In this document: piece by piece, positions 1 through 64,000 of the stretch | How the letters are laid out: every line of letters starts with the position of its first letter | How positions within the stretch are numbered: the stretch's first letter is position 1 | DNA from: Gelidibacter salicanalis | GTDB lineage: Bacteria > Bacteroidota > Bacteroidia > Flavobacteriales > Flavobacteriaceae | Length of the DNA stretch: 64,000 nt | Assembly: GCF_016469035.1 (NCBI RefSeq) | Contig: NZ_JAEHJZ010000049.1 | Coordinates: 53,015-117,014, forward strand | Direction of reading: 5' to 3' | Translations under genes and position numbers: made by a program | The notes under the pieces: generated by a model | Database searches by the model: none | The model's input: only the letters and a program-made list of their open reading frames with translations | What the model was told of the DNA's origin: nothing

Positions 1-703
1 ACTATGATAATCGTCAAGATTTTGACAAAGCTTTACAAGATATTGATGCTGTTCTTTTGGTTTCGGGCATGGCTGAACCTCAAAAGAGAATTCAGCAGCA
101 CAGAAATGTTATTGAAGCTGCAAAAAGCAACGGCGTTAAAAAAATAGTTTATACCAGTATTGTTGGGGATGAAGAAAAAAATGCCTTTAGCCCTGTTGTG
201 CAATCCAATCGCCAAACGGAAAAGGATGTGCAAAATTCAGGTCTCAATTGGTGCATTGGAAGAAACGGCATATACATTGAACCGGATTTGGAGTATATAG
301 ATACGTATCTAAAAGAAGGCGAAATCAGAAATTGTGCAGGCGATGGAAAATGCACCTACACAAGTAGAGAAGAATTGGGAGTTGCTTACGCCAAAATACT
401 AATAGAAGAAAAACATAATGGCCAAGTCTATAATCTTGTAGGCGACCCTATTCCCTAAACCCAACTTACAGAATATATCAACCAAGTCTATAACATCAGT
501 CTTGTTTATAGTTCGATTTCAGTTGAACATTATGCCACAGAAAGAAAAAAGAATTGGGAGATTTTATGGAGACGATAATAGCGGGCTTCTACTAGGGGAT
601 TAAATCAGGTGCGAACGATGTCAATTCAGATTTTGATAGGGCTGCAGGAAGGCCACATAAATCGGCATTGGAAATAATTAAATATTTTAACAATAGGCAC
701 TAA
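1..703 (+). pseudogene. Decayed NmrA/QorB-like NAD(P)-binding oxidoreductase (5' end outside window)
   Basis: The reading frame is open from base 3 to a stop at 456-458 and reads like the middle of an NmrA-family SDR (conserved KIVYTSIVG, then YNLVGDPI). Homology does not end at the stop: the same frame continues TQLTEYINQVYNISLVY up to about 550. One base is then missing in an A-run, and the +1 frame continues ELGDFMETIIAGFY, a stop at 593-595, then GIKSG and VNSDFDRAAGRPHKSALEII to a final stop at 701-703. That is the usual C-terminus of QorB-like NAD(P)H:quinone oxidoreductases. Two nonsense codons and one frameshift make it a pseudogene. The family reduces quinones or senses the NADP redox state; here function is presumably lost. 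A sequencing error could explain one lesion but hardly three. Confidence 0.8.
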
Positions 704-809
704 ATTTCGGCTTTGAAGCACCCACTAAATTTTGAAGAACTTAAAAACATTCATAATTAGCCCAAAATAATATCTAATAAAGAATTCAAATAACTATGTA
801 GATACATAT

Positions 810-1832
810 TTAAACTTTATACGTAGAGTCTCTGATAATGAGATTGGTTTTAATTTCAATGGTTTTACTCGTTACGACGTTATTTGGTGTATCGATTTCT
901 TCAATTAAATAATGTACTGCAGTTTTGCCAATGCGGTTACCAGGCTGGTCGATAGTGGTCAGTTGAGGCTCGATAATTGTTGAATTTGCATTATTGCTAA
1001 AACCTACAACGGCGATTTCTTCTGGAATTCTAACATTGAATTTTTTTAAAACCTTAATACAACCAATCGCAGCTGTGTCGGTTATGCAGAAAATGGCATC
1101 TGGGCGTTCTTTTAAGCTCAATAGAATATTGGTCATTCTTTTCCCTTCTTCCAAATTAATGTCTTCACAACTCAACACAATTTTTTCATCGAGAGGTATG
1201 TTGTGTTGCTTAAGAGCTTTTAAATATCCAGCAAACCGCTTTTCTGAATTATATGAAAACTCAAATTCCTTAATAATAGCAATTCGTTTCTTACCAATAT
1301 TTATTAAATGTTCAACCGCATCAAACGCTGCTTCTTCATCATTGATGACTACCTGGGTACACGGAATTTTGCTGGAAACCTTATCAAATAAAATAAGTGG
1401 AATTCTATTTAATGTCCTTAAAACATTGTCAACATCCCGGGTCAGTTTTGAAAGGGAAAGCAAAATTCCATCGACTCCAAATTGAATCATGGTATTTAAC
1501 ATCTCCGTTTGTTTTTCAATATCATTATTGGATTCAGAAATAATCACCCTATAACCTCGTGCCGCGGCTTCTTCAAGAATCCCTCTTATGATGGTGGTTG
1601 TATAATGATGTGTGACATTTGAAACCACAACGCCTATGATATTAGACCGATGTTGTCGAAATCCTTTTGCGAAAATATTTGGGATGTAATTCATTTCCTT
1701 GGCCAATTTTTTTACTTTTTCTTTAGTCTGGCTACTAATATCTTGATGGTCATTCAAAGCTCTAGAAACTGTTGAAATTGAAAGATTTAGAGATTCAGCT
1801 ATTTTTTTTAGGGTGGTGACATCTTTTTTCAT
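810..1832 (-). CDS. LacI-family transcriptional regulator
   Basis: The N-terminal helix-turn-helix (about residues 5-55, TTLKKIAESLNLSISTVSRAL) is the LacI signature, followed by a periplasmic-binding-protein-like sensor domain with IIGVVVSNVTHHY and a C-terminal TTIDQPGNRIGKTAV segment. About 340 aa is the normal size. I chose the ATG at 1832 because it starts just before the HTH; an ATG six codons upstream (1850) would lie inside the predicted operator. The gene diverges from the TonB receptor/glycosidase/symporter/glycerate-kinase operon, and a palindromic operator lies between them. It is therefore very likely the local repressor or activator, with the glycoside or a product as effector. 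The effector is inferred. Confidence 0.93.
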   Translation of the reverse strand: MKKDVTTLKKIAESLNLSISTVSRALNDHQDISSQTKEKVKKLAKEMNYIPNIFAKGFRQHRSNIIGVVVSNVTHHYTTTIIRGILEEAAARGYRVIISESNNDIEKQTEMLNTMIQFGVDGILLSLSKLTRDVDNVLRTLNRIPLILFDKVSSKIPCTQVVINDEEAAFDAVEHLINIGKKRIAIIKEFEFSYNSEKRFAGYLKALKQHNIPLDEKIVLSCEDINLEEGKRMTNILLSLKERPDAIFCITDTAAIGCIKVLKKFNVRIPEEIAVVGFSNNANSTIIEPQLTTIDQPGNRIGKTAVHYLIEEIDTPNNVVTSKTIEIKTNLIIRDSTYKV

Positions 1833-1846
1833 ACTTAACTTAAATT

Positions 1847-1871
1847 GCAAACGTTACCGCAAACGTTTGCG
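1847..1871. promoter_or_regulatory. Tandem LacI-type operator
   Basis: Bases 1858-1871 form a perfect 14-bp palindrome, CGCAAACGTTTGCG, the classic LacI/GalR-family operator shape with a central CpG. An imperfect copy, GCAAACGTTACCGC, starts 12 bp earlier at 1847 and overlaps it, placing the two half-sites about one helical turn apart. The site lies 15-39 bp upstream of the regulator start and about 80 bp upstream of the TonB receptor, so it could control both directions. Confidence 0.85.
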
Positions 1872-1950
1872 TACAAATATCCTAAAATTTAAGCATATTT
1901 ACTGCATACTTATTACTTAATTGGTCAAAAGTTAACTAATTCTTAATATT

Positions 1951-4545
1951 ATGAAACAAATTATCTTAATGCTTATTAGTGTATTTAGCGTTTCTGCAAT
2001 TTTTGCACAAACCGAAATATCAGGGACGGTAAAGGACAATGCAGGTGTACCTATAGCAGGAGCAAATGTCCTAATAATGGGGAGCGCCGAAGGTGCTAAT
2101 TCAGATTTTGATGGCAATTTTAGTTTTACATCAGAGCTTGAAGGAGAGCAAATCCTACAAATATCTTATGTAGGATATGAAACTCGTACTCAAAAAATTA
2201 TTTTAAGTGGAACTAAAATTGTCTTACAGATTACTTTAAAGGAAGGTGGAAACACTTTAGATGAAGTTGTCTTAACTGCAACATCTTCCACACGTTCTCA
2301 AAAAGAGACACCACTTTCAATTACTTCTATTGGAGCAAAACAGTTATCACAAACAAATACCAGTAGTCAAGCAGATATTTTGATGAGTGTTCCTGGTATT
2401 ACTGCCGAAGGTGGTGGTGGCGAGGTGGCCTCAAATATATTTGTTAGAGGATTGCCTTCAGGTGGCCAATATCAGTTTAATCCACTACAGATTGACGGAA
2501 TGCCTGTTTTAGCAACATTTGGTTTAAACTCGTCTGCACATGATGTATATTTTAGAAACGATTTAGGAATTAAAAGTTTAGAATTTGTTAGAGGAGGTTC
2601 TTCAATATTGTACGGTGTGGGTTCAGTTGCCGGTATTATTAACTATACCAGTGTTACAGGAAACAGTCAACCAAAAAACATCATAAAAACTGAAGTAGCT
2701 TCCAATTCAAGATATAAAGCAGATTTTTTGACTAGTGGACCTTTGGGAGGCGAAAACTCCAATACGTTTTATGCGCTATCTGGTTTTTATAGATATGATG
2801 ATGGCCCAATTAAAACGGGACTACCAACAGAAGGCTTTCAGTTGCGAGGTAACATAAAACAAGTGACCAAAAATGGCACAATAACTATGTCTGGACAATT
2901 TATTGATGATAATGTCCAATTCTTTTTACCCTATCCGTTAAAAGGGGGTTCGAGAGATCGTCCTACGGGAAATGATGGCGAAACCATCTATACCCTACAA
3001 ACTTCAGCAGCATCTGATATTTCATATAAAACACCAAATGGCATCTATCAGTCTTCAATTGAGGATGGCGTGGCAACGAAAGGGGGTTACTTTTTAACAA
3101 ATTTCAAGCACAATTTTGCTGATGATCTAAAACTCGATGCTAAACTAAGGTACTCAAGATATCAGCACCAATTTAATTTGTTTTTGGATGGCAGCGGTGT
3201 TTCTGGAGCAAAAGTGGTAGAAAGCCAACAGGAATATTTAGACGCCAGAGCGTTAACTTCAGGGGACTTTACATTACTGAATGGTCAACCATTACCTGCA
3301 AATGCACTAGTATTTGAAAACAGGATTTTGGACAGAAATAGACCCTTGCAAGAGTTGGTTGCGGATATTAAAATGACCAAAATAAAGAATGCCCATACCA
3401 TTACATTAGGAACATTCATGTCCAGATCAAGTGCAGGAGATTTTAATGTGGTTACTAATTATTTAAGTGAATACAATGATAATCCTGATTTAGTAGAAGT
3501 TTCAGGATATTCCAAAAATGGGGTTACCAATAGAGGGACAAGCTATTCAAACAAGAATATATCGAGTAACAAAATTGCCTTATTCTTAACCGATGAGATC
3601 AAACTTGATCGTTGGAATCTTGATGTAGGCGTACGTTATGAAAGGGCTTCTGGTGATATAGAAGTTGAAGGGTCCGAATCCTATTTAGTTGATAATATAG
3701 GAATTGCAAATTTGGATAATGTAAGATGGGGAAATGGAAGCTGGACTAGAGGCCACGTTTCTGCAACTGGCTTTGCCTTTGCAGCCGCTGCTCTTTATAA
3801 AGTAAATGATAACTTGAGTGCTTACGGAAACTTTTCAAGAGGTTATTTTTTTCCAGAATTAAGAAGTGTAAAGTTTGATGGTTTAGGAAATCCAAATGCC
3901 TATGATACAGAGAAAATAAACCAGTTTGAAGCAGGTGTTAAGTATGGTCAAGGTAAATTTTCTGGAACAGCAGCCGTCTATGGGGTTACACTTAATGATA
4001 GAAGAAACGTAACCTTCATTAATGCTCCTGGTGGTGGTTTTATTGAAGAAGTAGATATTCAAAACACAAAAACTATAGGTATTGAAACTACTTGGAAATA
4101 TAAGTTTGCAGAAAACTTTGCCTTACAAGGTTCATTGACCTATCAAGACCATGAGATTACGAAATCTGACAGCAATCCGGATTTTGAGGGTAATGAGTTG
4201 GGAAGACAGCCTAAAATTTTGGGAAATTTAGGGCTTGATTTTGACAACTCTACTTTTGATGGAAGCTTTGTTTATAATTACACTGGAAAGAAATTCACTA
4301 ATGATTCAAACAGTATTGAATTGGATGCCATTGGGATTGCAAATTTAAATCTTGGGTATACATTTCTAGTAGCAGAGACTGGAGAAACGTTGAGATTGGG
4401 AGCCCAAGTTTACAATTTATTTAATTCAGAAGGCATCACGGAAGGATCTCCAAGACTTAACAATAGCCAGACAGAGGAAGAATATTTTGTTGGACGACCT
4501 ATTCTTCCTACGCGAGTATTCCTAAATGCAACTTTTAATTTTTAA
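1951..4545 (+). CDS. TonB-dependent outer-membrane receptor with carboxypeptidase-like N-domain
   Basis: 864 aa with a Sec signal peptide (MKQIILMLISVFSVSAIFAQ). Residues about 22-105 form the carboxypeptidase-D-like regulatory domain common in Bacteroidetes receptors (ISGTVKDNAGVPIAGANV). A plug begins near LDEVVLTATSS, and a long beta-barrel ends in the aromatic C-terminus NATFNF. It imports a ligand over the outer membrane using TonB energy. There is no SusD partner next to it, which favours a small ligand over a polysaccharide. It heads the operon with the glycosidase, symporter and glycerate kinase, so the probable ligand is a glycosyl-glycerate. The ligand is inferred from the neighbours. 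Confidence 0.93.
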   Translation: MKQIILMLISVFSVSAIFAQTEISGTVKDNAGVPIAGANVLIMGSAEGANSDFDGNFSFTSELEGEQILQISYVGYETRTQKIILSGTKIVLQITLKEGGNTLDEVVLTATSSTRSQKETPLSITSIGAKQLSQTNTSSQADILMSVPGITAEGGGGEVASNIFVRGLPSGGQYQFNPLQIDGMPVLATFGLNSSAHDVYFRNDLGIKSLEFVRGGSSILYGVGSVAGIINYTSVTGNSQPKNIIKTEVASNSRYKADFLTSGPLGGENSNTFYALSGFYRYDDGPIKTGLPTEGFQLRGNIKQVTKNGTITMSGQFIDDNVQFFLPYPLKGGSRDRPTGNDGETIYTLQTSAASDISYKTPNGIYQSSIEDGVATKGGYFLTNFKHNFADDLKLDAKLRYSRYQHQFNLFLDGSGVSGAKVVESQQEYLDARALTSGDFTLLNGQPLPANALVFENRILDRNRPLQELVADIKMTKIKNAHTITLGTFMSRSSAGDFNVVTNYLSEYNDNPDLVEVSGYSKNGVTNRGTSYSNKNISSNKIALFLTDEIKLDRWNLDVGVRYERASGDIEVEGSESYLVDNIGIANLDNVRWGNGSWTRGHVSATGFAFAAAALYKVNDNLSAYGNFSRGYFFPELRSVKFDGLGNPNAYDTEKINQFEAGVKYGQGKFSGTAAVYGVTLNDRRNVTFINAPGGGFIEEVDIQNTKTIGIETTWKYKFAENFALQGSLTYQDHEITKSDSNPDFEGNELGRQPKILGNLGLDFDNSTFDGSFVYNYTGKKFTNDSNSIELDAIGIANLNLGYTFLVAETGETLRLGAQVYNLFNSEGITEGSPRLNNSQTEEEYFVGRPILPTRVFLNATFNF

Positions 4546-4570
4546 GTGTTTTTATAGTTGATTAGCAATT

Positions 4571-4608
4571 AAACTCATCACTCACAACAGAGCATGACTG
4601 GTGAGTTT
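4571..4608 (+). terminator. Intercistronic hairpin, possible partial terminator
   Basis: AAACTCATCA (4571-4580) pairs with TGGTGAGTTT (4599-4608) with one mismatch and an 18-base loop, in the 81-bp gap between the receptor and the glycosidase. The following sequence is AT-rich but lacks a clean U-run. It may lower expression of the downstream genes relative to the receptor or stabilise the receptor mRNA 3' end. Confidence 0.4.
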
Positions 4609-4626
4609 TATATAAAATTTTTATAG

Positions 4627-5937
4627 ATGGAAAAATTACAAAATAAAGCAAAAAGCGTTTTAAATAAAAACTGGAAAGATGGCTTCAGTGTGCCCTGCGC
4701 GAATTTATATCCCTTTCAATGGTTTTGGGATTCAGGTTTTATAGCCATCGGTTTTGCGCATTTTGATATGCCTAAAGCTGAAAAAGAAATAGAAACACTG
4801 TTGGATTCTCAATGGGATAACGGATTTATTCCACACATTATATTTCATACCGAGACTGATTCGTATTTCCCTGGTCCCGATTTTCATCAGTCGGATTTGA
4901 GTTCGCAAGCTTCTAAAAAATACAAATCTACAGGTATGACACAACCTCCTGTTACAGGTTTTGTGTTGCAGGATATGTATAGGATAAGTAAAGATAAAAA
5001 AGCAACTTTAAAATTTATAGAAGGAGTTATTGATAAGGTTTACTTTAACCATAAATATTTCTATGAAAATAGGGATCCAAAAAATGAAGGGCTCGTTTAT
5101 ATTTACCATAACTGGGAATCTGGCACAGACAATTCACCTATTTGGGATGATATTTGGTCGACCATGGATCCACCAGAATACAGTTTTGTTAGAAGAGATA
5201 CGTCACATGTTGATGCTTCACAACGACCTTCAAAAAGAGAATACGATCACTACTTACACATTATAGATATTGCTAAGGCACATCAGTATCGGGACGAAAA
5301 AATAGCGGAATTGTCGCCTTTTTTGGTACAAGACCCACTTTTTAATACCATGCTGATAAAATCCAATCAAAGTTTGATAGATTTATATCAACTTATTGGT
5401 AATAATGAAGATAAAATCCAGCAACTTAAAGAGTGGCAGGATAAAGCTATTAAGAGTTTTAACGAAAAATTGTTTGATAAGGATTTAGGTGTTTATATTC
5501 ATTATGACTTAAGAAATGAAAAACCATTAAGACACATTTCGTCATCATCATTTTCACCGTTGTTTGCCAACATTCCTAGTAAAGAACAAGCGGCATCCTT
5601 GGTTAATGTCATGATGGAAAAATTCGGGAATGACGATCAATATCTTTGTGCATCTTTTGACCCGACAAGTGAACGCTTCAATCCAAAAAAGTATTGGCGT
5701 GGTCCAGTTTGGGTGAACCTTAACTGGATACTTTATTATGGTTTAAAAAATTATGGATATGTTGATATTGCACAACGTGTAAAAAAAGACACTATTGAAA
5801 TCATTGAAAAAGCAGGTTTTTATGAGTATTTCGACTCTCGAAAAGAGGAGTACAAAAATGGAAATACAGGTTATGGAGGCAATGATTTCTCATGGAGTGC
5901 TGCATTATTGATTGATATGTTGCAAGACAACCACTAA
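4627..5937 (+). CDS. GH63/MGH1-like glycoside hydrolase, probable mannosyl- or glucosylglycerate hydrolase
   Basis: 436 aa, no signal peptide, so cytoplasmic. The (alpha/alpha)6-type motifs of the mannosylglycerate/glucosylglycerate hydrolase group are visible: WFWDSGF (about 32-38), QWDNGFIPH (62-70), NWESGTDNSPIWDD (162-175), KYWRGPVWVNLNW, and the C-terminal GYGGNDFSWSAA. D168 in ESGTDNSP and E400 in YEYFD sit where this family usually has its general acid and general base; this is assigned by pattern, not alignment. Size fits bacterial glucosylglycerate hydrolase (about 440 aa) rather than larger GH63 alpha-glucosidases. The sodium symporter begins 12 bp downstream and a glycerate kinase follows it, which strongly supports release of glycerate as a product. 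Trehalase or another GH37/GH63 activity is the main alternative. Confidence 0.82.
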   Translation: MEKLQNKAKSVLNKNWKDGFSVPCANLYPFQWFWDSGFIAIGFAHFDMPKAEKEIETLLDSQWDNGFIPHIIFHTETDSYFPGPDFHQSDLSSQASKKYKSTGMTQPPVTGFVLQDMYRISKDKKATLKFIEGVIDKVYFNHKYFYENRDPKNEGLVYIYHNWESGTDNSPIWDDIWSTMDPPEYSFVRRDTSHVDASQRPSKREYDHYLHIIDIAKAHQYRDEKIAELSPFLVQDPLFNTMLIKSNQSLIDLYQLIGNNEDKIQQLKEWQDKAIKSFNEKLFDKDLGVYIHYDLRNEKPLRHISSSSFSPLFANIPSKEQAASLVNVMMEKFGNDDQYLCASFDPTSERFNPKKYWRGPVWVNLNWILYYGLKNYGYVDIAQRVKKDTIEIIEKAGFYEYFDSRKEEYKNGNTGYGGNDFSWSAALLIDMLQDNH

Positions 5938-5949
5938 AACTTATAAATT

Positions 5950-7596
5950 ATGAATTGGCTTGACTATAGTATTGTAATTCTTTATATCGGGTTCTTTTTG
6001 GGAATGGGCTTTTTCTTTAAAGACAACAAAGATTCCAAAGATTATTTTTTAGGCGGAAAAAGCATGAGTTGGTTTCCGTTAAGCCTTTCTACTATGGCTA
6101 CCCAATTGTCGGCCATCAGTTTTATTTCAGCACCCGCGTTTGTTGGCCTTAAAGTGGGAGGAGGCATGAAATGGCTCAGCTTTGAGTTTGCTGTTCCGTT
6201 AGCGATGATTTTTATCATGATTGTCATCATTCCGCCCTTATTCAAGTCGGGTGTCGTGAGTATTTATGAGTTTGTAGAAAAACGCTTTCACGCTTCCACG
6301 CGTTTGGTGTTAAGCATAGTTTTTCAAATAAGTCGTGCGTTGGCTACGGGAGTGATGGTATATGCAGTTGCTATTATTCTCCAGGCCGTTTTAGATATCG
6401 ATTTTGTTTATACCATTTTGATTATCTCTATTATAACAATCGTTTATTCTTGGCAAGGAGGAATGAAAGCTGTTGTTTATGGAGATGCCATTCAGATGAT
6501 TGTACTTTTTGCAGGCCTGATTATTTGTTTGTATTATGGATGGAATTTGTTGCAAGAACACGGTGGGTTGCCACAAGGTTTTGACCCGGAACGTTTAAAA
6601 GTGATAGATTATAATTTAGGAATTGGTGAAGGCAACGAATATGGCATATTACCTATGCTTTTGGGTGGTTTGTTTTTATATGCTTCCTACTATGGCTGCG
6701 ACCAAACCCAAGCACAACGCATGTTATCTGCTAAAAACGAAAAAACCATCCGTCAATTATTATTGGCAAACGGATTACTTCGTTTCCCAGTGGTATTGAT
6801 TTACTGTACTATGGGACTGGTTATTGGTGGCTTGGTTTCCATTGCGCCAGATTTTTTAAATGAAATTTCACTGACCACACAAAAATATTTTCCTGAAGAG
6901 TATGCAATAACAGGGATGAAAGTAGATTTAATGTTGCCGGTTTTCATCATAAAATATTTACCTCACGGACTGATAGGAATTTTAATGGTTGGTATTCTTT
7001 CGGCAGCCATGTCGTCGTTGAGCTCCACCGTAAATTCGCTGTCAGCAGTCACTGTTGAAGACATCTTTAACAGAGGAAAAGTAAAGTTGAGCAACAAGAA
7101 ATACATGTTTATTTCAAAAGGTTCCGTAGTATTTTGGGGCGTTGTTTGTATAGCGAGTGCGTTTTTATTTGGTGGCAGTAAGAGTGCAGTTATTGAAATC
7201 ATAAACGCGGTGAGTTCGGTATTTTACGGTCCTGTATTGGTGACCTTTGTTCTTGCTTTCTTTTCAAAAAAAGTCAATCATATTGGGATGAATGCTGGTA
7301 TCATTTCGGCTGTAGTTGTTAATCTGATTTTGTCCAAAACCATGCAACAAATATTCAATATAGATTTGGGGATTCACATTTTTTGGATATGGTTAAATGT
7401 TACCGGAGTGATTATCTCGTTGGTTGTGGCCTATGTGGTAAGTGCTTTTACCAAAAATGTTGAAGTAAAAGAGATTTCTAATTTTAATGTCGCCATTAAG
7501 AAAGAAGATTTTATGGTAAAAGAAGTCTATATTTTGGTGGTCTTTTTTATAGCTATTCTGATATTCAGTTATTTCATACCAACTATTTTTAGTTAA
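5950..7596 (+). CDS. Sodium:solute symporter (SSS family)
   Basis: 548 aa with about 13-14 hydrophobic segments. The N-terminal region has the SSS pattern NKDSKDYFLGGKSMSWFPL followed by STMATQLSAISFI, then GGMKAVVYGDAIQ and the DQTQAQRML segment typical of SGLT/SSS transporters. It would move a solute inward across the inner membrane with Na+. It lies between the cytoplasmic glycosidase (12 bp upstream) and glycerate kinase (20 bp downstream), so the intact glycoside imported by the TonB receptor is the likely substrate. Sugar specificity cannot be read from the sequence. Confidence 0.9.
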   Translation: MNWLDYSIVILYIGFFLGMGFFFKDNKDSKDYFLGGKSMSWFPLSLSTMATQLSAISFISAPAFVGLKVGGGMKWLSFEFAVPLAMIFIMIVIIPPLFKSGVVSIYEFVEKRFHASTRLVLSIVFQISRALATGVMVYAVAIILQAVLDIDFVYTILIISIITIVYSWQGGMKAVVYGDAIQMIVLFAGLIICLYYGWNLLQEHGGLPQGFDPERLKVIDYNLGIGEGNEYGILPMLLGGLFLYASYYGCDQTQAQRMLSAKNEKTIRQLLLANGLLRFPVVLIYCTMGLVIGGLVSIAPDFLNEISLTTQKYFPEEYAITGMKVDLMLPVFIIKYLPHGLIGILMVGILSAAMSSLSSTVNSLSAVTVEDIFNRGKVKLSNKKYMFISKGSVVFWGVVCIASAFLFGGSKSAVIEIINAVSSVFYGPVLVTFVLAFFSKKVNHIGMNAGIISAVVVNLILSKTMQQIFNIDLGIHIFWIWLNVTGVIISLVVAYVVSAFTKNVEVKEISNFNVAIKKEDFMVKEVYILVVFFIAILIFSYFIPTIFS

Positions 7597-7616
7597 ATAT
7601 CTAATTCAATTTAAAA

Positions 7617-8744
7617 ATGAAGATTGTTCTCGCGCCAGATAAGTTCAAAGGTTCTTTAACAGGAATGCAATTTTGTGATGCCGTAGAAAAAGGTTTTAAA
7701 GAGATTTTGCCGTCTACAGAATTCATAAAGTTACCATTGGCCGATGGTGGCGACGGCACGATTCAAATTTTAGAATACCATTTAAAAGGGAAACGTCTTA
7801 AAGTTAAGGTGAATGACCCGTTATTTAGAGAAATTGAAGCCTCCTATCTTTATATGGACGCTACAAAAACCGCTTTTATTGAAATGGCGGAAGCTTCAGG
7901 AATGTATCTTTTAAAGCCTGAAGAGCAAAATTGTTTTTATACCACCACTTTAGGCACTGGAGAGTTGATATTGGATGCTATCAATAAAGGTGCTACAACC
8001 ATTATTTTAGGAATTGGCGGTAGCGCTACCAATGATTGTGGGATTGGTATGGCAACTGCATTAGGTTATAGATTTGAAGATGCGCGTGGTAAGGAACTAA
8101 AACCTATCGGGAAGAATTTATCGAAAATAAGGATGATTAATACCAGTTATGCCATAGGTGCCTTAAAATCTGTTAATTTTAAAGTTGCCTGTGACGTAAC
8201 AAATCCGTTATACGGAAAAGATGGTGCCGCATTTGTGTACGCGCCTCAAAAAGGAGCATCAGAAGTTGAAATAAAAGAATTAGATAAAGGGCTTAAAAAT
8301 ATCGCAAAACTGTTTAAAAGGCAATTTGTTATGGATGTTCAGAATATAAAAGGTGCTGGTGCAGCAGGAGGTATGGGAGCTGGCACATCAGTATTTTTAA
8401 ATGCTGAATTAAAATCTGGAATTGATTTGGTAAAAAGTTTAGTGGCTTTTGATGAAAAAATAAAAGGCGCCGATTGGATTATTACTGGCGAAGGTAAGTT
8501 GGATTCTCAAACACTATCAGGTAAAACAATCCAAGGTGTTTTAGAATCGGCGAAAGCTTTTAACATCAAAGTAGCCGCTTTTTGTGGTGCTATTGATTTG
8601 GATGATAAAACAGCAAAGCGTTTTGGTATAGATTATAAGGACGCTGTTTTAAACCATGCCAAAAATTTAGAAGATGGCATTAAAAACGGTTATGATTATA
8701 TAAATGGAATGGCTAAACTTTTTGCAAGTGGATTTTTGAAATAA
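7617..8744 (+). CDS. glxK: Glycerate kinase (GarK/GlxK family)
   Basis: 375 aa, the normal size. It starts with the family signature MKIVLAPDKFKGSLTGMQF, followed by LPLADGGDGTIQ, the GIGGSATNDCGIGMATALGY glycine-rich motif (about residues 133-152), GAGAAGGMGAG and WIITGEGKLDSQT. Members phosphorylate D-glycerate with ATP, usually giving 2-phosphoglycerate that enters glycolysis at enolase. As last intact gene of the glycosidase/symporter operon it would consume the glycerate half of a mannosyl- or glucosylglycerate. The exact product (2- or 3-phosphate) is not determinable here. Confidence 0.93.
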   Translation: MKIVLAPDKFKGSLTGMQFCDAVEKGFKEILPSTEFIKLPLADGGDGTIQILEYHLKGKRLKVKVNDPLFREIEASYLYMDATKTAFIEMAEASGMYLLKPEEQNCFYTTTLGTGELILDAINKGATTIILGIGGSATNDCGIGMATALGYRFEDARGKELKPIGKNLSKIRMINTSYAIGALKSVNFKVACDVTNPLYGKDGAAFVYAPQKGASEVEIKELDKGLKNIAKLFKRQFVMDVQNIKGAGAAGGMGAGTSVFLNAELKSGIDLVKSLVAFDEKIKGADWIITGEGKLDSQTLSGKTIQGVLESAKAFNIKVAAFCGAIDLDDKTAKRFGIDYKDAVLNHAKNLEDGIKNGYDYINGMAKLFASGFLK

Positions 8745-8768
8745 ACATCACAACTTTGAAATTAAAAT

Positions 8769-9020
8769 ATGGAATTATTTCCTTTATAATGTGAACCCAA
8801 TTACTGTTACCGAATATAGGGTGGGAATAAGTTAAAAACAATACTAAATAAAAATACAATCAAAAAAGTATAGGTGAATCTTGGGAGATTTCGGATATTG
8901 AAGACAACGAAACGCTTGTGTGCCAGGGTGATTTGAATGGAAGAACACTGAAGAGTTTGATTGAAAAATTCAAAAGCTATTTTGTTGGTAAAATGTTTAT
9001 GAAACCTTTGTGTAGTGGAA
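8769..9020 (+). pseudogene. manA: Decayed N-terminal fragment of mannose-6-phosphate isomerase (manA)
   Basis: Starting at ATG 8769 the frame reads MELFPL, stop, CEPNYCYRI, stop, then GGNKLKTILNKN, which matches the type I ManA start (PLxFEPxxxxRIWGGxKL). After a one-base slip near 8870 the next frame reads IGESWEISDIEDNETLVCQG and LNGRTLKSLIEKF, the well-known ManA GESWEIS segment. After YFVGK a further slip near 8993 leads into non-coding sequence. Only about the first 80 of some 320 codons remain. It lies 24 bp after glycerate kinase in the same orientation, so it was probably the last gene of the operon and converted mannose 6-phosphate to fructose 6-phosphate. This is a clue that mannose was the sugar released. 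Confidence 0.8.
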
Positions 9021-9045
9021 TATTTATTTTTCAGTATAATTAATC

Positions 9046-9129
9046 ATAACATTTAAGTTTACAAGAAGTTCAGATTTTAAAAAGGCTACCGAAAGACCGC
9101 ACAAAACACCGAAAGAAATATTGAAGTAA
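9046..9129 (+). pseudogene. C-terminal scrap of a second NmrA/QorB-like gene
   Basis: The frame reads FKFTRSSDFKKATERPHKTP then KEILK and a stop at 9127-9129. It matches the C-terminus of QorB-like proteins and resembles, without being identical to, the end of the pseudogene at 1-703 (SDFDRAAGRPHKSALEII). No upstream part is present; it abuts the manA remnant. The stretch 8745-9158 thus holds two gene relics and no intact gene. Confidence 0.6.
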
Positions 9130-9158
9130 ATAAAATTGGTAATTAAACAAATAGTACT

Positions 9159-10166
9159 ATGAAAGCAATAGGATACAAAAAAAACCTTCCAATAGAACAT
9201 ATTGAATCGTTACAAGACATAGAGTTAGACACACCGAAAGCCATGGGTAGAGATATATTAGTAGAAATAAAGGCGATATCTGTAAATCCAGTCGATTATA
9301 AAGTTCGAGCCGGAATGCCCGTTGAAGGAGATGGCTGGAAAGTTATTGGTTGGGATGCAGCCGGAATTGTAAAAGAAGTTGGCGAAGATGTTAGCTTATT
9401 TAAGGTTGGAGATGAAGTTTGGTATGCTGGCGATTTTACACGGCAAGGTAGTTATGCACAATACCAAATAGTAGACGAACGTATTGTGGGTAAAAAACCA
9501 TCAAGTATATCTTTTGTGGAAGCTGCTGCCTTGCCATTGACAACACTTACCGCTTGGGAACTATTATTTGATAGGCTACAAGTGACTACCGACGATGCTA
9601 ATAAATCTCTTTTAGTTATTGGTGCCGCTGGTGGTGTAGGTTCAATTTTAGTTCAATTGGCTAAAAAGCTAACAAAACTGAACATCATTGGCACAGCTTC
9701 CAGAGAAGAAACCACCTCTTGGTTGAAAGAATTGGGTGCAGATTCAGTCATTAACCATAGACATAAATTAAGTGAAGAGTTTGAAAAGTATCAACTTCCT
9801 GCCCCAGATTACGTGGTAAGTTTAAATGGTACCGAGCAGCACGCAGAAGAGATTGTAAAAGTAATAAAACCTCAAGGTAAGTTTGGATTTATTGATGACC
9901 CTAAATCCATGAACGTCATGCCTTTTAAACATAAAGCAGTTTCAACACATATAGAATTTATGTTTGCCAGATCCATGTTTCAAACAGAAGATATGCAAGA
10001 GCAACACAACATTTTAAATGAAGTGTCTACACTCATAGACAACGGAACCATTAAAACTACTTTAGGCGAAAATTTCGGAATTATTAATGCTGAAAATCTT
10101 CGTAAAGCACATGCTTTCCTAGAAACAGGAAAGGCAAAAGGTAAAATAGTTTTAGAAGGATTTTAA
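9159..10166 (+). CDS. Zinc-binding-family alcohol dehydrogenase / quinone oxidoreductase (MDR superfamily)
   Basis: 335 aa medium-chain dehydrogenase: GroES-like N-domain with SVNPVDYKVRAG and VIGWDAAGIVKEVG, then a Rossmann domain with LLVIGAAGGVGSILVQLAK (about 153-171), giving NADPH binding. No cysteine-rich structural zinc loop or catalytic GHE motif is visible, so it belongs to the zinc-independent quinone-oxidoreductase branch despite the common family name. It would reduce a quinone or enone with NADPH. It lies alone after two decayed redox genes with a 29-bp AT-rich leader; no operon partner follows, only an IS remnant. Confidence 0.9.
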   Translation: MKAIGYKKNLPIEHIESLQDIELDTPKAMGRDILVEIKAISVNPVDYKVRAGMPVEGDGWKVIGWDAAGIVKEVGEDVSLFKVGDEVWYAGDFTRQGSYAQYQIVDERIVGKKPSSISFVEAAALPLTTLTAWELLFDRLQVTTDDANKSLLVIGAAGGVGSILVQLAKKLTKLNIIGTASREETTSWLKELGADSVINHRHKLSEEFEKYQLPAPDYVVSLNGTEQHAEEIVKVIKPQGKFGFIDDPKSMNVMPFKHKAVSTHIEFMFARSMFQTEDMQEQHNILNEVSTLIDNGTIKTTLGENFGIINAENLRKAHAFLETGKAKGKIVLEGF

Positions 10167-10192
10167 TTTACCTTAAAAACCCACCTGGTTAG

Positions 10193-10540
10193 CAGGAATT
10201 GGTTGAGCAAGATATAAGAATGCTCTGTGAATGGAAGAGGTGTGAGGTTGAGGAGCTGCATGTTCAAGAGGATCATATTCATTTGTTGGTTTCAGTTCCA
10301 CCCAAAGTTTCTATCTCAAAGTTGATGGCTACTTTAAAGGGTAAGACTGCGATAAAACTGTTCAAGAGTTATCCCAAACTGAAAAAGAAACCTTATTGGC
10401 GCAATCACTTTTGGGCTCGTGGTTATTTTGTGAGTACCGTTGGATTAGATGAGAAAATGATTAAAAAACATGTCTAATACCAAGAGAAAGAAGAAAAGCG
10501 GATTGAGGATCAACAACAAAGGTTTGGTTTTTGACCAATG
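10193..10540 (+). pseudogene. tnpA: Truncated IS200/IS605-type TnpA transposase
   Basis: The frame from 10193 reads QELVEQDIRMLCEWKRCEVE, then the Y1-transposase HUH core EDHIHLLVSVPPK (about 10274-10312), GKTAIKLFKSYPKL and YWRNHFWARGYFVSTVGLDE. The first 40-50 codons of TnpA are missing. A stop after KKHV (10475-10477) interrupts the C-terminus, which continues in frame as YQEKEEKRIEDQQQRFGF. The HUH histidines remain. The tyrosine of the usual YVxYQE motif lies past the premature stop, so the enzyme should be dead. Confidence 0.82.
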
Positions 10541-10572
10541 CCCCTCTCGCCCGCTATGGGGCTATCTAAAGC

Positions 10573-10589
10573 CACCTTCTTAGAAGGTG
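10573..10589 (+). mobile_element. Right-end hairpin of the IS200/IS605 remnant
   Basis: CACCTTC-TTA-GAAGGTG is a perfect 7-bp stem with a 3-base loop, 33 bases after the transposase relic and followed by GTGATTTTTAATT. IS200/IS605 elements carry subterminal hairpins recognised by TnpA at this position. No matching left-end hairpin was found, in line with loss of the 5' end. It could also now act as a terminator for the upstream dehydrogenase. Confidence 0.6.
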
Positions 10590-10728
10590 TGATTTTTAAT
10601 TATTTTAAAGTTCTGTTTTGATTATCAATTTTGTCCTTGTTTTTCCCAATCTTCGCATGATTTAAATTGTTATATAGCTTTTGAGCATATAACATGTCGG
10701 TGGACAAGACTTTATAGCCTGTAGTTTT

Positions 10729-11904
10729 TTAAAACCTTAGATGTGGAATAAAAGTGAGAAAAAGCATAGATGTGCGTACAATTTGATAAGAAACCCAAGC
10801 GGTTAAAATTTTAAACATCCCTGTTCTTTCTCTAAGGGTGTCCAATGTAATTTCACTACACTCGTTTATAACCTTTTCAAAGTTTGAGTGAAGGTTTTTA
10901 GCAAATTCGACGGATTGAATTTCTACGTTCATTTCAATACTTCCATAACAGCTAAGACTGTTCAGATTAAACGAGCCTACAATAGACCATTTGTTATCTA
11001 TCATAGCTGCTTTGCCATGTACTACAGATTTGTTCCACTCATATATCTTAATATTTTGACCAAGTAAAGATGCATACAAATGTTCTGTTGCTCTGCGCAC
11101 TAATGGTACATCGCTAATGCCTGCTAAAATTATTTTTGTTTTTATTCCTTTGGTACTAGCTTTTTTCAATGCCTTTGTCAATTTGCTTCCTGGCAAGAAA
11201 TACGAGGCTACAATAACTATTTCCTTTTCGGCATTATTAATAGCTCTTGTGTAGGCATCACAAACTTCTGTTTTTCCTTGCAGCCAATCATTTTGTAAAA
11301 CTCCAATACGAGCATCACCAGCAGAATGTAAAACTGGTAGTATTTTTCTAGAACTTCCCTTTTTGAAGAAATAATCGTGACATAGTTTTTGTAAATCTTC
11401 TGCAGCAGGACAATATAATTGTACTGCGTAATCAAGCCAGGGTTCGGTATTCTTGTTTCCATGATATTTATCACCAATATTAATACCACCAATCAGTGCC
11501 ATACTTCCATCGGCTACAACAACTTTATGATGCATACGTCTACCTATATAAAAATTATTTAGGGAAAATAAAGGAGAGAAAAACCTCAGTTGAATACCGT
11601 GTTGCTGTAAATCCTGAACAAAACCATCGGAAAGTGAGGCACTGCCATAGGCATCCAATAAAATATAAACATTAACGTTTCTCAGAGCAGCCTTTTTCAG
11701 GCATTCGGCGATGGTATTGCCAGTGCCATCATTTTCAAAAATGTAAGTTTGTAAATAAATGTCTTTTTTTGCTTTGTTAATTATTTCCTTTAGTCTCAAA
11801 AAATAATCTTCTCCTGAATGTACTAGCTTAATATATTCTGTGTTTTCAGTTACATTTTTAAAACCCACTTTACTCTGTGTTTTAGTTTTTGATTTATTGT
11901 GCAT
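10729..11904 (-). CDS. Phospholipase D-like protein, cardiolipin synthase type
   Basis: 391 aa with two HKD motifs: HHKVVVADGS (H125, K127, D132) with GGINIGD, and a second VHGKAAMIDNKW with VGSFNLNS near residue 310. Two PLDc domains in a chain of about 400 aa fit ClsB/ClsC-type cardiolipin synthases, which join phosphatidylglycerol with another phospholipid. No N-terminal membrane helices are visible, unlike ClsA; one hydrophobic segment ends the protein (LTFIPHL). A phospholipase or nuclease of the same superfamily is possible. It is the most distal gene of a long minus-strand block; 100 bp separate it from the MFS gene upstream. Confidence 0.88.
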   Translation of the reverse strand: MHNKSKTKTQSKVGFKNVTENTEYIKLVHSGEDYFLRLKEIINKAKKDIYLQTYIFENDGTGNTIAECLKKAALRNVNVYILLDAYGSASLSDGFVQDLQQHGIQLRFFSPLFSLNNFYIGRRMHHKVVVADGSMALIGGINIGDKYHGNKNTEPWLDYAVQLYCPAAEDLQKLCHDYFFKKGSSRKILPVLHSAGDARIGVLQNDWLQGKTEVCDAYTRAINNAEKEIVIVASYFLPGSKLTKALKKASTKGIKTKIILAGISDVPLVRRATEHLYASLLGQNIKIYEWNKSVVHGKAAMIDNKWSIVGSFNLNSLSCYGSIEMNVEIQSVEFAKNLHSNFEKVINECSEITLDTLRERTGMFKILTAWVSYQIVRTSMLFLTFIPHLRF

Positions 11905-12004
11905 CTCTATGCTTTTATTGTTTCCTGTTTTAAATTATTAGTTGATTGTAATTAAAAACTTATTAGCTAAAATATTTTGAGCTGGGATATAAGTTAGATG
12001 GACC

Positions 12005-13231
12005 TTAATTAATCACTTTATTATGCCGTTTCAACAAATGAACTAGTCCCATAGCAACCAAAACAATGATTCCAGCAATTATGAAGGGATAGTAAAAACC
12101 GCCTGTAATCAGCCAAGTTCCTAAAATAGGCCCTAGAATCTGACCAATACTATTTGTCGAACTTTGTATGGAAATGTTCCTGCCAATATTTTTGTTTGAT
12201 ATTAATGAAACCGCAGAAAGTAAATTTGGTGTTACCATTGCACCTCCAGCAGCAAAAACAACGATTAATCCATAGACCAAAAATTCATTGTTAAAAAATG
12301 GAAAGGCAATTAAGGATAACCCGGATATAAATAATCCTAGAGCAATTTGTTTCTTTGTGGATAGAAGCTTCTCTCCGTAAGTTGCAAATACAGGCTGTAA
12401 AACAGCCATTATTGAACCACAAAGCATAAAACCAAAACCAACTTGATTACTGTTAAATCCCAATTCATCTTTACCATAGATTGAAAAGACAGTTTCAAAT
12501 AGCGTCACCACAAATTGGATGATAAACGATAGCACTAGTAATACTATAAAATATTTAGTAAATGTGAAACGTAAACTTGCTTTTTGTGTTGTAAATTTAT
12601 GTGCACGAGCTGTGTTTTTAAGCCATTTCATAACAACGAATAGGACTATCAACCCTAGTAAGGCAACGAATAAAAATGGCACAGAAAATCGGTCTAAATG
12701 TAGCAAACCAATTCTATATTTTATATGAATGTTAGTTTGTGACAGAAAGCCACCAATGACAGGACCAAAAATAACCCCAGAGCTAATGGCAACACCAGAC
12801 CAAGCCATTATTTTTGTTCTCCGTTTTTCAGAAGTAATATCGCTTAAATAGGCGTTGCTTACTGGAATAACTGCAGATGTAAAAACACCTCCAAAAATTC
12901 GGGCGATATAGAGCATTGTCAAGGACGTGGCAAGACCAGTAAGTAATTGCATAATTACAAATCCCACCAGACCACAAATAATAATAGGTTTGCGACCATA
13001 TTTATCTGAAAGCTTTCCCCAAACCACCACGAATAGTAACTGGAAAAATGGGTAAATGCTTGTGAGCAATCCAATATGGAAATTGATTGAATCGGTATCG
13101 AGATTCTCTTTTAATGCTAATCTTTCGGTATAGTAGGGGAGGGTTGGTAATAAAATGCCATAGCCCAACATCACTACAAATAAACTCAACAGGATTAAAA
13201 ATATCCTGTTGAGTTTTTCTTTCCTTTTCAT
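12005..13231 (-). CDS. MFS efflux transporter, TetA/DHA1-like
   Basis: 408 aa with about 12 hydrophobic segments. MFS motif A is clear in the loop after TM2 (GKLSDKYGRKPIIICG), and SGVAISSGVIFGPVIGGFL corresponds to motif C of the antiporter drug:H+ group. The substrate cannot be read from sequence. The start codon directly abuts the stop of the copper ATPase gene (no spacer), so the two are surely co-transcribed; a role in metal or antibiotic export in the same stress block is plausible. Confidence 0.9.
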   Translation of the reverse strand: MKRKEKLNRIFLILLSLFVVMLGYGILLPTLPYYTERLALKENLDTDSINFHIGLLTSIYPFFQLLFVVVWGKLSDKYGRKPIIICGLVGFVIMQLLTGLATSLTMLYIARIFGGVFTSAVIPVSNAYLSDITSEKRRTKIMAWSGVAISSGVIFGPVIGGFLSQTNIHIKYRIGLLHLDRFSVPFLFVALLGLIVLFVVMKWLKNTARAHKFTTQKASLRFTFTKYFIVLLVLSFIIQFVVTLFETVFSIYGKDELGFNSNQVGFGFMLCGSIMAVLQPVFATYGEKLLSTKKQIALGLFISGLSLIAFPFFNNEFLVYGLIVVFAAGGAMVTPNLLSAVSLISNKNIGRNISIQSSTNSIGQILGPILGTWLITGGFYYPFIIAGIIVLVAMGLVHLLKRHNKVIN

Positions 13232-15364
13232 TTATTTTTTACCAATTTTTCGCTTTAATAATTGCGCATTAATGGCCACAATTATGGTGCTTAAACTCAT
13301 AAATACAGCTCCTACTGCTGGTCCTAATACAAACCCAGAAGAATATAGAACGCCGGCAGCTAATGGAATGGCCACGACATTATATCCTGTTGCCCATATT
13401 AAGTTCTGAATCATTTTATTGTAGGTAGCCTTGCCGAATAAAATTAGATTGGCAATATCCTGTGGATTGCTATTTACCAAGATAATATCGGCTGTTTCAG
13501 CAGCTACATCTGTACCAGAACCAACGGCAATACCAACGTTTGCTTGTGCCAAGGCGGGTGCGTCGTTTACACCATCTCCAGTCATGGCCACGAATTCCCC
13601 TTTTTCTTGCAATTCTTTAACGATTTCTACTTTTTGATGTGGTAAGACTTCAGCATAATAGCCATCCAAACCAAGTTTATCGCTGACCGCTTTTGCTGTA
13701 ATTTCATTATCTCCAGTTGCCATCAAGACTTTGATGTTGTTCTTTTTGAATATTTTGATAGCTTCGGCAGATTCTGGTCTTATTTCATCAGCTAGGGCTA
13801 TATATCCCGCTAGTTGCCCATCAATTAATACAAATACAACAGTTTCAGCAGCATCACTATAAGCATCTTCAGGAATAGTGATTTTTTCATCTCTTAAATA
13901 ACCAGGGCTAACTACTTTTATTTGCTTACCTTCTACATTGGCCTCCACGCCTTTGCCGGTAATCGCGTTAAAGTTTTCAAGTTTTGGGATGGTCATATTA
14001 TCTTCTTTCACTTTCTTAATGATACCGACCGCAATTGGATGCTCAGAACTTTGTTCCAATGCACTGGAGAGTCGCAAAATTTCTTCGGTTGAATACGATG
14101 TGTTCACAGATTCAATTCGGGTAACCCCAAAATCCCCTTTGGTCAATGTTCCAGTTTTGTCAAAAAGCAGCACTGAAATTTTACGTGATTCCTCAAAGGC
14201 AGTTCTATTCCTAATTAACAAGCCGTTTTGTGCAGATACTGCGGTAGAAATGGCAACTACCAGCGGAATTGCAAGACCAAGTGCGTGTGGACAAGCAATG
14301 ACCATAACCGTTACCATCCGCTCCAATGCATATACAAATGGGAAGCCTAAAATCAACCAAACTGCCAATGTTCCAAAACCAATAGCTAAGGCGATATAAG
14401 TCAACCATTTTGCTGCCCTGTCGGAAAGGTTTTGCATTTTGGACTTGGTTTTTTGAGCTTCCTCTACCATTTTGATGACTTTGTTGAGGTAGCTGTCTTT
14501 TCCTGTATGCTCTACTTTAACCTTTATGCTACCATTACCGTTAACGGACCCTCCAATTACTTTATCTTTTTCTTCTTTTTTTACTGGTTTCGATTCTCCG
14601 GTAAGCATAGATTCGTTTAAATAACTTGAGCCTTCTATAATGATCCCATCGGCAGGAACTTTCTCTCCGGGCTTGACCAAAATGATGTCATCTATTAATA
14701 AATCTTCCAATGAAATATCTTCAATGATATCTCCTTTTACGCGATGTGCTTCGGCCGGCATCATACTTACCAATAGTTGTAATGCTTTGGACGCTCCAAG
14801 TACGCTTTTCATTTCTATCCAGTGACCTACAAGCATAATAGCGATAAGTGTAGCCAGTTCCCAGAAAAAGTCGACACCTTTTAAACCAAATACCGTAGCC
14901 GAGCTATACACATAAGCTACTGTGATAGCCATTGCAATAAGCGTCATCATCCCGGGTGCTGCTTTTTTGACTTCAGACAGGAATCCTTTTAAAAACGGCC
15001 AGCCACCATAGAAATAGACCACCGAGGAAAGTGCAAATAGGATATATTGGTTTCCTGGAAGCAGGAACTCATACCCGATAAAATCCTGAATCATGGGCGA
15101 GAAGAACAGTATTGGGATGGTAAGTACAAGCGTTACCCAAAACCGTTTTCTAAAGTCGGCAATCATCATTTTATGATGGTCGTGTCCCATTTGTCCGTGC
15201 CCTGGATTGTGACCCGAGTGGTCATCTTTACCATGGTTCATTTTAGAATGATCTTCCTTGCTGTGATCCATCTTTGAGTGATCCATTTTTGAATGGTTTT
15301 CTTTGCCGTGGTCCATCTTTGAGTGGTCCTTTATTTTGTCCTTGTGATCTTTGTGATTGTCCAT
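13232..15364 (-). CDS. copB: CopB-type P1B-3 copper-translocating ATPase with His/Met-rich N-terminus
   Basis: 710 aa. The first about 65 residues are repeats of HSKMDH/HSKEDH type, a His/Met/Asp-rich metal-binding tail in place of CxxC HMA domains. The transmembrane metal motif is CPH (ACPHALGLAIP), diagnostic for subgroup P1B-3 (Cu2+, Cu+, Ag+). Also visible: TGES actuator loop (MLTGESKPVKK), DKTGTLTKG phosphorylation site, SEHPIA in the nucleotide domain and GDGVNDAPALAQA. It exports copper or silver from the cytoplasm. The MFS gene follows without spacer; a 97-codon gene precedes it by 17 bp. Confidence 0.95.
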   Translation of the reverse strand: MDNHKDHKDKIKDHSKMDHGKENHSKMDHSKMDHSKEDHSKMNHGKDDHSGHNPGHGQMGHDHHKMMIADFRKRFWVTLVLTIPILFFSPMIQDFIGYEFLLPGNQYILFALSSVVYFYGGWPFLKGFLSEVKKAAPGMMTLIAMAITVAYVYSSATVFGLKGVDFFWELATLIAIMLVGHWIEMKSVLGASKALQLLVSMMPAEAHRVKGDIIEDISLEDLLIDDIILVKPGEKVPADGIIIEGSSYLNESMLTGESKPVKKEEKDKVIGGSVNGNGSIKVKVEHTGKDSYLNKVIKMVEEAQKTKSKMQNLSDRAAKWLTYIALAIGFGTLAVWLILGFPFVYALERMVTVMVIACPHALGLAIPLVVAISTAVSAQNGLLIRNRTAFEESRKISVLLFDKTGTLTKGDFGVTRIESVNTSYSTEEILRLSSALEQSSEHPIAVGIIKKVKEDNMTIPKLENFNAITGKGVEANVEGKQIKVVSPGYLRDEKITIPEDAYSDAAETVVFVLIDGQLAGYIALADEIRPESAEAIKIFKKNNIKVLMATGDNEITAKAVSDKLGLDGYYAEVLPHQKVEIVKELQEKGEFVAMTGDGVNDAPALAQANVGIAVGSGTDVAAETADIILVNSNPQDIANLILFGKATYNKMIQNLIWATGYNVVAIPLAAGVLYSSGFVLGPAVGAVFMSLSTIIVAINAQLLKRKIGKK

Positions 15365-15381
15365 ATTGTTCTATTTAAGTG

Positions 15382-15675
15382 TTATCGTAATTTTTTCCGC
15401 ATTGCTTCCGAAATATTTTCGGCATACACGCCGTAAGCATCTACCAAAAGACCCTTGATGCCGTTTTTGGAAGAAATAGCATATAAAATGCTATTGTCAT
15501 CGGTACTGCTCATTCCTTCAAAACGGCATATTTTGTCCACTTCAAAATCTTCGGGATGGATTTCCAGTTCTAAGGAGGCACATTCCAGGACGTGAGACTT
15601 CAGGTTAAAATCATAAGTGTAGCCCTTGTCTATTAGGGTGTTAATGGCTTCGGAAAGAGTATCATAATTTTTCAT
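15382..15675 (-). CDS. Small conserved protein of the type often labelled PRPP synthetase-associated
   Basis: 97 aa, acidic, soluble, no signal peptide. It begins MKNYDTLSEAINTLIDKGYT and holds DFEVDKICRFEG and NSILYAISS. Similar short proteins in Flavobacteria are often named phosphoribosylpyrophosphate synthetase in databases, but it lacks any PRPP motif and is far too short. The name probably comes from its neighbourhood: a real PRPP synthetase lies two genes upstream here. Function unknown; it may be a small regulator or partner of the block's enzymes. Confidence 0.7.
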   Translation of the reverse strand: MKNYDTLSEAINTLIDKGYTYDFNLKSHVLECASLELEIHPEDFEVDKICRFEGMSSTDDNSILYAISSKNGIKGLLVDAYGVYAENISEAMRKKLR

Positions 15676-15753
15676 CTGATATTTTTTTTGATCATCCCTT
15701 CGATCTTTTCTGATAGTTGGTCATGATTGTTTTATTAATTGCCCATTATGGGC

Positions 15754-16398
15754 TTATTTATAGTTCATTGTAAAATAACTACCATCGACTTCGGTAAATT
15801 TCTGAAAGGTCAATAAACCTTTTCCATTTAATTTCTCGTTAACGGTATAGTTGAGTTGCTTAATGCGAATTCCCCATGCATAGGCCTTAATATTAATTTT
15901 TGATTTAAGATTGGTTTTATTATCCACCAATTTCCGGTCGTAAATCTTTATCGTGCTTTTTGAACCAAAGAAATTTAACAAGCCCGAATCAAAACTCATT
16001 TCCAATTCAATATCCTCCAGGTTATCCAAATCGTATAATTCTTTAAATTTTTTTGAAGTCGTGTTGATTTCAGTTTCCTTTGACTTTGGGTTGGAAAACG
16101 GAAAAGCCATTACCATTATACTGGCTTCATCAGGTTTACAGCGATAGGTGGTGGTGTATTTGTCGGTAGTTTTTTTGTCCTTGTCAAACAGTTGTGTGAT
16201 TACCTCAATTTCATAATATCCATTTTTCTCAATAATTTTTCCCGCTTCAAAAGTTTGTTTGTTTAAAAAAGCACCTTCCTCATCAAAATTTTCCCGAACT
16301 ACGATTCTGCCTGAAACCTGCCCAATGAGCATTTCGGTTTGTCCAGTCATTGTAAGATTGAATAAAAGAAAAAATAGAATGAAGCTTTGTTTTTTCAT
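15754..16398 (-). CDS. Secreted protein of unknown function
   Basis: 214 aa with a Sec signal peptide (MKKQSFILFFLLFNLTMTGQ) and a body rich in beta-strand-like alternation, lysine and aspartate. Only one cysteine is seen in the mature part (TYRCKPDE), and the C-terminus reads EVDGSYFTMNYK. No family was recognised with confidence. The start overlaps the stop of the PRPP synthetase gene by 4 bp (ATGA), so translation is probably coupled. A periplasmic protein coupled to a cytoplasmic PRPP synthetase is unexpected. Confidence 0.75.
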   Translation of the reverse strand: MKKQSFILFFLLFNLTMTGQTEMLIGQVSGRIVVRENFDEEGAFLNKQTFEAGKIIEKNGYYEIEVITQLFDKDKKTTDKYTTTYRCKPDEASIMVMAFPFSNPKSKETEINTTSKKFKELYDLDNLEDIELEMSFDSGLLNFFGSKSTIKIYDRKLVDNKTNLKSKINIKAYAWGIRIKQLNYTVNEKLNGKGLLTFQKFTEVDGSYFTMNYK

Positions 16399-17288
16399 AT
16401 GTGACGCATCAATTTTTCAACTTCTTTTGCCATTATATCGCTCAAATCAATAGCATTTGAAGAATGGGGGATGGTATTACAAGTTACTATTTTTTTCACT
16501 CCAGAATCGAGCAAGTCCTGATAGGCATTACCGGAAAAAACAGCGTGAATTCCAACTAATATTGGAGGTTTCATCCCCGCTTCTTTTAAATGCTTTACAG
16601 TTTCAATCATTGTACGCGCGGTAGAAATAATATCATCCACTAAAATAGGTGTGGCATCCTTGTATTTATTTACATCTGGAACCGAGACTTCCACATCACG
16701 GTCGCCGTGACGCACTTTCTGTAAAACAGTAAAAGGTACACCTGCATTTTTAGCAACTTCAGAAACCCATTGCTCACTTTCAGAATCGGGGCCAATAAGA
16801 ACAGGGTTTTCAACATTTTCCTTTATCCATTCTGAAATAGCATTGGCTGCGTGAATGACCTTATTGGGGATGTGATAGACTTCGCCCAAAGAGCTTATCC
16901 TATGCAAGTGAGGATCTACAGTGATAATACTATCGGCGAAACCTGAAATCAATTTCCCGAAAAAACCAGAAGTAACGCCTTCACCTTCATTAAATATTTT
17001 GTCCTGACGCATATAGGCGAGATATGGTGCAACCAAACAGGTACACATCGCGCCGAGCGATTTTGCGGTATAACTCATAAAATAGAGTGGTAACAATTTT
17101 TCGTCTGGTTCGTGTAAGGTGCAGACCAATACGACACATTTATCCTTTACATCAGATAATATACGCGTATAGGATTCCCCATCCGGGAATTTTCGAAATG
17201 TAGCTTTGCCCACTTCGGCATCCATTTTCTTCGCCAAAAGTTCTGTGAGCTTTTCATTTCCGGGAAGGCTGAATAATATTGTTTGCAT
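16395..17288 (-). CDS. prs: Ribose-phosphate pyrophosphokinase (PRPP synthetase) paralogue
   Basis: 297 aa, shorter than the usual housekeeping enzyme of about 310-320. Visible family motifs: FRKFPDGESY near the N-terminus, PYLAYMRQDK (ATP loop region), VDPHLHRI, and the PRPP-binding TPILVDDIISTARTMIETVKHL. It makes PRPP from ribose 5-phosphate and ATP. Short, divergent Prs-like proteins sit next to thymidine/AMP phosphorylase in archaea and some bacteria; here the phosphorylase gene is 10 bp upstream. The housekeeping copy is presumably elsewhere. Reverse or ribose-1,5-bisphosphate activity is conceivable but unproven. Confidence 0.88.
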   Translation of the reverse strand: MQTILFSLPGNEKLTELLAKKMDAEVGKATFRKFPDGESYTRILSDVKDKCVVLVCTLHEPDEKLLPLYFMSYTAKSLGAMCTCLVAPYLAYMRQDKIFNEGEGVTSGFFGKLISGFADSIITVDPHLHRISSLGEVYHIPNKVIHAANAISEWIKENVENPVLIGPDSESEQWVSEVAKNAGVPFTVLQKVRHGDRDVEVSVPDVNKYKDATPILVDDIISTARTMIETVKHLKEAGMKPPILVGIHAVFSGNAYQDLLDSGVKKIVTCNTIPHSSNAIDLSDIMAKEVEKLMRHI

Positions 17289-17298
17289 AGTGTCTTTT

Positions 17299-18801
17299 TT
17301 AAATTATGGTTATAATATCGTTATGGTTATTTTTATACTCCATAGCATAGTTAAGTTCGCCATTGGATTCTGCGTATATAGTATATAGTAATTGGTTCTC
17401 TTTGATAATATCTTCCAAATGGATATTTAAAAGAATCCCTGCCGATTTAGATTGAGGTGCACCCGAAAGTTTGGCAAGTTTTGCAATCTTTCTGTTATCA
17501 ATCCTTTCTAAAACTCCTGAATTTTCTGCTCTAATCTCGATTTTATAGGGTGCTAAAACAGGTTTTGAAAAGCGGCCTTGGGCTTTACAAATGGCGATAA
17601 ATTTTTCATAAGCTTTTCCAGATTCGAGTGCTTTTTGTGCAGTTCTCCTTCCTTTTCCTTTTTCAACTTTTCCAGAAAGTTCCATTAGTTCCCCTGCCAA
17701 AAACAACGCTCTTTCCACTAGGTCTTTGGGTGCATCAGCTTCATTTTTCAAAACCTTTAATATATCGATGGCTTCTAAAGTAGGACCAATACCTCTTCCA
17801 ACGGGTTGCGTACCATCGGTAATAACAACTTTCACATTAAGCCCAACAGCGTTACCCACGGTTTCCATATGATTTTTTAGTTTCTGAGCCATTTCGGTAC
17901 TGCGTACTTTGGCGGTTTCGCCCACAGGAATATCAATAACGACGTGTGTGGATCCTGCCGCAGCTTTTTTGGAAAGTACCGAAGCGATGAGCTGACCTTC
18001 GCTATCAATATCCAAGGCTTTTTCAATTTTAATAAGCATATCATCAGCAGGGCTTAATTGCGCCGTGCCACCCCACACGATACATCCACTTTCTTTTTCT
18101 ACTACAGCCTTTATTTCTTCTAAAGAGAGCGCCACATTGGTCATTACTTCCATAGTATCTGCTGTGCCGGCTGGAGAGGTGATGGCTCGTGACGATGTTT
18201 TGGGCATCGTAAGCCCATAAGCGGCAACGATGGCAACTATTAATGGTGTGGTTCTATTGCCAGGTAATCCGCCAATGCAATGCTTATCTACCACGATTTC
18301 TTTGTCCCAATTCATTTGCTTACCAGAGGCTATCATTGCCTTGGTAAGGTCAGATATTTCGTCAATATCCAATCGGTCACCAGCACAGGCTGTAATAAAT
18401 GCAGAAAGGTGGATGTTGGAATAGTCGCCTTCAACGATATCGGTTATGATTTCATTAAATGCTGAATAATCCAATTTTTGGTTATATATTTTGGCCCTGA
18501 CGTGGCTTAATGATTCAATAGGTTCCAAGTGCGAAACATATAAGGTTTCATTTTCGGAGACATTCAACTTTTTTGCCGCTGCATCAGACAGTCCGATTTC
18601 GTTGGGCAACAGCATATCTGAATTGATTATGTTAAGGCTTGCCACGATAGAGTGGGTGGCATATGATATTCTTATTCTTGTGAGTGCCTCAAACCCTTCA
18701 GAAATACAGACGTGGCAGTCTTCATGCATATACACCACGTTTTCGTTTTGGGTATAAATACCGAGATGTTTGTATTTTAATATATTCGCGTGTTGTTCCA
18801 T
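17299..18801 (-). CDS. AMP phosphorylase / thymidine phosphorylase family 2 (archaeal type)
   Basis: 500 aa, the size of archaeal AMP phosphorylase (about 503) and longer than bacterial DeoA (about 440), because of an extra N-terminal domain of about 80 residues. Core motifs: DKHCIGGLPGNRTTPLIVAI (about 168-187), SSRAITSPAGTADTMEV and STHVVIDIPVGETAKVRS. Archaeal members split AMP, CMP or UMP with phosphate to base plus ribose 1,5-bisphosphate. It is grouped with a PRPP synthetase (downstream) and a beta-CASP hydrolase (30 bp upstream), matching a ribonucleotide salvage role. Whether this protein prefers NMPs or thymidine needs testing. Confidence 0.87.
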   Translation of the reverse strand: MEQHANILKYKHLGIYTQNENVVYMHEDCHVCISEGFEALTRIRISYATHSIVASLNIINSDMLLPNEIGLSDAAAKKLNVSENETLYVSHLEPIESLSHVRAKIYNQKLDYSAFNEIITDIVEGDYSNIHLSAFITACAGDRLDIDEISDLTKAMIASGKQMNWDKEIVVDKHCIGGLPGNRTTPLIVAIVAAYGLTMPKTSSRAITSPAGTADTMEVMTNVALSLEEIKAVVEKESGCIVWGGTAQLSPADDMLIKIEKALDIDSEGQLIASVLSKKAAAGSTHVVIDIPVGETAKVRSTEMAQKLKNHMETVGNAVGLNVKVVITDGTQPVGRGIGPTLEAIDILKVLKNEADAPKDLVERALFLAGELMELSGKVEKGKGRRTAQKALESGKAYEKFIAICKAQGRFSKPVLAPYKIEIRAENSGVLERIDNRKIAKLAKLSGAPQSKSAGILLNIHLEDIIKENQLLYTIYAESNGELNYAMEYKNNHNDIITII

Positions 18802-18830
18802 AATATTTCAATTTTCTGGATTTCCAAAAC

Positions 18831-20207
18831 CTATTCTATTTCTTCAATGCTATATAATTGCGGGATTTCAGCGTCCCAGCCATAGATCTCCTTTATGTCT
18901 TTCTGTAGGGCTTCTGCACCTTCTTTTTCACCGTGTATAATAAAAATCCGCTCTGGTTTATTTTTTATTTTGCCCATCCAATCCATAAGTTCAGCGTGGT
19001 CTGCGTGTGCCGACAGTCCTTCAATTTCTGCAACTTCCATATGAAACGGCACCCATTTTCCGTACACTTTCAATTCCTTATCACCTTCCAATAATTTTCT
19101 TCCCCGAGTTCCTTCGGCCTGATAACCCACAAAGAGCAAAGTGTTGTTTGAATTTTGTGCCTGGGTTTCGAGATAGTTGAGCATTCTTCCGCCAGTAAGC
19201 ATTCCGCTTCCTGCAATCACGATTTTTGGTTTGTTATCGGTTCGTAATTCCATAGTTTCCCGATAACTGCTTACGACCGTAAAATGTGAACACATTTCAT
19301 CACATTCATTATCTTCCAATCTGTGCCAATCCCTCGTGCGATGAAACAATTCCAATACACTAGCCCCCATTGGGCTATCCATTATCATTTGAACTTTTGG
19401 AATTTTCTTTGCTTTCAATAATTTCCAAAAAATCAGCATCATTAGTTGGGCACGTTCTACTGAAAAACTTGGAACGAATAAGCTTCCTCCTTTATTAATG
19501 GTGTCGTTGACCAATTTTTCAATCTGCGGAAGTGCTTCCACTTCATCCGGATGAAACCTTCCACCATAAGTGGATTCAATGAAAAGTACATCCGCCTTTT
19601 TTGGTTTCAGAGGTGGATAGAGCAATAAATCGTTCGCTCTTCCAATATCTCCTGAAAAGACAAAACGTTTTCCGTGTATATCCAACTCAATGTAAGTTGC
19701 ACCTAGAATATGTCCGTTGTATTGGAAACGAGCTCTTATACCATCAAATAACGGAATCCATTGTGCTTGTGGAATGCCCTTAAAATGTGGAACAGTTTTT
19801 TCTACATCTTTTAAGTCGTATAATGGTTCTGCTGGACTATGCTTTGAATAACCTTCCTTATTGGCACGTTCGGCTTCTTGTTCTTGAATTTTCGCACTAT
19901 CGTTCAAAATGATTTTTGCAATATCCAACGTTGGATTGGTACCATAAATAGGGCCATTAAATCCTTGTTTGACCAGTCTTGGTAAATATCCTGTGTGGTC
20001 CAAATGGCCGTGTGTAAGCAAGACCATATCAATTTCTGAAACTTCCACAGGCGGATATTCCCAGTTTTTAAGGCGTAATTCCTTTAGCCCTTGAAAAAGT
20101 CCGCAGTCTATCAGTATTTTTTTATCTCCTGTGTCCACTAAATATTTTGAGCCGGTTACTGTACCTGCTGCTCCCAAAAAGTGGATGTTTATTTTAGCGT
20201 TTTTCAT
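18831..20207 (-). CDS. Beta-CASP metallo-beta-lactamase hydrolase, RNA-processing type
   Basis: 458 aa. The zinc motif HGHLDHTGYLP (about 65-75), the further MBL motif FSGDIGR, the beta-CASP region SFSVERAQLM, SGMLTGGRML and the C-terminal SAHADHAELMDW form the full CPSF73-like architecture. Members are endo/exoribonucleases. The bacterial group is often just called MBL fold metallo-hydrolase with RNA specificity domain. Cytoplasmic, no signal. It precedes the AMP-phosphorylase and PRPP synthetase genes in one probable operon, so it could supply nucleotides from RNA; that link is inference. Confidence 0.9.
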   Translation of the reverse strand: MKNAKINIHFLGAAGTVTGSKYLVDTGDKKILIDCGLFQGLKELRLKNWEYPPVEVSEIDMVLLTHGHLDHTGYLPRLVKQGFNGPIYGTNPTLDIAKIILNDSAKIQEQEAERANKEGYSKHSPAEPLYDLKDVEKTVPHFKGIPQAQWIPLFDGIRARFQYNGHILGATYIELDIHGKRFVFSGDIGRANDLLLYPPLKPKKADVLFIESTYGGRFHPDEVEALPQIEKLVNDTINKGGSLFVPSFSVERAQLMMLIFWKLLKAKKIPKVQMIMDSPMGASVLELFHRTRDWHRLEDNECDEMCSHFTVVSSYRETMELRTDNKPKIVIAGSGMLTGGRMLNYLETQAQNSNNTLLFVGYQAEGTRGRKLLEGDKELKVYGKWVPFHMEVAEIEGLSAHADHAELMDWMGKIKNKPERIFIIHGEKEGAEALQKDIKEIYGWDAEIPQLYSIEEIE

Positions 20208-20222
20208 TTTTATAGTATTTAT

Positions 20223-20477
20223 TTAGTGTCCACTACAACAAGAGGTGGTGTTTCCTTTGTCTTGGCTAGATGCGCTCATTTCCGCTATTTCATTGTATAG
20301 ATTACGGGAATCTTCTTTGATAAGAAGCGCCAACTTCTTTATGGATTTGGGTTCAAAATTTACCATCCCCAATAATATTTCAAGAGCCTCTTCAAGTAGT
20401 TTTGGGTCATCCTCCAAGGCTTGGTAAAATGGTTCGAAATCTATGCTATCCTGTGGTTTCAATTCTCTAGTTTTCAT
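20223..20477 (-). CDS. Small acidic protein with CCSGH tail
   Basis: 84 aa, helical and acidic (EPFYQALEDDPKLLEEALEIL), ending SSQDKGNTTSCCSGH. The vicinal cysteines plus histidine at the very C-terminus could bind a metal. No family recognised. It lies 15 bp before the beta-CASP gene and has a 131-bp leader upstream, so it probably is the first gene of the operon running to the copper ATPase. Confidence 0.65.
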   Translation of the reverse strand: MKTRELKPQDSIDFEPFYQALEDDPKLLEEALEILLGMVNFEPKSIKKLALLIKEDSRNLYNEIAEMSASSQDKGNTTSCCSGH

Positions 20478-20608
20478 CTGTTTAAATTTTATTGTTATTT
20501 ATCAGTCATATGTAATTCGCCTTTATAAATCTCGATTGGTATCAAGAATTGTTATGGCTCATTTCATAAGTTCTGTTTTAAGATTGTTAAGCATTTTATC
20601 ATTAATCA

Positions 20609-21451
20609 TTAAGTGCTTTTACATAGCGCTTCTGAATCTTCTAAAATCTTTTTGTGTCTTTTTTTGTCAATTTCCATCTGCTCCAATAGCGTAGGGTTTT
20701 CGTAAAGCTCTTTACAGAGCACAATGCCTTTATCCAATAACTTTGTTTTTTCGGCTTTAGTGAGAGTTGTTAAGGCCGTTATCGGATGTAATCCCAACTT
20801 ATCTATTCTATTTTTTAAACCGTTTCCCATAGGGTAATCCCAACTAGTCATTAACATTCCCACACATTTTCCGTACTGTATTGCATCTGTTGTAAAACGC
20901 GTGTTGGTGTACACGCCTCCTTTATGAAGTTTTGATTCGTGGTCTTGTTGATGTTCCCATTGTTTCTCTACATCCAAAAATCTTGAATGGATATATAACG
21001 GAATCTTTACATTGCAAAATCGTCCTTGATCGCTATGGTATTTACATTCAATCATATAATGGTTGTTGTCTTTTTGAGCTATCACATCTACTTCGTGCTG
21101 CACACAATTACCCTGTACAATCACACCAACTTTTGTTATATACCCTTCATGCGTAAATAGTTTTCCTACCAATTTTTCAAAAGGATAACCAGTAGGTCCC
21201 AGTTCCATCAAGGCTTTTTTGAGTTTGTATTTTGAGGCACTTACACGTGATTTACCCTTTAGCATCTTGAATGCCAATTGGTAGATCTTTTTGGTGGTCA
21301 TTCCTTCTTCAATCTGCTCTTGTACCATACGGGCTATATCCTGAACAATATCCTCATCTGCCTGTGAGCGCCGCAGTGAATTGATCAGTTTGTTGACATC
21401 AAAAGCTTGGTATTCACCGGAATATTTTTTTATTAGAACTGATTTTTTCAT
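20609..21451 (-). CDS. ATP-cone domain fused to Mrr-like PD-(D/E)XK nuclease
   Basis: 280 aa. Residues about 3-90 have the ATP-cone pattern (LIKKYSGEYQAFDVNKLINS, GMTTKKIYQLAFKML), known as the allosteric nucleotide sensor of ribonucleotide reductase and NrdR. Residues about 90-200 look like an Mrr/type IV restriction nuclease: HEVDVIAQ then MIECKYH, giving D122, E135 and K137 as a D-ExK site. No RNR motifs are present. Function may be nucleotide-controlled DNA cleavage. It lies 2 bp after a universal stress protein gene and so is co-expressed with stress genes, not with a methyltransferase. Confidence 0.85.
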   Translation of the reverse strand: MKKSVLIKKYSGEYQAFDVNKLINSLRRSQADEDIVQDIARMVQEQIEEGMTTKKIYQLAFKMLKGKSRVSASKYKLKKALMELGPTGYPFEKLVGKLFTHEGYITKVGVIVQGNCVQHEVDVIAQKDNNHYMIECKYHSDQGRFCNVKIPLYIHSRFLDVEKQWEHQQDHESKLHKGGVYTNTRFTTDAIQYGKCVGMLMTSWDYPMGNGLKNRIDKLGLHPITALTTLTKAEKTKLLDKGIVLCKELYENPTLLEQMEIDKKRHKKILEDSEALCKST

Positions 21452-21453
21452 CG

Positions 21454-22284
21454 TTACACTTTAATGGTCATCACGGGTAATTCTGAATGATTGGTTACGC
21501 CTTCAGCAATACTTTTGGAAAACAGACTTAAAAAACCTGTACGTCCGCTAGTACACATAGCGATCAAATCGGCATTTTTGTACTTTAAAAAGTTGTTTAT
21601 ACCAGTTTCCACGTCAGGCTCATTATAGACATGCATTGAATACTTATCCAGATCGGGGAATTTTTTCAGGAACTCATTGATGGGATTAAGACCTTGATCA
21701 ATACTGTTGAAATCAGTCTGAGTATTAACTCTCAATAGATGGATATTCGCTCCACATTTTTCAGCTATCGAAATAACCTTCTTAAATGCTTCGTTCACAT
21801 CTTGAAGAAAATCTGAAACAAAAACGATATCCTTGAAAGGAAACGACACTTCCTGGTCTTTAACCACAATTACCGGGACATCAGCTTTTCTCACAATTTT
21901 CTCTACGTTGCTTCCCAGTAACTCACGTACTCCGCCTCGTGTGCCGCTACTTCCCGTAACAATAAAATCGTGGTGGAAATGGCCGGAATGTTTAAGGATA
22001 TTGGCCTGTCCACCATCAAATTCCAGAAAGGTCCTGCATTCAAGTTTTTCGCGTTCCGCTTTTTTATCCAGTTCCCTTAGAGAGGCTTTAGCACTCCCTA
22101 TTTGTTTCACCGTTTCCGGGTACCGTTTTTCCTTTTCCTTGTCAAGATGGATCCATTCCACGGGGGTTTTTATCAAATGGAAAAAATGGATTTCCGAATT
22201 ATAAAGTTTTGCCATAGCAATCCCCAGATTGGCTGCTTTAGCACAGTTTTCTGAAAAGTCTGTAGGTACTAGTATGTTTTTCAT
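21454..22284 (-). CDS. Universal stress protein, tandem UspA domains
   Basis: 276 aa with two Usp domains. The first starts MKNILVPTDFSENCAKAANLGIAMA and ends with the ATP-binding-type GSSGTRGGVRELLGSNVEKIVRKADVPVIVV; the second ends CTSGRTGFLSLFSKSIAEGV and LPVMTIKV. The GxxG-9x-G(S/T) pattern is clear in domain 1 and weaker in domain 2. Such proteins bind ATP or AMP and modulate stress survival. It directly precedes the ATP-cone nuclease gene and follows the aldolase gene after 70 bp. Confidence 0.93.
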   Translation of the reverse strand: MKNILVPTDFSENCAKAANLGIAMAKLYNSEIHFFHLIKTPVEWIHLDKEKEKRYPETVKQIGSAKASLRELDKKAEREKLECRTFLEFDGGQANILKHSGHFHHDFIVTGSSGTRGGVRELLGSNVEKIVRKADVPVIVVKDQEVSFPFKDIVFVSDFLQDVNEAFKKVISIAEKCGANIHLLRVNTQTDFNSIDQGLNPINEFLKKFPDLDKYSMHVYNEPDVETGINNFLKYKNADLIAMCTSGRTGFLSLFSKSIAEGVTNHSELPVMTIKV

Positions 22285-22354
22285 AGTTTCTTAATTTTTA
22301 GTTGTATTTGAATACTTGATTTTTTTCAAAATCATTTCAATTTTTAGATTATAA

Positions 22355-23416
22355 TTAGGCCACCGTGATGCTGTCTTCCAAATATATTTTTTGTACGGTT
22401 TGCAATAACTCAATTCCCTCACTGAAAGGTTTTTGAAATGCCTTTCTTCCCATAATCAACCCAGAACCGCCAGCTCTTTTATTGATGACAGCCGTTGTTA
22501 CCGCTTCGGTCAAATCTGATTCGCCTTTAGAGCCACCGCCTGAATTGATCAATCCTATTTTTCCCATATAGCAATTGGCTACCTGCAACCTGCATAGGTC
22601 AATGGGATGGTCTGTGGTAAGCGTTTTGTACATTTCATCATCATATTTTCCAAACCCTATTTCTTGGAAACCGAAATTATTGGTCGGTAATTTTTGTTTG
22701 ATGATATCTGCTTGAATGGTAACGCCCAAATGATTGGCTTGTCCTGTTATATCGGCAGCTGCGTGAAAATCTTCCTTTTCGTTTTTAAAATCTTCGTTAC
22801 GGGTATAGCACCATAAAATGGTTGCCATACCCAAATTGTGTGCTTCTTCAAAAGCTTCGGCTATTTCTTTAAGCTGTCTGTTGCTTTCCTCCGAACCAAA
22901 ATAAATTGTTGCACCCACCGCAACTGCACCCATATCCCACGCCGCTTTTACCTTGCCAAATAGGGTTTGGTCATATTTATTGGGGTAGGTGAGGAGCTCG
23001 TTATGGTTGATCTTTACTATAAACGGTATTTTATGGGCATATTTTCGGGCGTTCAATCCCAAGACTCCAAAAGTAGATGCCACACCATTGCAACCAGCTT
23101 CGATAGCGAGTTTTATAATGTTTTCCGGATCAAAATAATCGGGGTTTTTATAGAAAGAAAAGGCTGCACTATGCTCAATACCCTGGTCTATAGGAAGAAT
23201 ACTTAAATATCCAGTCCCTCCCAGATTTCCGTGGTTGTATAATTGGGTAAGACTTCTCAGTACCTGCGGATTTCTGTTACTATTGCCAAATACCTTGTCA
23301 AGACTGTTCTTGCTTGGGGTCTGCAATTCATCCTTGGTTATTTTTTCACAAACGTGATCCAAATAGAAGGAAGCTTTTTTTCCCAAGAGTTCTGTTATGT
23401 TTTCACTTGTTTTCAT
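22355..23416 (-). CDS. fbaB: Class I fructose-bisphosphate aldolase (FbaB/DhnA type)
   Basis: 353 aa, collinear with E. coli Fba[23 protein letters not shown] with an FDPENI segment, [48 protein letters not shown], and ADIIKQKLP containing the Schiff-base lysine. C-terminal GLINSGG and [17 protein letters not shown] bind phosphate. It cleaves fructose 1,6-bisphosphate to DHAP and GAP, or runs in the gluconeogenic direction as FbaB often does. It is 11 bp after the archaeal-type GAPDH gene, a glycolytic pair apart from the housekeeping genes. Confidence 0.95.
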
Positions 23417-23427
23417 ATTAGTTGAGT

Positions 23428-24441
23428 TTATTTTATTCCTAAACTTTTATTGGTTTTAACGATGGATTTATGTCCATCTTTTTCAATTCCGGTCAGTGCA
23501 CGAATAGCATCGATGGTCTCTGGGATTACGATAGCTTGGTTATCGACCACATAGGCATAGAACAGTTCATGGCCCACTACTTTCAGCATATCTTCCCAAA
23601 GGGCAACTTCATACATATCGCCCCAAGGCCTTCCCATATCCAGAAACATTTCCTTAATGGTATTGTTGGACACCAAACCTTGGTCATATTGAATCAGTTT
23701 AATACGGCTGGAGGTTTTAAAAGCCTTTAGTACTTCTTCCTTAGTGGTTTGTTTTTTCAATTTCACGTTCCAGTAGTGCATATGGCTTAAGGTTTCAGGC
23801 ACTTTTACTGCTGAAGTGATGACATCCAAATCTGGATCGACACTTTGAGCGTCAGGGCCTTGATGGCTCGGAATATCTCTTTCGGGAACCATGGTGTTCA
23901 TAATACCTCCTAAATGGCTTTCCCAAGGATCTGTAGCTCTTCTTAAAAGTGTACCTCTGGCATAATCCAATAAATCGGCTGTTTTCAGGGCAGTTAATGT
24001 TCTTAAAATAGAGGTGGTGTTACAGGAAACAATTCTTGTCGCGTTTAGATTTATAGCAGATTCATAATTATTTTCAGCACTAAAGGAATGGCCTGTGGTT
24101 TCGTGTTTTTCACCTCCCTGTAAAATAAATTTGATATTTTGTTCTTTATAAATCGCAACATTTTGAGCCGCAATTTTTTTAGGGGTACAATCCACCACAA
24201 GATCTGATTTTTCTAAAAGCTCCTGCATATTGCCTTTTACTGAAATTCCTTCGGACTTCATTTTATCGGCCGCTTCTTGAGTGGCTGCGTAAATATCATA
24301 TTCTTTTCTTACCGCGTTTTGAATGCGCCAGTCGCTAATAACATCACACACGCCTAAAAGTTTCATATCGTCTTGTAGATTGATGGCATCGGCCACCCTT
24401 TTTCCAATGACTCCGTATCCTATAACTGCTATATTTTTCAT
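23428..24441 (-). CDS. Type II (archaeal-type) glyceraldehyde-3-phosphate dehydrogenase
   Basis: 337 aa. It has an N-terminal Rossmann motif ([17 protein letters not shown]), a CTPKK segment, and the active-site [10 protein letters not shown] with C140, as in archaeal GAPDH and unlike the bacterial SCTTN motif. Further conserved: [13 protein letters not shown] and [11 protein letters not shown]. It oxidises glyceraldehyde 3-phosphate, usually with NADP or NAD and phosphate. Type II GAPDH is uncommon in bacteria, so it suggests transfer or an ancient special-purpose copy. It forms a pair with fbaB. Confidence 0.93.
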
Positions 24442-24460
24442 GTAAATTGATTTTTATTAA

Positions 24461-25816
24461 TTATGTTTTATTGTCTTTGTTACTTGTAGTTTCCATTTCC
24501 ATCGGCATATTCCCCTCATCGTCAGTATGCGAAATCATAAAAAAGCGTTCTGCAGCAATCATTAGAATTATCCCAATTGCCGCAACGATAAGCACCAATG
24601 GATCGTTCATATATTTGATATAAAGAAAGGCAGTAAGCACTGCAATATCCATTATAATGGCTATTAACGGGATGATGGATTTAAATTTCACTTCGTCTTT
24701 AAGATGGCGGAAAAGTCCCCAATGGATAGCGATATCCATAATGAGATAAAATATGGCACCGATGGAAGCAATCCTTGTTAAATCGAATAGCACTGTCAGT
24801 AAAATAGCTAGAGCCACTGTGAATATGAGTGCAGGATTTTTAAAGTTTCCTATTTTTTTTAGAGATGGAACCTGCTTCATATTGCTCAACATTGCCAGTA
24901 AGCGTGATGCTGAAAACACACTTGCGATGACGCCTGAAACTGTCGCTACAATTGCTATTGCGATGGTAATCCAGGAACCCCATTCCCCAAAAATGGGTTT
25001 TGCGGCAGCTGCCAAGGCATAGTCCTTTGCTTCGATTATTTCAGGAATGCTTAAACCTCCTGCAACAGCCAATGCCAAGGCTACATATATGACAGTGCAG
25101 ATAAGAATTGAAAACACAATGGATCTCCCAAGGTTCTTGTGTGGGTTTTTAATATCTCCTCCCTGATTCGTGATTGTTGTAAATCCTTTATAGGCGAGGA
25201 TTGCCAATGCCAATGCAGCTACAAAGCCAAATCCCTTTGGCAAGGCTTCGGTATTTTTTGGAATATAGTTTCCGGTAATATCTGCAAATCCAGAAACTAT
25301 AAGACCAGCAATGGCAAGCAATGCTATACCCGCAACTTTAATAATTGCCGTAAAGGTGGCTGTCGCTCCAATTACTTTGTTCCCTAAAATATTCACGATA
25401 TATGCCGTTACCAAAAGGAGAATACCAAGAATGGATGCGTAACCAGCGAAACTTTCTGGGAACAACCGAAGCGTATAGGCTCCGAAAGTACCTGCTACCA
25501 AACTTTCTGAAATTACCATGGAAACATACATCAACAAGGAGAAAACACCGGTCGTGGTTCCAGGCCCGTAGGATTTATTTAAAAATTTCACGACACCTCC
25601 AGAGGAAGGAAAAGCATTTGAGAATTTTACATAGGAATAAGAACTGAATCCTACCACAATGGCACCTGCAATAAAAGCAATCGGGAATAAATCGCCCACC
25701 AACTCGGCTATTTGTCCCATAAGCACAAATATGCCAGCACCAATCATTACGCCAGTGCCAAGAGATATGGAACCTATTAGTGAAAGTTTATTGTTTTTAC
25801 CTGTGGTCTCTTTCAT
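24461..25816 (-). CDS. APC-family amino-acid permease
   Basis: 451 aa with about 12 membrane segments. The start at 25816 gives MKETTGKNNKLSLIGSISLG then TGVMIGAGIFVLMG, the APC TM1 signature; longer upstream readings run antisense-like into nhaA and are not plausible. Further motifs: GGVVKFLNKSYGPG and AILAYKGFTTITNQGGDIKN. Substrate unknown. It starts 2 bp after the NhaA stop, so the two are co-translated. A GABA or amino-acid/H+ exchange role in acid or salt stress would fit the neighbours. Confidence 0.9.
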   Translation of the reverse strand: MKETTGKNNKLSLIGSISLGTGVMIGAGIFVLMGQIAELVGDLFPIAFIAGAIVVGFSSYSYVKFSNAFPSSGGVVKFLNKSYGPGTTTGVFSLLMYVSMVISESLVAGTFGAYTLRLFPESFAGYASILGILLLVTAYIVNILGNKVIGATATFTAIIKVAGIALLAIAGLIVSGFADITGNYIPKNTEALPKGFGFVAALALAILAYKGFTTITNQGGDIKNPHKNLGRSIVFSILICTVIYVALALAVAGGLSIPEIIEAKDYALAAAAKPIFGEWGSWITIAIAIVATVSGVIASVFSASRLLAMLSNMKQVPSLKKIGNFKNPALIFTVALAILLTVLFDLTRIASIGAIFYLIMDIAIHWGLFRHLKDEVKFKSIIPLIAIIMDIAVLTAFLYIKYMNDPLVLIVAAIGIILMIAAERFFMISHTDDEGNMPMEMETTSNKDNKT

Positions 25817-25818
25817 TA

Positions 25819-27138
25819 TTATGTTATTTTTAATTTTTTGGAGCTTTTTATTAAAATGATGGAGCCGATAATTCCTGCTACGATTGAAGAAAAAAGAATG
25901 CTCACTTTTGCGGAATAAATAAATTCTTCGTTTGTAAATGCCAATTCGTTGATGAATATTGACATTGTAAAGCCTATTCCTCCAAGAAATGCAACGCCGT
26001 AGATTTGATTCCAAGTAACCCTATCCGGTAATTTTGCCAGTTTTAATGCAACGAATAATCTTGTAAAAGAAACAATGCCAAGAAATTTGCCAAAAACCAA
26101 TCCCGTAGCGATGCCTAAACTAACTGGGTTGAGCAATACATTACCGACTTCTCCGTGTAGATGGATGCCCGCATTGGCAAGTGCAAAAAGTGGTAATACT
26201 ATAAAACTCACGATAGGATTTAGCGACTTTTCCAATTTTTGGAGTGGGGTTCCGGCTTCTGAACTAGTTTTTTTTATTTGTTCCAATATTTCGAGTTGCT
26301 CGTTGGAAATAAGTGTTCCTTTTATGGGTTTGATTTTTATAAATCTTGAGTGTAGATTGCTTAAATGTTTCAGGAATGTATCCTCATTAATTTTTGCTCT
26401 TCCCGGAATGGCTATTGCCGTGAGGATACCTGCTATTGTGGGATGGATACCTGAAAAGAAGAATGCCAACCAAACGCCGCCTATTCCTATAATAGCATAG
26501 AACCAGGTTTTTCTAATACCAGCATAATTCCCGATGATCAGAAGTCCAAAGAACAGTAGGCCGTGAAACAAATCCATAGTAGAAATACCAGAAGTGTAAA
26601 ACAGCGCAATTACCAATACACCGCCTAAATCATCTACAACGGCGAGTGTTACCAAAAATACCCGTAGAGCAATGGGCAAACGTTTTCCCAAAAGCACCAA
26701 TACACCCAATGAAAAAGCAATATCTGTTGCCATAGGAATGCCCCAGCCTTGAGAAGCTTCGCCCGAGGTATTGAAAAGAAAGTATATTAGGGCAGGAAAC
26801 ACCATACCGCCTATGGCAGCTCCGATAGGAAGTATGGCATTTTGAGGAGTCGATAGTTTCCCGCCCAATATTTCACGTTTTAATTCCAATCCAACCTGTA
26901 GGAAGAACAAGGCCATCAACCCGTCGTTAATCCAGAGCAGTAATGGTTCAGAGATTTCAAAACTACCTAAAGCGAATGAGATGTCCGTTGTCATTAAACT
27001 GCGGTACATTTCTTGCCAAGGGGAATTAGCCCACACCATTGCAATAATAACGGTGATAAGAAGTACAATACCTGTGTTGTTAAGACTTTTTGTTGTGGCA
27101 CTAAACAGACTTTGTATGGAAGTAAATGTCGTCTTCAT
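25819..27138 (-). CDS. nhaA: Na+/H+ antiporter NhaA
   Basis: About 439 aa from the ATG at 27138 (an in-frame ATG two codons earlier and a further one at 27213 are possible). Signature: LFFLQVGLELKREILGGKL, GWGIPMATDIAFSLGVL and the ion-binding aspartate pair in LVTLAVVDDLGGVLVIALFY. It exchanges internal Na+ for external protons in the inner membrane. Fits marine habitat and the Na+-driven symporter upstream in the window. It lies before the APC permease gene with a 2-bp spacer. The 370 bp upstream carry no convincing gene. Confidence 0.94.
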   Translation of the reverse strand: MKTTFTSIQSLFSATTKSLNNTGIVLLITVIIAMVWANSPWQEMYRSLMTTDISFALGSFEISEPLLLWINDGLMALFFLQVGLELKREILGGKLSTPQNAILPIGAAIGGMVFPALIYFLFNTSGEASQGWGIPMATDIAFSLGVLVLLGKRLPIALRVFLVTLAVVDDLGGVLVIALFYTSGISTMDLFHGLLFFGLLIIGNYAGIRKTWFYAIIGIGGVWLAFFFSGIHPTIAGILTAIAIPGRAKINEDTFLKHLSNLHSRFIKIKPIKGTLISNEQLEILEQIKKTSSEAGTPLQKLEKSLNPIVSFIVLPLFALANAGIHLHGEVGNVLLNPVSLGIATGLVFGKFLGIVSFTRLFVALKLAKLPDRVTWNQIYGVAFLGGIGFTMSIFINELAFTNEEFIYSAKVSILFSSIVAGIIGSIILIKSSKKLKIT

Positions 27139-27213
27139 TTGCATTTTGTGTTGGATATTTTCTTTATTGGCTGTTTTTGATAATGTATATTCTTTTTTTA
27201 AAATCTCTAACAA

Positions 27214-27508
27214 TCAGGCGGTTGCTGTTTTCATAAGTAACAGAGCTTACCGCCTAAGTATAACCTAGCACTATTTTTTTTAGAAAGACGACGATGGATA
27301 TCAGATGTTTTATGGGTCTTTATAAAAAACCATAATATCCTGGACATCCTCCATCTATAACGCCCATACGGGCAATTCAGGATCTGGTAGGAAGATTTTA
27401 TCTATTATCTTGCGAGTAGATTCTTTTATAATATTATTTGAGTGGTTGACTTTCATAACTTATCTTTTAGTTTATGACTTTTTTCGGTGCATTGGTGTGC
27501 TCTATAAA
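27214..27508. other. Gap upstream of nhaA without a convincing gene
   Basis: On the minus strand there is a 33-codon ORF (27456 to 27355, starting MKVNHSNNIIKESTRKI) followed at once by a 14-codon one. Neither resembles a known protein. They may be a leader or relics. No palindrome or -7 box stood out. Confidence 0.3.
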
Positions 27509-27970
27509 TTACTTTTCATCCTTTTCTTTCACGATCATTACCGAACACTTGGCGTGCGTTGCTAAATATTGTGAAACTGAACCCAATAAAAGGCGTGAAA
27601 ATGCTCCTTGACCTTGTGAACCAACAACAATTAAATCTGCATCAAAAGATGCCGCCTTGTCTAAAATTTCTTTTTTGGGAAGACCACTAACAACACTTGT
27701 TGTTATAGTAAGCGCGCTGTTTTTTTCTTTTAATACCGTTAGAGCTTCGGACACAATTTTCTCTCCTATTTTTTGTGCGTTGGCTATAAACTCTAGATAG
27801 TAGCTTTGAAGAGATCCCGTAGTTGCAATGAGCTCCGGCGATGACATTTCCGGATGCTCATATACGTTTATAACATGAACTTCACTATCAATGGGCAAAG
27901 TCATTTTTGCAAGTTCCTTAACAGCTACTTTACTGAAATCTGAACCGTCTATTGCTAATACTATTTTCAT
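27509..27970 (-). CDS. Universal stress protein, single UspA domain
   Basis: 153 aa, usual single-domain size. Starts MKIVLAIDGSDFSKVAVKEL and ends with the ATP-binding consensus VVGSQGQGAFSRLLLGSVSQ followed by KCSVMIVKEKD. The full G-2x-G-9x-G-S motif is present, so it should bind ATP. Separate from the two-domain Usp at 21.5 kb. It lies 27 bp downstream of the TRASH-like lipoprotein gene. Confidence 0.93.
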   Translation of the reverse strand: MKIVLAIDGSDFSKVAVKELAKMTLPIDSEVHVINVYEHPEMSSPELIATTGSLQSYYLEFIANAQKIGEKIVSEALTVLKEKNSALTITTSVVSGLPKKEILDKAASFDADLIVVGSQGQGAFSRLLLGSVSQYLATHAKCSVMIVKEKDEK

Positions 27971-27997
27971 AATTGAATGTTTATTAATTGAGATATC

Positions 27998-28450
27998 CTA
28001 TGCTTTATTCTTGTTTATGAATACTTGGGCATCTTCTTTGGAAGCGAAGTAAAAAACATTTCCGCTGCGTTTGTCCTGAACAATAATCGCCGAAGCCTTA
28101 TCTACTTTTGTTTCGGTAAGTGGATTGCTTCCAAAACGGACATCGTCTATATTTTTCTGTAGTTTTTCAACACAATTTTCACAACAACCGTAGTAGATAG
28201 TTCCATTGACGTCTATAGGTATTTGCGACACACCCATAAACCTATCGTTGACCATACACACTTTTTCGGTTGGAACAATGTCATAGTTCTGGGTGGAAGC
28301 AACGGCTTCATCTGTCATTTTGGATGCCTCAATAATTTCCTGTGATGTGCTTTTGCCAACTTCTTTTTTCTTGTCATTACAGGATAGAAGCGATAGTGAT
28401 AGAAATAAAAGCATCAACGCACTAATGGCCAATCGATAAATTTTATCCAT
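27998..28450 (-). CDS. Lipoprotein with Cys-rich metal-binding (TRASH/YHS-like) domain
   Basis: About 150 aa from the ATG at 28450, which gives an N-terminal lipoprotein signal (ALMLLFLSLSLLSC); an ATG at 28513 would add 21 polar residues before it. The mature part contains EKVCMVNDRFMGVSQIPI and IYYGCCENCVEKL, a C-x(n)-CC-x2-C arrangement as in TRASH/YHS metal-sensing or metallochaperone domains, then FYFASKEDAQVFI. Probably binds copper or another soft metal on the periplasmic side. Exact family not identified. Confidence 0.75.
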   Translation of the reverse strand: MDKIYRLAISALMLLFLSLSLLSCNDKKKEVGKSTSQEIIEASKMTDEAVASTQNYDIVPTEKVCMVNDRFMGVSQIPIDVNGTIYYGCCENCVEKLQKNIDDVRFGSNPLTETKVDKASAIIVQDKRSGNVFYFASKEDAQVFINKNKA

Positions 28451-28642
28451 TGGGTTTTTAATCGCAACGACTTGTGCGTTACTGTTTTCTTGATTTGAAG
28501 GAATTTGTTTCATTTTATATAGTTTTAAATTAATTATGTGATTTATTTAAGTGTATAAGTTTTCGCCAATGTAGGTGTTCATACAATCCTGACCAGTACA
28601 TTTTAAAAGTGAAGGCGAATAATAATTTTTAATAAGGTCTAT

Positions 28643-28921
28643 CTATTTTTTAATTTTTATTTGCGCATTATAAAAAGCTCCAATACAAGCCCCTATTAAC
28701 CACCAAAGGATAAAAGTTTGTACTATTCCCATTAACACTTCTATTAGAGGCACGTCCATTTTAATGATACTGGTAGTATCCAAGCCATGTAAAAGACTGT
28801 TAAAAAAGATAGTTGTTCCTTCTTGCCCTGCTGTTTTCATTACAATTATACAGCCCAAATAAATTAAGGTTCCTGTAAGACCGAAAGCAAAACCGAGTTT
28901 TTTTATGTTTAATCGATACAT
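28643..28921 (-). CDS. DUF5676 small membrane protein
   Basis: 92 aa with two hydrophobic segments (FGLTGTLIYLGCIIV and TFILWWLIGACIGAFYNA) separated by FFNSLLHGLDTTSI, the layout of DUF5676. These are found in heavy-metal and copper gene islands of Bacteroidetes and Proteobacteria; function unknown. A 129-bp gap without a clear gene follows it. Confidence 0.75.
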   Translation of the reverse strand: MYRLNIKKLGFAFGLTGTLIYLGCIIVMKTAGQEGTTIFFNSLLHGLDTTSIIKMDVPLIEVLMGIVQTFILWWLIGACIGAFYNAQIKIKK

Positions 28922-28938
28922 AGTTTTATAATTTTGTG

Positions 28939-29145
28939 TTAGTTTTCTGATTTTAAAATCTTTATGGATTCTTCATAATCTTCCTTGGATATTTCGCCTT
29001 TTGCAAAACGATTTTTCAATATATCCAGTGGGCTGTCTTTTTTTGTTTTTTGATAAGGGATGTCTGTGGGAATGAAAAATACCCAGGCCAAGAAAAATAT
29101 CCAGACAATCCACCATATATAATGCATACCGCCGTAGTGATTCAT
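28939..29145 (-). CDS. SHOCT-domain membrane mini-protein (copy 1)
   Basis: 68 aa: a single N-terminal membrane helix (YIWWIVWIFFLAWVFF) and a C-terminal SHOCT motif (LDILKNRFAKGEISKEDYEE). It is a tandem paralogue of the next gene upstream, 11 bp away. SHOCT domains often end membrane or nuclease proteins and mediate oligomer contacts; the role here is unknown. Confidence 0.8.
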   Translation of the reverse strand: MNHYGGMHYIWWIVWIFFLAWVFFIPTDIPYQKTKKDSPLDILKNRFAKGEISKEDYEESIKILKSEN

Positions 29146-29156
29146 AATATCAGTTT

Positions 29157-29393
29157 TTAGGAATTAAGGTTTTTAGTGCTTTCTGAGTTCAATATTTTTT
29201 TTGAATCCTCAAATTCTTCCTTGGATATTTCGCCTTTTGCAAAGCGTTTTTTTAGGATATCCAGTGGGCTTTCTTTCTTTGTCTTTTGATATGGGATATC
29301 TGCTGGGATAAAGAATATCCAAGCGATTAAGATGATCCATATAATCCACCATATGAGGTGCATACCTCCAAAATGTCCGTCGTAAAAATGCAT
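29157..29393 (-). CDS. SHOCT-domain membrane mini-protein (copy 2)
   Basis: 78 aa, nearly the same plan as its downstream neighbour: HLIWWIIWIILIAWIFFIPA membrane helix and LDILKKRFAKGEISKEEFED at the C-terminus. The shared IPYQKTKK(D/E)SPLDILK segment shows a recent tandem duplication. The His/Gly-rich start (MHFYDGHFGGMH) could touch metal. It lies 11 bp after the HMA chaperone gene. Confidence 0.8.
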   Translation of the reverse strand: MHFYDGHFGGMHLIWWIIWIILIAWIFFIPADIPYQKTKKESPLDILKKRFAKGEISKEEFEDSKKILNSESTKNLNS

Positions 29394-29404
29394 AATTTTG
29401 ATTT

Positions 29405-29626
29405 TTAGTTGTTATTAATTTCTGTTATAGTATAGCCCTTGAGCTCATCAAGCTGCTTTTGTAATTCGGCTACCGAAAGTGCTTCATTCATTGTGATACG
29501 TGTAGCTCCTTTTGGTGCCAAGAAAATCTCTGCTTTTTCGATGTTGGGGTGTTCTTCCAAAGTCTTTTTGACCCTTGCTACACATCCACCACAACTGATT
29601 CCGTTTATTTGAAATTTTTGTTTCAT
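29405..29626 (-). CDS. HMA-domain heavy-metal chaperone (CopZ-like)
   Basis: 73 aa, a single HMA domain. The metal site is GISCGGCVARVKKTL (CxxC near residues 12-15), followed by the beta-alpha-beta-beta-alpha-beta pattern. It would carry Cu+ in the cytoplasm to an ATPase or regulator. No signal peptide. The glycine pair between the cysteines is a little unusual for CopZ (often SHC or EHC) and resembles mercury/copper chaperones equally. Confidence 0.88.
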   Translation of the reverse strand: MKQKFQINGISCGGCVARVKKTLEEHPNIEKAEIFLAPKGATRITMNEALSVAELQKQLDELKGYTITEINNN

Positions 29627-29728
29627 CTGTCTATAATATTTGTTTTTTAAAGGACAGATGGAACATCCATAATAGACATTCCTCTGTGTGTTTAAAAATT
29701 AATCATGGATGTTTCATTGTTTTTACTT

Positions 29729-29998
29729 TTAATGATGATGTCCTTCGTGCTGCTTTTCAGTTTTGTCGGATGGTGCGTTTTTGCCACTCTTGGCTTCTTC
29801 ATTTTGTTTATGCTGAGAAGGATTATGACCCCCGTGTTGATGTGACCCGTGTGGCATAAACAGATGAATGGCGAACATAAAAATGATAAAAATAAAGAGG
29901 GATGAACCGCCTTTTATACCTAATGAAGGTGCTAAAAAGATGAAGAGAAGAGGTAGTCCACAACCGATGACCATCCATATCCAGTGATTGTTTTTCAT
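29729..29998 (-). CDS. His-rich small membrane protein (DUF2933-like)
   Basis: 89 aa with two hydrophobic segments (WMVIGCGLPLLFIFLAP and LFIFIIFMFAIHLFM) and a cytoplasmic or periplasmic tail rich in histidine (HGSHQHGGHNPSQHK ending EGHHH). The WMxIGCGLPLL and HLFM patterns are those of DUF2933 proteins from metal islands. The tail suggests Cu, Ni or Zn binding. Confidence 0.7.
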   Translation of the reverse strand: MKNNHWIWMVIGCGLPLLFIFLAPSLGIKGGSSLFIFIIFMFAIHLFMPHGSHQHGGHNPSQHKQNEEAKSGKNAPSDKTEKQHEGHHH

Positions 29999-30025
29999 TG
30001 TTTTAGATTTTTAATGTGTTATAAA

Positions 30026-30490
30026 TTAGTGATGTTCTTTATGATCGTTTTTTGTTGGAGTATCCATATTGTCCATCATATCCATTCCTTTTTCGCTCAT
30101 CATCTTCGAACAGGATTCCATACAATCCTTGCTCATCATTCCTTTTTCGTGCATCATCTTCAGCATACTGCCCATCATTTTCCCGTCATTCATCATTCTG
30201 TTCATCATTGAGTGCATCGCTGTACTGTCCTTCATCATCATTTGCATACCTTCTCCTTGCATCATAGAACCCATCATTTTCTGATTGCCCTGCATCATTT
30301 CCATTGAGTGTTGGTTGCCGTGCATGCTTTCCATAAACTCGGTCATATAATCGTCATTCTGGGTAATGGTATTAAAAACCTCTGTGCGGGTTTCAGGACT
30401 TTCCATTAGTGCTTGAGGATTTGTTTCTTGTTTGCAACTGTTTAAGCTAAAAAGCCCAATTGCGGATAAAATAATTAGTAGTGTTTTCAT
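30026..30490 (-). CDS. Met/His-rich lipoprotein (copy A)
   Basis: 154 aa from the ATG at 30490. Lipoprotein signal MKTLLIILSAIGLFSLNSC, then ETRTEVFNTITQNDDYMTEF and a long methionine-rich body (repeated MMQG, MMNDGKMMGSM, MMSKDCMESC), ending NDHKEHH. Methionine-rich periplasmic proteins usually sequester Cu+ or Ag+. It is a clear paralogue of the gene at 37063, and shares leader DNA with 38510 as well. Confidence 0.82.
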   Translation of the reverse strand: MKTLLIILSAIGLFSLNSCKQETNPQALMESPETRTEVFNTITQNDDYMTEFMESMHGNQHSMEMMQGNQKMMGSMMQGEGMQMMMKDSTAMHSMMNRMMNDGKMMGSMLKMMHEKGMMSKDCMESCSKMMSEKGMDMMDNMDTPTKNDHKEHH

Positions 30491-30587
30491 AATTTTATAT
30501 TTTATTGAGTTAAACATTTATTTTATTTTTTATTAAATCTTTATTAGTGCTTGTAAATGCCCTACCAGATTCACAAATAAATCTGTT

Positions 30588-32279
30588 TTACACCACATAT
30601 TTATCCCAGAGGCCATACGTTTCTTTGATTTTCCCTTTTGAAAAGGAAAGAGCTAATACGAAAAGCCCAGCTAGGCTACTACTTATCGTAAGCGCCATAT
30701 CGCTATCCTTAATCATCCATGGCATCACTGCCAGTGCCAGGCCTAACAACACGTTGAAATAGCGAAAACTTCTAAGTACCTCAGCCATAGCCACTACAGC
30801 AAAAACGATTACGAGTGCTCCTCCCAAGTGATTCAGATTGGCGGCGGATGTTTCTATTCCCATCCGGAAAACACTGGGGGAAAGCATCAACCAAAAGCCA
30901 ATAATTACAGAAACTGTTAATTGCCAAGGAGCTGTCATTCCCCATATTGAGGATTTGAATACCCTCCACGGGCTGTCAACAAATGTTGCCATTTCAGGAG
31001 AACGTTGATCGTTTTCAGTAGAAAGTGCATCACCACCTTTCCAAAATACTTTCCATAACGAATCCCCTTTTTGTTTCCGCTGCACCATGTGCTGCCACAT
31101 AGCAATGACCTCATCAATTTGCAAGGGAATCATAGGAAGCATAATAATGGCAGAAAACAGGCAAAGAGCACACCAAGCGCCAACAGTAAGTGGCTGGGAA
31201 ACCACTAAGAATATACTCACAAAACCTAGTGGAATGACCAAAATACCAAAAAAGGTGACCATCCACGGCATAGTACGCCATCGGGAAGTACCGCCCATAA
31301 ATCCCATCAAAAATTCTAGGGTGTAGGCGAGCGTGCCCAAGGCCGCATCTGAAATGGGAAAACTATGCGACATATCGGAGTTCAAAACGTTTAAGGTGCC
31401 TTTCCCAAAAAATGGATCCCAGACGGTATCTATATAGCCTAATTGAAATGCTCCCAAATAACGGGAGGCCAGCCACCCGATAAATGCCAGGCCAATCATA
31501 ATAGAGCGCTGTGGCCAGCTGGAGGGGTTGTAACTCCAGCCGGTGGGCACATTGCCACCCATTTTCATAAAGCTAATCATATTAGGCATGCCGGGTATGA
31601 GGATGGATAAGGCAATAATTAAGACCCCAACCATGGTGCCGTTATAATAGGCTACAGCAGTTGGTGCCCAAAAAATGAATGGAGCCATGCTGATCCATAT
31701 TCCGATAAAACAAGTGATCCAAACACTATAAGGACGATTAGGCTTAAGGGATCGCCAACCAAAAATAACCAGTAACAATCCACTGATGATATCGCTCCAA
31801 TACATGGCGGCAATGCGATCACTGAGGGAAAGCCATACGTCTCTTCCTCCAGCAGGTTCTACTACATTTTTTCCATAATCAAAAGTGAGTGGTGAAGCGA
31901 TCATCCAAAAACCCAACAACACAATGACCCAGTAGACCCAGAGCGTTTGATTGTGGTGATCTTTCAGCATTTTCATGCGATCATCTGCACTCATTTTCAT
32001 GGCACCACTATCGATGTGTTCATGACCATGCATAGTTTCATGCTTTTCCATATCCATCATCGGCCGGGTAACACCTCGTGTGCCCATCCCTTCCATTTTG
32101 TGATCTGACATTTCATTTTTTGCTTCTTCTTTTTTCACTAGTGTCATTCCGCATTTAGGGCATTTTCCGGGCTGATCACTTACTACTTCAGGGTGCATGG
32201 AGCAAGTGTATTGTATCTTTTTTGAAGATTTGTCCTCATCACCTTGATGGGACATTGAGGAAGGATCATTTTTTTTCAT
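30588..32279 (-). CDS. Metal-binding domain / SPW-repeat / VKOR-like membrane fusion protein
   Basis: 563 aa. Residues 24-48 form a heavy-metal-binding domain (CSMHPEVVSD with CPKCGMTLV), followed by a Met/His linker. Then come about ten membrane segments. Two regions show SPW-type repeats (FWMIASPLTFDYG, IWISMAPFIF, FWLMLSPSVF). In between is a VKOR-like piece with the redox pair C370-A-L-C373 (TVGAWCALCLFSA). VKOR homologues reoxidise periplasmic disulfide carriers with quinone. The partner loop cysteines of bacterial VKOR are not obvious, so activity is uncertain. It precedes the Met-rich lipoprotein gene. Confidence 0.75.
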   Translation of the reverse strand: MKKNDPSSMSHQGDEDKSSKKIQYTCSMHPEVVSDQPGKCPKCGMTLVKKEEAKNEMSDHKMEGMGTRGVTRPMMDMEKHETMHGHEHIDSGAMKMSADDRMKMLKDHHNQTLWVYWVIVLLGFWMIASPLTFDYGKNVVEPAGGRDVWLSLSDRIAAMYWSDIISGLLLVIFGWRSLKPNRPYSVWITCFIGIWISMAPFIFWAPTAVAYYNGTMVGVLIIALSILIPGMPNMISFMKMGGNVPTGWSYNPSSWPQRSIMIGLAFIGWLASRYLGAFQLGYIDTVWDPFFGKGTLNVLNSDMSHSFPISDAALGTLAYTLEFLMGFMGGTSRWRTMPWMVTFFGILVIPLGFVSIFLVVSQPLTVGAWCALCLFSAIIMLPMIPLQIDEVIAMWQHMVQRKQKGDSLWKVFWKGGDALSTENDQRSPEMATFVDSPWRVFKSSIWGMTAPWQLTVSVIIGFWLMLSPSVFRMGIETSAANLNHLGGALVIVFAVVAMAEVLRSFRYFNVLLGLALAVMPWMIKDSDMALTISSSLAGLFVLALSFSKGKIKETYGLWDKYVV

Positions 32280-32318
32280 AATACGATTTGATTAGGGTTA
32301 ATGAATTTCCAATCCTTA

Positions 32319-33359
32319 TTATTTATTCAAATTATTCACCTGATAAAATTTCTTTGGATTGGCCTTTAAGTTTTCAACCATTTTGGGCAGGGTCTCTCGC
32401 AAACCGTGTTTGGGTGTCCAGCCCAACAACTTTTTAGCCCTGGAGCTGTCCATCTCAAAATGGTCATCGGCCAGGTCGATCATCCAGGGTTTTATAAAGG
32501 CTTTTCCAAATAGATTTTGCACAAATGCCCCAGCTTTGGCAAACCACTTTGGAATATGGATAATAGGAGATTTTTTACCAGAGATTGATGTACTGATAAT
32601 GTCCTGCAATTCCTGATAGGTCAAGGTCTCATCATCTCCAATATTAATGATAACTTCTGCTTGTAGGTCTTTACGCTTGTCTATGGTCAAGACTATCGCA
32701 TCGAGGAGATCATCGCGGTGTACATAGGTGCTGCCATGGGCCGTATTGGCAGGATAGAGCCGAGCTGAGAGTTGTTTTTCATAGATGCGCTGAACTTGAT
32801 TAGTGATGGGAATTGAACTGCCCTCTTCACTATACACACCCGCTATACGCATCATCACTACAGGAATTTTACCCCGTTTCTCGTGCATTACTTTTTCGGT
32901 GGTGACTTTAGATTTCGGATAGTCCCATTTAGGCTCCAAAGGTGAGTCTTCAGTAATTAAAACTCCTGGAGAGGAAGGTTTATAAACCAGCATGCTACTT
33001 GAAAAAATGAATTGCTCCACTTCAAAATCCTGTAGGTATTTCAGCATCCGCTCAGTACCTTTCACGGTCACTTTATCATACAGGTCAGAGGGTTCGCCTA
33101 AGAAATCATAATAAGCCGCGAGATGCACAACCGAGGCTATTTTGTTGCCGTAAGCGTAGCGGATTCTTTCGAATGCAAAGGCCATTCGGTCATCACTGGT
33201 GAGGTCCACACATACACATTCTGCTTCTACGGGCGGAAAGGGATAGCCATCTTGATCAAATCCAACGACATGGTATTTTTCAGCCAGCTTATGAATTAAG
33301 CCCGAGCCTATCATACCACTGCTTCCCGTAACAATTATAACTTCGCTTTTATCTTTCAT
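32319..33359 (-). CDS. NAD(P)-dependent epimerase/dehydratase family protein
   Basis: 346 aa extended SDR. N-terminal VTGSSGMIGSGLIHKLAEKY gives the GxxGxxG nucleotide loop, followed by VHLAAYYDF and the catalytic YxxxK in WDYPKSKVTTEK. The C-terminus has LLGWTPKHGLRETLPKMVENL, typical of sugar-nucleotide epimerases. The substrate cannot be assigned. It sits between the SPW/VKOR fusion and an aldehyde dehydrogenase gene, an unusual spot for sugar-nucleotide chemistry. Confidence 0.85.
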   Translation of the reverse strand: MKDKSEVIIVTGSSGMIGSGLIHKLAEKYHVVGFDQDGYPFPPVEAECVCVDLTSDDRMAFAFERIRYAYGNKIASVVHLAAYYDFLGEPSDLYDKVTVKGTERMLKYLQDFEVEQFIFSSSMLVYKPSSPGVLITEDSPLEPKWDYPKSKVTTEKVMHEKRGKIPVVMMRIAGVYSEEGSSIPITNQVQRIYEKQLSARLYPANTAHGSTYVHRDDLLDAIVLTIDKRKDLQAEVIINIGDDETLTYQELQDIISTSISGKKSPIIHIPKWFAKAGAFVQNLFGKAFIKPWMIDLADDHFEMDSSRAKKLLGWTPKHGLRETLPKMVENLKANPKKFYQVNNLNK

Positions 33360-33443
33360 TTTAACCTTTTATTTATTTATTGTCTTTAAATTAAAATATA
33401 ACAAAAGCCATTACTTCGTACGCGGTTTTGTCATATCATACTT

Positions 33444-34931
33444 TTAAAATGGATCTGATAATCCACTTACACGAATCAGTTTTTTATTTACAAATTCCTG
33501 TATCCCTAACTCAGAAAGTTCACGTCCGTAACCAGAACGTTTGGTTCCGCCAAAGGGCAGGTCCTCTTTGGTCCAGGTAGGGTGATTGATAAATACCATT
33601 CCGGTATCTATCTGATCGGCAACTTTCTTTCCACGTTCAATGTCATTGGTGAATATGGAGCCACCTAATCCAAATGGGGAATCGTTTGCGAGTTCAATTG
33701 CTGCAGCTTCATCTTTTACGCGATAAAAAGAAGCAACTGGTCCAAACAATTCCTCATAGTAAGCCGGCACACCTGGTATTATATCGGTAAGAATGGTGGC
33801 TTCCATATAAGCACCTTTGCGGTCAATGCGTTTTCCTCCCAATAAAATTTTTGCCCCTGATGCAACAGAACGTTTCACTTGATCTTCTATATGCACTGCC
33901 GCTTCTTCGCTTGATAAAGGTCCGAGCTGCGTATTTTCGTCCATCGGGTCGCCAACTTTTAATGTGCTTAGTTTTTCTTTAAATTTTTTCAGAAATTCAT
34001 CGGCTACAGCTTCTACTACAATAAAGCGCTTGGAGGCCACACAACATTGACCTGTATTGTTCATCCTGCCAACCACTGCCCATTCAACGGTTTTATCCAT
34101 ATCAGCATCTTCCAGAACAATAAATGCATCACTGCCACCCAATTCCAGAACAGATTTCTTAAGATTTTTTCCAGCAGCTTCGGCAAGGCTTGCACCTGCT
34201 TCTTCACTTCCTGTTAAGGAAACACCTTTTATTCTTTTATCAGAAACCAATGCTGATGCATGTTTGCCAGTGATGAATAAATTGGTATATAGTCCTTCAG
34301 GAGCTTCTGCTTCTTTGAACAGTTTTTCAATAGCAGCAGCACATTGTGGTACATTGGAGGCATGTTTAAGCAATATAGTATTGCCCACCATAATGTTGGG
34401 AGCCGCAAAACGAGCTACCTGATAAAAGGGGAAATTCCAGGGCATCACACCCAACAATACTCCAATGGGACTATTTCGAATTATAGCCTCTCCATATTCC
34501 GGGTCAAGTACTTTATCGGCAAGAAAAGTTTCTCCATGATCGGCATAGTAATCTAAGATATCGGCACTCAAGTCAATTTCACCTTGGCTTTCTTTGAGCA
34601 GTTTACCCATCTCCAAAGTAATCAGTTTAGCCAGAGTGTCTTTTTTCTTACGCATCAACGAGGCAACTTTATGTAATAGATTTGCCCGCTCATCAAAGGA
34701 AGTTTTTTTCCAATTCTGATAGGCTTTGTCTGCACCGAATATTGCAGCTTCAATTACTTGTTCTGTCATTTCTTTAAACGACTTTACCACTTCGTTAGTG
34801 GCGGGATTTACTGTTTTGATAGTAGCTTCTTTTTTTTTGTCACTTCCGTTTTGTTCTTTATCAGCACTGTTTTTCCCTTCTTCAGATTTGTTTTCCAAAC
34901 CTGTTGATTTATTTTTATGTAAGTTTTTCAT
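33444..34931 (-). CDS. NAD(P)-dependent aldehyde dehydrogenase, succinate-semialdehyde type
   Basis: 495 aa. Catalytic motifs: [18 protein letters not shown] (the PWNFP oxyanion-hole loop), [29 protein letters not shown] with the general-base glutamate, and [12 protein letters not shown] with the nucleophilic cysteine. This pattern matches the short SSADH/GabD-like group. The first about 38 residues are a charged, low-complexity extension (rich in K, E, S, N) before the true ALDH start at [12 protein letters not shown], which most relatives lack. It oxidises an aldehyde to acid; real substrate unknown. Confidence 0.9.
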
Positions 34932-34989
34932 TTAAATTGAATTTAATTTTAATTCCACATTGAGGGTTTAATTCCCCGAGGTTCCAGAT

Positions 34990-35463
34990 TTATAATTTTA
35001 CATGAAGTTGTTCTATATTGTCAAGCACCTTTTTCAAGGTTTCCTTCGTGTTTTTTGCCACGTCCATTACATCTTTTTTCATGGAGGAAGACCAAGTGGT
35101 ATCGGTGTCTTCTATGGACACTTCTATAATAGAATTATCTTCTACTTCTTTAATAGTTACATGGCACGGAAAAAGAATGCTCATTTGAATGTCGCTAGAG
35201 ATTAATTTTGATGCGGTTTCTGTTTCACATACCATTAGAATGAGGTGCCGTGGCATCTTTTCAAAGCTAGAGTCTAGATATTGTTTAACGTCAAATTCGC
35301 CAACAAGGTCAAGACCTAATTTTGTAAAGTTATTTTTTACGTTTTGTACTGTTTCTTCAAAGGTTATGCTACCAAACCTCCTCGTAATACAGTACGCGGT
35401 GTTTTGACTTTCTGAATAATCTTGTTGCGAAACCTGTTTGTTTTTTTTATTGACATTTTCCAT
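34990..35463 (-). CDS. DUF302 protein (copy 1)
   Basis: 157 aa. After a polar N-terminal stretch, the DUF302 fold is seen: RFGSITFEETVQNVKNNFTK, LGLDLVGEFDVKQYL, then MSILFPCHVTIKEVEDNSIIE. The conserved PC in FPCHV is a family hallmark. Cytoplasmic, no signal. Tandem paralogue of the next gene (11 bp apart). DUF302 proteins often occur near heavy-metal or sulfur genes; role unknown. Confidence 0.85.
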   Translation of the reverse strand: MENVNKKNKQVSQQDYSESQNTAYCITRRFGSITFEETVQNVKNNFTKLGLDLVGEFDVKQYLDSSFEKMPRHLILMVCETETASKLISSDIQMSILFPCHVTIKEVEDNSIIEVSIEDTDTTWSSSMKKDVMDVAKNTKETLKKVLDNIEQLHVKL

Positions 35464-35474
35464 CGTTTCCTTTT

Positions 35475-35861
35475 CTAAAGTTCCTCGATTACATGTTTCA
35501 ATTTGGCGGTAATATCACTTGCAATTTCTGCCAGTATTTCATTATTGACCGCTTGCATGGATGCCATCGGATTTACCGCTGCTACTTCTATGACCCCTTT
35601 TGATACTTCCTGGACAATTACGTTACAGGGCAACATGGTGCCTATCTTATCTTCGGCTTCCAATGCCTTATGGGCATAGGATGGGTTACAAGCTCCAAGT
35701 ATCCTATACTTTTTAAAGTCTACATCCAGTTTTTGCTTTAGGGTTTCAGTTACATCAATCTCTGTGAGTATGCCAAAGCCTTCTTCTTTCAATCCTATTG
35801 TGACTTTATCGATAACCTCTTGGAAAGTGCCGTTGATTGTTTTATTAAAATAATATTTCAT
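35475..35861 (-). CDS. DUF302 protein (copy 2)
   Basis: 128 aa, a minimal DUF302 domain: INGTFQEVIDKVTIGLKEEG, FGILTEIDVTETLKQKL, YRILGACNPSYAHKALEAE and GTMLPCNVIVQEVSKGVIEV. The ACNPxxAxxAL motif, complete here, is the best family signature and is altered (MVCETETASKLI) in copy 1, so copy 1 has diverged. It lies 6 bp after a SHOCT mini-protein gene. Confidence 0.9.
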   Translation of the reverse strand: MKYYFNKTINGTFQEVIDKVTIGLKEEGFGILTEIDVTETLKQKLDVDFKKYRILGACNPSYAHKALEAEDKIGTMLPCNVIVQEVSKGVIEVAAVNPMASMQAVNNEILAEIASDITAKLKHVIEEL

Positions 35862-35867
35862 TGTTTT

Positions 35868-36059
35868 TTAATTTTTAGTGTTCAACGTTCGTTTTTGTTC
35901 TTCATATTCTTCTTTGGATATTTCGCCCTTGGCGAATCGGTTGTCCAGAATACCCGTAGGATTTTCTCTCTTCACAGTATTTTGTCTATTTCTTCCATTG
36001 TAAAGAAATAGGCCTAATACAAGCACAACCGGTATCAATATCCACCACCACATCATCAT
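35868..36059 (-). CDS. SHOCT-domain membrane mini-protein (copy 3)
   Basis: 63 aa: membrane helix WWILIPVVLVLGLFLYN and C-terminal LDNRFAKGEISKEEYEEQK. Same plan as the genes at 28939 and 29157 and at 50382, but with a divergent helix and linker. Placed just before the DUF302 pair, probably co-transcribed. Confidence 0.78.
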   Translation of the reverse strand: MMMWWWILIPVVLVLGLFLYNGRNRQNTVKRENPTGILDNRFAKGEISKEEYEEQKRTLNTKN

Positions 36060-36130
36060 AATTGTCTAGTTTTAAGTGTTAACTAATTATTCTTATTTGT
36101 AGTTGCCACAATCTTTAGAGCAGGAATTTA

Positions 36131-36697
36131 TTATTTTTCCTTTTTCATTTTTCCTTTCATTTTCTTCATCATTTCGGGATTTTTTTCCATCATTTTCTGC
36201 ATCATCTCTTCCATCATTTCAGGGTTTTTTTCCATCATCTGCATCATCTTTGCTTTCATTTCCATTTTCATCATTTCGTTGTTGTGGATTTCATCCATCA
36301 GCATTTTACGGCCCTTTTCACTCTCCATCATTTTAGCGAGCATTTTGGACTGCATCTTTTGCATCATTTCCGGATTTTTCTCCATCATCATCTGCATATG
36401 GGATTGCATTTTTTCTTTCATTTCAGGGTTTTTTTCCATCATCATTTTCATATTCCCAGATTCCATCTGTTCCATATGGGCCTTCATCAAAGTCTTTTTG
36501 GCCTCTTCGCTTTTTTGTGCCTCGCTGATGAAATTGGTCAACTGGAAAGGGTTTGCAATGATTTCTTGATAAATGGCATTTCTATTTTCTGCTACCTGCA
36601 TTGTTTCGGTAGCATTGAAGGATGATTTGCAACTAAGCATTGTTCCAACTAATCCAATTGTCATTAAAAGTTTTACTTTTGTTTTCATGTTTTTCAT
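36131..36697 (-). CDS. Met/Lys-rich repeat lipoprotein
   Basis: 188 aa. Lipoprotein signal (VKLLMTIGLVGTMLSC), a short linker, then a long predicted helix made of methionine, lysine and glutamate. The unit MMEKNPEM recurs four times, with related blocks (KMQSHMQM, KMQSKMLAKM, EMMQKM). The N-terminal mature part (NRNAIYQEIIANPFQLTNFI) resembles the equivalent part of the Met-rich lipoproteins at 30026 and 37063 in position. Likely a periplasmic Cu/Ag sponge; no known family name. Confidence 0.78.
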   Translation of the reverse strand: MKNMKTKVKLLMTIGLVGTMLSCKSSFNATETMQVAENRNAIYQEIIANPFQLTNFISEAQKSEEAKKTLMKAHMEQMESGNMKMMMEKNPEMKEKMQSHMQMMMEKNPEMMQKMQSKMLAKMMESEKGRKMLMDEIHNNEMMKMEMKAKMMQMMEKNPEMMEEMMQKMMEKNPEMMKKMKGKMKKEK

Positions 36698-36752
36698 TTT
36701 TAGATTATTTAATATTCGGTTACACTAATTGTTTATACTTGGCCATTGACGC

Positions 36753-36956
36753 TTAAGAATGGGGAGGTTCGTCACAATCTTTAACCTGGTCAGGAGTTCT
36801 GCCACAAAATCCACATGGCTCTCCATTTTTATTGAGCATAGGGTTTTGGCTTGAACACGTTCCTGCAAACTTACCGTCTTTTTTAGCCCAAAGTTTTATG
36901 GCTATTCCTGCAATTCCCAATCCTAAAAGGATAAGAGTGATTAATATGAGTTTCAT
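36753..36956 (-). CDS. Small Cys-containing single-pass membrane protein
   Basis: 67 aa: N-terminal membrane helix (LILITLILLGLGIAGIAI), then KFAGTCSSQNPMLNKNGEPC and FCGRTPDQVKDC. Four cysteines in a compact tail suggest disulfides or metal binding. Similar small proteins in Bacteroidetes are only called membrane or secreted protein. Function unknown. Confidence 0.7.
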   Translation of the reverse strand: MKLILITLILLGLGIAGIAIKLWAKKDGKFAGTCSSQNPMLNKNGEPCGFCGRTPDQVKDCDEPPHS

Positions 36957-37062
36957 AGTTTCAGAGTTTATCTGTTTTTTATTATTGCTGTACCATCAAA
37001 TTGCCAGAAGGACAAATGGTATATTCATACCTACATCATAACTTCTTGATTTTAATGTTATG

Positions 37063-37491
37063 TTAATTGTGCATGTCTCCCGTATTCATTCCCTTATCGC
37101 CCATCATCTTCATACTGGATTGCATACAATCTTCACTCATCATGCCTTCATTTTGCATCATTTGCATCATATGATTCATCATTTTTCCGTCTTTCATCAT
37201 TGAATGCATCATATTCATTGTCATAGTGCTGTCTTGCATCATGTTCATACCCTCACCCTTCATCATCATATTCATCATGCCTTTATTTCCCTGCATCATT
37301 TGCATAGCCTGATTATTAGCTTGCATATTTTGCATAAATTCGGTCATATAATCGTCATTCTGGGTAATGGCATTAAAAACCTCTGTTCGGGTTTCAGGAC
37401 TTTCCATTAATGCTTGAGGATTTGTTTCTTGTTTGCAACTGTTTAAGCTTAAAAGCCCAATTGCGAATAAAATAATCAGTAGTGTTTTCAT
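37063..37491 (-). CDS. Met-rich lipoprotein (copy B)
   Basis: 142 aa, paralogue of the gene at 30026. The first about 55 residues are almost identical, including the lipoprotein signal (IGLLSLNSC) and QALMESPETRTEVFNAITQN. The body has MQMMQGNKGMMNMMMKGEGM, MMKDGKMMNHMMQM and MMSEDCMQSSMKMMGDKGM. The terminal histidine tail of copy A is absent (ends GDMHN). Probable Cu+/Ag+ binder in the periplasm. Confidence 0.82.
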   Translation of the reverse strand: MKTLLIILFAIGLLSLNSCKQETNPQALMESPETRTEVFNAITQNDDYMTEFMQNMQANNQAMQMMQGNKGMMNMMMKGEGMNMMQDSTMTMNMMHSMMKDGKMMNHMMQMMQNEGMMSEDCMQSSMKMMGDKGMNTGDMHN

Positions 37492-37589
37492 AATTTTTGA
37501 TTTAATTGTTATTAATTTTTATGCTTTTTCAATCAATTTTCAAAGGTTCTTAAATTCATTTGCCTAATTAAAATTATGTCTTGCTACTA

Positions 37590-38270
37590 TCATAATTTTT
37601 GTACTGGAAGACCTAACGTAATCCAGTCATGTATTCCTCCCCTGTAATATAAAATTCTATCAGCTGGATAACCTGCACCCAAGAGATTCTTTATAGCTGT
37701 TGATGACTGTGGGCATTGTGGACCATTGCAAAAAAATATACTGGGATTATTTTCGTCCAATTCATCCATTCTACCGATCAATTGGTCATAAGGAATATTT
37801 TTTGAGCCTGGAACAGTTATTCCATCAGAGGTATCAGGTTTTCGCGCATCGATAATAGGCAAACCCTTCATGTGGTGCTGATATACTTCTACCTCACCAA
37901 CCGTATGCACGGATTGTGCTGCCTTTATCGATTGAATACTGCCCCATGTCACGTCAACTTCCACTAAGCCAGATTCTGTTCCTATATTTTTGGGAATCAT
38001 ATGGTTCTTATCTCTTTTGGGGGTTCTAATCTCTGATATATCCCTATTTCTTGCCTTTAGATCGTTTACTATATCTATTTCGGGCATACCAATAGATTCT
38101 ACTTTTTTATCTACAATCAATAACGGTGAGTGTTTCAATTGATATTTTTCAAATATTTCGGGATGATCCTCGAAATAATTTACCTTATAAGGCAACCATG
38201 CTTCTTGAAGTATTTTCTCGAGCAGAGGTCTATGAGGACAGGTTTTTGTTGCTGCTATTAAAATTTCCAT
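37590..38270 (-). CDS. Thioredoxin-fold plus rhodanese-domain protein
   Basis: 226 aa, no signal peptide. N-terminal about 75 residues look like a glutaredoxin/thioredoxin fold with a lone cysteine (MEILIAATKTCPHRPLLEKI; SPLLIVDKK). Residues about 120-225 form a rhodanese domain: PIIDARKPD, GSKNIPYDQLIGRMDEL and the active loop FFCNGPQCPQS followed by YYRGGIHDWITLGLPV. The catalytic cysteine is in NGPQCP. It would transfer sulfane sulfur. Link to metal stress is inferred from the surroundings. Confidence 0.85.
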   Translation of the reverse strand: MEILIAATKTCPHRPLLEKILQEAWLPYKVNYFEDHPEIFEKYQLKHSPLLIVDKKVESIGMPEIDIVNDLKARNRDISEIRTPKRDKNHMIPKNIGTESGLVEVDVTWGSIQSIKAAQSVHTVGEVEVYQHHMKGLPIIDARKPDTSDGITVPGSKNIPYDQLIGRMDELDENNPSIFFCNGPQCPQSSTAIKNLLGAGYPADRILYYRGGIHDWITLGLPVQKL

Positions 38271-38509
38271 AAAAATTTTCTTTACTTATTTTTAGTGTTA
38301 AAAATGTTTTAAATTTTATATCTAGTATTTCGACAAATCGTACATTTTGTCTTTCAAGAATTATACATTTATAAAAATTGATACGGCCTATTTTCTTTAT
38401 TGGCTGTTTGGATATCAATTTCTTTCGTTACGTCATAAGTTCAAGTTTTAACCATAGCATAATTTTTGAGAAATTTTTATCCATGGAACGTCTTTTTCAA
38501 TGACAAAAG

Positions 38510-38713
38510 CTATTTGTTCTTTTTTCTGGAATTATAAAATAATACTATCAGTACAATTAAAATTAGAGGCACGGCAATCCACCAGCCCATATGCATTCCC
38601 CAGTAATAGTAATCTCCGTTGTTGTGCATCATTGTGTTTACATCTGTATCTTGTTTGCAACTGTTTAAGCTTAAAAGCCCAATTGCAGATAAAATAATTA
38701 GTGGTGTTTTCAT
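38510..38713 (-). CDS. Small lipoprotein with membrane helix sharing the Met-rich lipoproteins' leader
   Basis: 67 aa from the ATG at 38713. The signal MKTPLIILSAIGLLSLNSCKQ is nearly identical to those at 30026 and 37063, but the rest (MMHNNGDYYYWGMHMGWWIA, then a membrane helix and SRKKNK) is unrelated to their Met-rich bodies. It looks like the signal part of one gene joined to the body of a small membrane protein of the type without SHOCT tail. Confidence 0.7.
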   Translation of the reverse strand: MKTPLIILSAIGLLSLNSCKQDTDVNTMMHNNGDYYYWGMHMGWWIAVPLILIVLIVLFYNSRKKNK

Positions 38714-38815
38714 GATTTTATTTTTTATTGAGTTAAACATTCATTTGTAATTTATAATCACATTCCCAAAAACCCCGTTTTTAAATCATAGGTTAAGGGA
38801 ATGTGTTATCAGCTA

Positions 38816-39121
38816 TTAATTGGCAGATTTTAAAAAGGTTTCAATTTTTGTGATTTCCTTTTCTGTTAGATTTGCCCGTACTCTCATATGTAAGCTTATT
38901 GTGGTCCAATCTGTGTCATTATAATCAGCTGGAGATGGAGCCAAATGGCATCTGTTACATGCTTCTCCCCACATTTGAGCACCAGATTTTTCGATTTTAA
39001 ATTCATCTTCAACCTCTGTTGCGTTTGCATATGTATCCTTGGTAGAAGTACAGCTAGTTATCATTACTCCGACAAAAAGTAGTACTAATCCAGCTATAAA
39101 TATTTTATATATTGTTGTCAT
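38816..39121 (-). CDS. Monohaem c-type cytochrome lipoprotein
   Basis: 101 aa from ATG 39121 (a longer in-frame reading overlaps the porin gene and is not plausible). Lipoprotein signal LLFVGVMITSC, one haem-c motif CNRCH (within GEACNRCHLAPSPADYND), and a possible axial methionine in SLHMRVRANLT. Small size fits an electron carrier anchored in the envelope. It follows the porin gene, with a further cytochrome upstream of that. Confidence 0.82.
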   Translation of the reverse strand: MTTIYKIFIAGLVLLFVGVMITSCTSTKDTYANATEVEDEFKIEKSGAQMWGEACNRCHLAPSPADYNDTDWTTISLHMRVRANLTEKEITKIETFLKSAN

Positions 39122-39143
39122 AATTTTTAATTTTTCAAGATTA

Positions 39144-40331
39144 TTAGAATCCAATTGCCCAATGAACGAAAAAGCCGTTGGCTGTACCCCCTCCATCATG
39201 ACCACCAACACTATCTGTTGTTTGGTAAGCAACTTTAATTACAGACCTCCATGTCAACCAATAATTTAAACCGAAAGCGTATTGATCAGATTGTTCTTCC
39301 CACTCGGCACCTTCAGGAGCATTTAAATTTGAATACCTTCCAACTAATTCCAGTTTTTTTAAAAAGTCGCTACTGGCCATTGTTGGACGATAGCTCAATT
39401 GGGTATAAAAGGAGTTGCTTTTGTTATCGAAGGTATATTCTTCTTCATCTCCATCTTCATGAACTTCAGAATACGTAGCATCATCTACATCTGAATTGTT
39501 ATATTGCCCTTTTATATCGATGAATCCCTTTAATGCAGGGATTTGCTTCACGAAAGCAAAATCGATAGCGTATAAGAAAGCTCCAACATCTTCGTATTCT
39601 GAATCTCTAGTTCCAACTTTACTTGTTGAATATGTAGAAAAGCCTATTTCAGTTGAAGAATCGGCAAAAGGTAATACCCCTATACGTCCTCCAAAGGCTT
39701 TACTGTTATTGTTGTCCTCAAAATTTTGAAACATGAGCATGCCTGCTTCTTCCGGTTCGTCACTACCGTCTTTTAATCTTGGGCCATTGGTGGAATAAAC
39801 CGAGTAATTAAGTTTTGGTCCTCCAAGTTCAAAAGCTCCCCTTAACTCTACGCCAATACCTGATGATGGTGCAATTCCGTCGTGGCCAAAGCCCAATGGT
39901 CTTGTTGGTAGCCTATTGATCCATGCAGGATGGAATCTTTCCATAAATGTTCCGAATGGAAGAAGAAACTTACCGGCTCGAACGGTCATGTTTTTGTTTA
40001 GCACATACATCACATCCGCATACTCAAGACCTACTTCAAGTTCGTTACTTTCTAATACAAACTCCAACTCTGCTTCAAACATCAGTCTGTCAGAATGTTT
40101 AAATAGAAAGATGGGAGCAAAAGCAGAGCCTACGTAAGATGATTCAGTTTCTCCATCATTGTTTATAGAATTTAGCCCCGTATGGCCATATCCCCTTATC
40201 ATAAACTGGGTTTTGCTTGGTTTAAATGGTTCAGAATCAGTAATACTATCAGTTTCAAAATTGTTATATGTTTGGCCATAAATAGTATGGCCAAAAACTA
40301 AAAGTGCTATAATTGTTATTAATTCTTTCAT
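39144..40331 (-). CDS. Outer-membrane porin-like protein
   Basis: 395 aa with a Sec signal (MKELITIIALLVFGHTIYGQ), alternating beta-strand pattern, a VRAGKFLLPFGTFMERFHPA segment typical of phosphate-selective/OprO-like porins, and a terminal aromatic residue (FFVHWAIGF). No substrate can be deduced. Its ATG overlaps the cytochrome c stop by one base (TAATG), so the cytochrome and porin are translationally coupled. Confidence 0.8.
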   Translation of the reverse strand: MKELITIIALLVFGHTIYGQTYNNFETDSITDSEPFKPSKTQFMIRGYGHTGLNSINNDGETESSYVGSAFAPIFLFKHSDRLMFEAELEFVLESNELEVGLEYADVMYVLNKNMTVRAGKFLLPFGTFMERFHPAWINRLPTRPLGFGHDGIAPSSGIGVELRGAFELGGPKLNYSVYSTNGPRLKDGSDEPEEAGMLMFQNFEDNNNSKAFGGRIGVLPFADSSTEIGFSTYSTSKVGTRDSEYEDVGAFLYAIDFAFVKQIPALKGFIDIKGQYNNSDVDDATYSEVHEDGDEEEYTFDNKSNSFYTQLSYRPTMASSDFLKKLELVGRYSNLNAPEGAEWEEQSDQYAFGLNYWLTWRSVIKVAYQTTDSVGGHDGGGTANGFFVHWAIGF

Positions 40332-40759
40332 TATTTAAGGGTTCTTATATAGTTAATAATCTCCCAGCGTTTCTTTTCTGGAATTGAAGATTTATATGAA
40401 GCCATAGGGGCTCTTCCTTCAGCTATTTTCCAGAAAATTGCACCGTCTGACTGTGACTGAAATGTTTCGTTAATTAAATCTGTTGGTTTAGGAGTCAAAC
40501 CAGCTCCTGCCATACCATCTCCTTTGCCTTTTGGACCGTGGCATACAGAACACATTGCCTTGTATAGTTTTTTGCCCGAAGCTGCTGCGTTGGCATCATC
40601 CTTTAGAGGATTGACTATTTTATCTGCACTCGCTGGAGCTACCCATTTTTTTTGTTGAATGTCTTCATAAACATTTTCTGGTTGATTAATAAAACCTACA
40701 AGCAGGACATATAGCAAGCCGGTAAACGTTATACTGATTAAGATTTTTTTTGTTTTCAT
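40331..40759 (-). CDS. Cytochrome c, signal-anchored
   Basis: 142 aa. An N-terminal hydrophobic segment (ISITFTGLLYVLLVGF) acts as signal or anchor. One haem site CSVCHGPKGKGDGMAGAG and a C-terminal KKRWEIINYIRTL are typical of class I cytochrome c subunits; the methionine ligand may be in RAPMASYKS. Coupled to the porin and 1.6 kb from the second cytochrome, it forms an envelope electron-transfer set of unknown purpose, perhaps Cu+ oxidation. Confidence 0.88.
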   Translation of the reverse strand: MKTKKILISITFTGLLYVLLVGFINQPENVYEDIQQKKWVAPASADKIVNPLKDDANAAASGKKLYKAMCSVCHGPKGKGDGMAGAGLTPKPTDLINETFQSQSDGAIFWKIAEGRAPMASYKSSIPEKKRWEIINYIRTLK

Positions 40760-40941
40760 TTTTATATTATTTGATTATTGATCTCTGGCATTTAGTTCAG
40801 CAATTTTTTATCACGCCATTTCTTGTTAGTATCTTTAACCGCTACTAAATTTTCCGAAATCAATTTTTTCATTTTGTTTGACTTAATTTGTTAAAATTAA
40901 AGATTGCCTGGAGCTTTCATCTGCATAACTTTCGTGGTTAT

Positions 40942-41523
40942 TTATATAATTTCATCGTAAAAATTACGCTTCCAGTTTTCCGTATTTTTATAATCGGTCA
41001 TGCTAACACCAATGACTTCCTTAAACTGTCTGGACAAATGGTTGATACTGCTGTAGTCCAATAAGTATCCTATGTCTGAAAAGGAATGTTGTTTAAGCTG
41101 AATGAGTTCTTTAACTTTCTCGATCTTTAATTTGATAAAGTATTTTTCGATAGTTGTTTTTTCATTGGTGGAAAATAATTTGCTCAATGCCTTATAATTC
41201 TTATGAAGACTTGAAGCCAAGAGTTCAGACGTTTTTATCTTAATATGTAAGGGTAGTTCTTGCAATTGTTCGATAAGAATAATCTTAATTCTTTCCGTAA
41301 GCATGTCTTCTTCATTCTGAACGATTCCAAATTCATTGGCGTGAAGTACCGTTGTTACTGCCTTGACAATCTCATTGTTCGTTTTTTTTGGCGCCTCTAC
41401 CAATAGCCTTCCAAGTTCTAATGACAGTACCGTTACTCCAAGTTCCTGTAGTTCCTGCGTAATTACTTTAAGACAGCGATTGCAGACCATATTCTTAACC
41501 CAAAATTCTTTTGGCTCGCTCAT
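40942..41523 (-). CDS. HMA-like metal-sensor domain fused to AraC-type HTH (regulator 1)
   Basis: 193 aa. Residues about 5-75 resemble an HMA domain with WVKNMVCNRCLKVI (C14, C17), and about 95-185 are an AraC-type double HTH: KIEKVKELIQLKQHSFSDIG then LDYSSINHLSRQFKEVIGVS. No AraC sugar-binding domain is present. The CxxC would bind Cu+/Ag+ or another soft metal and so make a direct metal sensor. A palindrome (41544-41557) lies 21 bp upstream. It could control the minus-strand array of small envelope proteins that begins 182 bp downstream. Confidence 0.85.
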   Translation of the reverse strand: MSEPKEFWVKNMVCNRCLKVITQELQELGVTVLSLELGRLLVEAPKKTNNEIVKAVTTVLHANEFGIVQNEEDMLTERIKIILIEQLQELPLHIKIKTSELLASSLHKNYKALSKLFSTNEKTTIEKYFIKLKIEKVKELIQLKQHSFSDIGYLLDYSSINHLSRQFKEVIGVSMTDYKNTENWKRNFYDEII

Positions 41524-41543
41524 AGTATATCATATTTTGACAC

Positions 41544-41557
41544 TGAGTTTTAACTCA
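41544..41557. promoter_or_regulatory. Palindrome upstream of HMA-AraC regulator 1
   Basis: TGAGTTTTAACTCA is an inverted repeat (TGAGTT/AACTCA, 2-base loop) in the 170-bp region between the divergent-side gene at 41694 and the regulator. It may be an operator of the regulator or only a hairpin in its leader. Confidence 0.4.
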
Positions 41558-41693
41558 ATATTTTAAAAGGTAAAGGCCTAATAGGCTTAATGATGTTTGG
41601 TGTTGTTGAGAATAGGGTACAACACATGTAGCCAGAAGTGAAAACACGGCTATTAAAATGATGCAGATTGAATCTAACCTGCGATGTAAAGAT

Positions 41694-42116
41694 TCAAATT
41701 AAAAAGGTCTCGTTGAGAATAATTATATCTGTAGATAACAAGGGCGGTCTATAAACCGGAAAAGAAACTATATTTTCCTCTAGTTCTTCAAAAAGATTGA
41801 TATAGGAATAGACTAAGGAGTTTATAAAAACTAGAGTCTCAATTTCTAAAACACTAGTTGATTTTTTAAAAGTATCATCTCCTTCCTTTACAACGGTTTG
41901 ATTATCACAACAGTCTTTTTCTTGTATTGAAGCACATTGTCTAGAGGTATTATCTTTTTTTTGAACCATGTCCGTGCAGGATTCCGCTTTACTAAAAAAT
42001 GCCATATCCACTAATGTATTGTCACAAAAATGCATATCTACCGTAAAGGAAGAGGTAGAAAACAGCATGATCACTGCTAATATAAAGGTCAATATTTTAG
42101 TAAAGAAAGATTTCAC
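41694..42116 (-). CDS. HYC_CC_PP-family secreted protein (copy 1)
   Basis: 140 aa. N-terminal signal (FILAVIMLFSTSSF) and the family landmarks MHFC in place of HYC, EKDCCDNQ (CC), and YRPPLLS (PP). The family is specific to Bacteroidetes and typically lies beside copper/CusA genes; function unknown but cysteines and histidine suggest metal binding. It is divergent from copy 2 at 42401. The motif HYC is changed to HFC, a mild divergence. Confidence 0.82.
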   Translation of the reverse strand: MKSFFTKILTFILAVIMLFSTSSFTVDMHFCDNTLVDMAFFSKAESCTDMVQKKDNTSRQCASIQEKDCCDNQTVVKEGDDTFKKSTSVLEIETLVFINSLVYSYINLFEELEENIVSFPVYRPPLLSTDIIILNETFLI

Positions 42117-42400
42117 GTTATGAAGTTAAAGTATTTTTTTTAACATTCTGATTTTTTTTTTTAATTTAAGTGATGTTATTCAATTATTTATTTGTCAATA
42201 ATTTATATGATGAAGATCAACCGAATGTACTATTAAAGATTTAACAAAACCATGATATATATCATATGAAATTATATTTAAAAGAGTTTTTTTTGCACAA
42301 CTTTTCAAAGCACCTATGAGGGTTAATTTATTTCCTAAAATCCAAAAGAATTGTTAAATACTGGAATTAGAATTATTTTTTTATAACTTTGTGATCTTAA
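42117..42400. promoter_or_regulatory. Divergent promoter region between the two HYC_CC_PP genes
   Basis: 284 bp, very AT-rich. A Bacteroidetes-type -7 box TAACTTTG lies at 42384-42391, 10 bp before the ATG at 42401, so the plus-strand transcript would have almost no leader. No clear -33 TTTG at the right distance. Several A/T runs but no repeat pair was found. Confidence 0.5.
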
Positions 42401-42817
42401 ATGAAAACAGTTCAACAGCAAATATCATCAGTCTTCTTAGCACTTGTAGTGTTACTGTCAACCGTATCGTTTACTGTTGATAGTCATTATTGTGGTGGTA
42501 TTTTAGTGGATGCCTCGTTGTTTGGACACGTTGAAACTTGTGCTATGGCAGTTCAACAGCAACCGTCGTCCTCGGAATGTGATATCTCAAAAAAAGATTG
42601 TTGCAGTGATGAACAAGCAGTTGTCGAAGGACAAGACAATTTGAAAATATCGTTTCATAAAATGGATAAAGACCAACAACTATTTGTTGCTGCTTTTATC
42701 CACACCTATATAAATTTATTCTTCGAATCTCAAGTAGATTTAAACTACTATAAAAATTACACCCCTCCTCTCTTGGTCTGGGATATTCAAGTTTTAGAGC
42801 AAACTTTCCTTATTTGA
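42401..42817 (+). CDS. HYC_CC_PP-family secreted protein (copy 2)
   Basis: 138 aa with signal (SSVFLALVVLLSTVSF), DSHYCGG (HYC), KKDCCSDEQ (CC) and NYTPPLLVWD (PP); all landmarks of this family are intact. Paralogue of the divergent gene at 41694 (about the same length, same EQTFLI/NETFLI C-terminus). It is first in the plus-strand cluster with cusA 105 bp downstream, so probably a periplasmic accessory of Cu/Ag efflux. Confidence 0.88.
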   Translation: MKTVQQQISSVFLALVVLLSTVSFTVDSHYCGGILVDASLFGHVETCAMAVQQQPSSSECDISKKDCCSDEQAVVEGQDNLKISFHKMDKDQQLFVAAFIHTYINLFFESQVDLNYYKNYTPPLLVWDIQVLEQTFLI

Positions 42818-42922
42818 TTTTTAAGTAATTACCACAGTAGTCCTGCATTAACTTGTTTTGGACATACCTGTTTGTTTACCAGTTTTTAAACAAAAATTTA
42901 TAATTACTTAATAATCATTTCT

Positions 42923-45900
42923 ATGCTGAATAAAAGCATCAAATTTCTAATAGAGAATAAACTGGTAGCTGTTTTGCTACTTGTGTTATTTGTGGGTTGG
43001 GGAGTCGTTAATGCCCCTTTTGAATGGAATACTGGTTCCCTACCACGTAATCCTGTAGCTGTAGATGCCATCCCCGATATTGGTGAAAACCAACAAATTG
43101 TATTTACCAAATGGGATGGTCGTTCCCCACAGGATATTGAAGACCAAATTACCTATCCCTTAACTACATCGCTTCTCGGTATCCCAGGAGTAAAAACCAT
43201 CCGTAGTTCTTCTATGTTCGGTTTTTCCAGTATCTATATCATATTTGAAGAGGATATCGAGTTCTATTGGAGCCGCAGCCGAATCCTTGAAAAGTTAAAT
43301 TCATTACCAGCAGGACTTTTACCTGATGCCGTAAATCCAGCCCTTGGGCCAGATGCGACGGGGTTAGGACAGATTTATTGGTATACCCTTGAAGGTCGTG
43401 ATAAAGACGGAAATGTAACTGGTGGCTGGGATTTACAAGAATTACGGAGCATCCAGGATTTTTACGTCAAATATGCCTTGTCATCAGCAAGCGGAGTTTC
43501 AGAAGTGGCCTCTATTGGTGGGTATGTTCTGGAATATCAGGTAGATGTCAATCCGGAGTTGATGAAACAGTACAAAATTGGCTTGAATGAAGTGGTCAAA
43601 GCGGTTAAGCAAAGCAACAAGGATGTTGGTGCCCAAACCCTAGAAATCAATCAGGCCGAATATCTTATACGTGGTTTGGGGTATGTCAAATCCATTGCAG
43701 ATTTGGAAAATGCTGTGGTTACTTCAGAAAATTTTACCTCAATACGTTTAAAGGATATTGCAAAAGTTTCTCACGGACCTGCTACCAGAAGAGGACTTTT
43801 GGATAAAGAAGGAGCAGAGGTTGTAGGTGGTGTTGTGGTAGCACGTTATGGCGCAAATCCAATGGAGGTCATCAATAACGTTAAAGAGAAAATAAATGAA
43901 TTGAGCTCAGGCTTGCCCTCTAAAACATTGAGTGATGGTAGAACGTCACAACTTACCGTTGTTCCTTTTTATGACAGAACAGAATTGATACAAGAAACCT
44001 TAGGCACGCTGGAGGAAGCACTGTCGTTACAGATTTTAGTTACCATTTTCGTAATCATCATAATGGTATTTAATTTGCGGGCTTCCATATTGATTTCGGG
44101 ATTATTGCCTATAGCGGTGTTAATGGTTTTTATTTCGATGAAACTCTTTAACGTAGATGCGAATATTGTGGCCTTATCGGGTATTGCTATTGCTATTGGA
44201 ACAATGGTAGATATGGGGGTTATCCTTACAGAAAATGTGCTGAGGCATATAGACGAAAGTGATGAAAATGTGCCAATGGATACCATTGTGTACAATGCCA
44301 CTGCCGAAGTTTCTGGGGCAATACTGACGGCAATACTGACCACTGTTATAAGTTTCATTCCGGTATTCACAATGATCGGTGCTGAAGGTAAATTGTTTAG
44401 ACCATTGGCTTTTACCAAAACTGCTGCCCTAATAGCAGCCTTAACTGTGTCCTTGTTTTTAATTCCACCGTTTGCAGCCTATTTATTTAAAAAGAGAAGC
44501 ATAAAGACTTCTTTTAGTTATATTTTAAATGGAGCGATGATTATTCTGGGTATTGTATCCCTTATTTTCGGATACCCGCTAGGATTAATATTAATAGCAT
44601 TTGGTGCGGTTGGTATTCTTTCGTTAAAGGAAATGATTACCGCAAAACGCGCCAATACTATCAACATATTCGTCTCTGCATTTGCTCTTATATTTTTACT
44701 GGGAGAATATTGGAGGCCATTGGGAGTTGATAGAAGCTTCTTTATAAATCTAATTTTTGTAGGTCTTATCTGTTTTGGTCTTTTAGGTGTATTTACACTT
44801 TTCAGAAAGTATTATGTGCGAATTTTAAGTTGGGCACTGCGTAATAAGGTTTTATTTCTTTCCGTCCCCACCGCCATAGTGATTTTGGGTGTGTTGATTA
44901 TGCGTGATACTGGTAAAGAATTTATGCCATCCCTTAATGAAGGTTCCTTTTTATTGATGCCTACCTCAATGCCACATTCTGGTGTTGAAGAAAACAAGCG
45001 GGTATTGCAGCAATTGGATATGGCAGTAGCTAGCCTTCCAGAAATTGAAACAGTCGTTGGTAAATCCGGGCGTACAGAATCGGCATTGGATCCAGCACCC
45101 TTATCGATGTATGAAAATATAATTCAATATAAATCAGAGTACAAACTAAATGAGAATAGAAAAAGACAGCGCTTTAAAATAAATGAGGATGGACTGTTTG
45201 TTCTAAAGGATGGGAGTTTGGTTATTAATCCAAATAATGAATTGGAAGATGATAATTCAAATTACAAAACATCCAAATTAAAAGATCCCTTTTCTGTGAC
45301 GAGTTCACAACTTATTCCAGATGATGATGATGGAGAGTACTTTAGAAACTGGAGGCCGGAGATTAAGTCTCCAGATGATATTTGGAAGGAGATTGTGAGG
45401 GTTACAAAACTCCCAGGGGTTACCTCAGCACCCAAATTACAACCCATTGAAACACGATTGGTGATGTTGCAAACAGGCATGCGAGCACCAATGGGAATTA
45501 AGGTAAAAGGGCAGGATTTAAGAGAGATTGAAGCCTTTGGATTGAAGCTGGAAGGCATATTAAAGCAAGCAGAAGGTGTCAAGAATGAAGCTGTATTTGC
45601 TGATCGTATTGTAGGTAAGCCATACTTGTTATTGGATATTGATAGAGAACGACTTGCGAGGTATGGAATTACCGTTGAACAGGTGCAGCAAGTTATACAA
45701 GTGTCCGTGGGAGGGATGGTACTTACACAAACCGTAGAAGGTAGAGAGCGTTATGGTATTCGAGTGCGCTATCCAAGGGAGTTGCGTGCCAATCCAAATG
45801 ATCTCAAGGATATTTATGTTCCTGTTGAAAAAGGAAGTCCAGTTCCATTGAGTGAGCTTGTTACTATTAGGTATGAGCAAGGGCCACAAGTCATAAAAAG

Positions 45901-46666
45901 TGAGGATACCTTCTTAGTGGGATATGTTCTTTTTGACAAAATTGACGGTTTTGCAGAAGTAGATGTGGTAGAAAATGCACAAGCGCTTATCCAAGGAAAA
46001 ATCGATTCGGGAGAACTGATTGTGCCTAAAGGGATCAACTATAAGTTTACAGGGACGTATGAAAATCAATTACGGGCAGAAAAAACCTTATCAGTTGTTG
46101 TGCCTTTGGCTTTGGCAATCATCTTCTTGATTTTGTATTTTCAATTCCGCTCTGTAGCAACCTCCTTAATGGTATTTACGGGTATAGCAGTTGCCTTTGC
46201 TGGAGGATTTTTAATGATTTGGTTCTATGGGCAGGACTGGTTTTTAAACTTTAATTTCTTTGGAGAAAATTTACGGGACCTCTTTCAAATGCACACTATT
46301 AATTTAAGTGTTGCCGTTTGGGTTGGTTTTATTGCTTTGTTCGGTATTGCAACAGATGACGGTGTGGTTATGGCAACTTACCTGACCCAAACCTTTGATA
46401 GAAATACACCCGAAACAAAACAGGAAATTAGAGCCTCTGTAGTTGAAGCTGGAGAAAAACGTATTCGTCCGTGTCTAATGACAACGGCTACTACAATACT
46501 TGCGTTACTACCGGTATTGACATCAACTGGTCGTGGTAGTGATATAATGATTCCAATGGCAATCCCTTCATTTGGCGGGATGTTAATTGCACTTGTAACC
46601 TTATTTGTTGTGCCAGTTCTATTTAGCTGGAAACAAGAATTTCAATTAAAAAGAGCCACAAAATGA
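42923..46666 (+). CDS. cusA: CusA/CzcA-type heavy-metal RND efflux pump
   Basis: 1247 aa, HME-RND family. Starts MLNKSIKFLIENKLVAVLLL, with conserved VDAIPDIGENQ, DIEDQITYPLTTSLLGIPGV, GSSGMFGFSS-like RSSSMFGFSSI, the TM4 segment GIAIAIGTMVDMGVILTENV, EFMPSLNEGSFLLMP, and GIATDDGVVMATYLTQ. It exceeds E. coli CusA (about 1047) mainly by two extra stretches: additional membrane segments near residues 520-620 and a polar insert near 730-810 (NPNNELEDDN and PDDDDGEYF). Moves Cu+/Ag+ from periplasm to the outside with TolC and CusB, both encoded here. Confidence 0.95.
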   Translation: MLNKSIKFLIENKLVAVLLLVLFVGWGVVNAPFEWNTGSLPRNPVAVDAIPDIGENQQIVFTKWDGRSPQDIEDQITYPLTTSLLGIPGVKTIRSSSMFGFSSIYIIFEEDIEFYWSRSRILEKLNSLPAGLLPDAVNPALGPDATGLGQIYWYTLEGRDKDGNVTGGWDLQELRSIQDFYVKYALSSASGVSEVASIGGYVLEYQVDVNPELMKQYKIGLNEVVKAVKQSNKDVGAQTLEINQAEYLIRGLGYVKSIADLENAVVTSENFTSIRLKDIAKVSHGPATRRGLLDKEGAEVVGGVVVARYGANPMEVINNVKEKINELSSGLPSKTLSDGRTSQLTVVPFYDRTELIQETLGTLEEALSLQILVTIFVIIIMVFNLRASILISGLLPIAVLMVFISMKLFNVDANIVALSGIAIAIGTMVDMGVILTENVLRHIDESDENVPMDTIVYNATAEVSGAILTAILTTVISFIPVFTMIGAEGKLFRPLAFTKTAALIAALTVSLFLIPPFAAYLFKKRSIKTSFSYILNGAMIILGIVSLIFGYPLGLILIAFGAVGILSLKEMITAKRANTINIFVSAFALIFLLGEYWRPLGVDRSFFINLIFVGLICFGLLGVFTLFRKYYVRILSWALRNKVLFLSVPTAIVILGVLIMRDTGKEFMPSLNEGSFLLMPTSMPHSGVEENKRVLQQLDMAVASLPEIETVVGKSGRTESALDPAPLSMYENIIQYKSEYKLNENRKRQRFKINEDGLFVLKDGSLVINPNNELEDDNSNYKTSKLKDPFSVTSSQLIPDDDDGEYFRNWRPEIKSPDDIWKEIVRVTKLPGVTSAPKLQPIETRLVMLQTGMRAPMGIKVKGQDLREIEAFGLKLEGILKQAEGVKNEAVFADRIVGKPYLLLDIDRERLARYGITVEQVQQVIQVSVGGMVLTQTVEGRERYGIRVRYPRELRANPNDLKDIYVPVEKGSPVPLSELVTIRYEQGPQVIKSEDTFLVGYVLFDKIDGFAEVDVVENAQALIQGKIDSGELIVPKGINYKFTGTYENQLRAEKTLSVVVPLALAIIFLILYFQFRSVATSLMVFTGIAVAFAGGFLMIWFYGQDWFLNFNFFGENLRDLFQMHTINLSVAVWVGFIALFGIATDDGVVMATYLTQTFDRNTPETKQEIRASVVEAGEKRIRPCLMTTATTILALLPVLTSTGRGSDIMIPMAIPSFGGMLIALVTLFVVPVLFSWKQEFQLKRATK

Positions 46667-47874
46667 GATATATATATATTATAGGATTTGTTTTTTTCGC
46701 TTTCGCGGAAGTAAATGCACAAGATTTAGGGATCCTAATAGAAGAAGCGATCGGCAATAGTCCAGAGATTCAAAAGTTTGATTTCCAGTTTCAGATTGCT
46801 TCTGAAAAAGTAAATGAAGCTAATACATTGCCAAATACCGAATTTAATTTCGGTGTTATGGCCATCGCTCCGGAGATGGATAATCCTATGGAACGTTTTA
46901 AAGCTTCCGTAATGCAAATGTTGCCGTGGTTTGGAACCATATCCGCAAGGGAAAATTATGCGGCATCGATGGCTGATGCCCAATTTGTGGAAGTGACCAT
47001 CGCAAAACGAAAGCTTGCGCTTTCCGTTTCGCAATTCTATTATCTGCTCTATGATATTAGAGCCAAACAGGAAGTACTTGATAAAAATATAGCACTCTTG
47101 GAGACTTATGAACGTCTTGCTCTCACTTCCTTAGAAGTGGGCAAGGCATCAGCAGTAGACGTCTTGAGGTTACAAATTAGGCAGAACGAGCTACAACAGG
47201 AGGTAGAGGTTTTAACTCAGCAAAACAAAGGGATACAGGCAGCAATGAATAGTTTAATGAACCGCCAGTATGATAAAGAAGTCTCAGTAGTTTCCGCTCT
47301 GGAAATTCCTGAAGACGATAATTTTTATAGCTACGAGAGCCTATCTGTAAATCCTGAGTTGCTCAAATATGACAAACTTTATGAGTCTATTGAACAATCT
47401 GAGTTGTTAAACCAAAAAGAAAGTGGTCCGATGGTAGGTTTTGGAGTGGAGTATATTAATCTAGAAAATAGCCCAATGATCACCAGTTCTTTTAAAGATA
47501 TGGTGATGCCTATGCTATCGGTGTCAATACCAATTTTCAATACTAAATATAAATCCCAGACCAAACAAAATGAACTGCGAAAACAGGAAATTCAATCCCA
47601 AAAAGATGAACGCCTGAATGTGCTAAAAGCTGATTTATCAAAAGCCATTTCTCAACGTAATCAGTCGCGAATTAAATTCAACACACAAGAGCAAAACCTG
47701 AAACAAGCTGAAGATGCCGAAGAAATTCTTATCAAAAACTATGAGACGGGCACTATTAATTTTAATGACGTCTTAGATATTCAGGAATTACAGTTAAAAT
47801 TTCAAATGGCACAAATTGAGACCATAAAACTTTATTATGTTCAGTCCGCTCTGATTAATTATTTAACGAATTAA
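46663..47874 (+). CDS. TolC-like outer-membrane factor of the Cus pump
   Basis: 403 aa with a signal (IIGFVFFAFAEVNAQ) and two long coiled-coil repeats of the OEP family: SVSQFYYLLYDIRAKQEVLD, GKASAVDVLRLQIRQNELQQ, and ETGTINFNDVLDIQELQLK. It forms the outer-membrane channel. Its ATG overlaps the CusA stop by 4 bp (ATGA), so the two are coupled. About 400 aa is short for CusC-type proteins (about 450-460) but common in flavobacterial metal pumps. Confidence 0.92.
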   Translation: MRYIYIIGFVFFAFAEVNAQDLGILIEEAIGNSPEIQKFDFQFQIASEKVNEANTLPNTEFNFGVMAIAPEMDNPMERFKASVMQMLPWFGTISARENYAASMADAQFVEVTIAKRKLALSVSQFYYLLYDIRAKQEVLDKNIALLETYERLALTSLEVGKASAVDVLRLQIRQNELQQEVEVLTQQNKGIQAAMNSLMNRQYDKEVSVVSALEIPEDDNFYSYESLSVNPELLKYDKLYESIEQSELLNQKESGPMVGFGVEYINLENSPMITSSFKDMVMPMLSVSIPIFNTKYKSQTKQNELRKQEIQSQKDERLNVLKADLSKAISQRNQSRIKFNTQEQNLKQAEDAEEILIKNYETGTINFNDVLDIQELQLKFQMAQIETIKLYYVQSALINYLTN

Positions 47875-47935
47875 AATTATAACGTTCTGAGTCAACATCT
47901 TAGAGAGAATAATGGTAACTATATAAAAAAATAAA

Positions 47936-50362
47936 ATGAAAAATATTAAATATTTCTTAGTCCTTTTATCAATCCCGTTTCATGCTGTTTTTGCTCAGTC
48001 AGAGGAAGGCAATGTCGATAATTTACCGGTTCACGAATATACCTTAACGCTCAAGGAAGAAATGGTTAACAAAGCGGGTAAGGAAGTAATGGGGATGACC
48101 GTAAACGGCACGATTCCTGGCCCAACACTCGAATTTACCGAAGGCGAGTATGCGGTCATTTACGTGAAAAACGAAATGAGCGTTGAAACTTCGGTGCATT
48201 GGCACGGAATTCTTTTACCGAATTTTCACGATGGTGTTCCTTATTTAACAACGCCACCCATAAAGCCCGGAACTACTTTTAAATATGAGTTTGCAATCAA
48301 ACAAAATGGTACCTATTGGTATCACTCGCACACCATGCTACAGGAACAAAGCGGTGTTTTTGGCTCAATTGTCATCCATCCAAAAGAAGAAACCTTGGAC
48401 TATGATAAAGATCTAGTGTTGATGCTGTCCGATTGGACAAATGAAAAACCAATGAATGTGCTACGAAATCTTAAGCGTGGTAATGAGTGGTACCAAATGA
48501 AGAAAGGTACCTCTACACCGTTAAATCAAGTGATTGCACGAGGTGCTTTTGGCGCACAATTGGATTTCTGGCGCCAACGAATGGGAGGTGCGGACATTGC
48601 AGATATTTATTATCCTGCTTTTTTGGTCAACGGTAAGGAGGTTGCGGAATATCCCGAATTTCAACCAGGCGAAAAAATACGGTTACGGATTATCAACGGT
48701 GCTGCCTCTTCACAGTTTTGGATGACCTTTGGTGGGCAAGCACCAACCATGGTTTCGGCTGACGGTAAGGACATTGTTCCTATAGAACACAGCAAAACCT
48801 TTATCGCCATTGCAGAAACCTACGATTTTATAATAACAGTTCCCGAAGATGGTAAAATTGAATTCCGATCAATGGCGCAAGATGGTTCTGGTACTGCCTT
48901 GGCCTACATCGGTAATGGTAAAATTTTGCCTGCGGAAATTGTGCCGAAACCTGACAAAATCCAAATGATGCAGGAAATGGCCAAAATGAAAATGAAAATG
49001 GGTGCGCATGCGCTTAAATTTCAACCGGGTAAAGACGAACGTTTTGAGATGAAAGAGGAATATGGAATGCAGATGGATGATATGAAAGGGATGGATGGTC
49101 ATATGAAAATGGACGATATGAAAGGGATGGATGGTCATATGAAAATGGATGATATGAAAGGGATGGATGGTCATATGAAGATGGATTCTACAATGGTACA
49201 TATGGATCATTCTAAAATGGAAAACAGTAAGATGAACCCGCCTGCCCAACACGCAGGAATGGAGGAACCTGCAAAGTCTAAAACGATGGATATGGATGGG
49301 AAGGATTCCAACGATATGAAGGGTATGGACGTGCATGCCGGCGAGGCAGGTATGTTTTCAGAATACAACTATGATTATTTGAAATCCCCTGAAAAAACAA
49401 CCTATGCGCCAGATACACCCGTAAATGAAATTTTATTGAACCTCACCGGGAATATGAACCGCTATATATGGAGTATGAATGGTGTTCCGTTGTCTGAAAC
49501 TGATAAGATAAAAATAAAGGGAAACCAAGTCACAAGAATTACTCTAAATAACCTTACAATGATGCACCATCCTATGCATTTACACGGTCACTTTTTTAGA
49601 GTTATTAATAAAAATGGGGAATACTCGCCTTTAAAACATACCGTAAATGTTCCGCCAATGGAAGAAATAACTATCGAGTTTTATGGGGATGAATATGGAG
49701 ATTGGTTTTTCCATTGTCATATTTTATACCATATGATGGGTGGTATGGCTAGAGTAATGAGCTATGATACGCCTAGAGATGTTAGAATGGAAGCATATCC
49801 TGTTTCGAAATTAATTAAAGAAACAGACCTATGGTATTCCTGGGGAATGGCTGATGTAGCTTCACATATGGCGGAATTCAATTTTGTGACATCCAATATC
49901 CGAAATCAGTTCAATGTGATCGCAGAATATGGCTGGAATGAAAATATTGAGGTAGAAGTAACCTATGAACGCTATCTGCACGATTATCTACGTGTTTTTG
50001 GTGGTGTGAATATGGAAAATGAAGGAGAGGATAGTCTTGATGAAATTAGTACAACCGCTATAGCGGGAGTTAGATATTTAACACCCTATCTATTTAATTT
50101 GGATGTCCGTATGGACAGTAAACTACGTCCACAAATTAGTTTGAGTCGTGCAATAACTATTTTTCCAAGAACTGTTGTTTTTGGAGTATACGAGTATCAA
50201 GCAGACTTTGGATGGGTGGACGAGTTACCACAAGGCATTAATTTTAAGGAGGAAGTCACTTGGAATGCCGGGATTGAGTATTTCTTGTCTAGAAATTTTT
50301 CAATTGTGGGTAGTTATGACAACCGTTTTGGAGCAGGTGGAGGGCTATCAGTAAGATTTTAA
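47936..50362 (+). CDS. Multicopper oxidase (CopA-like) with fused C-terminal barrel-like domain, copy 1
   Basis: 808 aa. Sec signal MKNIKYFLVLLSIPFHAVFA, no twin-arginine. Cupredoxin copper ligands: HWHGILLP (H88, H90), WYHSHT (H130, H132), HPMHLHGHFF and HCHILYHMMGGM (593-604). A Met-rich insert with three 12-residue repeats spans about 380-415. After residue about 620 come 190 residues with alternating strand pattern (VIAEYGWNENIEVEVTYERY, IAGVRYLTPYLFNLD) and a final GGLSVRF, like CopB/PcoB outer-membrane barrels. Likely oxidises Cu+ in the periplasm while tethered to the outer membrane. Confidence 0.9.
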   Translation: MKNIKYFLVLLSIPFHAVFAQSEEGNVDNLPVHEYTLTLKEEMVNKAGKEVMGMTVNGTIPGPTLEFTEGEYAVIYVKNEMSVETSVHWHGILLPNFHDGVPYLTTPPIKPGTTFKYEFAIKQNGTYWYHSHTMLQEQSGVFGSIVIHPKEETLDYDKDLVLMLSDWTNEKPMNVLRNLKRGNEWYQMKKGTSTPLNQVIARGAFGAQLDFWRQRMGGADIADIYYPAFLVNGKEVAEYPEFQPGEKIRLRIINGAASSQFWMTFGGQAPTMVSADGKDIVPIEHSKTFIAIAETYDFIITVPEDGKIEFRSMAQDGSGTALAYIGNGKILPAEIVPKPDKIQMMQEMAKMKMKMGAHALKFQPGKDERFEMKEEYGMQMDDMKGMDGHMKMDDMKGMDGHMKMDDMKGMDGHMKMDSTMVHMDHSKMENSKMNPPAQHAGMEEPAKSKTMDMDGKDSNDMKGMDVHAGEAGMFSEYNYDYLKSPEKTTYAPDTPVNEILLNLTGNMNRYIWSMNGVPLSETDKIKIKGNQVTRITLNNLTMMHHPMHLHGHFFRVINKNGEYSPLKHTVNVPPMEEITIEFYGDEYGDWFFHCHILYHMMGGMARVMSYDTPRDVRMEAYPVSKLIKETDLWYSWGMADVASHMAEFNFVTSNIRNQFNVIAEYGWNENIEVEVTYERYLHDYLRVFGGVNMENEGEDSLDEISTTAIAGVRYLTPYLFNLDVRMDSKLRPQISLSRAITIFPRTVVFGVYEYQADFGWVDELPQGINFKEEVTWNAGIEYFLSRNFSIVGSYDNRFGAGGGLSVRF
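49073..49180 (+). repeat. Three 36-bp tandem repeats within the multicopper oxidase gene
   Basis: Three nearly identical 36-bp units (49073-49108, 49109-49144, 49145-49180) encode MDDMKGMDGHMK three times, with single-base changes only (gat/gac, aaa/aag). In-frame repeats can expand or contract by slippage and so vary the number of Met/His copper sites. Confidence 0.95.
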
Positions 50363-50381
50363 TAATTAAAAAAATACAGCT

Positions 50382-50561
50382 ATGGACTATAAATGGGATT
50401 TTTTAATCGTTTTTGGTGTTATAATACTAGGCATTTTTATCTATGCAGGAAGAAAGAAAATAAAGAGTACCATGAGTTCAAAGGCTTTGGATCTATTGAA
50501 TGAAAGGTACGCAAAAGGTGAAATAACCAAAGAAGAGTATAAGAAATTAAGCAAAGCATAA
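50382..50561 (+). CDS. SHOCT-domain membrane mini-protein (copy 4)
   Basis: 59 aa, MDYKWDFLIVFGVIILGIFI then GRKKIKS and LDLLNERYAKGEITKEEYKK. Same plan as the three minus-strand SHOCT proteins: one membrane helix and a SHOCT tail. It lies 19 bp after the multicopper oxidase and is probably co-transcribed; a small size kept it easy to overlook. Confidence 0.75.
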   Translation: MDYKWDFLIVFGVIILGIFIYAGRKKIKSTMSSKALDLLNERYAKGEITKEEYKKLSKA

Positions 50562-50708
50562 ACTCAAATAAATAAGGGTAAGAAGCAATGCAGAAGTTTG
50601 AAAGACATATAACTTGTATAAGAAGATTATTAAGTTTTATAAACAGCTATATCAATAAAGGAAACAATGAATTTAAATCAAATATTAACAATTAAAATCA
50701 ATAACAAA

Positions 50709-51341
50709 ATGAGCAAATTAAAATCAACATTAGGTATCGTTGCAATTGCATTTATAACCTTAACGACAGTGTCTTGTAAAGACGGCAAAAAGGAACAAAA
50801 TACCGTAGATGGAGACCATTCTGAAATGAGTGCAGATGAAGATCATTCAAAAATGAATCACGAGAACAGTGATGGTCATAGCGATGGCGATAGAAAAGAA
50901 ATGGCAATGAGTGGAGACGGCGATTCAGAATTGATATTGAAAGACTACTTCAACCTTAAAGATGCCTTGGTTGCAGATGATAATGCCAAAGCCAAAGAAC
51001 TAGGGGCAACTCTTGTGACAAGTTTAGGAAATCTTGATATTTTATCTAATTTTTCGGATACTCAAAAATCTGAATTAAAGGATATAATTGAAGACGCTGT
51101 AGAACATGCAGAACATATTTCTGAGAGCGACATAGACCATCAGCGAGAGCATTTTAAAATATTGAGCAAGGATGTAACTGATATGGTTGCCATTACAGGA
51201 TCTGAAAGCACCTTATACCAACAGTTTTGTCCAATGTATGATGGGGGTAGTGCTTGGTTAAGTATGAGCAAGGACATTAAAAATCCTTATTACGGAAGTA
51301 AAATGTTGGATTGCGGTAGGGTACAAAATGAGATAAATTAA
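50709..51341 (+). CDS. DUF3347 lipoprotein (copy 1)
   Basis: 210 aa from ATG 50709 (14 codons after another in-frame ATG). Lipoprotein signal [14 protein letters not shown], a His/Asp/Met-rich linker ([19 protein letters not shown]), then DUF3347: [40 protein letters not shown], and [20 protein letters not shown] ending [12 protein letters not shown]. The same domain occurs three more times in the window, including inside CusB. The H/C/M set suggests copper binding; activity unknown. Confidence 0.85.
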
Positions 51342-51362
51342 AAAAGGACATAAGACTGATAG

Positions 51363-51399
51363 ACGTAAGACTAAAATAATTATTCCAAAAGTCTTACGT
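51363..51399 (+). repeat. Perfect 10-bp inverted repeat between DUF3347 and haem-binding genes
   Basis: ACGTAAGACT (51363-51372) and AGTCTTACGT (51390-51399) pair perfectly with a 17-base A/T-rich loop. It lies 22 bases after the DUF3347 stop and about 33 bases before the next start. Further partial copies (ATAAGACTGATAGACG, AACGTCTTAGG) flank it. No U-run follows. Possible terminator, mRNA stabiliser or small mobile repeat. Confidence 0.5.
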
Positions 51400-51431
51400 A
51401 TTAGTTCCTAACGTCTTAGGTGAAATTTATT

Positions 51432-51884
51432 ATGAAAATTATAAAAATTATAGCCTTGGTTTTATTGGTAGCGTTTGTGGGAATTCAATTTATTCCCACG
51501 ACACGCAATCAAAGTGATACTGTCCCGTCAACTGATTTTATGCTGGTCAATAATGTTCCAGAAACTATCCAAAAAAAGTTACAGATATCCTGCTATGATT
51601 GCCACAGTAATAATACCCAATACCCTTGGTATAATAAAATTCAACCCGCTGCTTGGATTTTGGAAGATCATATCAAGGAAGGGAAAGCTGAACTTAATTT
51701 CAACGAATGGGATTCGCTTTCAAGCCGAAGAAAATCAAGTAAACTTCGATCAATTATCAAACAGATAGAAAGTGGAGAAATGCCCTTGGACTCTTACACT
51801 TTGATTCATACAGATGCAAAGTTTTCAGAAACCGAAGCAGAAGAAGTGATCAATTTTATTACACAATTAAAAGATAGTTTATAA
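51432..51884 (+). CDS. Haem-binding domain protein (Haem_bd type)
   Basis: 150 aa from ATG 51432 (a GTG at 51420 would add four codons). N-terminal membrane anchor IIALVLLVAFVGIQFIP, then the signature SCYDCHSNNTQYPWYNKIQP (CxxCH haem-c motif with the family's SNxTxYPWY context) and NEWDSLSSRRKSSKL, ending with an EAEEVINFI helix. Periplasmic c-type cytochrome-like protein, probably an electron acceptor for the copper oxidation system nearby. Confidence 0.9.
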   Translation: MKIIKIIALVLLVAFVGIQFIPTTRNQSDTVPSTDFMLVNNVPETIQKKLQISCYDCHSNNTQYPWYNKIQPAAWILEDHIKEGKAELNFNEWDSLSSRRKSSKLRSIIKQIESGEMPLDSYTLIHTDAKFSETEAEEVINFITQLKDSL

Positions 51885-51900
51885 TTAAAATTTAGAAAAA

Positions 51901-52461
51901 ATGAAAAATTTAAAAATGAGTATTGTAGCAATACTATTGTTAGCCGTTTCTTTTACCAATGCACAGGAAAAGGAAAAAATGAACCACGATCACGGAGATA
52001 TGAAAATGGATCATAGTAAAATGACAACTATGAAAAGTGATGTAAAAGCAGAGGTAATTTTAAGTGATTACTTCAATTTGAAAGATGCTTTGGTGGGAGA
52101 TGACACCAAAAAAGCAGCCCAAGCGGGGTCAAAATTGGTAGCTTCTCTAAAAGCTTTCGATGCTGGCAGTTATTCAAAGGAAGAGAAAGAAGAACTTGCT
52201 GATATCATTGAAGATGCTATCGAACACGCGGAACATATTTCTGAGAGTGCAATAGACCATCAACGCGAACATTTTAAAACTTTAAGTAAGGATATAACAG
52301 ATTTGGTTGCCATTACGGGAACAAAAAGCACGCTTTACGAACAGTTTTGCCCAATGTATGATAAAGGCAGTGCGTGGTTAAGCACTAGCAACGAAGTGAA
52401 AAACCCGTATTATGGAAGCAAAATGCTTAAATGTGGAAAAGTTCAAAAAACTATTCAATAG
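51901..52461 (+). CDS. DUF3347 secreted protein (copy 2)
   Basis: 186 aa, Sec signal ([20 protein letters not shown] then AQE), linker [14 protein letters not shown], then DUF3347: [40 protein letters not shown] and [20 protein letters not shown] ending [14 protein letters not shown]. Very close to copy 1; only the signal differs (secreted rather than lipid-anchored). Confidence 0.87.
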
Positions 52462-52715
52462 ATATTCCATTGTATAAAACCTTTTCGATGTTCTGGTTAT
52501 TAGTTAACAGAAGGTTGTAAAAGGATAAGGATATCTGAATAGTTATTAAGACCTGTCGTGGGAAGGAAAACAAGGTTGATCGTAATTGAAATCCTTCCCT
52601 TGTCAGGCACAATGAAATTTGATAAGAAAAATTAAGTCCTAATAAGAGAAGGGGAATCTGTTTTGTTGGTTTGATAGTAAAACTCTTTCTCTTAATTAGG
52701 CACAAATATAAGAGT
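52462..52715. other. Gap with imperfect inverted repeat
   Basis: No gene seen. CCTAATAAGAGAA (52638-52650) pairs with TTCTCTTAATTAGG (52687-52700) over a loop of about 36 bases with one bulge. This may be a terminator region for the copper-oxidase transcript, and the next promoter probably lies just before 52716. Confidence 0.35.
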
Positions 52716-52849
52716 ATGAAAGAATGTTGCAAACCCAGTATTGAAACCGAAAAAGAGAAAAGTGGCGTCAAGTATTTCTTGAATTATATAGTATAGATAT
52801 ACCAATCTTAATAGTTGGGAGTGCCTTGGTACTTCAATTATTTAGTTAA
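52716..52849 (+). pseudogene. Frameshifted MKECC-type small membrane protein
   Basis: From ATG 52716 the frame reads MKECCKPSIETEKEKSGVKY then FLNYIV and a stop. The adjacent frame continues with a typical membrane helix, DIPILIVGSALVLQLFS, and a stop at 52847. Joined, they give a 44-residue protein of the MKECC type (Cys pair, then helix) seen in Bacteroidetes. A one-base change seems to have broken it; a sequencing error is possible. It ends 14 bp before the potassium-channel gene. Confidence 0.45.
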
Positions 52850-52863
52850 GAGAATAGATTAAA

Positions 52864-53421
52864 ATGGCTAAAGTAAATAAAATAGGAACATCCGAAAACA
52901 CAGGGTTTTACGTGCAACTATTCAAAAAGGTATTACTTACTGCAAGTGTGGTCATTGGGTTATCGTTAAGTTATACACTCTGGGCTAGTGTGGATTCCGA
53001 AACTGTATTTCTGTCTCTTTTAATTGTTGGTTTGGCTTTAATTAAAACGTTTTTTATTGTCAGGCTCACTTTTATACAATTAAGTAAAATAATAGGCGAA
53101 AGTCATCAGCTTACACACGTGCTTACTTTATTTGGGGTGTTGATTGTTTTGATTGTCCTCTCGTTTTCAGCAGATTATCACGCATTATATATTTTGAGTT
53201 CAGAAAATTTTAAATCCACAACAGTACTCAACAGTTCATTTTCATTACAGTTTTTTGAGTTTCTATATTTCAGCATAATTACTTTTTCATCTGTTGGATT
53301 TGGAGATGTAGTACCATTAACTATCACAGGTAAACTTTTGGTAATGATGGAGATTTTTTTGAGCTTTTTGGTGCTGGTATTTGGTATTGCAAATATTAAT
53401 AGAATACACGTTGATAAATAA
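52864..53421 (+). CDS. Two-pore-domain-like potassium channel (Ion_trans_2)
   Basis: 185 aa, about four membrane helices. Pore loop and selectivity filter: FSIITFSSVGFGDVVPLTITG, with SVGFGD in place of the canonical TVGYGD, then a helix (LLVMMEIFLSFLVLVFGIA). No cytoplasmic ligand domain. It would pass K+, perhaps to rebalance membrane potential with copper efflux, though this context link is weak. Confidence 0.87.
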   Translation: MAKVNKIGTSENTGFYVQLFKKVLLTASVVIGLSLSYTLWASVDSETVFLSLLIVGLALIKTFFIVRLTFIQLSKIIGESHQLTHVLTLFGVLIVLIVLSFSADYHALYILSSENFKSTTVLNSSFSLQFFEFLYFSIITFSSVGFGDVVPLTITGKLLVMMEIFLSFLVLVFGIANINRIHVDK

Positions 53422-53441
53422 ACCCTTAAAAAAACAATCCT

Positions 53442-53924
53442 ATGAAAACACTAAAACTCACAATCTTTCTAACGCTCTTGACATTTGGATCAGTCCAAAT
53501 GTTTAGCCAAGTTGTAAATACAGAGACAGAAAAGAAGGCTGTCATCAAAATTATGGAAGCATATAAAGATGCCCTTCAAAACCTAACAACCGAAGGCACA
53601 TTTGAATTGTTTAGTGAAGATTCCAAGGTTTTTGAATCAGGAGGTGTCGAGGGGTCATATACACACTATATAGAACATCATTTGGGACCGGAATTGGGGC
53701 ATTTTAAAAGCTTCACATTTTCAGATTATGAAATTGAAGTAGAAGTAGATGCGCCTTATGCGTTTACTACGGAAACCTATATCTATACCATTGTACTCAA
53801 CCCTAATGAAAAGGGAGAAACAAGAACCATTAGTAAAAAAGGAGTGGCAACCTCTATTCTGAAAAAAAATGAAGGAAAATGGAAAATTATTAAAACGCAT
53901 TCTTCATCAAGAAATAAAAAATAG
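53442..53924 (+). CDS. Secreted NTF2/SnoaL-like (DUF4440-type) protein
   Basis: 160 aa with a Sec signal (IFLTLLTFGSVQMFSQ). The NTF2-like fold is suggested by KAVIKIMEAYKDALQNLTTE, FELFSEDSKVFESGG and EGKWKIIKTHSSSRNKK at the end. Similar genes sit by heavy-metal clusters in Bacteroidetes. Ligand or catalytic role unknown. 6 bp before the DUF2911 gene. Confidence 0.75.
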   Translation: MKTLKLTIFLTLLTFGSVQMFSQVVNTETEKKAVIKIMEAYKDALQNLTTEGTFELFSEDSKVFESGGVEGSYTHYIEHHLGPELGHFKSFTFSDYEIEVEVDAPYAFTTETYIYTIVLNPNEKGETRTISKKGVATSILKKNEGKWKIIKTHSSSRNKK

Positions 53925-53930
53925 AATTTT

Positions 53931-54518
53931 ATGAAAGCACATATCTCTTTTAGTATTTTGTTTGGTACACTTCTTTTAATGGCTTGTAATCAAGAAAAAA
54001 AAGAAACCAAAACGATTTTGGAAAACTCAAAAACAGAAACTACATCGCAGTCGCCAAAAAAACCATTAAGTCCACATACGTCAACGATGGTTATGATAGA
54101 CGATGCTCATATCCATATAGAATACTCATCCCCAGGAGTTCGCGACCGTATTGTTTTTGGCGGTTTACTTCCTTATGATGCTGTTTGGCAAGCTGGTGCA
54201 CATATGGCAACTTGGATAGAAACAAACAAAGATTTAAAAATGGATGGAAAAAAATTGAAAGCAGGAAAATATGGTTTTTTTGTAATTCCCAATAAGGAAG
54301 AATGGACGATTATTTTCAACACGAATTGGGACCAACACGGAAAAGACGAATATGACGAAAAAGAAGACGTGTTACGATTTAAAGTAATTCCAAAAATTTC
54401 CGAGGATATTCAGGAGCATCTAGAATATAAAATAACCAAGACCAGCAATACATCAGGCAATATTAGTATGAGTTGGGAAAAGGTTGCCATTGATTTCCCA
54501 TTTGAAGTAACGAACTAA
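53931..54518 (+). CDS. DUF2911 lipoprotein
   Basis: 195 aa. Lipoprotein signal FGTLLLMACNQ, then the DUF2911 pattern: IHIEYSSPGVRDRIVFGGLL, YDAVWQAGAHMATWIETNKD, LKAGKYGFFVIPNKEEWTII and NWDQHGK. These secreted proteins occur in Bacteroidetes; function unknown. The ATG of the PepSY gene overlaps its stop (TAATG). Confidence 0.85.
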   Translation: MKAHISFSILFGTLLLMACNQEKKETKTILENSKTETTSQSPKKPLSPHTSTMVMIDDAHIHIEYSSPGVRDRIVFGGLLPYDAVWQAGAHMATWIETNKDLKMDGKKLKAGKYGFFVIPNKEEWTIIFNTNWDQHGKDEYDEKEDVLRFKVIPKISEDIQEHLEYKITKTSNTSGNISMSWEKVAIDFPFEVTN

Positions 54519-55249
54519 TGTTTAAAAGAAAGACGGCGTTAAAAATTAGAAAAGCACACCGCTATCTGGGGCTCTTTTTGGGCATACAATTTCTGATGTG
54601 GACCATTAGCGGAATGTACTTTAGTTGGACGGATATTGATGAAATCCACGGCGACCAATTTAAGAAAGAACAACCTGAACAGACTTTTTTCAACAACTTA
54701 ATGGGGACTGCTCAACTTGAAACTTTGCAGCCCATTAAAACTTTGGAATTATTGGAAATAGCTAAAGAGCCTTATTACTGGATAAACGAGACTACACTTT
54801 ACAACGCCAAAACGGGAGATAAAAAAAATGGTATTACTATAGATGAAGCACAACAGGTAGCTAAAAGATATATGCTTTCAGACCTCAAAATATCTGGTAT
54901 TGAACTGATTGATGTAGTTGGAGACCATCACGAATATCGTGGCCGTCCACTTCCGGCCTATGAGATTTCGTATGAGACACCACAAAATTTAAAGGCTTAT
55001 GTAGCTGTTGAAAATGGTGTGTTTCAAACTGTAAGGCATAGGGATTGGCGTTGGTTCGATTTTTTGTGGATGACCCACACAATGGATTATGGAGGTCGGG
55101 ATAATTTTAACACAATAGTATTGCGAGCGTTTTCACTATTGGGCTTAATTACGGTATTAAGTGGTTTTTTACTTTGGTATACATCATCGCCTACAATTAG
55201 AAAAATAATTAAAAAGAAACGAAAACAAGTAACACTAAAATCAACATAA
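54518..55249 (+). CDS. PepSY-domain membrane protein
   Basis: 243 aa with an N-terminal membrane segment (LGLFLGIQFLMWTISGMYFS) and a C-terminal one (FSLLGLITVLSGFLLWY), flanking a periplasmic PepSY part (ITIDEAQQVAKRYMLSDLKI, AYVAVENGVFQTVRHRDWRW). It resembles PepSY_TM proteins tied to iron or copper uptake and sensing. It is coupled to the DUF2911 gene and followed 1 bp later by the DUF305 gene. Confidence 0.82.
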   Translation: MFKRKTALKIRKAHRYLGLFLGIQFLMWTISGMYFSWTDIDEIHGDQFKKEQPEQTFFNNLMGTAQLETLQPIKTLELLEIAKEPYYWINETTLYNAKTGDKKNGITIDEAQQVAKRYMLSDLKISGIELIDVVGDHHEYRGRPLPAYEISYETPQNLKAYVAVENGVFQTVRHRDWRWFDFLWMTHTMDYGGRDNFNTIVLRAFSLLGLITVLSGFLLWYTSSPTIRKIIKKKRKQVTLKST

Positions 55250-55250
55250 A

Positions 55251-55733
55251 ATGGAAAATTCGCATCAAAATTCGAAGAAAAATAACTACACAAAATTTGT
55301 AGGAATGCTCGCAGCATCTTTTGTAGCAATGTACATTACCATGTACCTAAATACGTATCAACTAGATCACGTCTATTTTAGTCTTACTCGTTTTTATATG
55401 AGTTGCTTAGGTATCGCTGCAATGGCCATAATAATGTTTGTGGCTATGCGTAACATGTACCAAAACAAAAAGAAGAATATAGCAATTGTTTTGGGGAGCA
55501 TTATTCTTTTTGGCGGGGCCTATGGCCTTGTGAGAGCCCAAGCTCCAATTATTGGAGATGTCCTTTGGATGAAAGCTATGATTCCACATCACTCCATTGC
55601 TATTTTAACGAGTGAAAGAGCAGCTATTAAAGATCCGGAAGTTAAAAAACTGGCGAATGATATTATAAAAGCTCAAAGAAAGGAAATTGAAGAAATGAAA
55701 GCCATGATCAAGCGATTAGAGAATAATAAATAA
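55251..55733 (+). CDS. DUF305 four-helix membrane protein
   Basis: 160 aa. Three hydrophobic segments and a C-terminal DUF305 region: WMKAMIPHHSIAILTSERAA with the HH pair, then DIIKAQRKEIEEMKAMIKRL. DUF305 proteins of the metal-resistance type bind copper or silver by His and Met. It immediately precedes the CusB gene (11 bp). Confidence 0.85.
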   Translation: MENSHQNSKKNNYTKFVGMLAASFVAMYITMYLNTYQLDHVYFSLTRFYMSCLGIAAMAIIMFVAMRNMYQNKKKNIAIVLGSIILFGGAYGLVRAQAPIIGDVLWMKAMIPHHSIAILTSERAAIKDPEVKKLANDIIKAQRKEIEEMKAMIKRLENNK

Positions 55734-55744
55734 AAATATAAATA

Positions 55745-57535
55745 ATGAAAAAGAATATCATTTACATAGGTATAGCCTTAATAATTGGCTTATTGGGAGG
55801 TTTTCTACTATTTGGTGGTAAGACGACAAATTCTGCCAAAGACGACCATGACCATTCAGAAGAAATTGCTTCTAACCAAATGTGGACGTGTTCCATGCAC
55901 CCTCAAATTATGCAACCAGAACCTGGAGATTGTCCTATTTGTGGAATGGACTTAATTCCTGCCGAAACGGGGGCAGAAGGTCTTAGTGCCAATGAAATTA
56001 AAATGACAGATAACGCAATGGCGCTGGCCAATATCCAAACTTCGGTTGTAGGACAAGGACAAATGGGAAATAGTTCTCTTAAATTGTCGGGTAAGATAAA
56101 AGCCAATGAAGAGTCCAATGCAGTACAGGTCACCTATTTTGGAGGAAGAATTGAAAAACTGTTCGTTAATTCAACAGGAGAACGTGTTGGAGCAGGACAA
56201 CGCTTGGCAACCATCTATTCACCAGAATTGGTTGCGGCACAACAAGAACTACTTACCGCTTCATCCTTGAAAGAATCACAACCTGCACTTTATAAGGCTG
56301 TTAGAAACAAGTTGAAACTTTGGAAACTTTCAGAAAAGCAAATCAACGCGATAGAATCCGCCGGAAAGGTACAAGAAAACTTTCCAATATTTGCAACGGT
56401 TTCAGGTACGGTAACGCAGAAAATGGTAGAAGAAGGGGATTACTTAAAGCAAGGACAACCCCTATATAAAATTGCGAACCTTAATACAGTATGGGCCGAA
56501 TTTGATGCCTATGAAAACCAAATAGCCTCCTTAAAAAAGGGGCAAACCATTAAAGTGACTACCAATGCGTATCGCAATGAAGTATTTGATGCTAAAGTTT
56601 CATTTGTTGATCCCTTATTAAATTCTGCAACGCGAACTATTGTGGTGCGTGCAGTGCTTAATAATAAGAATGACCTCTTTAAACCAGGAATGTTTGTGGA
56701 AGGAGTCATCGAGGGTACTCAAGCAAGTGCTACTAATTCAGTTTCTGTCCCGTCAACCGCTGTTATGTGGACGGGAGAACGCTCTGTAGTATATGTCAAA
56801 ACAAACCCAAATGAGTCTGTTTTTGAAATGAGGGAAGTTTTACTGGGCAATGCCAATGGCGATACCTATACCATTCTTGAAGGTTTAAAAAATGGAGATG
56901 AAGTGGTCACTAACGGAACGTTTACCGTAGATGCCGCAGCACAGCTACAGGGCAAAAAAAGTATGATGAATGCAAAAGGTGGTAAAACAACGACAGGCCA
57001 CGAAGGGCATTTAGGAATGCAAGAAGATAGTTCTGGCGAGAAAACGGATAAAACCAACCATTCAGAAATGAAGGAAAGGATAGTAGTTTCAAGTAAATTT
57101 CAAAATCAGTTAAAACAGGTTTTTGATGATTACATCCTTTTAAAAGATGCTTTGGTAAGTGATGATACTAAAAATGCACAACAGGCAGGAAAGCAAATAA
57201 GCCAAGCCTTGAAGAAAGTAGATATGAAGCTTTTGTCTGATGAAAAAGCACACAACCATTGGATGACTATTCAGAAGGAATTAAAAACCTCTGCTAATGC
57301 CATTGGGAACAGTTCGGATATAGCAACACAAAGAGAACATTTCAAGCACCTTTCTGCCCATCTGATAAGTAGTGTACAGCTTTTTGGGGTCAATCAAAAA
57401 GTGTATGTCGAGTTTTGCCCAATGGTCAATAATAACAAAGGTGCAAACTGGTTAAGTTTGGAAACAGAAATTCGCAACCCCTATTATGGAGCAGCAATGT
57501 TAACATGTGGTGAGGTAACAGCAACATTAGAATAG
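55745..57535 (+). CDS. cusB: CusB-type periplasmic adaptor with metal-binding N-domain and C-terminal DUF3347
   Basis: 596 aa, about 150 residues longer than E. coli CusB. A membrane anchor at the N-terminus, a His linker (DDHDHSEEIASN), a heavy-metal-binding domain (about 48-72: CSMHPQIMQPEPGD, CPICGMDLIPAE), then the HlyD/CusB barrel-sandwich (GGRIEKLFVNSTGERVGAGQ, TVSGTVTQKMVEEGDYLKQG, LFKPGMFVEGVIEG). From about residue 440 a DUF3347 domain follows (FDDYILLKDALVSDDTKNAQ, EFCPMVNNNKGANWLS, NPYYGAAMLTCG). It links CusA to the TolC-like channel. Confidence 0.93.
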   Translation: MKKNIIYIGIALIIGLLGGFLLFGGKTTNSAKDDHDHSEEIASNQMWTCSMHPQIMQPEPGDCPICGMDLIPAETGAEGLSANEIKMTDNAMALANIQTSVVGQGQMGNSSLKLSGKIKANEESNAVQVTYFGGRIEKLFVNSTGERVGAGQRLATIYSPELVAAQQELLTASSLKESQPALYKAVRNKLKLWKLSEKQINAIESAGKVQENFPIFATVSGTVTQKMVEEGDYLKQGQPLYKIANLNTVWAEFDAYENQIASLKKGQTIKVTTNAYRNEVFDAKVSFVDPLLNSATRTIVVRAVLNNKNDLFKPGMFVEGVIEGTQASATNSVSVPSTAVMWTGERSVVYVKTNPNESVFEMREVLLGNANGDTYTILEGLKNGDEVVTNGTFTVDAAAQLQGKKSMMNAKGGKTTTGHEGHLGMQEDSSGEKTDKTNHSEMKERIVVSSKFQNQLKQVFDDYILLKDALVSDDTKNAQQAGKQISQALKKVDMKLLSDEKAHNHWMTIQKELKTSANAIGNSSDIATQREHFKHLSAHLISSVQLFGVNQKVYVEFCPMVNNNKGANWLSLETEIRNPYYGAAMLTCGEVTATLE

Positions 57536-57605
57536 TACAGGTTATAAATTAATCGAGAAAGCTCAATAAGGTCATAAGGTTGTTTTGGTTTTATAAGGTA
57601 AGACG

Positions 57606-57785
57606 ATGGTGAGTGATAGCAGAAGAAAGCGAAGAAAGCGAAGAAAAGGAAAACATCAATTCAAAAGTGATATTACAAAAACCGATAAAATTGTAGCTTT
57701 TGTGATGATGGTATTGATTTTTGTGATTTCTGTTTTAGCTGCTGTTTATTATTCTTTATACAGATCAGGGTTAACTTTATTTTGA
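57606..57785 (+). CDS. Small basic single-pass membrane protein
   Basis: 59 aa: strongly basic start (VSDSRRKRRKRRKGKHQF) and one hydrophobic helix (IVAFVMMVLIFVISVLAAVY). Not assigned to a family. The repetitive agaaagcg stretch at its 5' end encodes the arginines. It lies between cusB and the HMA-AraC regulator, 12 bp before the latter. Could be spurious; the start codon follows a 70-bp AT-rich leader. Confidence 0.45.
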   Translation: MVSDSRRKRRKRRKGKHQFKSDITKTDKIVAFVMMVLIFVISVLAAVYYSLYRSGLTLF

Positions 57786-57797
57786 AGCAATTATAAT

Positions 57798-58364
57798 ATG
57801 AATGAATCGATCCATATAAAAAACATGGTCTGTCCAAGATGTATCACAGCAGTATCCTATATTCTGGAACAACTTGCAATTGCTTATGTTTCAGTCAATT
57901 TGGGAGAGGTCAAATTACGATCCTCTATAGATGTTAAAGCTAAAGCTGATTTGTCTAAACGACTTCAAAATGCTGGTTTCAGTTTGATTGACGACCGTAA
58001 AAGTCAGCTTATTGAACAAATGAAAACATTAGTTGTAGATAAAATCCATCACTCATCTGAAGAATTGGATATTAAATGGGCAGATTATATAGGTGACAAT
58101 ATTCATCTGGATTATAAATATTTGAGCGCTCTCTTCTCGTCCGTAGAAAGTATCACATTTGAACAATTCATCATCTGTCAAAAAATTGAACGGGTAAAAG
58201 AACTTATAGTTTATGATGAACTGACCTTGAGTGAAATAGCCTTTAAAATGAATTATAGTAGTGTGGCATATTTGAGCAATCAGTTTAAAAAGATAACCGG
58301 TTTGACACCTACGCAGTTTAAAAAATCGATTGATAAAAATCGTAAATGCTTGGATGAGATTTAA
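57798..58364 (+). CDS. HMA-like metal-sensor domain fused to AraC-type HTH (regulator 2)
   Basis: 188 aa, same architecture as the regulator at 40942: HMA-like N-domain with IHIKNMVCPRCITAV (C12, C15), then AraC HTH (IERVKELIVYDELTLSEIAF, MNYSSVAYLSNQFKKITGLT). The two share KNMVCxRC and about the same length. It probably responds to Cu+/Ag+ and controls the Cus/multicopper-oxidase genes upstream or downstream of it. Lies at the end of the cusB transcript. Confidence 0.85.
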   Translation: MNESIHIKNMVCPRCITAVSYILEQLAIAYVSVNLGEVKLRSSIDVKAKADLSKRLQNAGFSLIDDRKSQLIEQMKTLVVDKIHHSSEELDIKWADYIGDNIHLDYKYLSALFSSVESITFEQFIICQKIERVKELIVYDELTLSEIAFKMNYSSVAYLSNQFKKITGLTPTQFKKSIDKNRKCLDEI

Positions 58365-58573
58365 GGCTCTCTATTTTATGGTACCATCGTCCAAACGAAA
58401 CAGGATGGAAAATATTAAACGCTTTATAGTCATGAAATGCCCATTAACACATTGCAGATTAACAGGGGGTTTCCCTCTGACCTAAAAAAAAATAAATTAA
58501 CAGATAAAATAATCATAACTTTATAAATCAATACTAAGGACGAAGGCCGAACAACCAACAACATAATAACAAC

Positions 58574-59812
58574 TTGGAAGAATTAATTGCAAAGTATAAA
58601 ACAGATACTGAAAGTGTTTATAACACTTGGTTTGTGAACAATGACGATCGATTAAAGGCCTTTCGCTCCATCCGAAGAGGTGTACAGCAGGTCATTAATG
58701 ATATAAAGGAGAAAAAATTCCCGAATGACTTCAAGGGAAGCTCCCTGGAATTCGTATTGTCCTGTATTGCCGAACAGAAGCAAATTTTTGTTGGGGTTGC
58801 CCACCCGTTTTATTGGAAACCCAAATTGAGGATCCCGGATATTTATGAAAATGAAACCAATAAAATAGCCTTCGGCCAATTTTTGGAAAACTGTTTTGAC
58901 TACAATGCTGGGGAAGAAACCATTATTAAGGAAATCATTAAATTGGACCAGCTTAAAATAAAAGGATTAGGTCCTGCCGTTGCAAGCATTCTCTATTTTT
59001 TGCACCCTACCATGATTCCACCCTTCAATACTGCTATAATAAATGGCTACAATGCGCTTTTCAATGATAAAAAGAAACTGGGCTCGTGGTCAGAATACCT
59101 AAAACTACGGGAGACCATAGTTGAAACTAATGAAAAATACAGGTCTGTTTTATCAAATGATTTGGGAGCTATTACGGGCTTGCTATTTGAAGTTGGCTCA
59201 AAAAAGATGATTATTGGAAACGAGAAATTTATAACCGAGCAAGAAAGAACAAAATTTGAAAATCAAGTAGCGAAAAGAAGAAAAGAAGTTGTAAATGAAC
59301 AGTTGGAAATAGATCTGCATTCTGAGATGCAGTACCACCTTTTAAAAATAGGCAATCAATTGGGCTATGATGTTATCAGTGCCTCCAATGACCGTTCCAA
59401 ATGCCATCAAGGCAACAACTTTTCGTTCTTAAGCCTGTCAAAATTTCCTGCATTGAGCCCAAACAAAGAAACACAAAAAACCATTGAGCTCATAGACGTG
59501 GTCTGGTTTGAAAAAGACACCAACAACCCCATCTGTGCTTTTGAAGTCGAAAAGAGTACTTCTATCTACTCCGGTATTTTGCGATTGACGGATTTGGCAC
59601 ATTCCTTTATAAGTAGCGAGCAACATCTGTACATCGTGTTGCCTGATAAAAGGGAAAAAGAAGTGGTAATGCAACTTACTAGACCATCTTTAAGAAATAG
59701 CCACAAAATTGAATATATTCTATTCTCCGATTTAAGGGAACACTGCGATGCACTCTGCAAATTTGGCGACAGCCATAATATTCTTAAGAAAATATCCAAA
59801 AAGTGCAGCTAA
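58574..59812 (+). CDS. Probable PD-(D/E)XK nuclease-like protein, TTG start
   Basis: 412 aa. The only plausible start is TTG at 58574, since the first internal Met after it is far inside. N-terminal half: helical with [20 protein letters not shown] (HhH-like glycosylase-type loop). C-terminal half: [20 protein letters not shown] followed by [20 protein letters not shown], i.e. D-x(n)-ExEK like a restriction-type PD-(D/E)XK site. Similar proteins occur as orphan type II endonuclease-like enzymes. It has no methyltransferase partner here and seems unrelated to copper; possibly acquired. Confidence 0.65.
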
Positions 59813-60065
59813 CCGGGGATATTTTGGCACTTACTTCAGCGCCACCCAAAACCGTGCGTTTAGTATTAACATTAAAACAAAGTGGCAAATGAATTGTTAT
59901 GATTGCCGCTTCAAGTTTGGTCGGGTGCACTGGTAAGCTGAAATTTAGAATCCTTTGGTTTTATAGAACCTAATGAATGCCACAACTTATTGGTTGTCAA
60001 TAATAAACGAAGTAAATTGCATACAACGCCCATTAGTTTTAACATATAATCTGACATATTAATAA

Positions 60066-60073
60066 TATATTTG
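60066..60073 (+). promoter_or_regulatory. Bacteroidetes -7 box before the Cys-rich secreted protein gene
   Basis: TATATTTG fits the TAnnTTTG consensus, 13 bp before the ATG at 60087. A TTTT (60037-60040) is the only -33-like candidate and lies too far upstream. The stretch 59813-60077 contains no other recognisable feature except a small hairpin (ACAAC/GTTGT near 59983). Confidence 0.4.
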
Positions 60074-60086
60074 CTCCTTGAAAAAG

Positions 60087-60455
60087 ATGAAAAGTAAGAA
60101 TTACATAATTGCCCTATCTATCCTGTTATTGGTGTTTTCTACCAGTACAGTTTGGGCATCTGAAAATTCATCTAAAACACATCACACAGAAAATCACATT
60201 TGCTCAAGTCAAGACACAGCTCCTGAAAAAAAATCGAGCTGCGATAACGACCATATTGGCGATAAGGGTTGTGGTGGTTCGTGTAGTAGCAAGTATTGCC
60301 ATTTTTCAAGTTCGGTCAGTATCCCTTTTTATATTGAAGATGCCGAACAGGCAAACCTTACTTATAAGTATGTTTTGAAAATTGACCACACCTGTGTTCA
60401 GAACACTCCAAAAAAAATATCTCTCTCCATCTGGCAACCGCCAGAAATAAGCTAA
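60087..60455 (+). CDS. Cys/His-rich secreted protein (copper-locus type)
   Basis: 122 aa from ATG 60087. Sec signal (IIALSILLLVFSTSTVWA), then a metal-binding looking body with many Cys and His: KTHHTENHICSSQD, DKGCGGSCSSKYCHFSSSV, and ending SIWQPPEIS. The C-terminal PP and WQPPE recall small secreted proteins upstream of Cus-type pumps. Family not named; it starts the second plus-strand copper unit. Confidence 0.7.
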   Translation: MKSKNYIIALSILLLVFSTSTVWASENSSKTHHTENHICSSQDTAPEKKSSCDNDHIGDKGCGGSCSSKYCHFSSSVSIPFYIEDAEQANLTYKYVLKIDHTCVQNTPKKISLSIWQPPEIS

Positions 60456-60558
60456 TTTAATTTTTTTTTTTTTTTGACAGTGTTTAAGCTGTCCTTTTTT
60501 GAATACAAGGCTTTGGTCAGTATTCGTTTTCATATACAATTATCTAAAATTTATAAAA

Positions 60559-61449
60559 ATGAAATCATTAAAAAATTTAATGATTGTACTTATGGTGCTA
60601 TCATCAACCGCCTTTACCGCCCAAATAAAAAACGCAAAAACCGAAACCGTAAAAATTTTCGGGAACTGCGATATGTGTAAAGCCACTATCGAAAACGCTG
60701 GAAACATCAAAAATACCGCCAATATTAATTGGAACAAAGACACCAAAATGGCGGAAATAAACTTCGATTCCAAAAAAACGAATCGGGACGAAATATTAAA
60801 AAGAATAGCCTTGGCAGGTTATGACAATGAGCACTATTTGGCGCCGGATAATACGTATGCACAACTTGCGGAGTGTTGCAAATATGAAAGGTCGAAAAAA
60901 GGGCCTACAATGACTATGGCTCAAACTAAATCGGCAGTGGAAATGCCCGAATCAAAGATGGAAATGAATATGCCTACTTCTGGGAACCATTCAGATATGG
61001 CTATGCCTGAAATGATGGAGTCAAACGCTTTAGACGCGGTATTCAACAATTATTTTGCCATAAAGGATGCCTTGGTAAAAACCAATGCCACCACGGCAAC
61101 TACAAAAGCCGCAGAACTTTTGAACGCGATTAAGGCCCTGAAAATAGAAAAGCTTAAAGCGGAAGAACAAACCGCAGTAATCAAAGTGATGCCTTCTATA
61201 ATGGGGGCTGCAAATGGCATCTCAGACACCAAGGATATCGTCAAGCAACGGGAAAAATTCAAAGCCCTGTCGAAAAATATACGCGATATCATAACTTTTT
61301 ACAGCTCCAAGGAAACTCTGTATTACCAATATTGTCCAATGCAGGATGCCAATTGGTTGAGCAAGGACAAGACTATTAAAAATCCGTATTACGGTTCACA
61401 AATGTTAAGCTGTGGCTCAACTGTGGAAACCGTTGACACTAAAAACTGA
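60559..61449 (+). CDS. Secreted HMA-DUF3347 fusion protein
   Basis: 296 aa from ATG 60559. Sec signal (SLKNLMIVLMVLSSTAFTAQ), then an HMA-like domain (about 25-95) with KIFGNCDMCKATIENAGNI (CxxC), a Met-rich linker (MPESKMEMNMPTSGNHSDMA), and DUF3347 (FNNYFAIKDALVKTNATTAT; YCPMQDANWLSKDKTIKN; NPYYGSQMLSCG). The HMA is periplasmic, which is unusual. It precedes the second multicopper oxidase by 32 bp, so probably delivers or receives copper for it. Confidence 0.87.
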   Translation: MKSLKNLMIVLMVLSSTAFTAQIKNAKTETVKIFGNCDMCKATIENAGNIKNTANINWNKDTKMAEINFDSKKTNRDEILKRIALAGYDNEHYLAPDNTYAQLAECCKYERSKKGPTMTMAQTKSAVEMPESKMEMNMPTSGNHSDMAMPEMMESNALDAVFNNYFAIKDALVKTNATTATTKAAELLNAIKALKIEKLKAEEQTAVIKVMPSIMGAANGISDTKDIVKQREKFKALSKNIRDIITFYSSKETLYYQYCPMQDANWLSKDKTIKNPYYGSQMLSCGSTVETVDTKN

Positions 61450-61481
61450 AGCACTACAATAATCTAATTTTTGATAACGAA

Positions 61482-63764
61482 ATGAAAAAAATACTCTTGG
61501 TGTTTCTATTTCTGGGGACTCTTTCCTTGCAAGCACAAAAGATAGTGCGCTACGATCTATTTGTACGCGATACCATTGTTAATTTTACCGGTAAGGAAAA
61601 ACGCGCCATTGCGGTAAATGGGCAAATACCAATGCCAACGCTTACATTTACGGAAGGCGACATTGCCGAAATATATGTTCACAATGAGTTGGATGAAGAA
61701 ACGGCCCTTCACTGGCACGGCCTATTTTTGCCCAATAAAGAAGATGGCGTTCCCTATCTTACCCAAATGCCCATTCCACCACATACTGTCCATAAATACA
61801 CGTTTCCCATCATACAACACGGTACCCATTGGTACCACAGCCATTTTGGCCTTCAAGAACAGATTGGCATGTATGGTTCTATGATATTAAATAAAAGATC
61901 AGATGATAAAACCTTTAGAAAAGGGATAGACGATTTACCGACCATTCCCATCGTTTTGAGCGAATGGACAGACCTTAAACCTGAAAATGTACATAGAATG
62001 CTCCACAATGCATCAGACTGGTTTGCCATAAAAAAAGGAACCACACAAAGCTATGCAGAAGCCATAAAATCAGGACATTTCAAAACAAAACTTCACAATG
62101 AATGGAAACGAATGCTCGCAATGGATGTAAGCGACGTTTATTATGACAAATTTCTCATCAATGGCAAAAGCGAAAATGAGGATACATCACTGAAAGGCTT
62201 GAAAGCCGGAGATAAAGTCCGCCTGCGGATTTCAAACGGCGGTGCCTCCAGCTATTTTTGGCTTACATACGCCGGCGGTAAGATAAGCGTGGTCGCCAAT
62301 GACGGTAATGATGTGGAACCCGTGGAAGTGGATAGAATGCTCATTGCCGTGTCAGAAACCTACGATGTGGTAGTCACTATTCCTGCGGACAAAACGGCAT
62401 TTGAATTTTTGGCAACTCCCGAAGACCGCACAAAATCGGCTTCCATTTATTTGGGGGATGGTATTAAACAGCTTACGTTGCCACTGCCAAAACTGAAATA
62501 CTTTGAAGGTATGGAAATGATGAATGGAATGATGAAAATGAACGGCGACCTGGATCAAATGGGGATGAATATGAGTATGCAGCAAATGGATATGAACGTG
62601 GTCATGTATCCTGAAATTACAGGGCCTTCAGAAAAGGGTAAGGATAAGAAAATGAAAATGGATCCTGAAAAACCTTCAGGCGATGAAATGGAGCAAATGG
62701 ATGGAATGAAAATGGATGGGGATATGTACAAAAGCAATGAGCTTTCAGAAATTACTACGCTCAACTACGCAATGTTGAAGTCGCCTACTGCAACCACGCT
62801 TCCCGATGACGCACCTGTCAAGGAACTACATTTTACACTTACGGGCAATATGAACCGCTATGTTTGGAGCTTGGACAACAAGGTTATTTCCGAAAGTGAC
62901 AAAATCCTTATAAAAAAGGGCGAGAAAGTGAGGATTTCTATGTACAACAATTCGATGATGCGCCACCCAATGCACTTACACGGCCACGATTTTAGGTTGC
63001 TAAACGGTCAAGGCGAATACGCGCCTCTAAAAAACGTAGTGGATATTATGCCTATGGAAACCGACGTCATCGAATTTGAGGCAAATGCTGAAGGCGATTG
63101 GTTTTTTCACTGCCATATTCTGTACCATATGATGAGCGGAATGGGCAGGGTGTTTAGTTATGAAAATCAGGAACCCAATCCTTTGATTCCAAACCCAGCA
63201 CTTGCCTTGAGAAAACTAAAAGGAGATGATAGGGAGTTCCACTTAATGGCAGAAAACGACTTTGCAACCAATGGAAATGATGGGCAACTGATGATTCAAA
63301 GTACGCGGTGGAGTTTGGGGACCGAATGGCGTTTAGGATATAATGATAGGCACGGTTACGAAACAGAAACCCATATAGGCCGATATATTGGAAGAATGCA
63401 ATGGTTGATGCCTTTTGTAGGGTTTGATTGGCGCTATCGAAAATTGGGTCACAATGAGGTCGAAGAAAATCTTTTCGGTCAAAAAAACACCAAGGATGAG
63501 CGCTCTTTATTCAGTGTAGGGGTCAATTATACTTTGCCAATACTCGTAATAGCCCAGGCTGAAATTTATACGGACGGCAATGTCAGATTGCAATTTGAGC
63601 GTGATGACATTCCAATAACTCCAAGATTGCGTATGAGTCTTATGTGGAACACGGACAAGGAATATATGGGAGGTTTACGATATATAGCAACTCGAAATAT
63701 AGGTATTACCACTCATTACGACAGCGATATGGGATTTGGTATTGGTGCAATGCTAAACTATTGA
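61482..63764 (+). CDS. Multicopper oxidase with fused C-terminal barrel-like domain, copy 2
   Basis: 760 aa. Sec signal (ILLVFLFLGTLSLQA), copper ligands HWHGLFLP, WYHSHFG, HPMHLHGHDF and HCHILYHMMSGM (about 543-554). A Met-rich linker (MEMMNGMMKMNGDLDQMGMN, MSMQQMDMNVVM) lies near 345-375. From about 570 on, the strand-rich C-domain reads WSLGTEWRLGYNDRHGYETE, WLMPFVGFDWRYRKL, SVGVNYTLPILVIAQAEIY and ends GFGIGAMLNY, like CopB. Same fusion as copy 1 but only distantly similar in the barrel part. Confidence 0.9.
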   Translation: MKKILLVFLFLGTLSLQAQKIVRYDLFVRDTIVNFTGKEKRAIAVNGQIPMPTLTFTEGDIAEIYVHNELDEETALHWHGLFLPNKEDGVPYLTQMPIPPHTVHKYTFPIIQHGTHWYHSHFGLQEQIGMYGSMILNKRSDDKTFRKGIDDLPTIPIVLSEWTDLKPENVHRMLHNASDWFAIKKGTTQSYAEAIKSGHFKTKLHNEWKRMLAMDVSDVYYDKFLINGKSENEDTSLKGLKAGDKVRLRISNGGASSYFWLTYAGGKISVVANDGNDVEPVEVDRMLIAVSETYDVVVTIPADKTAFEFLATPEDRTKSASIYLGDGIKQLTLPLPKLKYFEGMEMMNGMMKMNGDLDQMGMNMSMQQMDMNVVMYPEITGPSEKGKDKKMKMDPEKPSGDEMEQMDGMKMDGDMYKSNELSEITTLNYAMLKSPTATTLPDDAPVKELHFTLTGNMNRYVWSLDNKVISESDKILIKKGEKVRISMYNNSMMRHPMHLHGHDFRLLNGQGEYAPLKNVVDIMPMETDVIEFEANAEGDWFFHCHILYHMMSGMGRVFSYENQEPNPLIPNPALALRKLKGDDREFHLMAENDFATNGNDGQLMIQSTRWSLGTEWRLGYNDRHGYETETHIGRYIGRMQWLMPFVGFDWRYRKLGHNEVEENLFGQKNTKDERSLFSVGVNYTLPILVIAQAEIYTDGNVRLQFERDDIPITPRLRMSLMWNTDKEYMGGLRYIATRNIGITTHYDSDMGFGIGAMLNY

Positions 63765-64000
63765 TAAAAGAAAAGCCAAAATAAATGAGTAGTGTAGGAT
63801 AGTATGAAAATAACCTTAAATCGTTAAAAGGTTAACAGGCTACATGTTTTCTATTGCGCTGATAATAGATGATTATAATATGCTGAAAATTCTACAACTC
63901 TTTTGGCATATTCCATATCACAGTGCTCAGGGAAAGTACTGAAATTTGTAATAAATTAATTTAAAATTAAAAATCATGAAAATTTTGTAACTATTCAGCC
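63765..64000. other. AT-rich end of window without a gene
   Basis: No coding sequence was recognised. AACCTT (63812-63817) and AAGGTT (63828-63833) form a short hairpin that may end the oxidase transcript. A final ATG at about 63976 is followed by a stop after three codons. Confidence 0.4.

Follow-up and report, generated by a model that had tools for sequence, protein, structure and literature searches.

A candidate LacI-repressed operon for the use of glycosylglycerates, most likely mannosylglycerate (digeneaside), in Gelidibacter salicanalis

Which solute is served by a gene cluster in which a LacI-family regulator diverges from a TonB-dependent receptor, a hydrolase, a sodium:solute symporter and a glycerate kinase? 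The question is raised by a 64,000-nucleotide stretch of DNA from Gelidibacter salicanalis (hereafter the window), for which a preliminary description had proposed the use of mannosylglycerate or glucosylglycerate. The former, also named digeneaside (PMC8490865), had been taken there as a red-algal solute, and the literature agrees: it is typical of the Ceramiales, most of which accumulate it (PMC8490865, PMC8523428), and 14.4 umol per g dry weight was reported for one other red alga. Its degradation has already been predicted for Zobellia galactanivorans and Maribacter dokdonensis 62-1 (PMC8072126), and it appears among the possible substrates of polysaccharide utilisation loci (PULs) in North Sea Flavobacteriia (PMC6298971). 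The proposal of digeneaside use is not itself new, and the window locus adds a member with stronger evidence; an experimental study of the operon was not found in searches of open-licence papers. Judging from sequence comparison, we consider it probable that LacI here represses an operon for the catabolism of glycosylglycerates, among which mannosylglycerate is the likeliest.

Gene layout and the LacI operator

The cluster is divergent, with LacI on the - strand and the genes at 1951-8744 on the + strand. The features are the following:

810-1850, - strand: LacI-family repressor (PF00356 and PF13377 above the Pfam cut-off)
1846-1871, no strand: LacI operator, two overlapping inverted repeats, with exact CGCAAACGTTTGCG at 1858-1871
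1951-4545, + strand: TonB-dependent outer-membrane receptor, 864 aa (PF00593, PF07715 and PF13715 above cut-off)
4627-5937, + strand: predicted glycosylglycerate hydrolase (GH63, MGH1-like), 436 aa (PF22422, E 4e-91)
5950-7596, + strand: sodium:solute symporter (SSF), 548 aa (PF00474; TIGR00813 above cut-off)
7617-8744, + strand: glycerate kinase (PF02595, 446 bits; TIGR00045, 424 bits, cut-off 168)
8769-9004, + strand: manA remnant (tblastn with the intact operonic ManA of relatives; read in three frames)

The gaps between receptor and hydrolase, hydrolase and symporter, and symporter and kinase are 81, 12 and 20 bases, and the manA remnant begins 24 bases past the kinase. The gene cluster of the preliminary description is real: the LacI, receptor, hydrolase, symporter and kinase genes are all full-length open reading frames (ORFs) with family matches above the Pfam cut-offs, and their order recurs across the Flavobacteriaceae, so that it is not due to chance. 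The LacI protein scores under the cut-off of every NCBIfam regulator model listed. The glycerate kinase matches PDB entry 3cwc (E 4e-86) and is the sole PF02595 gene detected in the genome. The receptor carries a carboxypeptidase-like domain at its N-terminus and is not a canonical SusC by profile (100.5 bits with the SusC/RagA model, whose cut-off is 368). A SusD partner is absent, the + strand ORFs of at least 80 aa in 1951-8744 being the receptor, hydrolase, symporter and kinase only. A canonical SusC/SusD polysaccharide utilisation locus is thereby out.

A conserved operator, as looked for in a LacI-controlled operon, was found. The motif CGCAAACGTTTGCG occurs within 3 mismatches in all 35 gaps behind LacI (34 from relatives and one from the window) but in just 0.14% of shuffled gaps, and again in 23 of 23 further LacI loci. 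Altogether the GCAAACGTTTGC-type operator adjoins LacI in 58 of 58 loci and is seen in none of the 24 loci that have no LacI, where the best match near the hydrolase gene start has at least 4 mismatches in every case. If the reading holds, this operator could serve as a recognition mark for the operon. The exact copy is present once in the 5.16 Mb genome, along with two sites with one mismatch, and the window's first 12.5 kb hold no second operator within 2 mismatches. A wider LacI regulon was rejected: genome sites with up to 2 mismatches number 13, against 15 in a reversed control, so that the exact site alone is informative. The one operator probably controls both the operon and LacI itself, and we infer repression by LacI and the existence of an inducer. 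The start of LacI is more likely ATG 1832 than the listed TTG 1850, because the operator at 1846-1871 would overlap a coding region beginning at TTG 1850.

The hydrolase and its active site

The hydrolase matches PF22422 (MGH1-like) with 306.6 bits over the full profile (1-356 of 356), far above the 59.5 bits of the trehalase model; its trehalase and GH63 Pfam matches are weaker, yet both exceed their cut-offs. No signal peptide was seen by eye. Among solved structures, the best match is the mannosylglycerate hydrolase of Thermus thermophilus (TtMgH, TTHA0978; 2z07, 4wva-4wvc), found through 2z07 and 4wva with E 3e-93 and 316 bits at 39.5% identity over 410 positions. The second is the glucosylglycerate hydrolase of Mycolicibacterium hassiacum (MhGgH), with E 7e-64, 220 bits and 32.2% identity. 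The alignment called for earlier thus places the enzyme far nearer to mannosylglycerate and glucosylglycerate hydrolases than to trehalases, and a trehalase placement did not arise.

The catalytic acid and base are D168 and E400, aligned to D182 and E419 of MhGgH. At 20 positions, which correspond to the substrate-contacting residues of MhGgH as given in PMC6608630, the window enzyme, TtMgH, MhGgH (entry 6g3n) and all 35 close relatives are identical, although the overall similarity to MhGgH is lower than that to TTHA0978. Among them are the glycerate- or hexose-binding residues Y36, W40, W42, D43, Y88, Q115, R216, Y222, Y375 and W376, of which Y36, W40, Y88, R216 and Y375 contact glycerate. 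Position 434 is F in 6g3n, TtMgH and the window enzyme, and Q in 5ohc and in the text of PMC6608630. When the set was enlarged to 83 flavobacterial enzymes, counting that of the window, all 20 residues were kept in 73; the remaining 10 carry F89Y, two of these also H78Q.

As a control, 62 more distant homologues were aligned, namely 44 Chloroflexi, actinobacterial and other matches and 18 paralogue ORFs, including the genome's own 678-aa paralogue; the 18 came from 21 loci (L001, L014-L033), three of which gave no matching ORF. The full residue set is present in none of them: all 62 are without Y88 and Y222 and 59 are without R216, partly through alignment gaps. The 44 non-paralogue matches, in which the set is absent, were set aside as probably having other substrates. 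The earlier reading of the substrate as a glycosylglycerate is supported by these comparisons. Moreover, MhGgH was unable to cut glucosylglycerol or glucosylglycolate (PMC6608630), so the pocket is selective for glycerate. If the reading is right, these residues would separate likely glycosylglycerate hydrolases from similar GH63-like proteins. The window hydrolase scores 326.1 bits against the NCBIfam equivalog for glucosylglycerate hydrolase (NF047898), whose cut-off is 550, and on this score it is akin to that narrow group but outside it. MhGgH probably mobilises the cell's own glucosylglycerate (PMC6608630). The window enzyme sits in a predicted uptake operon.

Conservation, proposed pathway and choice of substrate

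A scan of genome contigs gave 35 loci in Flavobacteriaceae and near kin with hydrolases 65-89% identical to that of the window, and the hydrolase was found in 57 of the 397 Flavobacteriaceae genomes searched, that of the window being one of them. The 82 non-redundant relatives considered below combine the 35 named loci with 47 of the 56 family loci fetched; of the nine dropped, seven repeat named loci and two (L185, L186) are without a full-length hydrolase ORF. When the three ORFs preceding the hydrolase and the four following it are counted, a symporter accompanies it in 81 relatives and a glycerate kinase in 73. LacI is there in 57 and the receptor in 54; a GNAT acetyltransferase occurs in 18 and manA in 12. 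The symporter follows the hydrolase in all 81, the exception being L040, where the contig ends. Relatives at 52-57% identity mostly have hydrolase, symporter and kinase, with neither LacI nor receptor; in the group lacking LacI, a divergent gene resembling murQ (MurNAc-6-phosphate etherase, by eye) adjoins the hydrolase, for instance at 5366-6202 of L171. The GNAT acetyltransferase behind the hydrolase (e.g. L036 9425-10051) is absent from the window. Between hydrolase and kinase, 73 loci hold just two ORFs besides the symporter and the acetyltransferase, one of 249 codons in L036 and one in L151 (9689-11383), the latter a GH13-type phosphorylase between symporter and kinase that shares 41% identity over 560 positions with YcjM, the glucosylglycerate phosphorylase of E. 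coli. Across loci L034-L068, two versions of the receptor can be told apart by identity to the window, one close (72-85%) and one distant (46-51%), and likewise two of the symporter (79-94% and 52-63%). Close and distant versions of the two proteins combine independently from locus to locus, a pattern suggestive of transporter swapping.

On this gene content, a pathway can be proposed. The TonB receptor would take the solute across the outer membrane, and the SSF symporter, presumed to be the inner-membrane importer of the intact glycoside, would carry it inward with sodium, a direction of transport that we infer. The cytoplasmic hydrolase would then release mannose and glycerate by inverting cleavage, and glycerate kinase would pass the glycerate to glycolysis. 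A kinase and a phosphomannose isomerase for the mannose would be supplied from elsewhere in the genome, because the operon's own manA is decayed. The claim that every step is covered is too strong: genes for uptake, hydrolysis and glycerate capture are present, but the fate of the hexose is not provided for, since manA is dead and the window cluster has no hexose kinase.

The decayed manA directly behind the kinase, already noticed in the preliminary description, was confirmed by tblastn with the ManA of relatives. Codons 1-28 of the L038 protein match 8769-8852 and, in a different frame, codons 29-75 match 8852-8992, with identities of 64% and 68% (E 2e-19), and the match of L065 extends to 9004; about the first quarter of the gene is left, frameshifted, and the other three quarters are missing. 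An intact manA gene immediately follows that for glycerate kinase in 12 of the 82 relatives, including Lacinutrix, Olleya, Algibacter, Aquimarina, Dokdonia and Hyunsoonleella; manA was not seen in 70 (61 of 73 when loci that are cut or without kinase are left aside). A single origin of the operonic manA was supported in just 34% of 200 bootstrap trees. On the hydrolase tree of 73 relatives and the window, from which nine of the 82 were omitted as cut or without kinase, the manA label takes 10 changes (9 with the window remnant uncounted), of which starred branches force at least 6. Two further copies of manA exist elsewhere in the genome (C262, C220), and these can account for the loss of the operonic one; there is also one ROK kinase, which might phosphorylate mannose. 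Among hexose kinase families the search covered the ROK type, and none was seen in the sequenced stretches around the loci of the 82 relatives.

The residues of the enzyme cannot decide between mannose and glucose, since TtMgH and MhGgH share the same set, and the attempt to choose by them fails. The preliminary description had held that both glycosides are substrates of such enzymes, and PMC6608630 bears this out: TtMgH has similar efficiency on both, and MhGgH hydrolyses glucosylglycerate almost tenfold more efficiently. Mannosylglycerate is favoured because of the intact manA behind the kinase in relatives and its remnant in the window. That the same operon mainly serves glucosylglycerate from marine cyanobacteria or bacteria, with glucose and glycerate as products, is in our judgement unlikely. 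The preference of MhGgH, with its identical active site, speaks for it, as do the rank of glucosylglycerate as a major solute of Prochlorococcus NATL2A (PMC11631117) and the YcjM-like phosphorylase of L151, which likely points to glucosylglycerate use in that locus. Glucose needs no ManA, however, yet ManA recurs in the clusters; L151 is the sole carrier of a phosphorylase between hydrolase and kinase among 73 relatives; and the window enzyme is nearer to the Thermus than to the mycobacterial hydrolase. We take these loci as a family serving glycosylglycerates, in which the window's lineage belongs to the mannose side.

Two further explanations appear very improbable. An operon for di- or oligosaccharides akin to trehalose, maltose or glucan, in which a GH63-like glucosidase acts and the glycerate kinase is incidental, could appeal to the trehalase and GH63 matches above cut-off and to one metatranscriptome paper that takes the GH63 family as alpha-glucan enzymes (PMC10811738). 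It is at odds with the complete glycerate-binding residues, with the failure of MhGgH, which has the same residues, even on glucosylglycerol and glucosylglycolate, and with the company of a glycerate kinase in 73 of 82 relatives; a trehalase or general glucosidase is ruled out by the glycerate-binding residues and the family scores. We give hardly more credence to a decaying locus that is non-functional in the present genome, as the manA remnant and the failure to detect the locus in nine of nine congeners might indicate, for the operator is intact, as are the other five genes, and the two other manA genes could stand in for the lost copy. For the preferred reading, that of a glycosylglycerate operon, a wider form can be stated: marine Flavobacteriaceae may share a dedicated LacI-switched operon for the import and hydrolysis of digeneaside, with a hitherto unrecognised sodium-dependent glycosylglycerate symporter and with a modular end section (manA, a GNAT acetyltransferase or a YcjM-like phosphorylase) adapting it to mannosyl- or glucosylglycerate, a generalisation that we believe and doubt in equal measure. 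If the preferred reading is right, a small red-algal metabolite would be tied to uptake, hydrolysis and regulatory genes in a broad group of marine bacteria.

Known systems and genomic setting

In E. coli, mannosylglycerate uptake and use are encoded by mngRAB, which has its own regulator and relies on PTS import and on hydrolysis of the phosphorylated glycoside by a GH38 enzyme. The E. coli ycjM region likewise serves glycosylglycerate breakdown and has its homologue of YcjM in L151, but it combines a phosphorylase with an ABC transporter, whereas the window has no phosphorylase and has a TonB receptor and a symporter instead. The predictions for Zobellia and Maribacter concern the same bacterial group and the same proposed substrate; in Maribacter polysiphoniae (L061) the genes are ordered as in the window, minus manA. 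Unlike the digeneaside PUL proposals, the window locus is without SusD and has the manA remnant.

A hydrolase of this type was not detected in the nine congeners, two of which show matches of about 95 bases at 70-72% at the DNA level. In 13 of the 35 named relatives, including Mariniflexile AS56, the locus lies between uppP-like and ftsX-like genes (names by eye). In the window's genome these genes (C662:41531-42310 and C662:42777-43652) are 466 bases apart, which leaves no room for the locus, and leuS is next as in Mariniflexile. The locus is on a separate 117-kb contig (C423) alongside metal-efflux genes. Since the uppP-ftsX site is empty and the locus stands on another contig, it has moved or was separately gained in this genome. 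Compared with Mariniflexile AS56 (L034), LeuS is 82% and FtsX 79% identical, and the locus proteins range from 75 to 92% (LacI 79, receptor 85, hydrolase 89, symporter 92, kinase 75%), not clearly apart from LeuS and FtsX, so that similarity as measured on these proteins gives no pointer to a distant donor. An argument for horizontal gain based on UppP was withdrawn, the Mariniflexile AS56 UppP (53% identical to the best copy in the window's genome) being an odd copy and no yardstick; this UppP-like protein (L034 3302-4114) shares just 29-33% identity with those that neighbour the locus in 12 other relatives, which would fit a replacement by a different copy. The contig may also be a foreign one within an assembly of 682 contigs with 2.55% contamination.

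Behind the cluster, at 10199-10477 of the window, lies an IS200-like transposase fragment (PF01797, profile 30-116 of 121), as would suit a region that is mobile or has been rearranged. Genes for metal efflux and for copper oxidases (AcrB/CusA-like, HlyD/CusB-like with a heavy-metal domain, multicopper oxidases) occupy 42923-63764 of the window and are also seen in L126-L127, and upstream on the same contig there are more ORFs resembling efflux pumps by eye.
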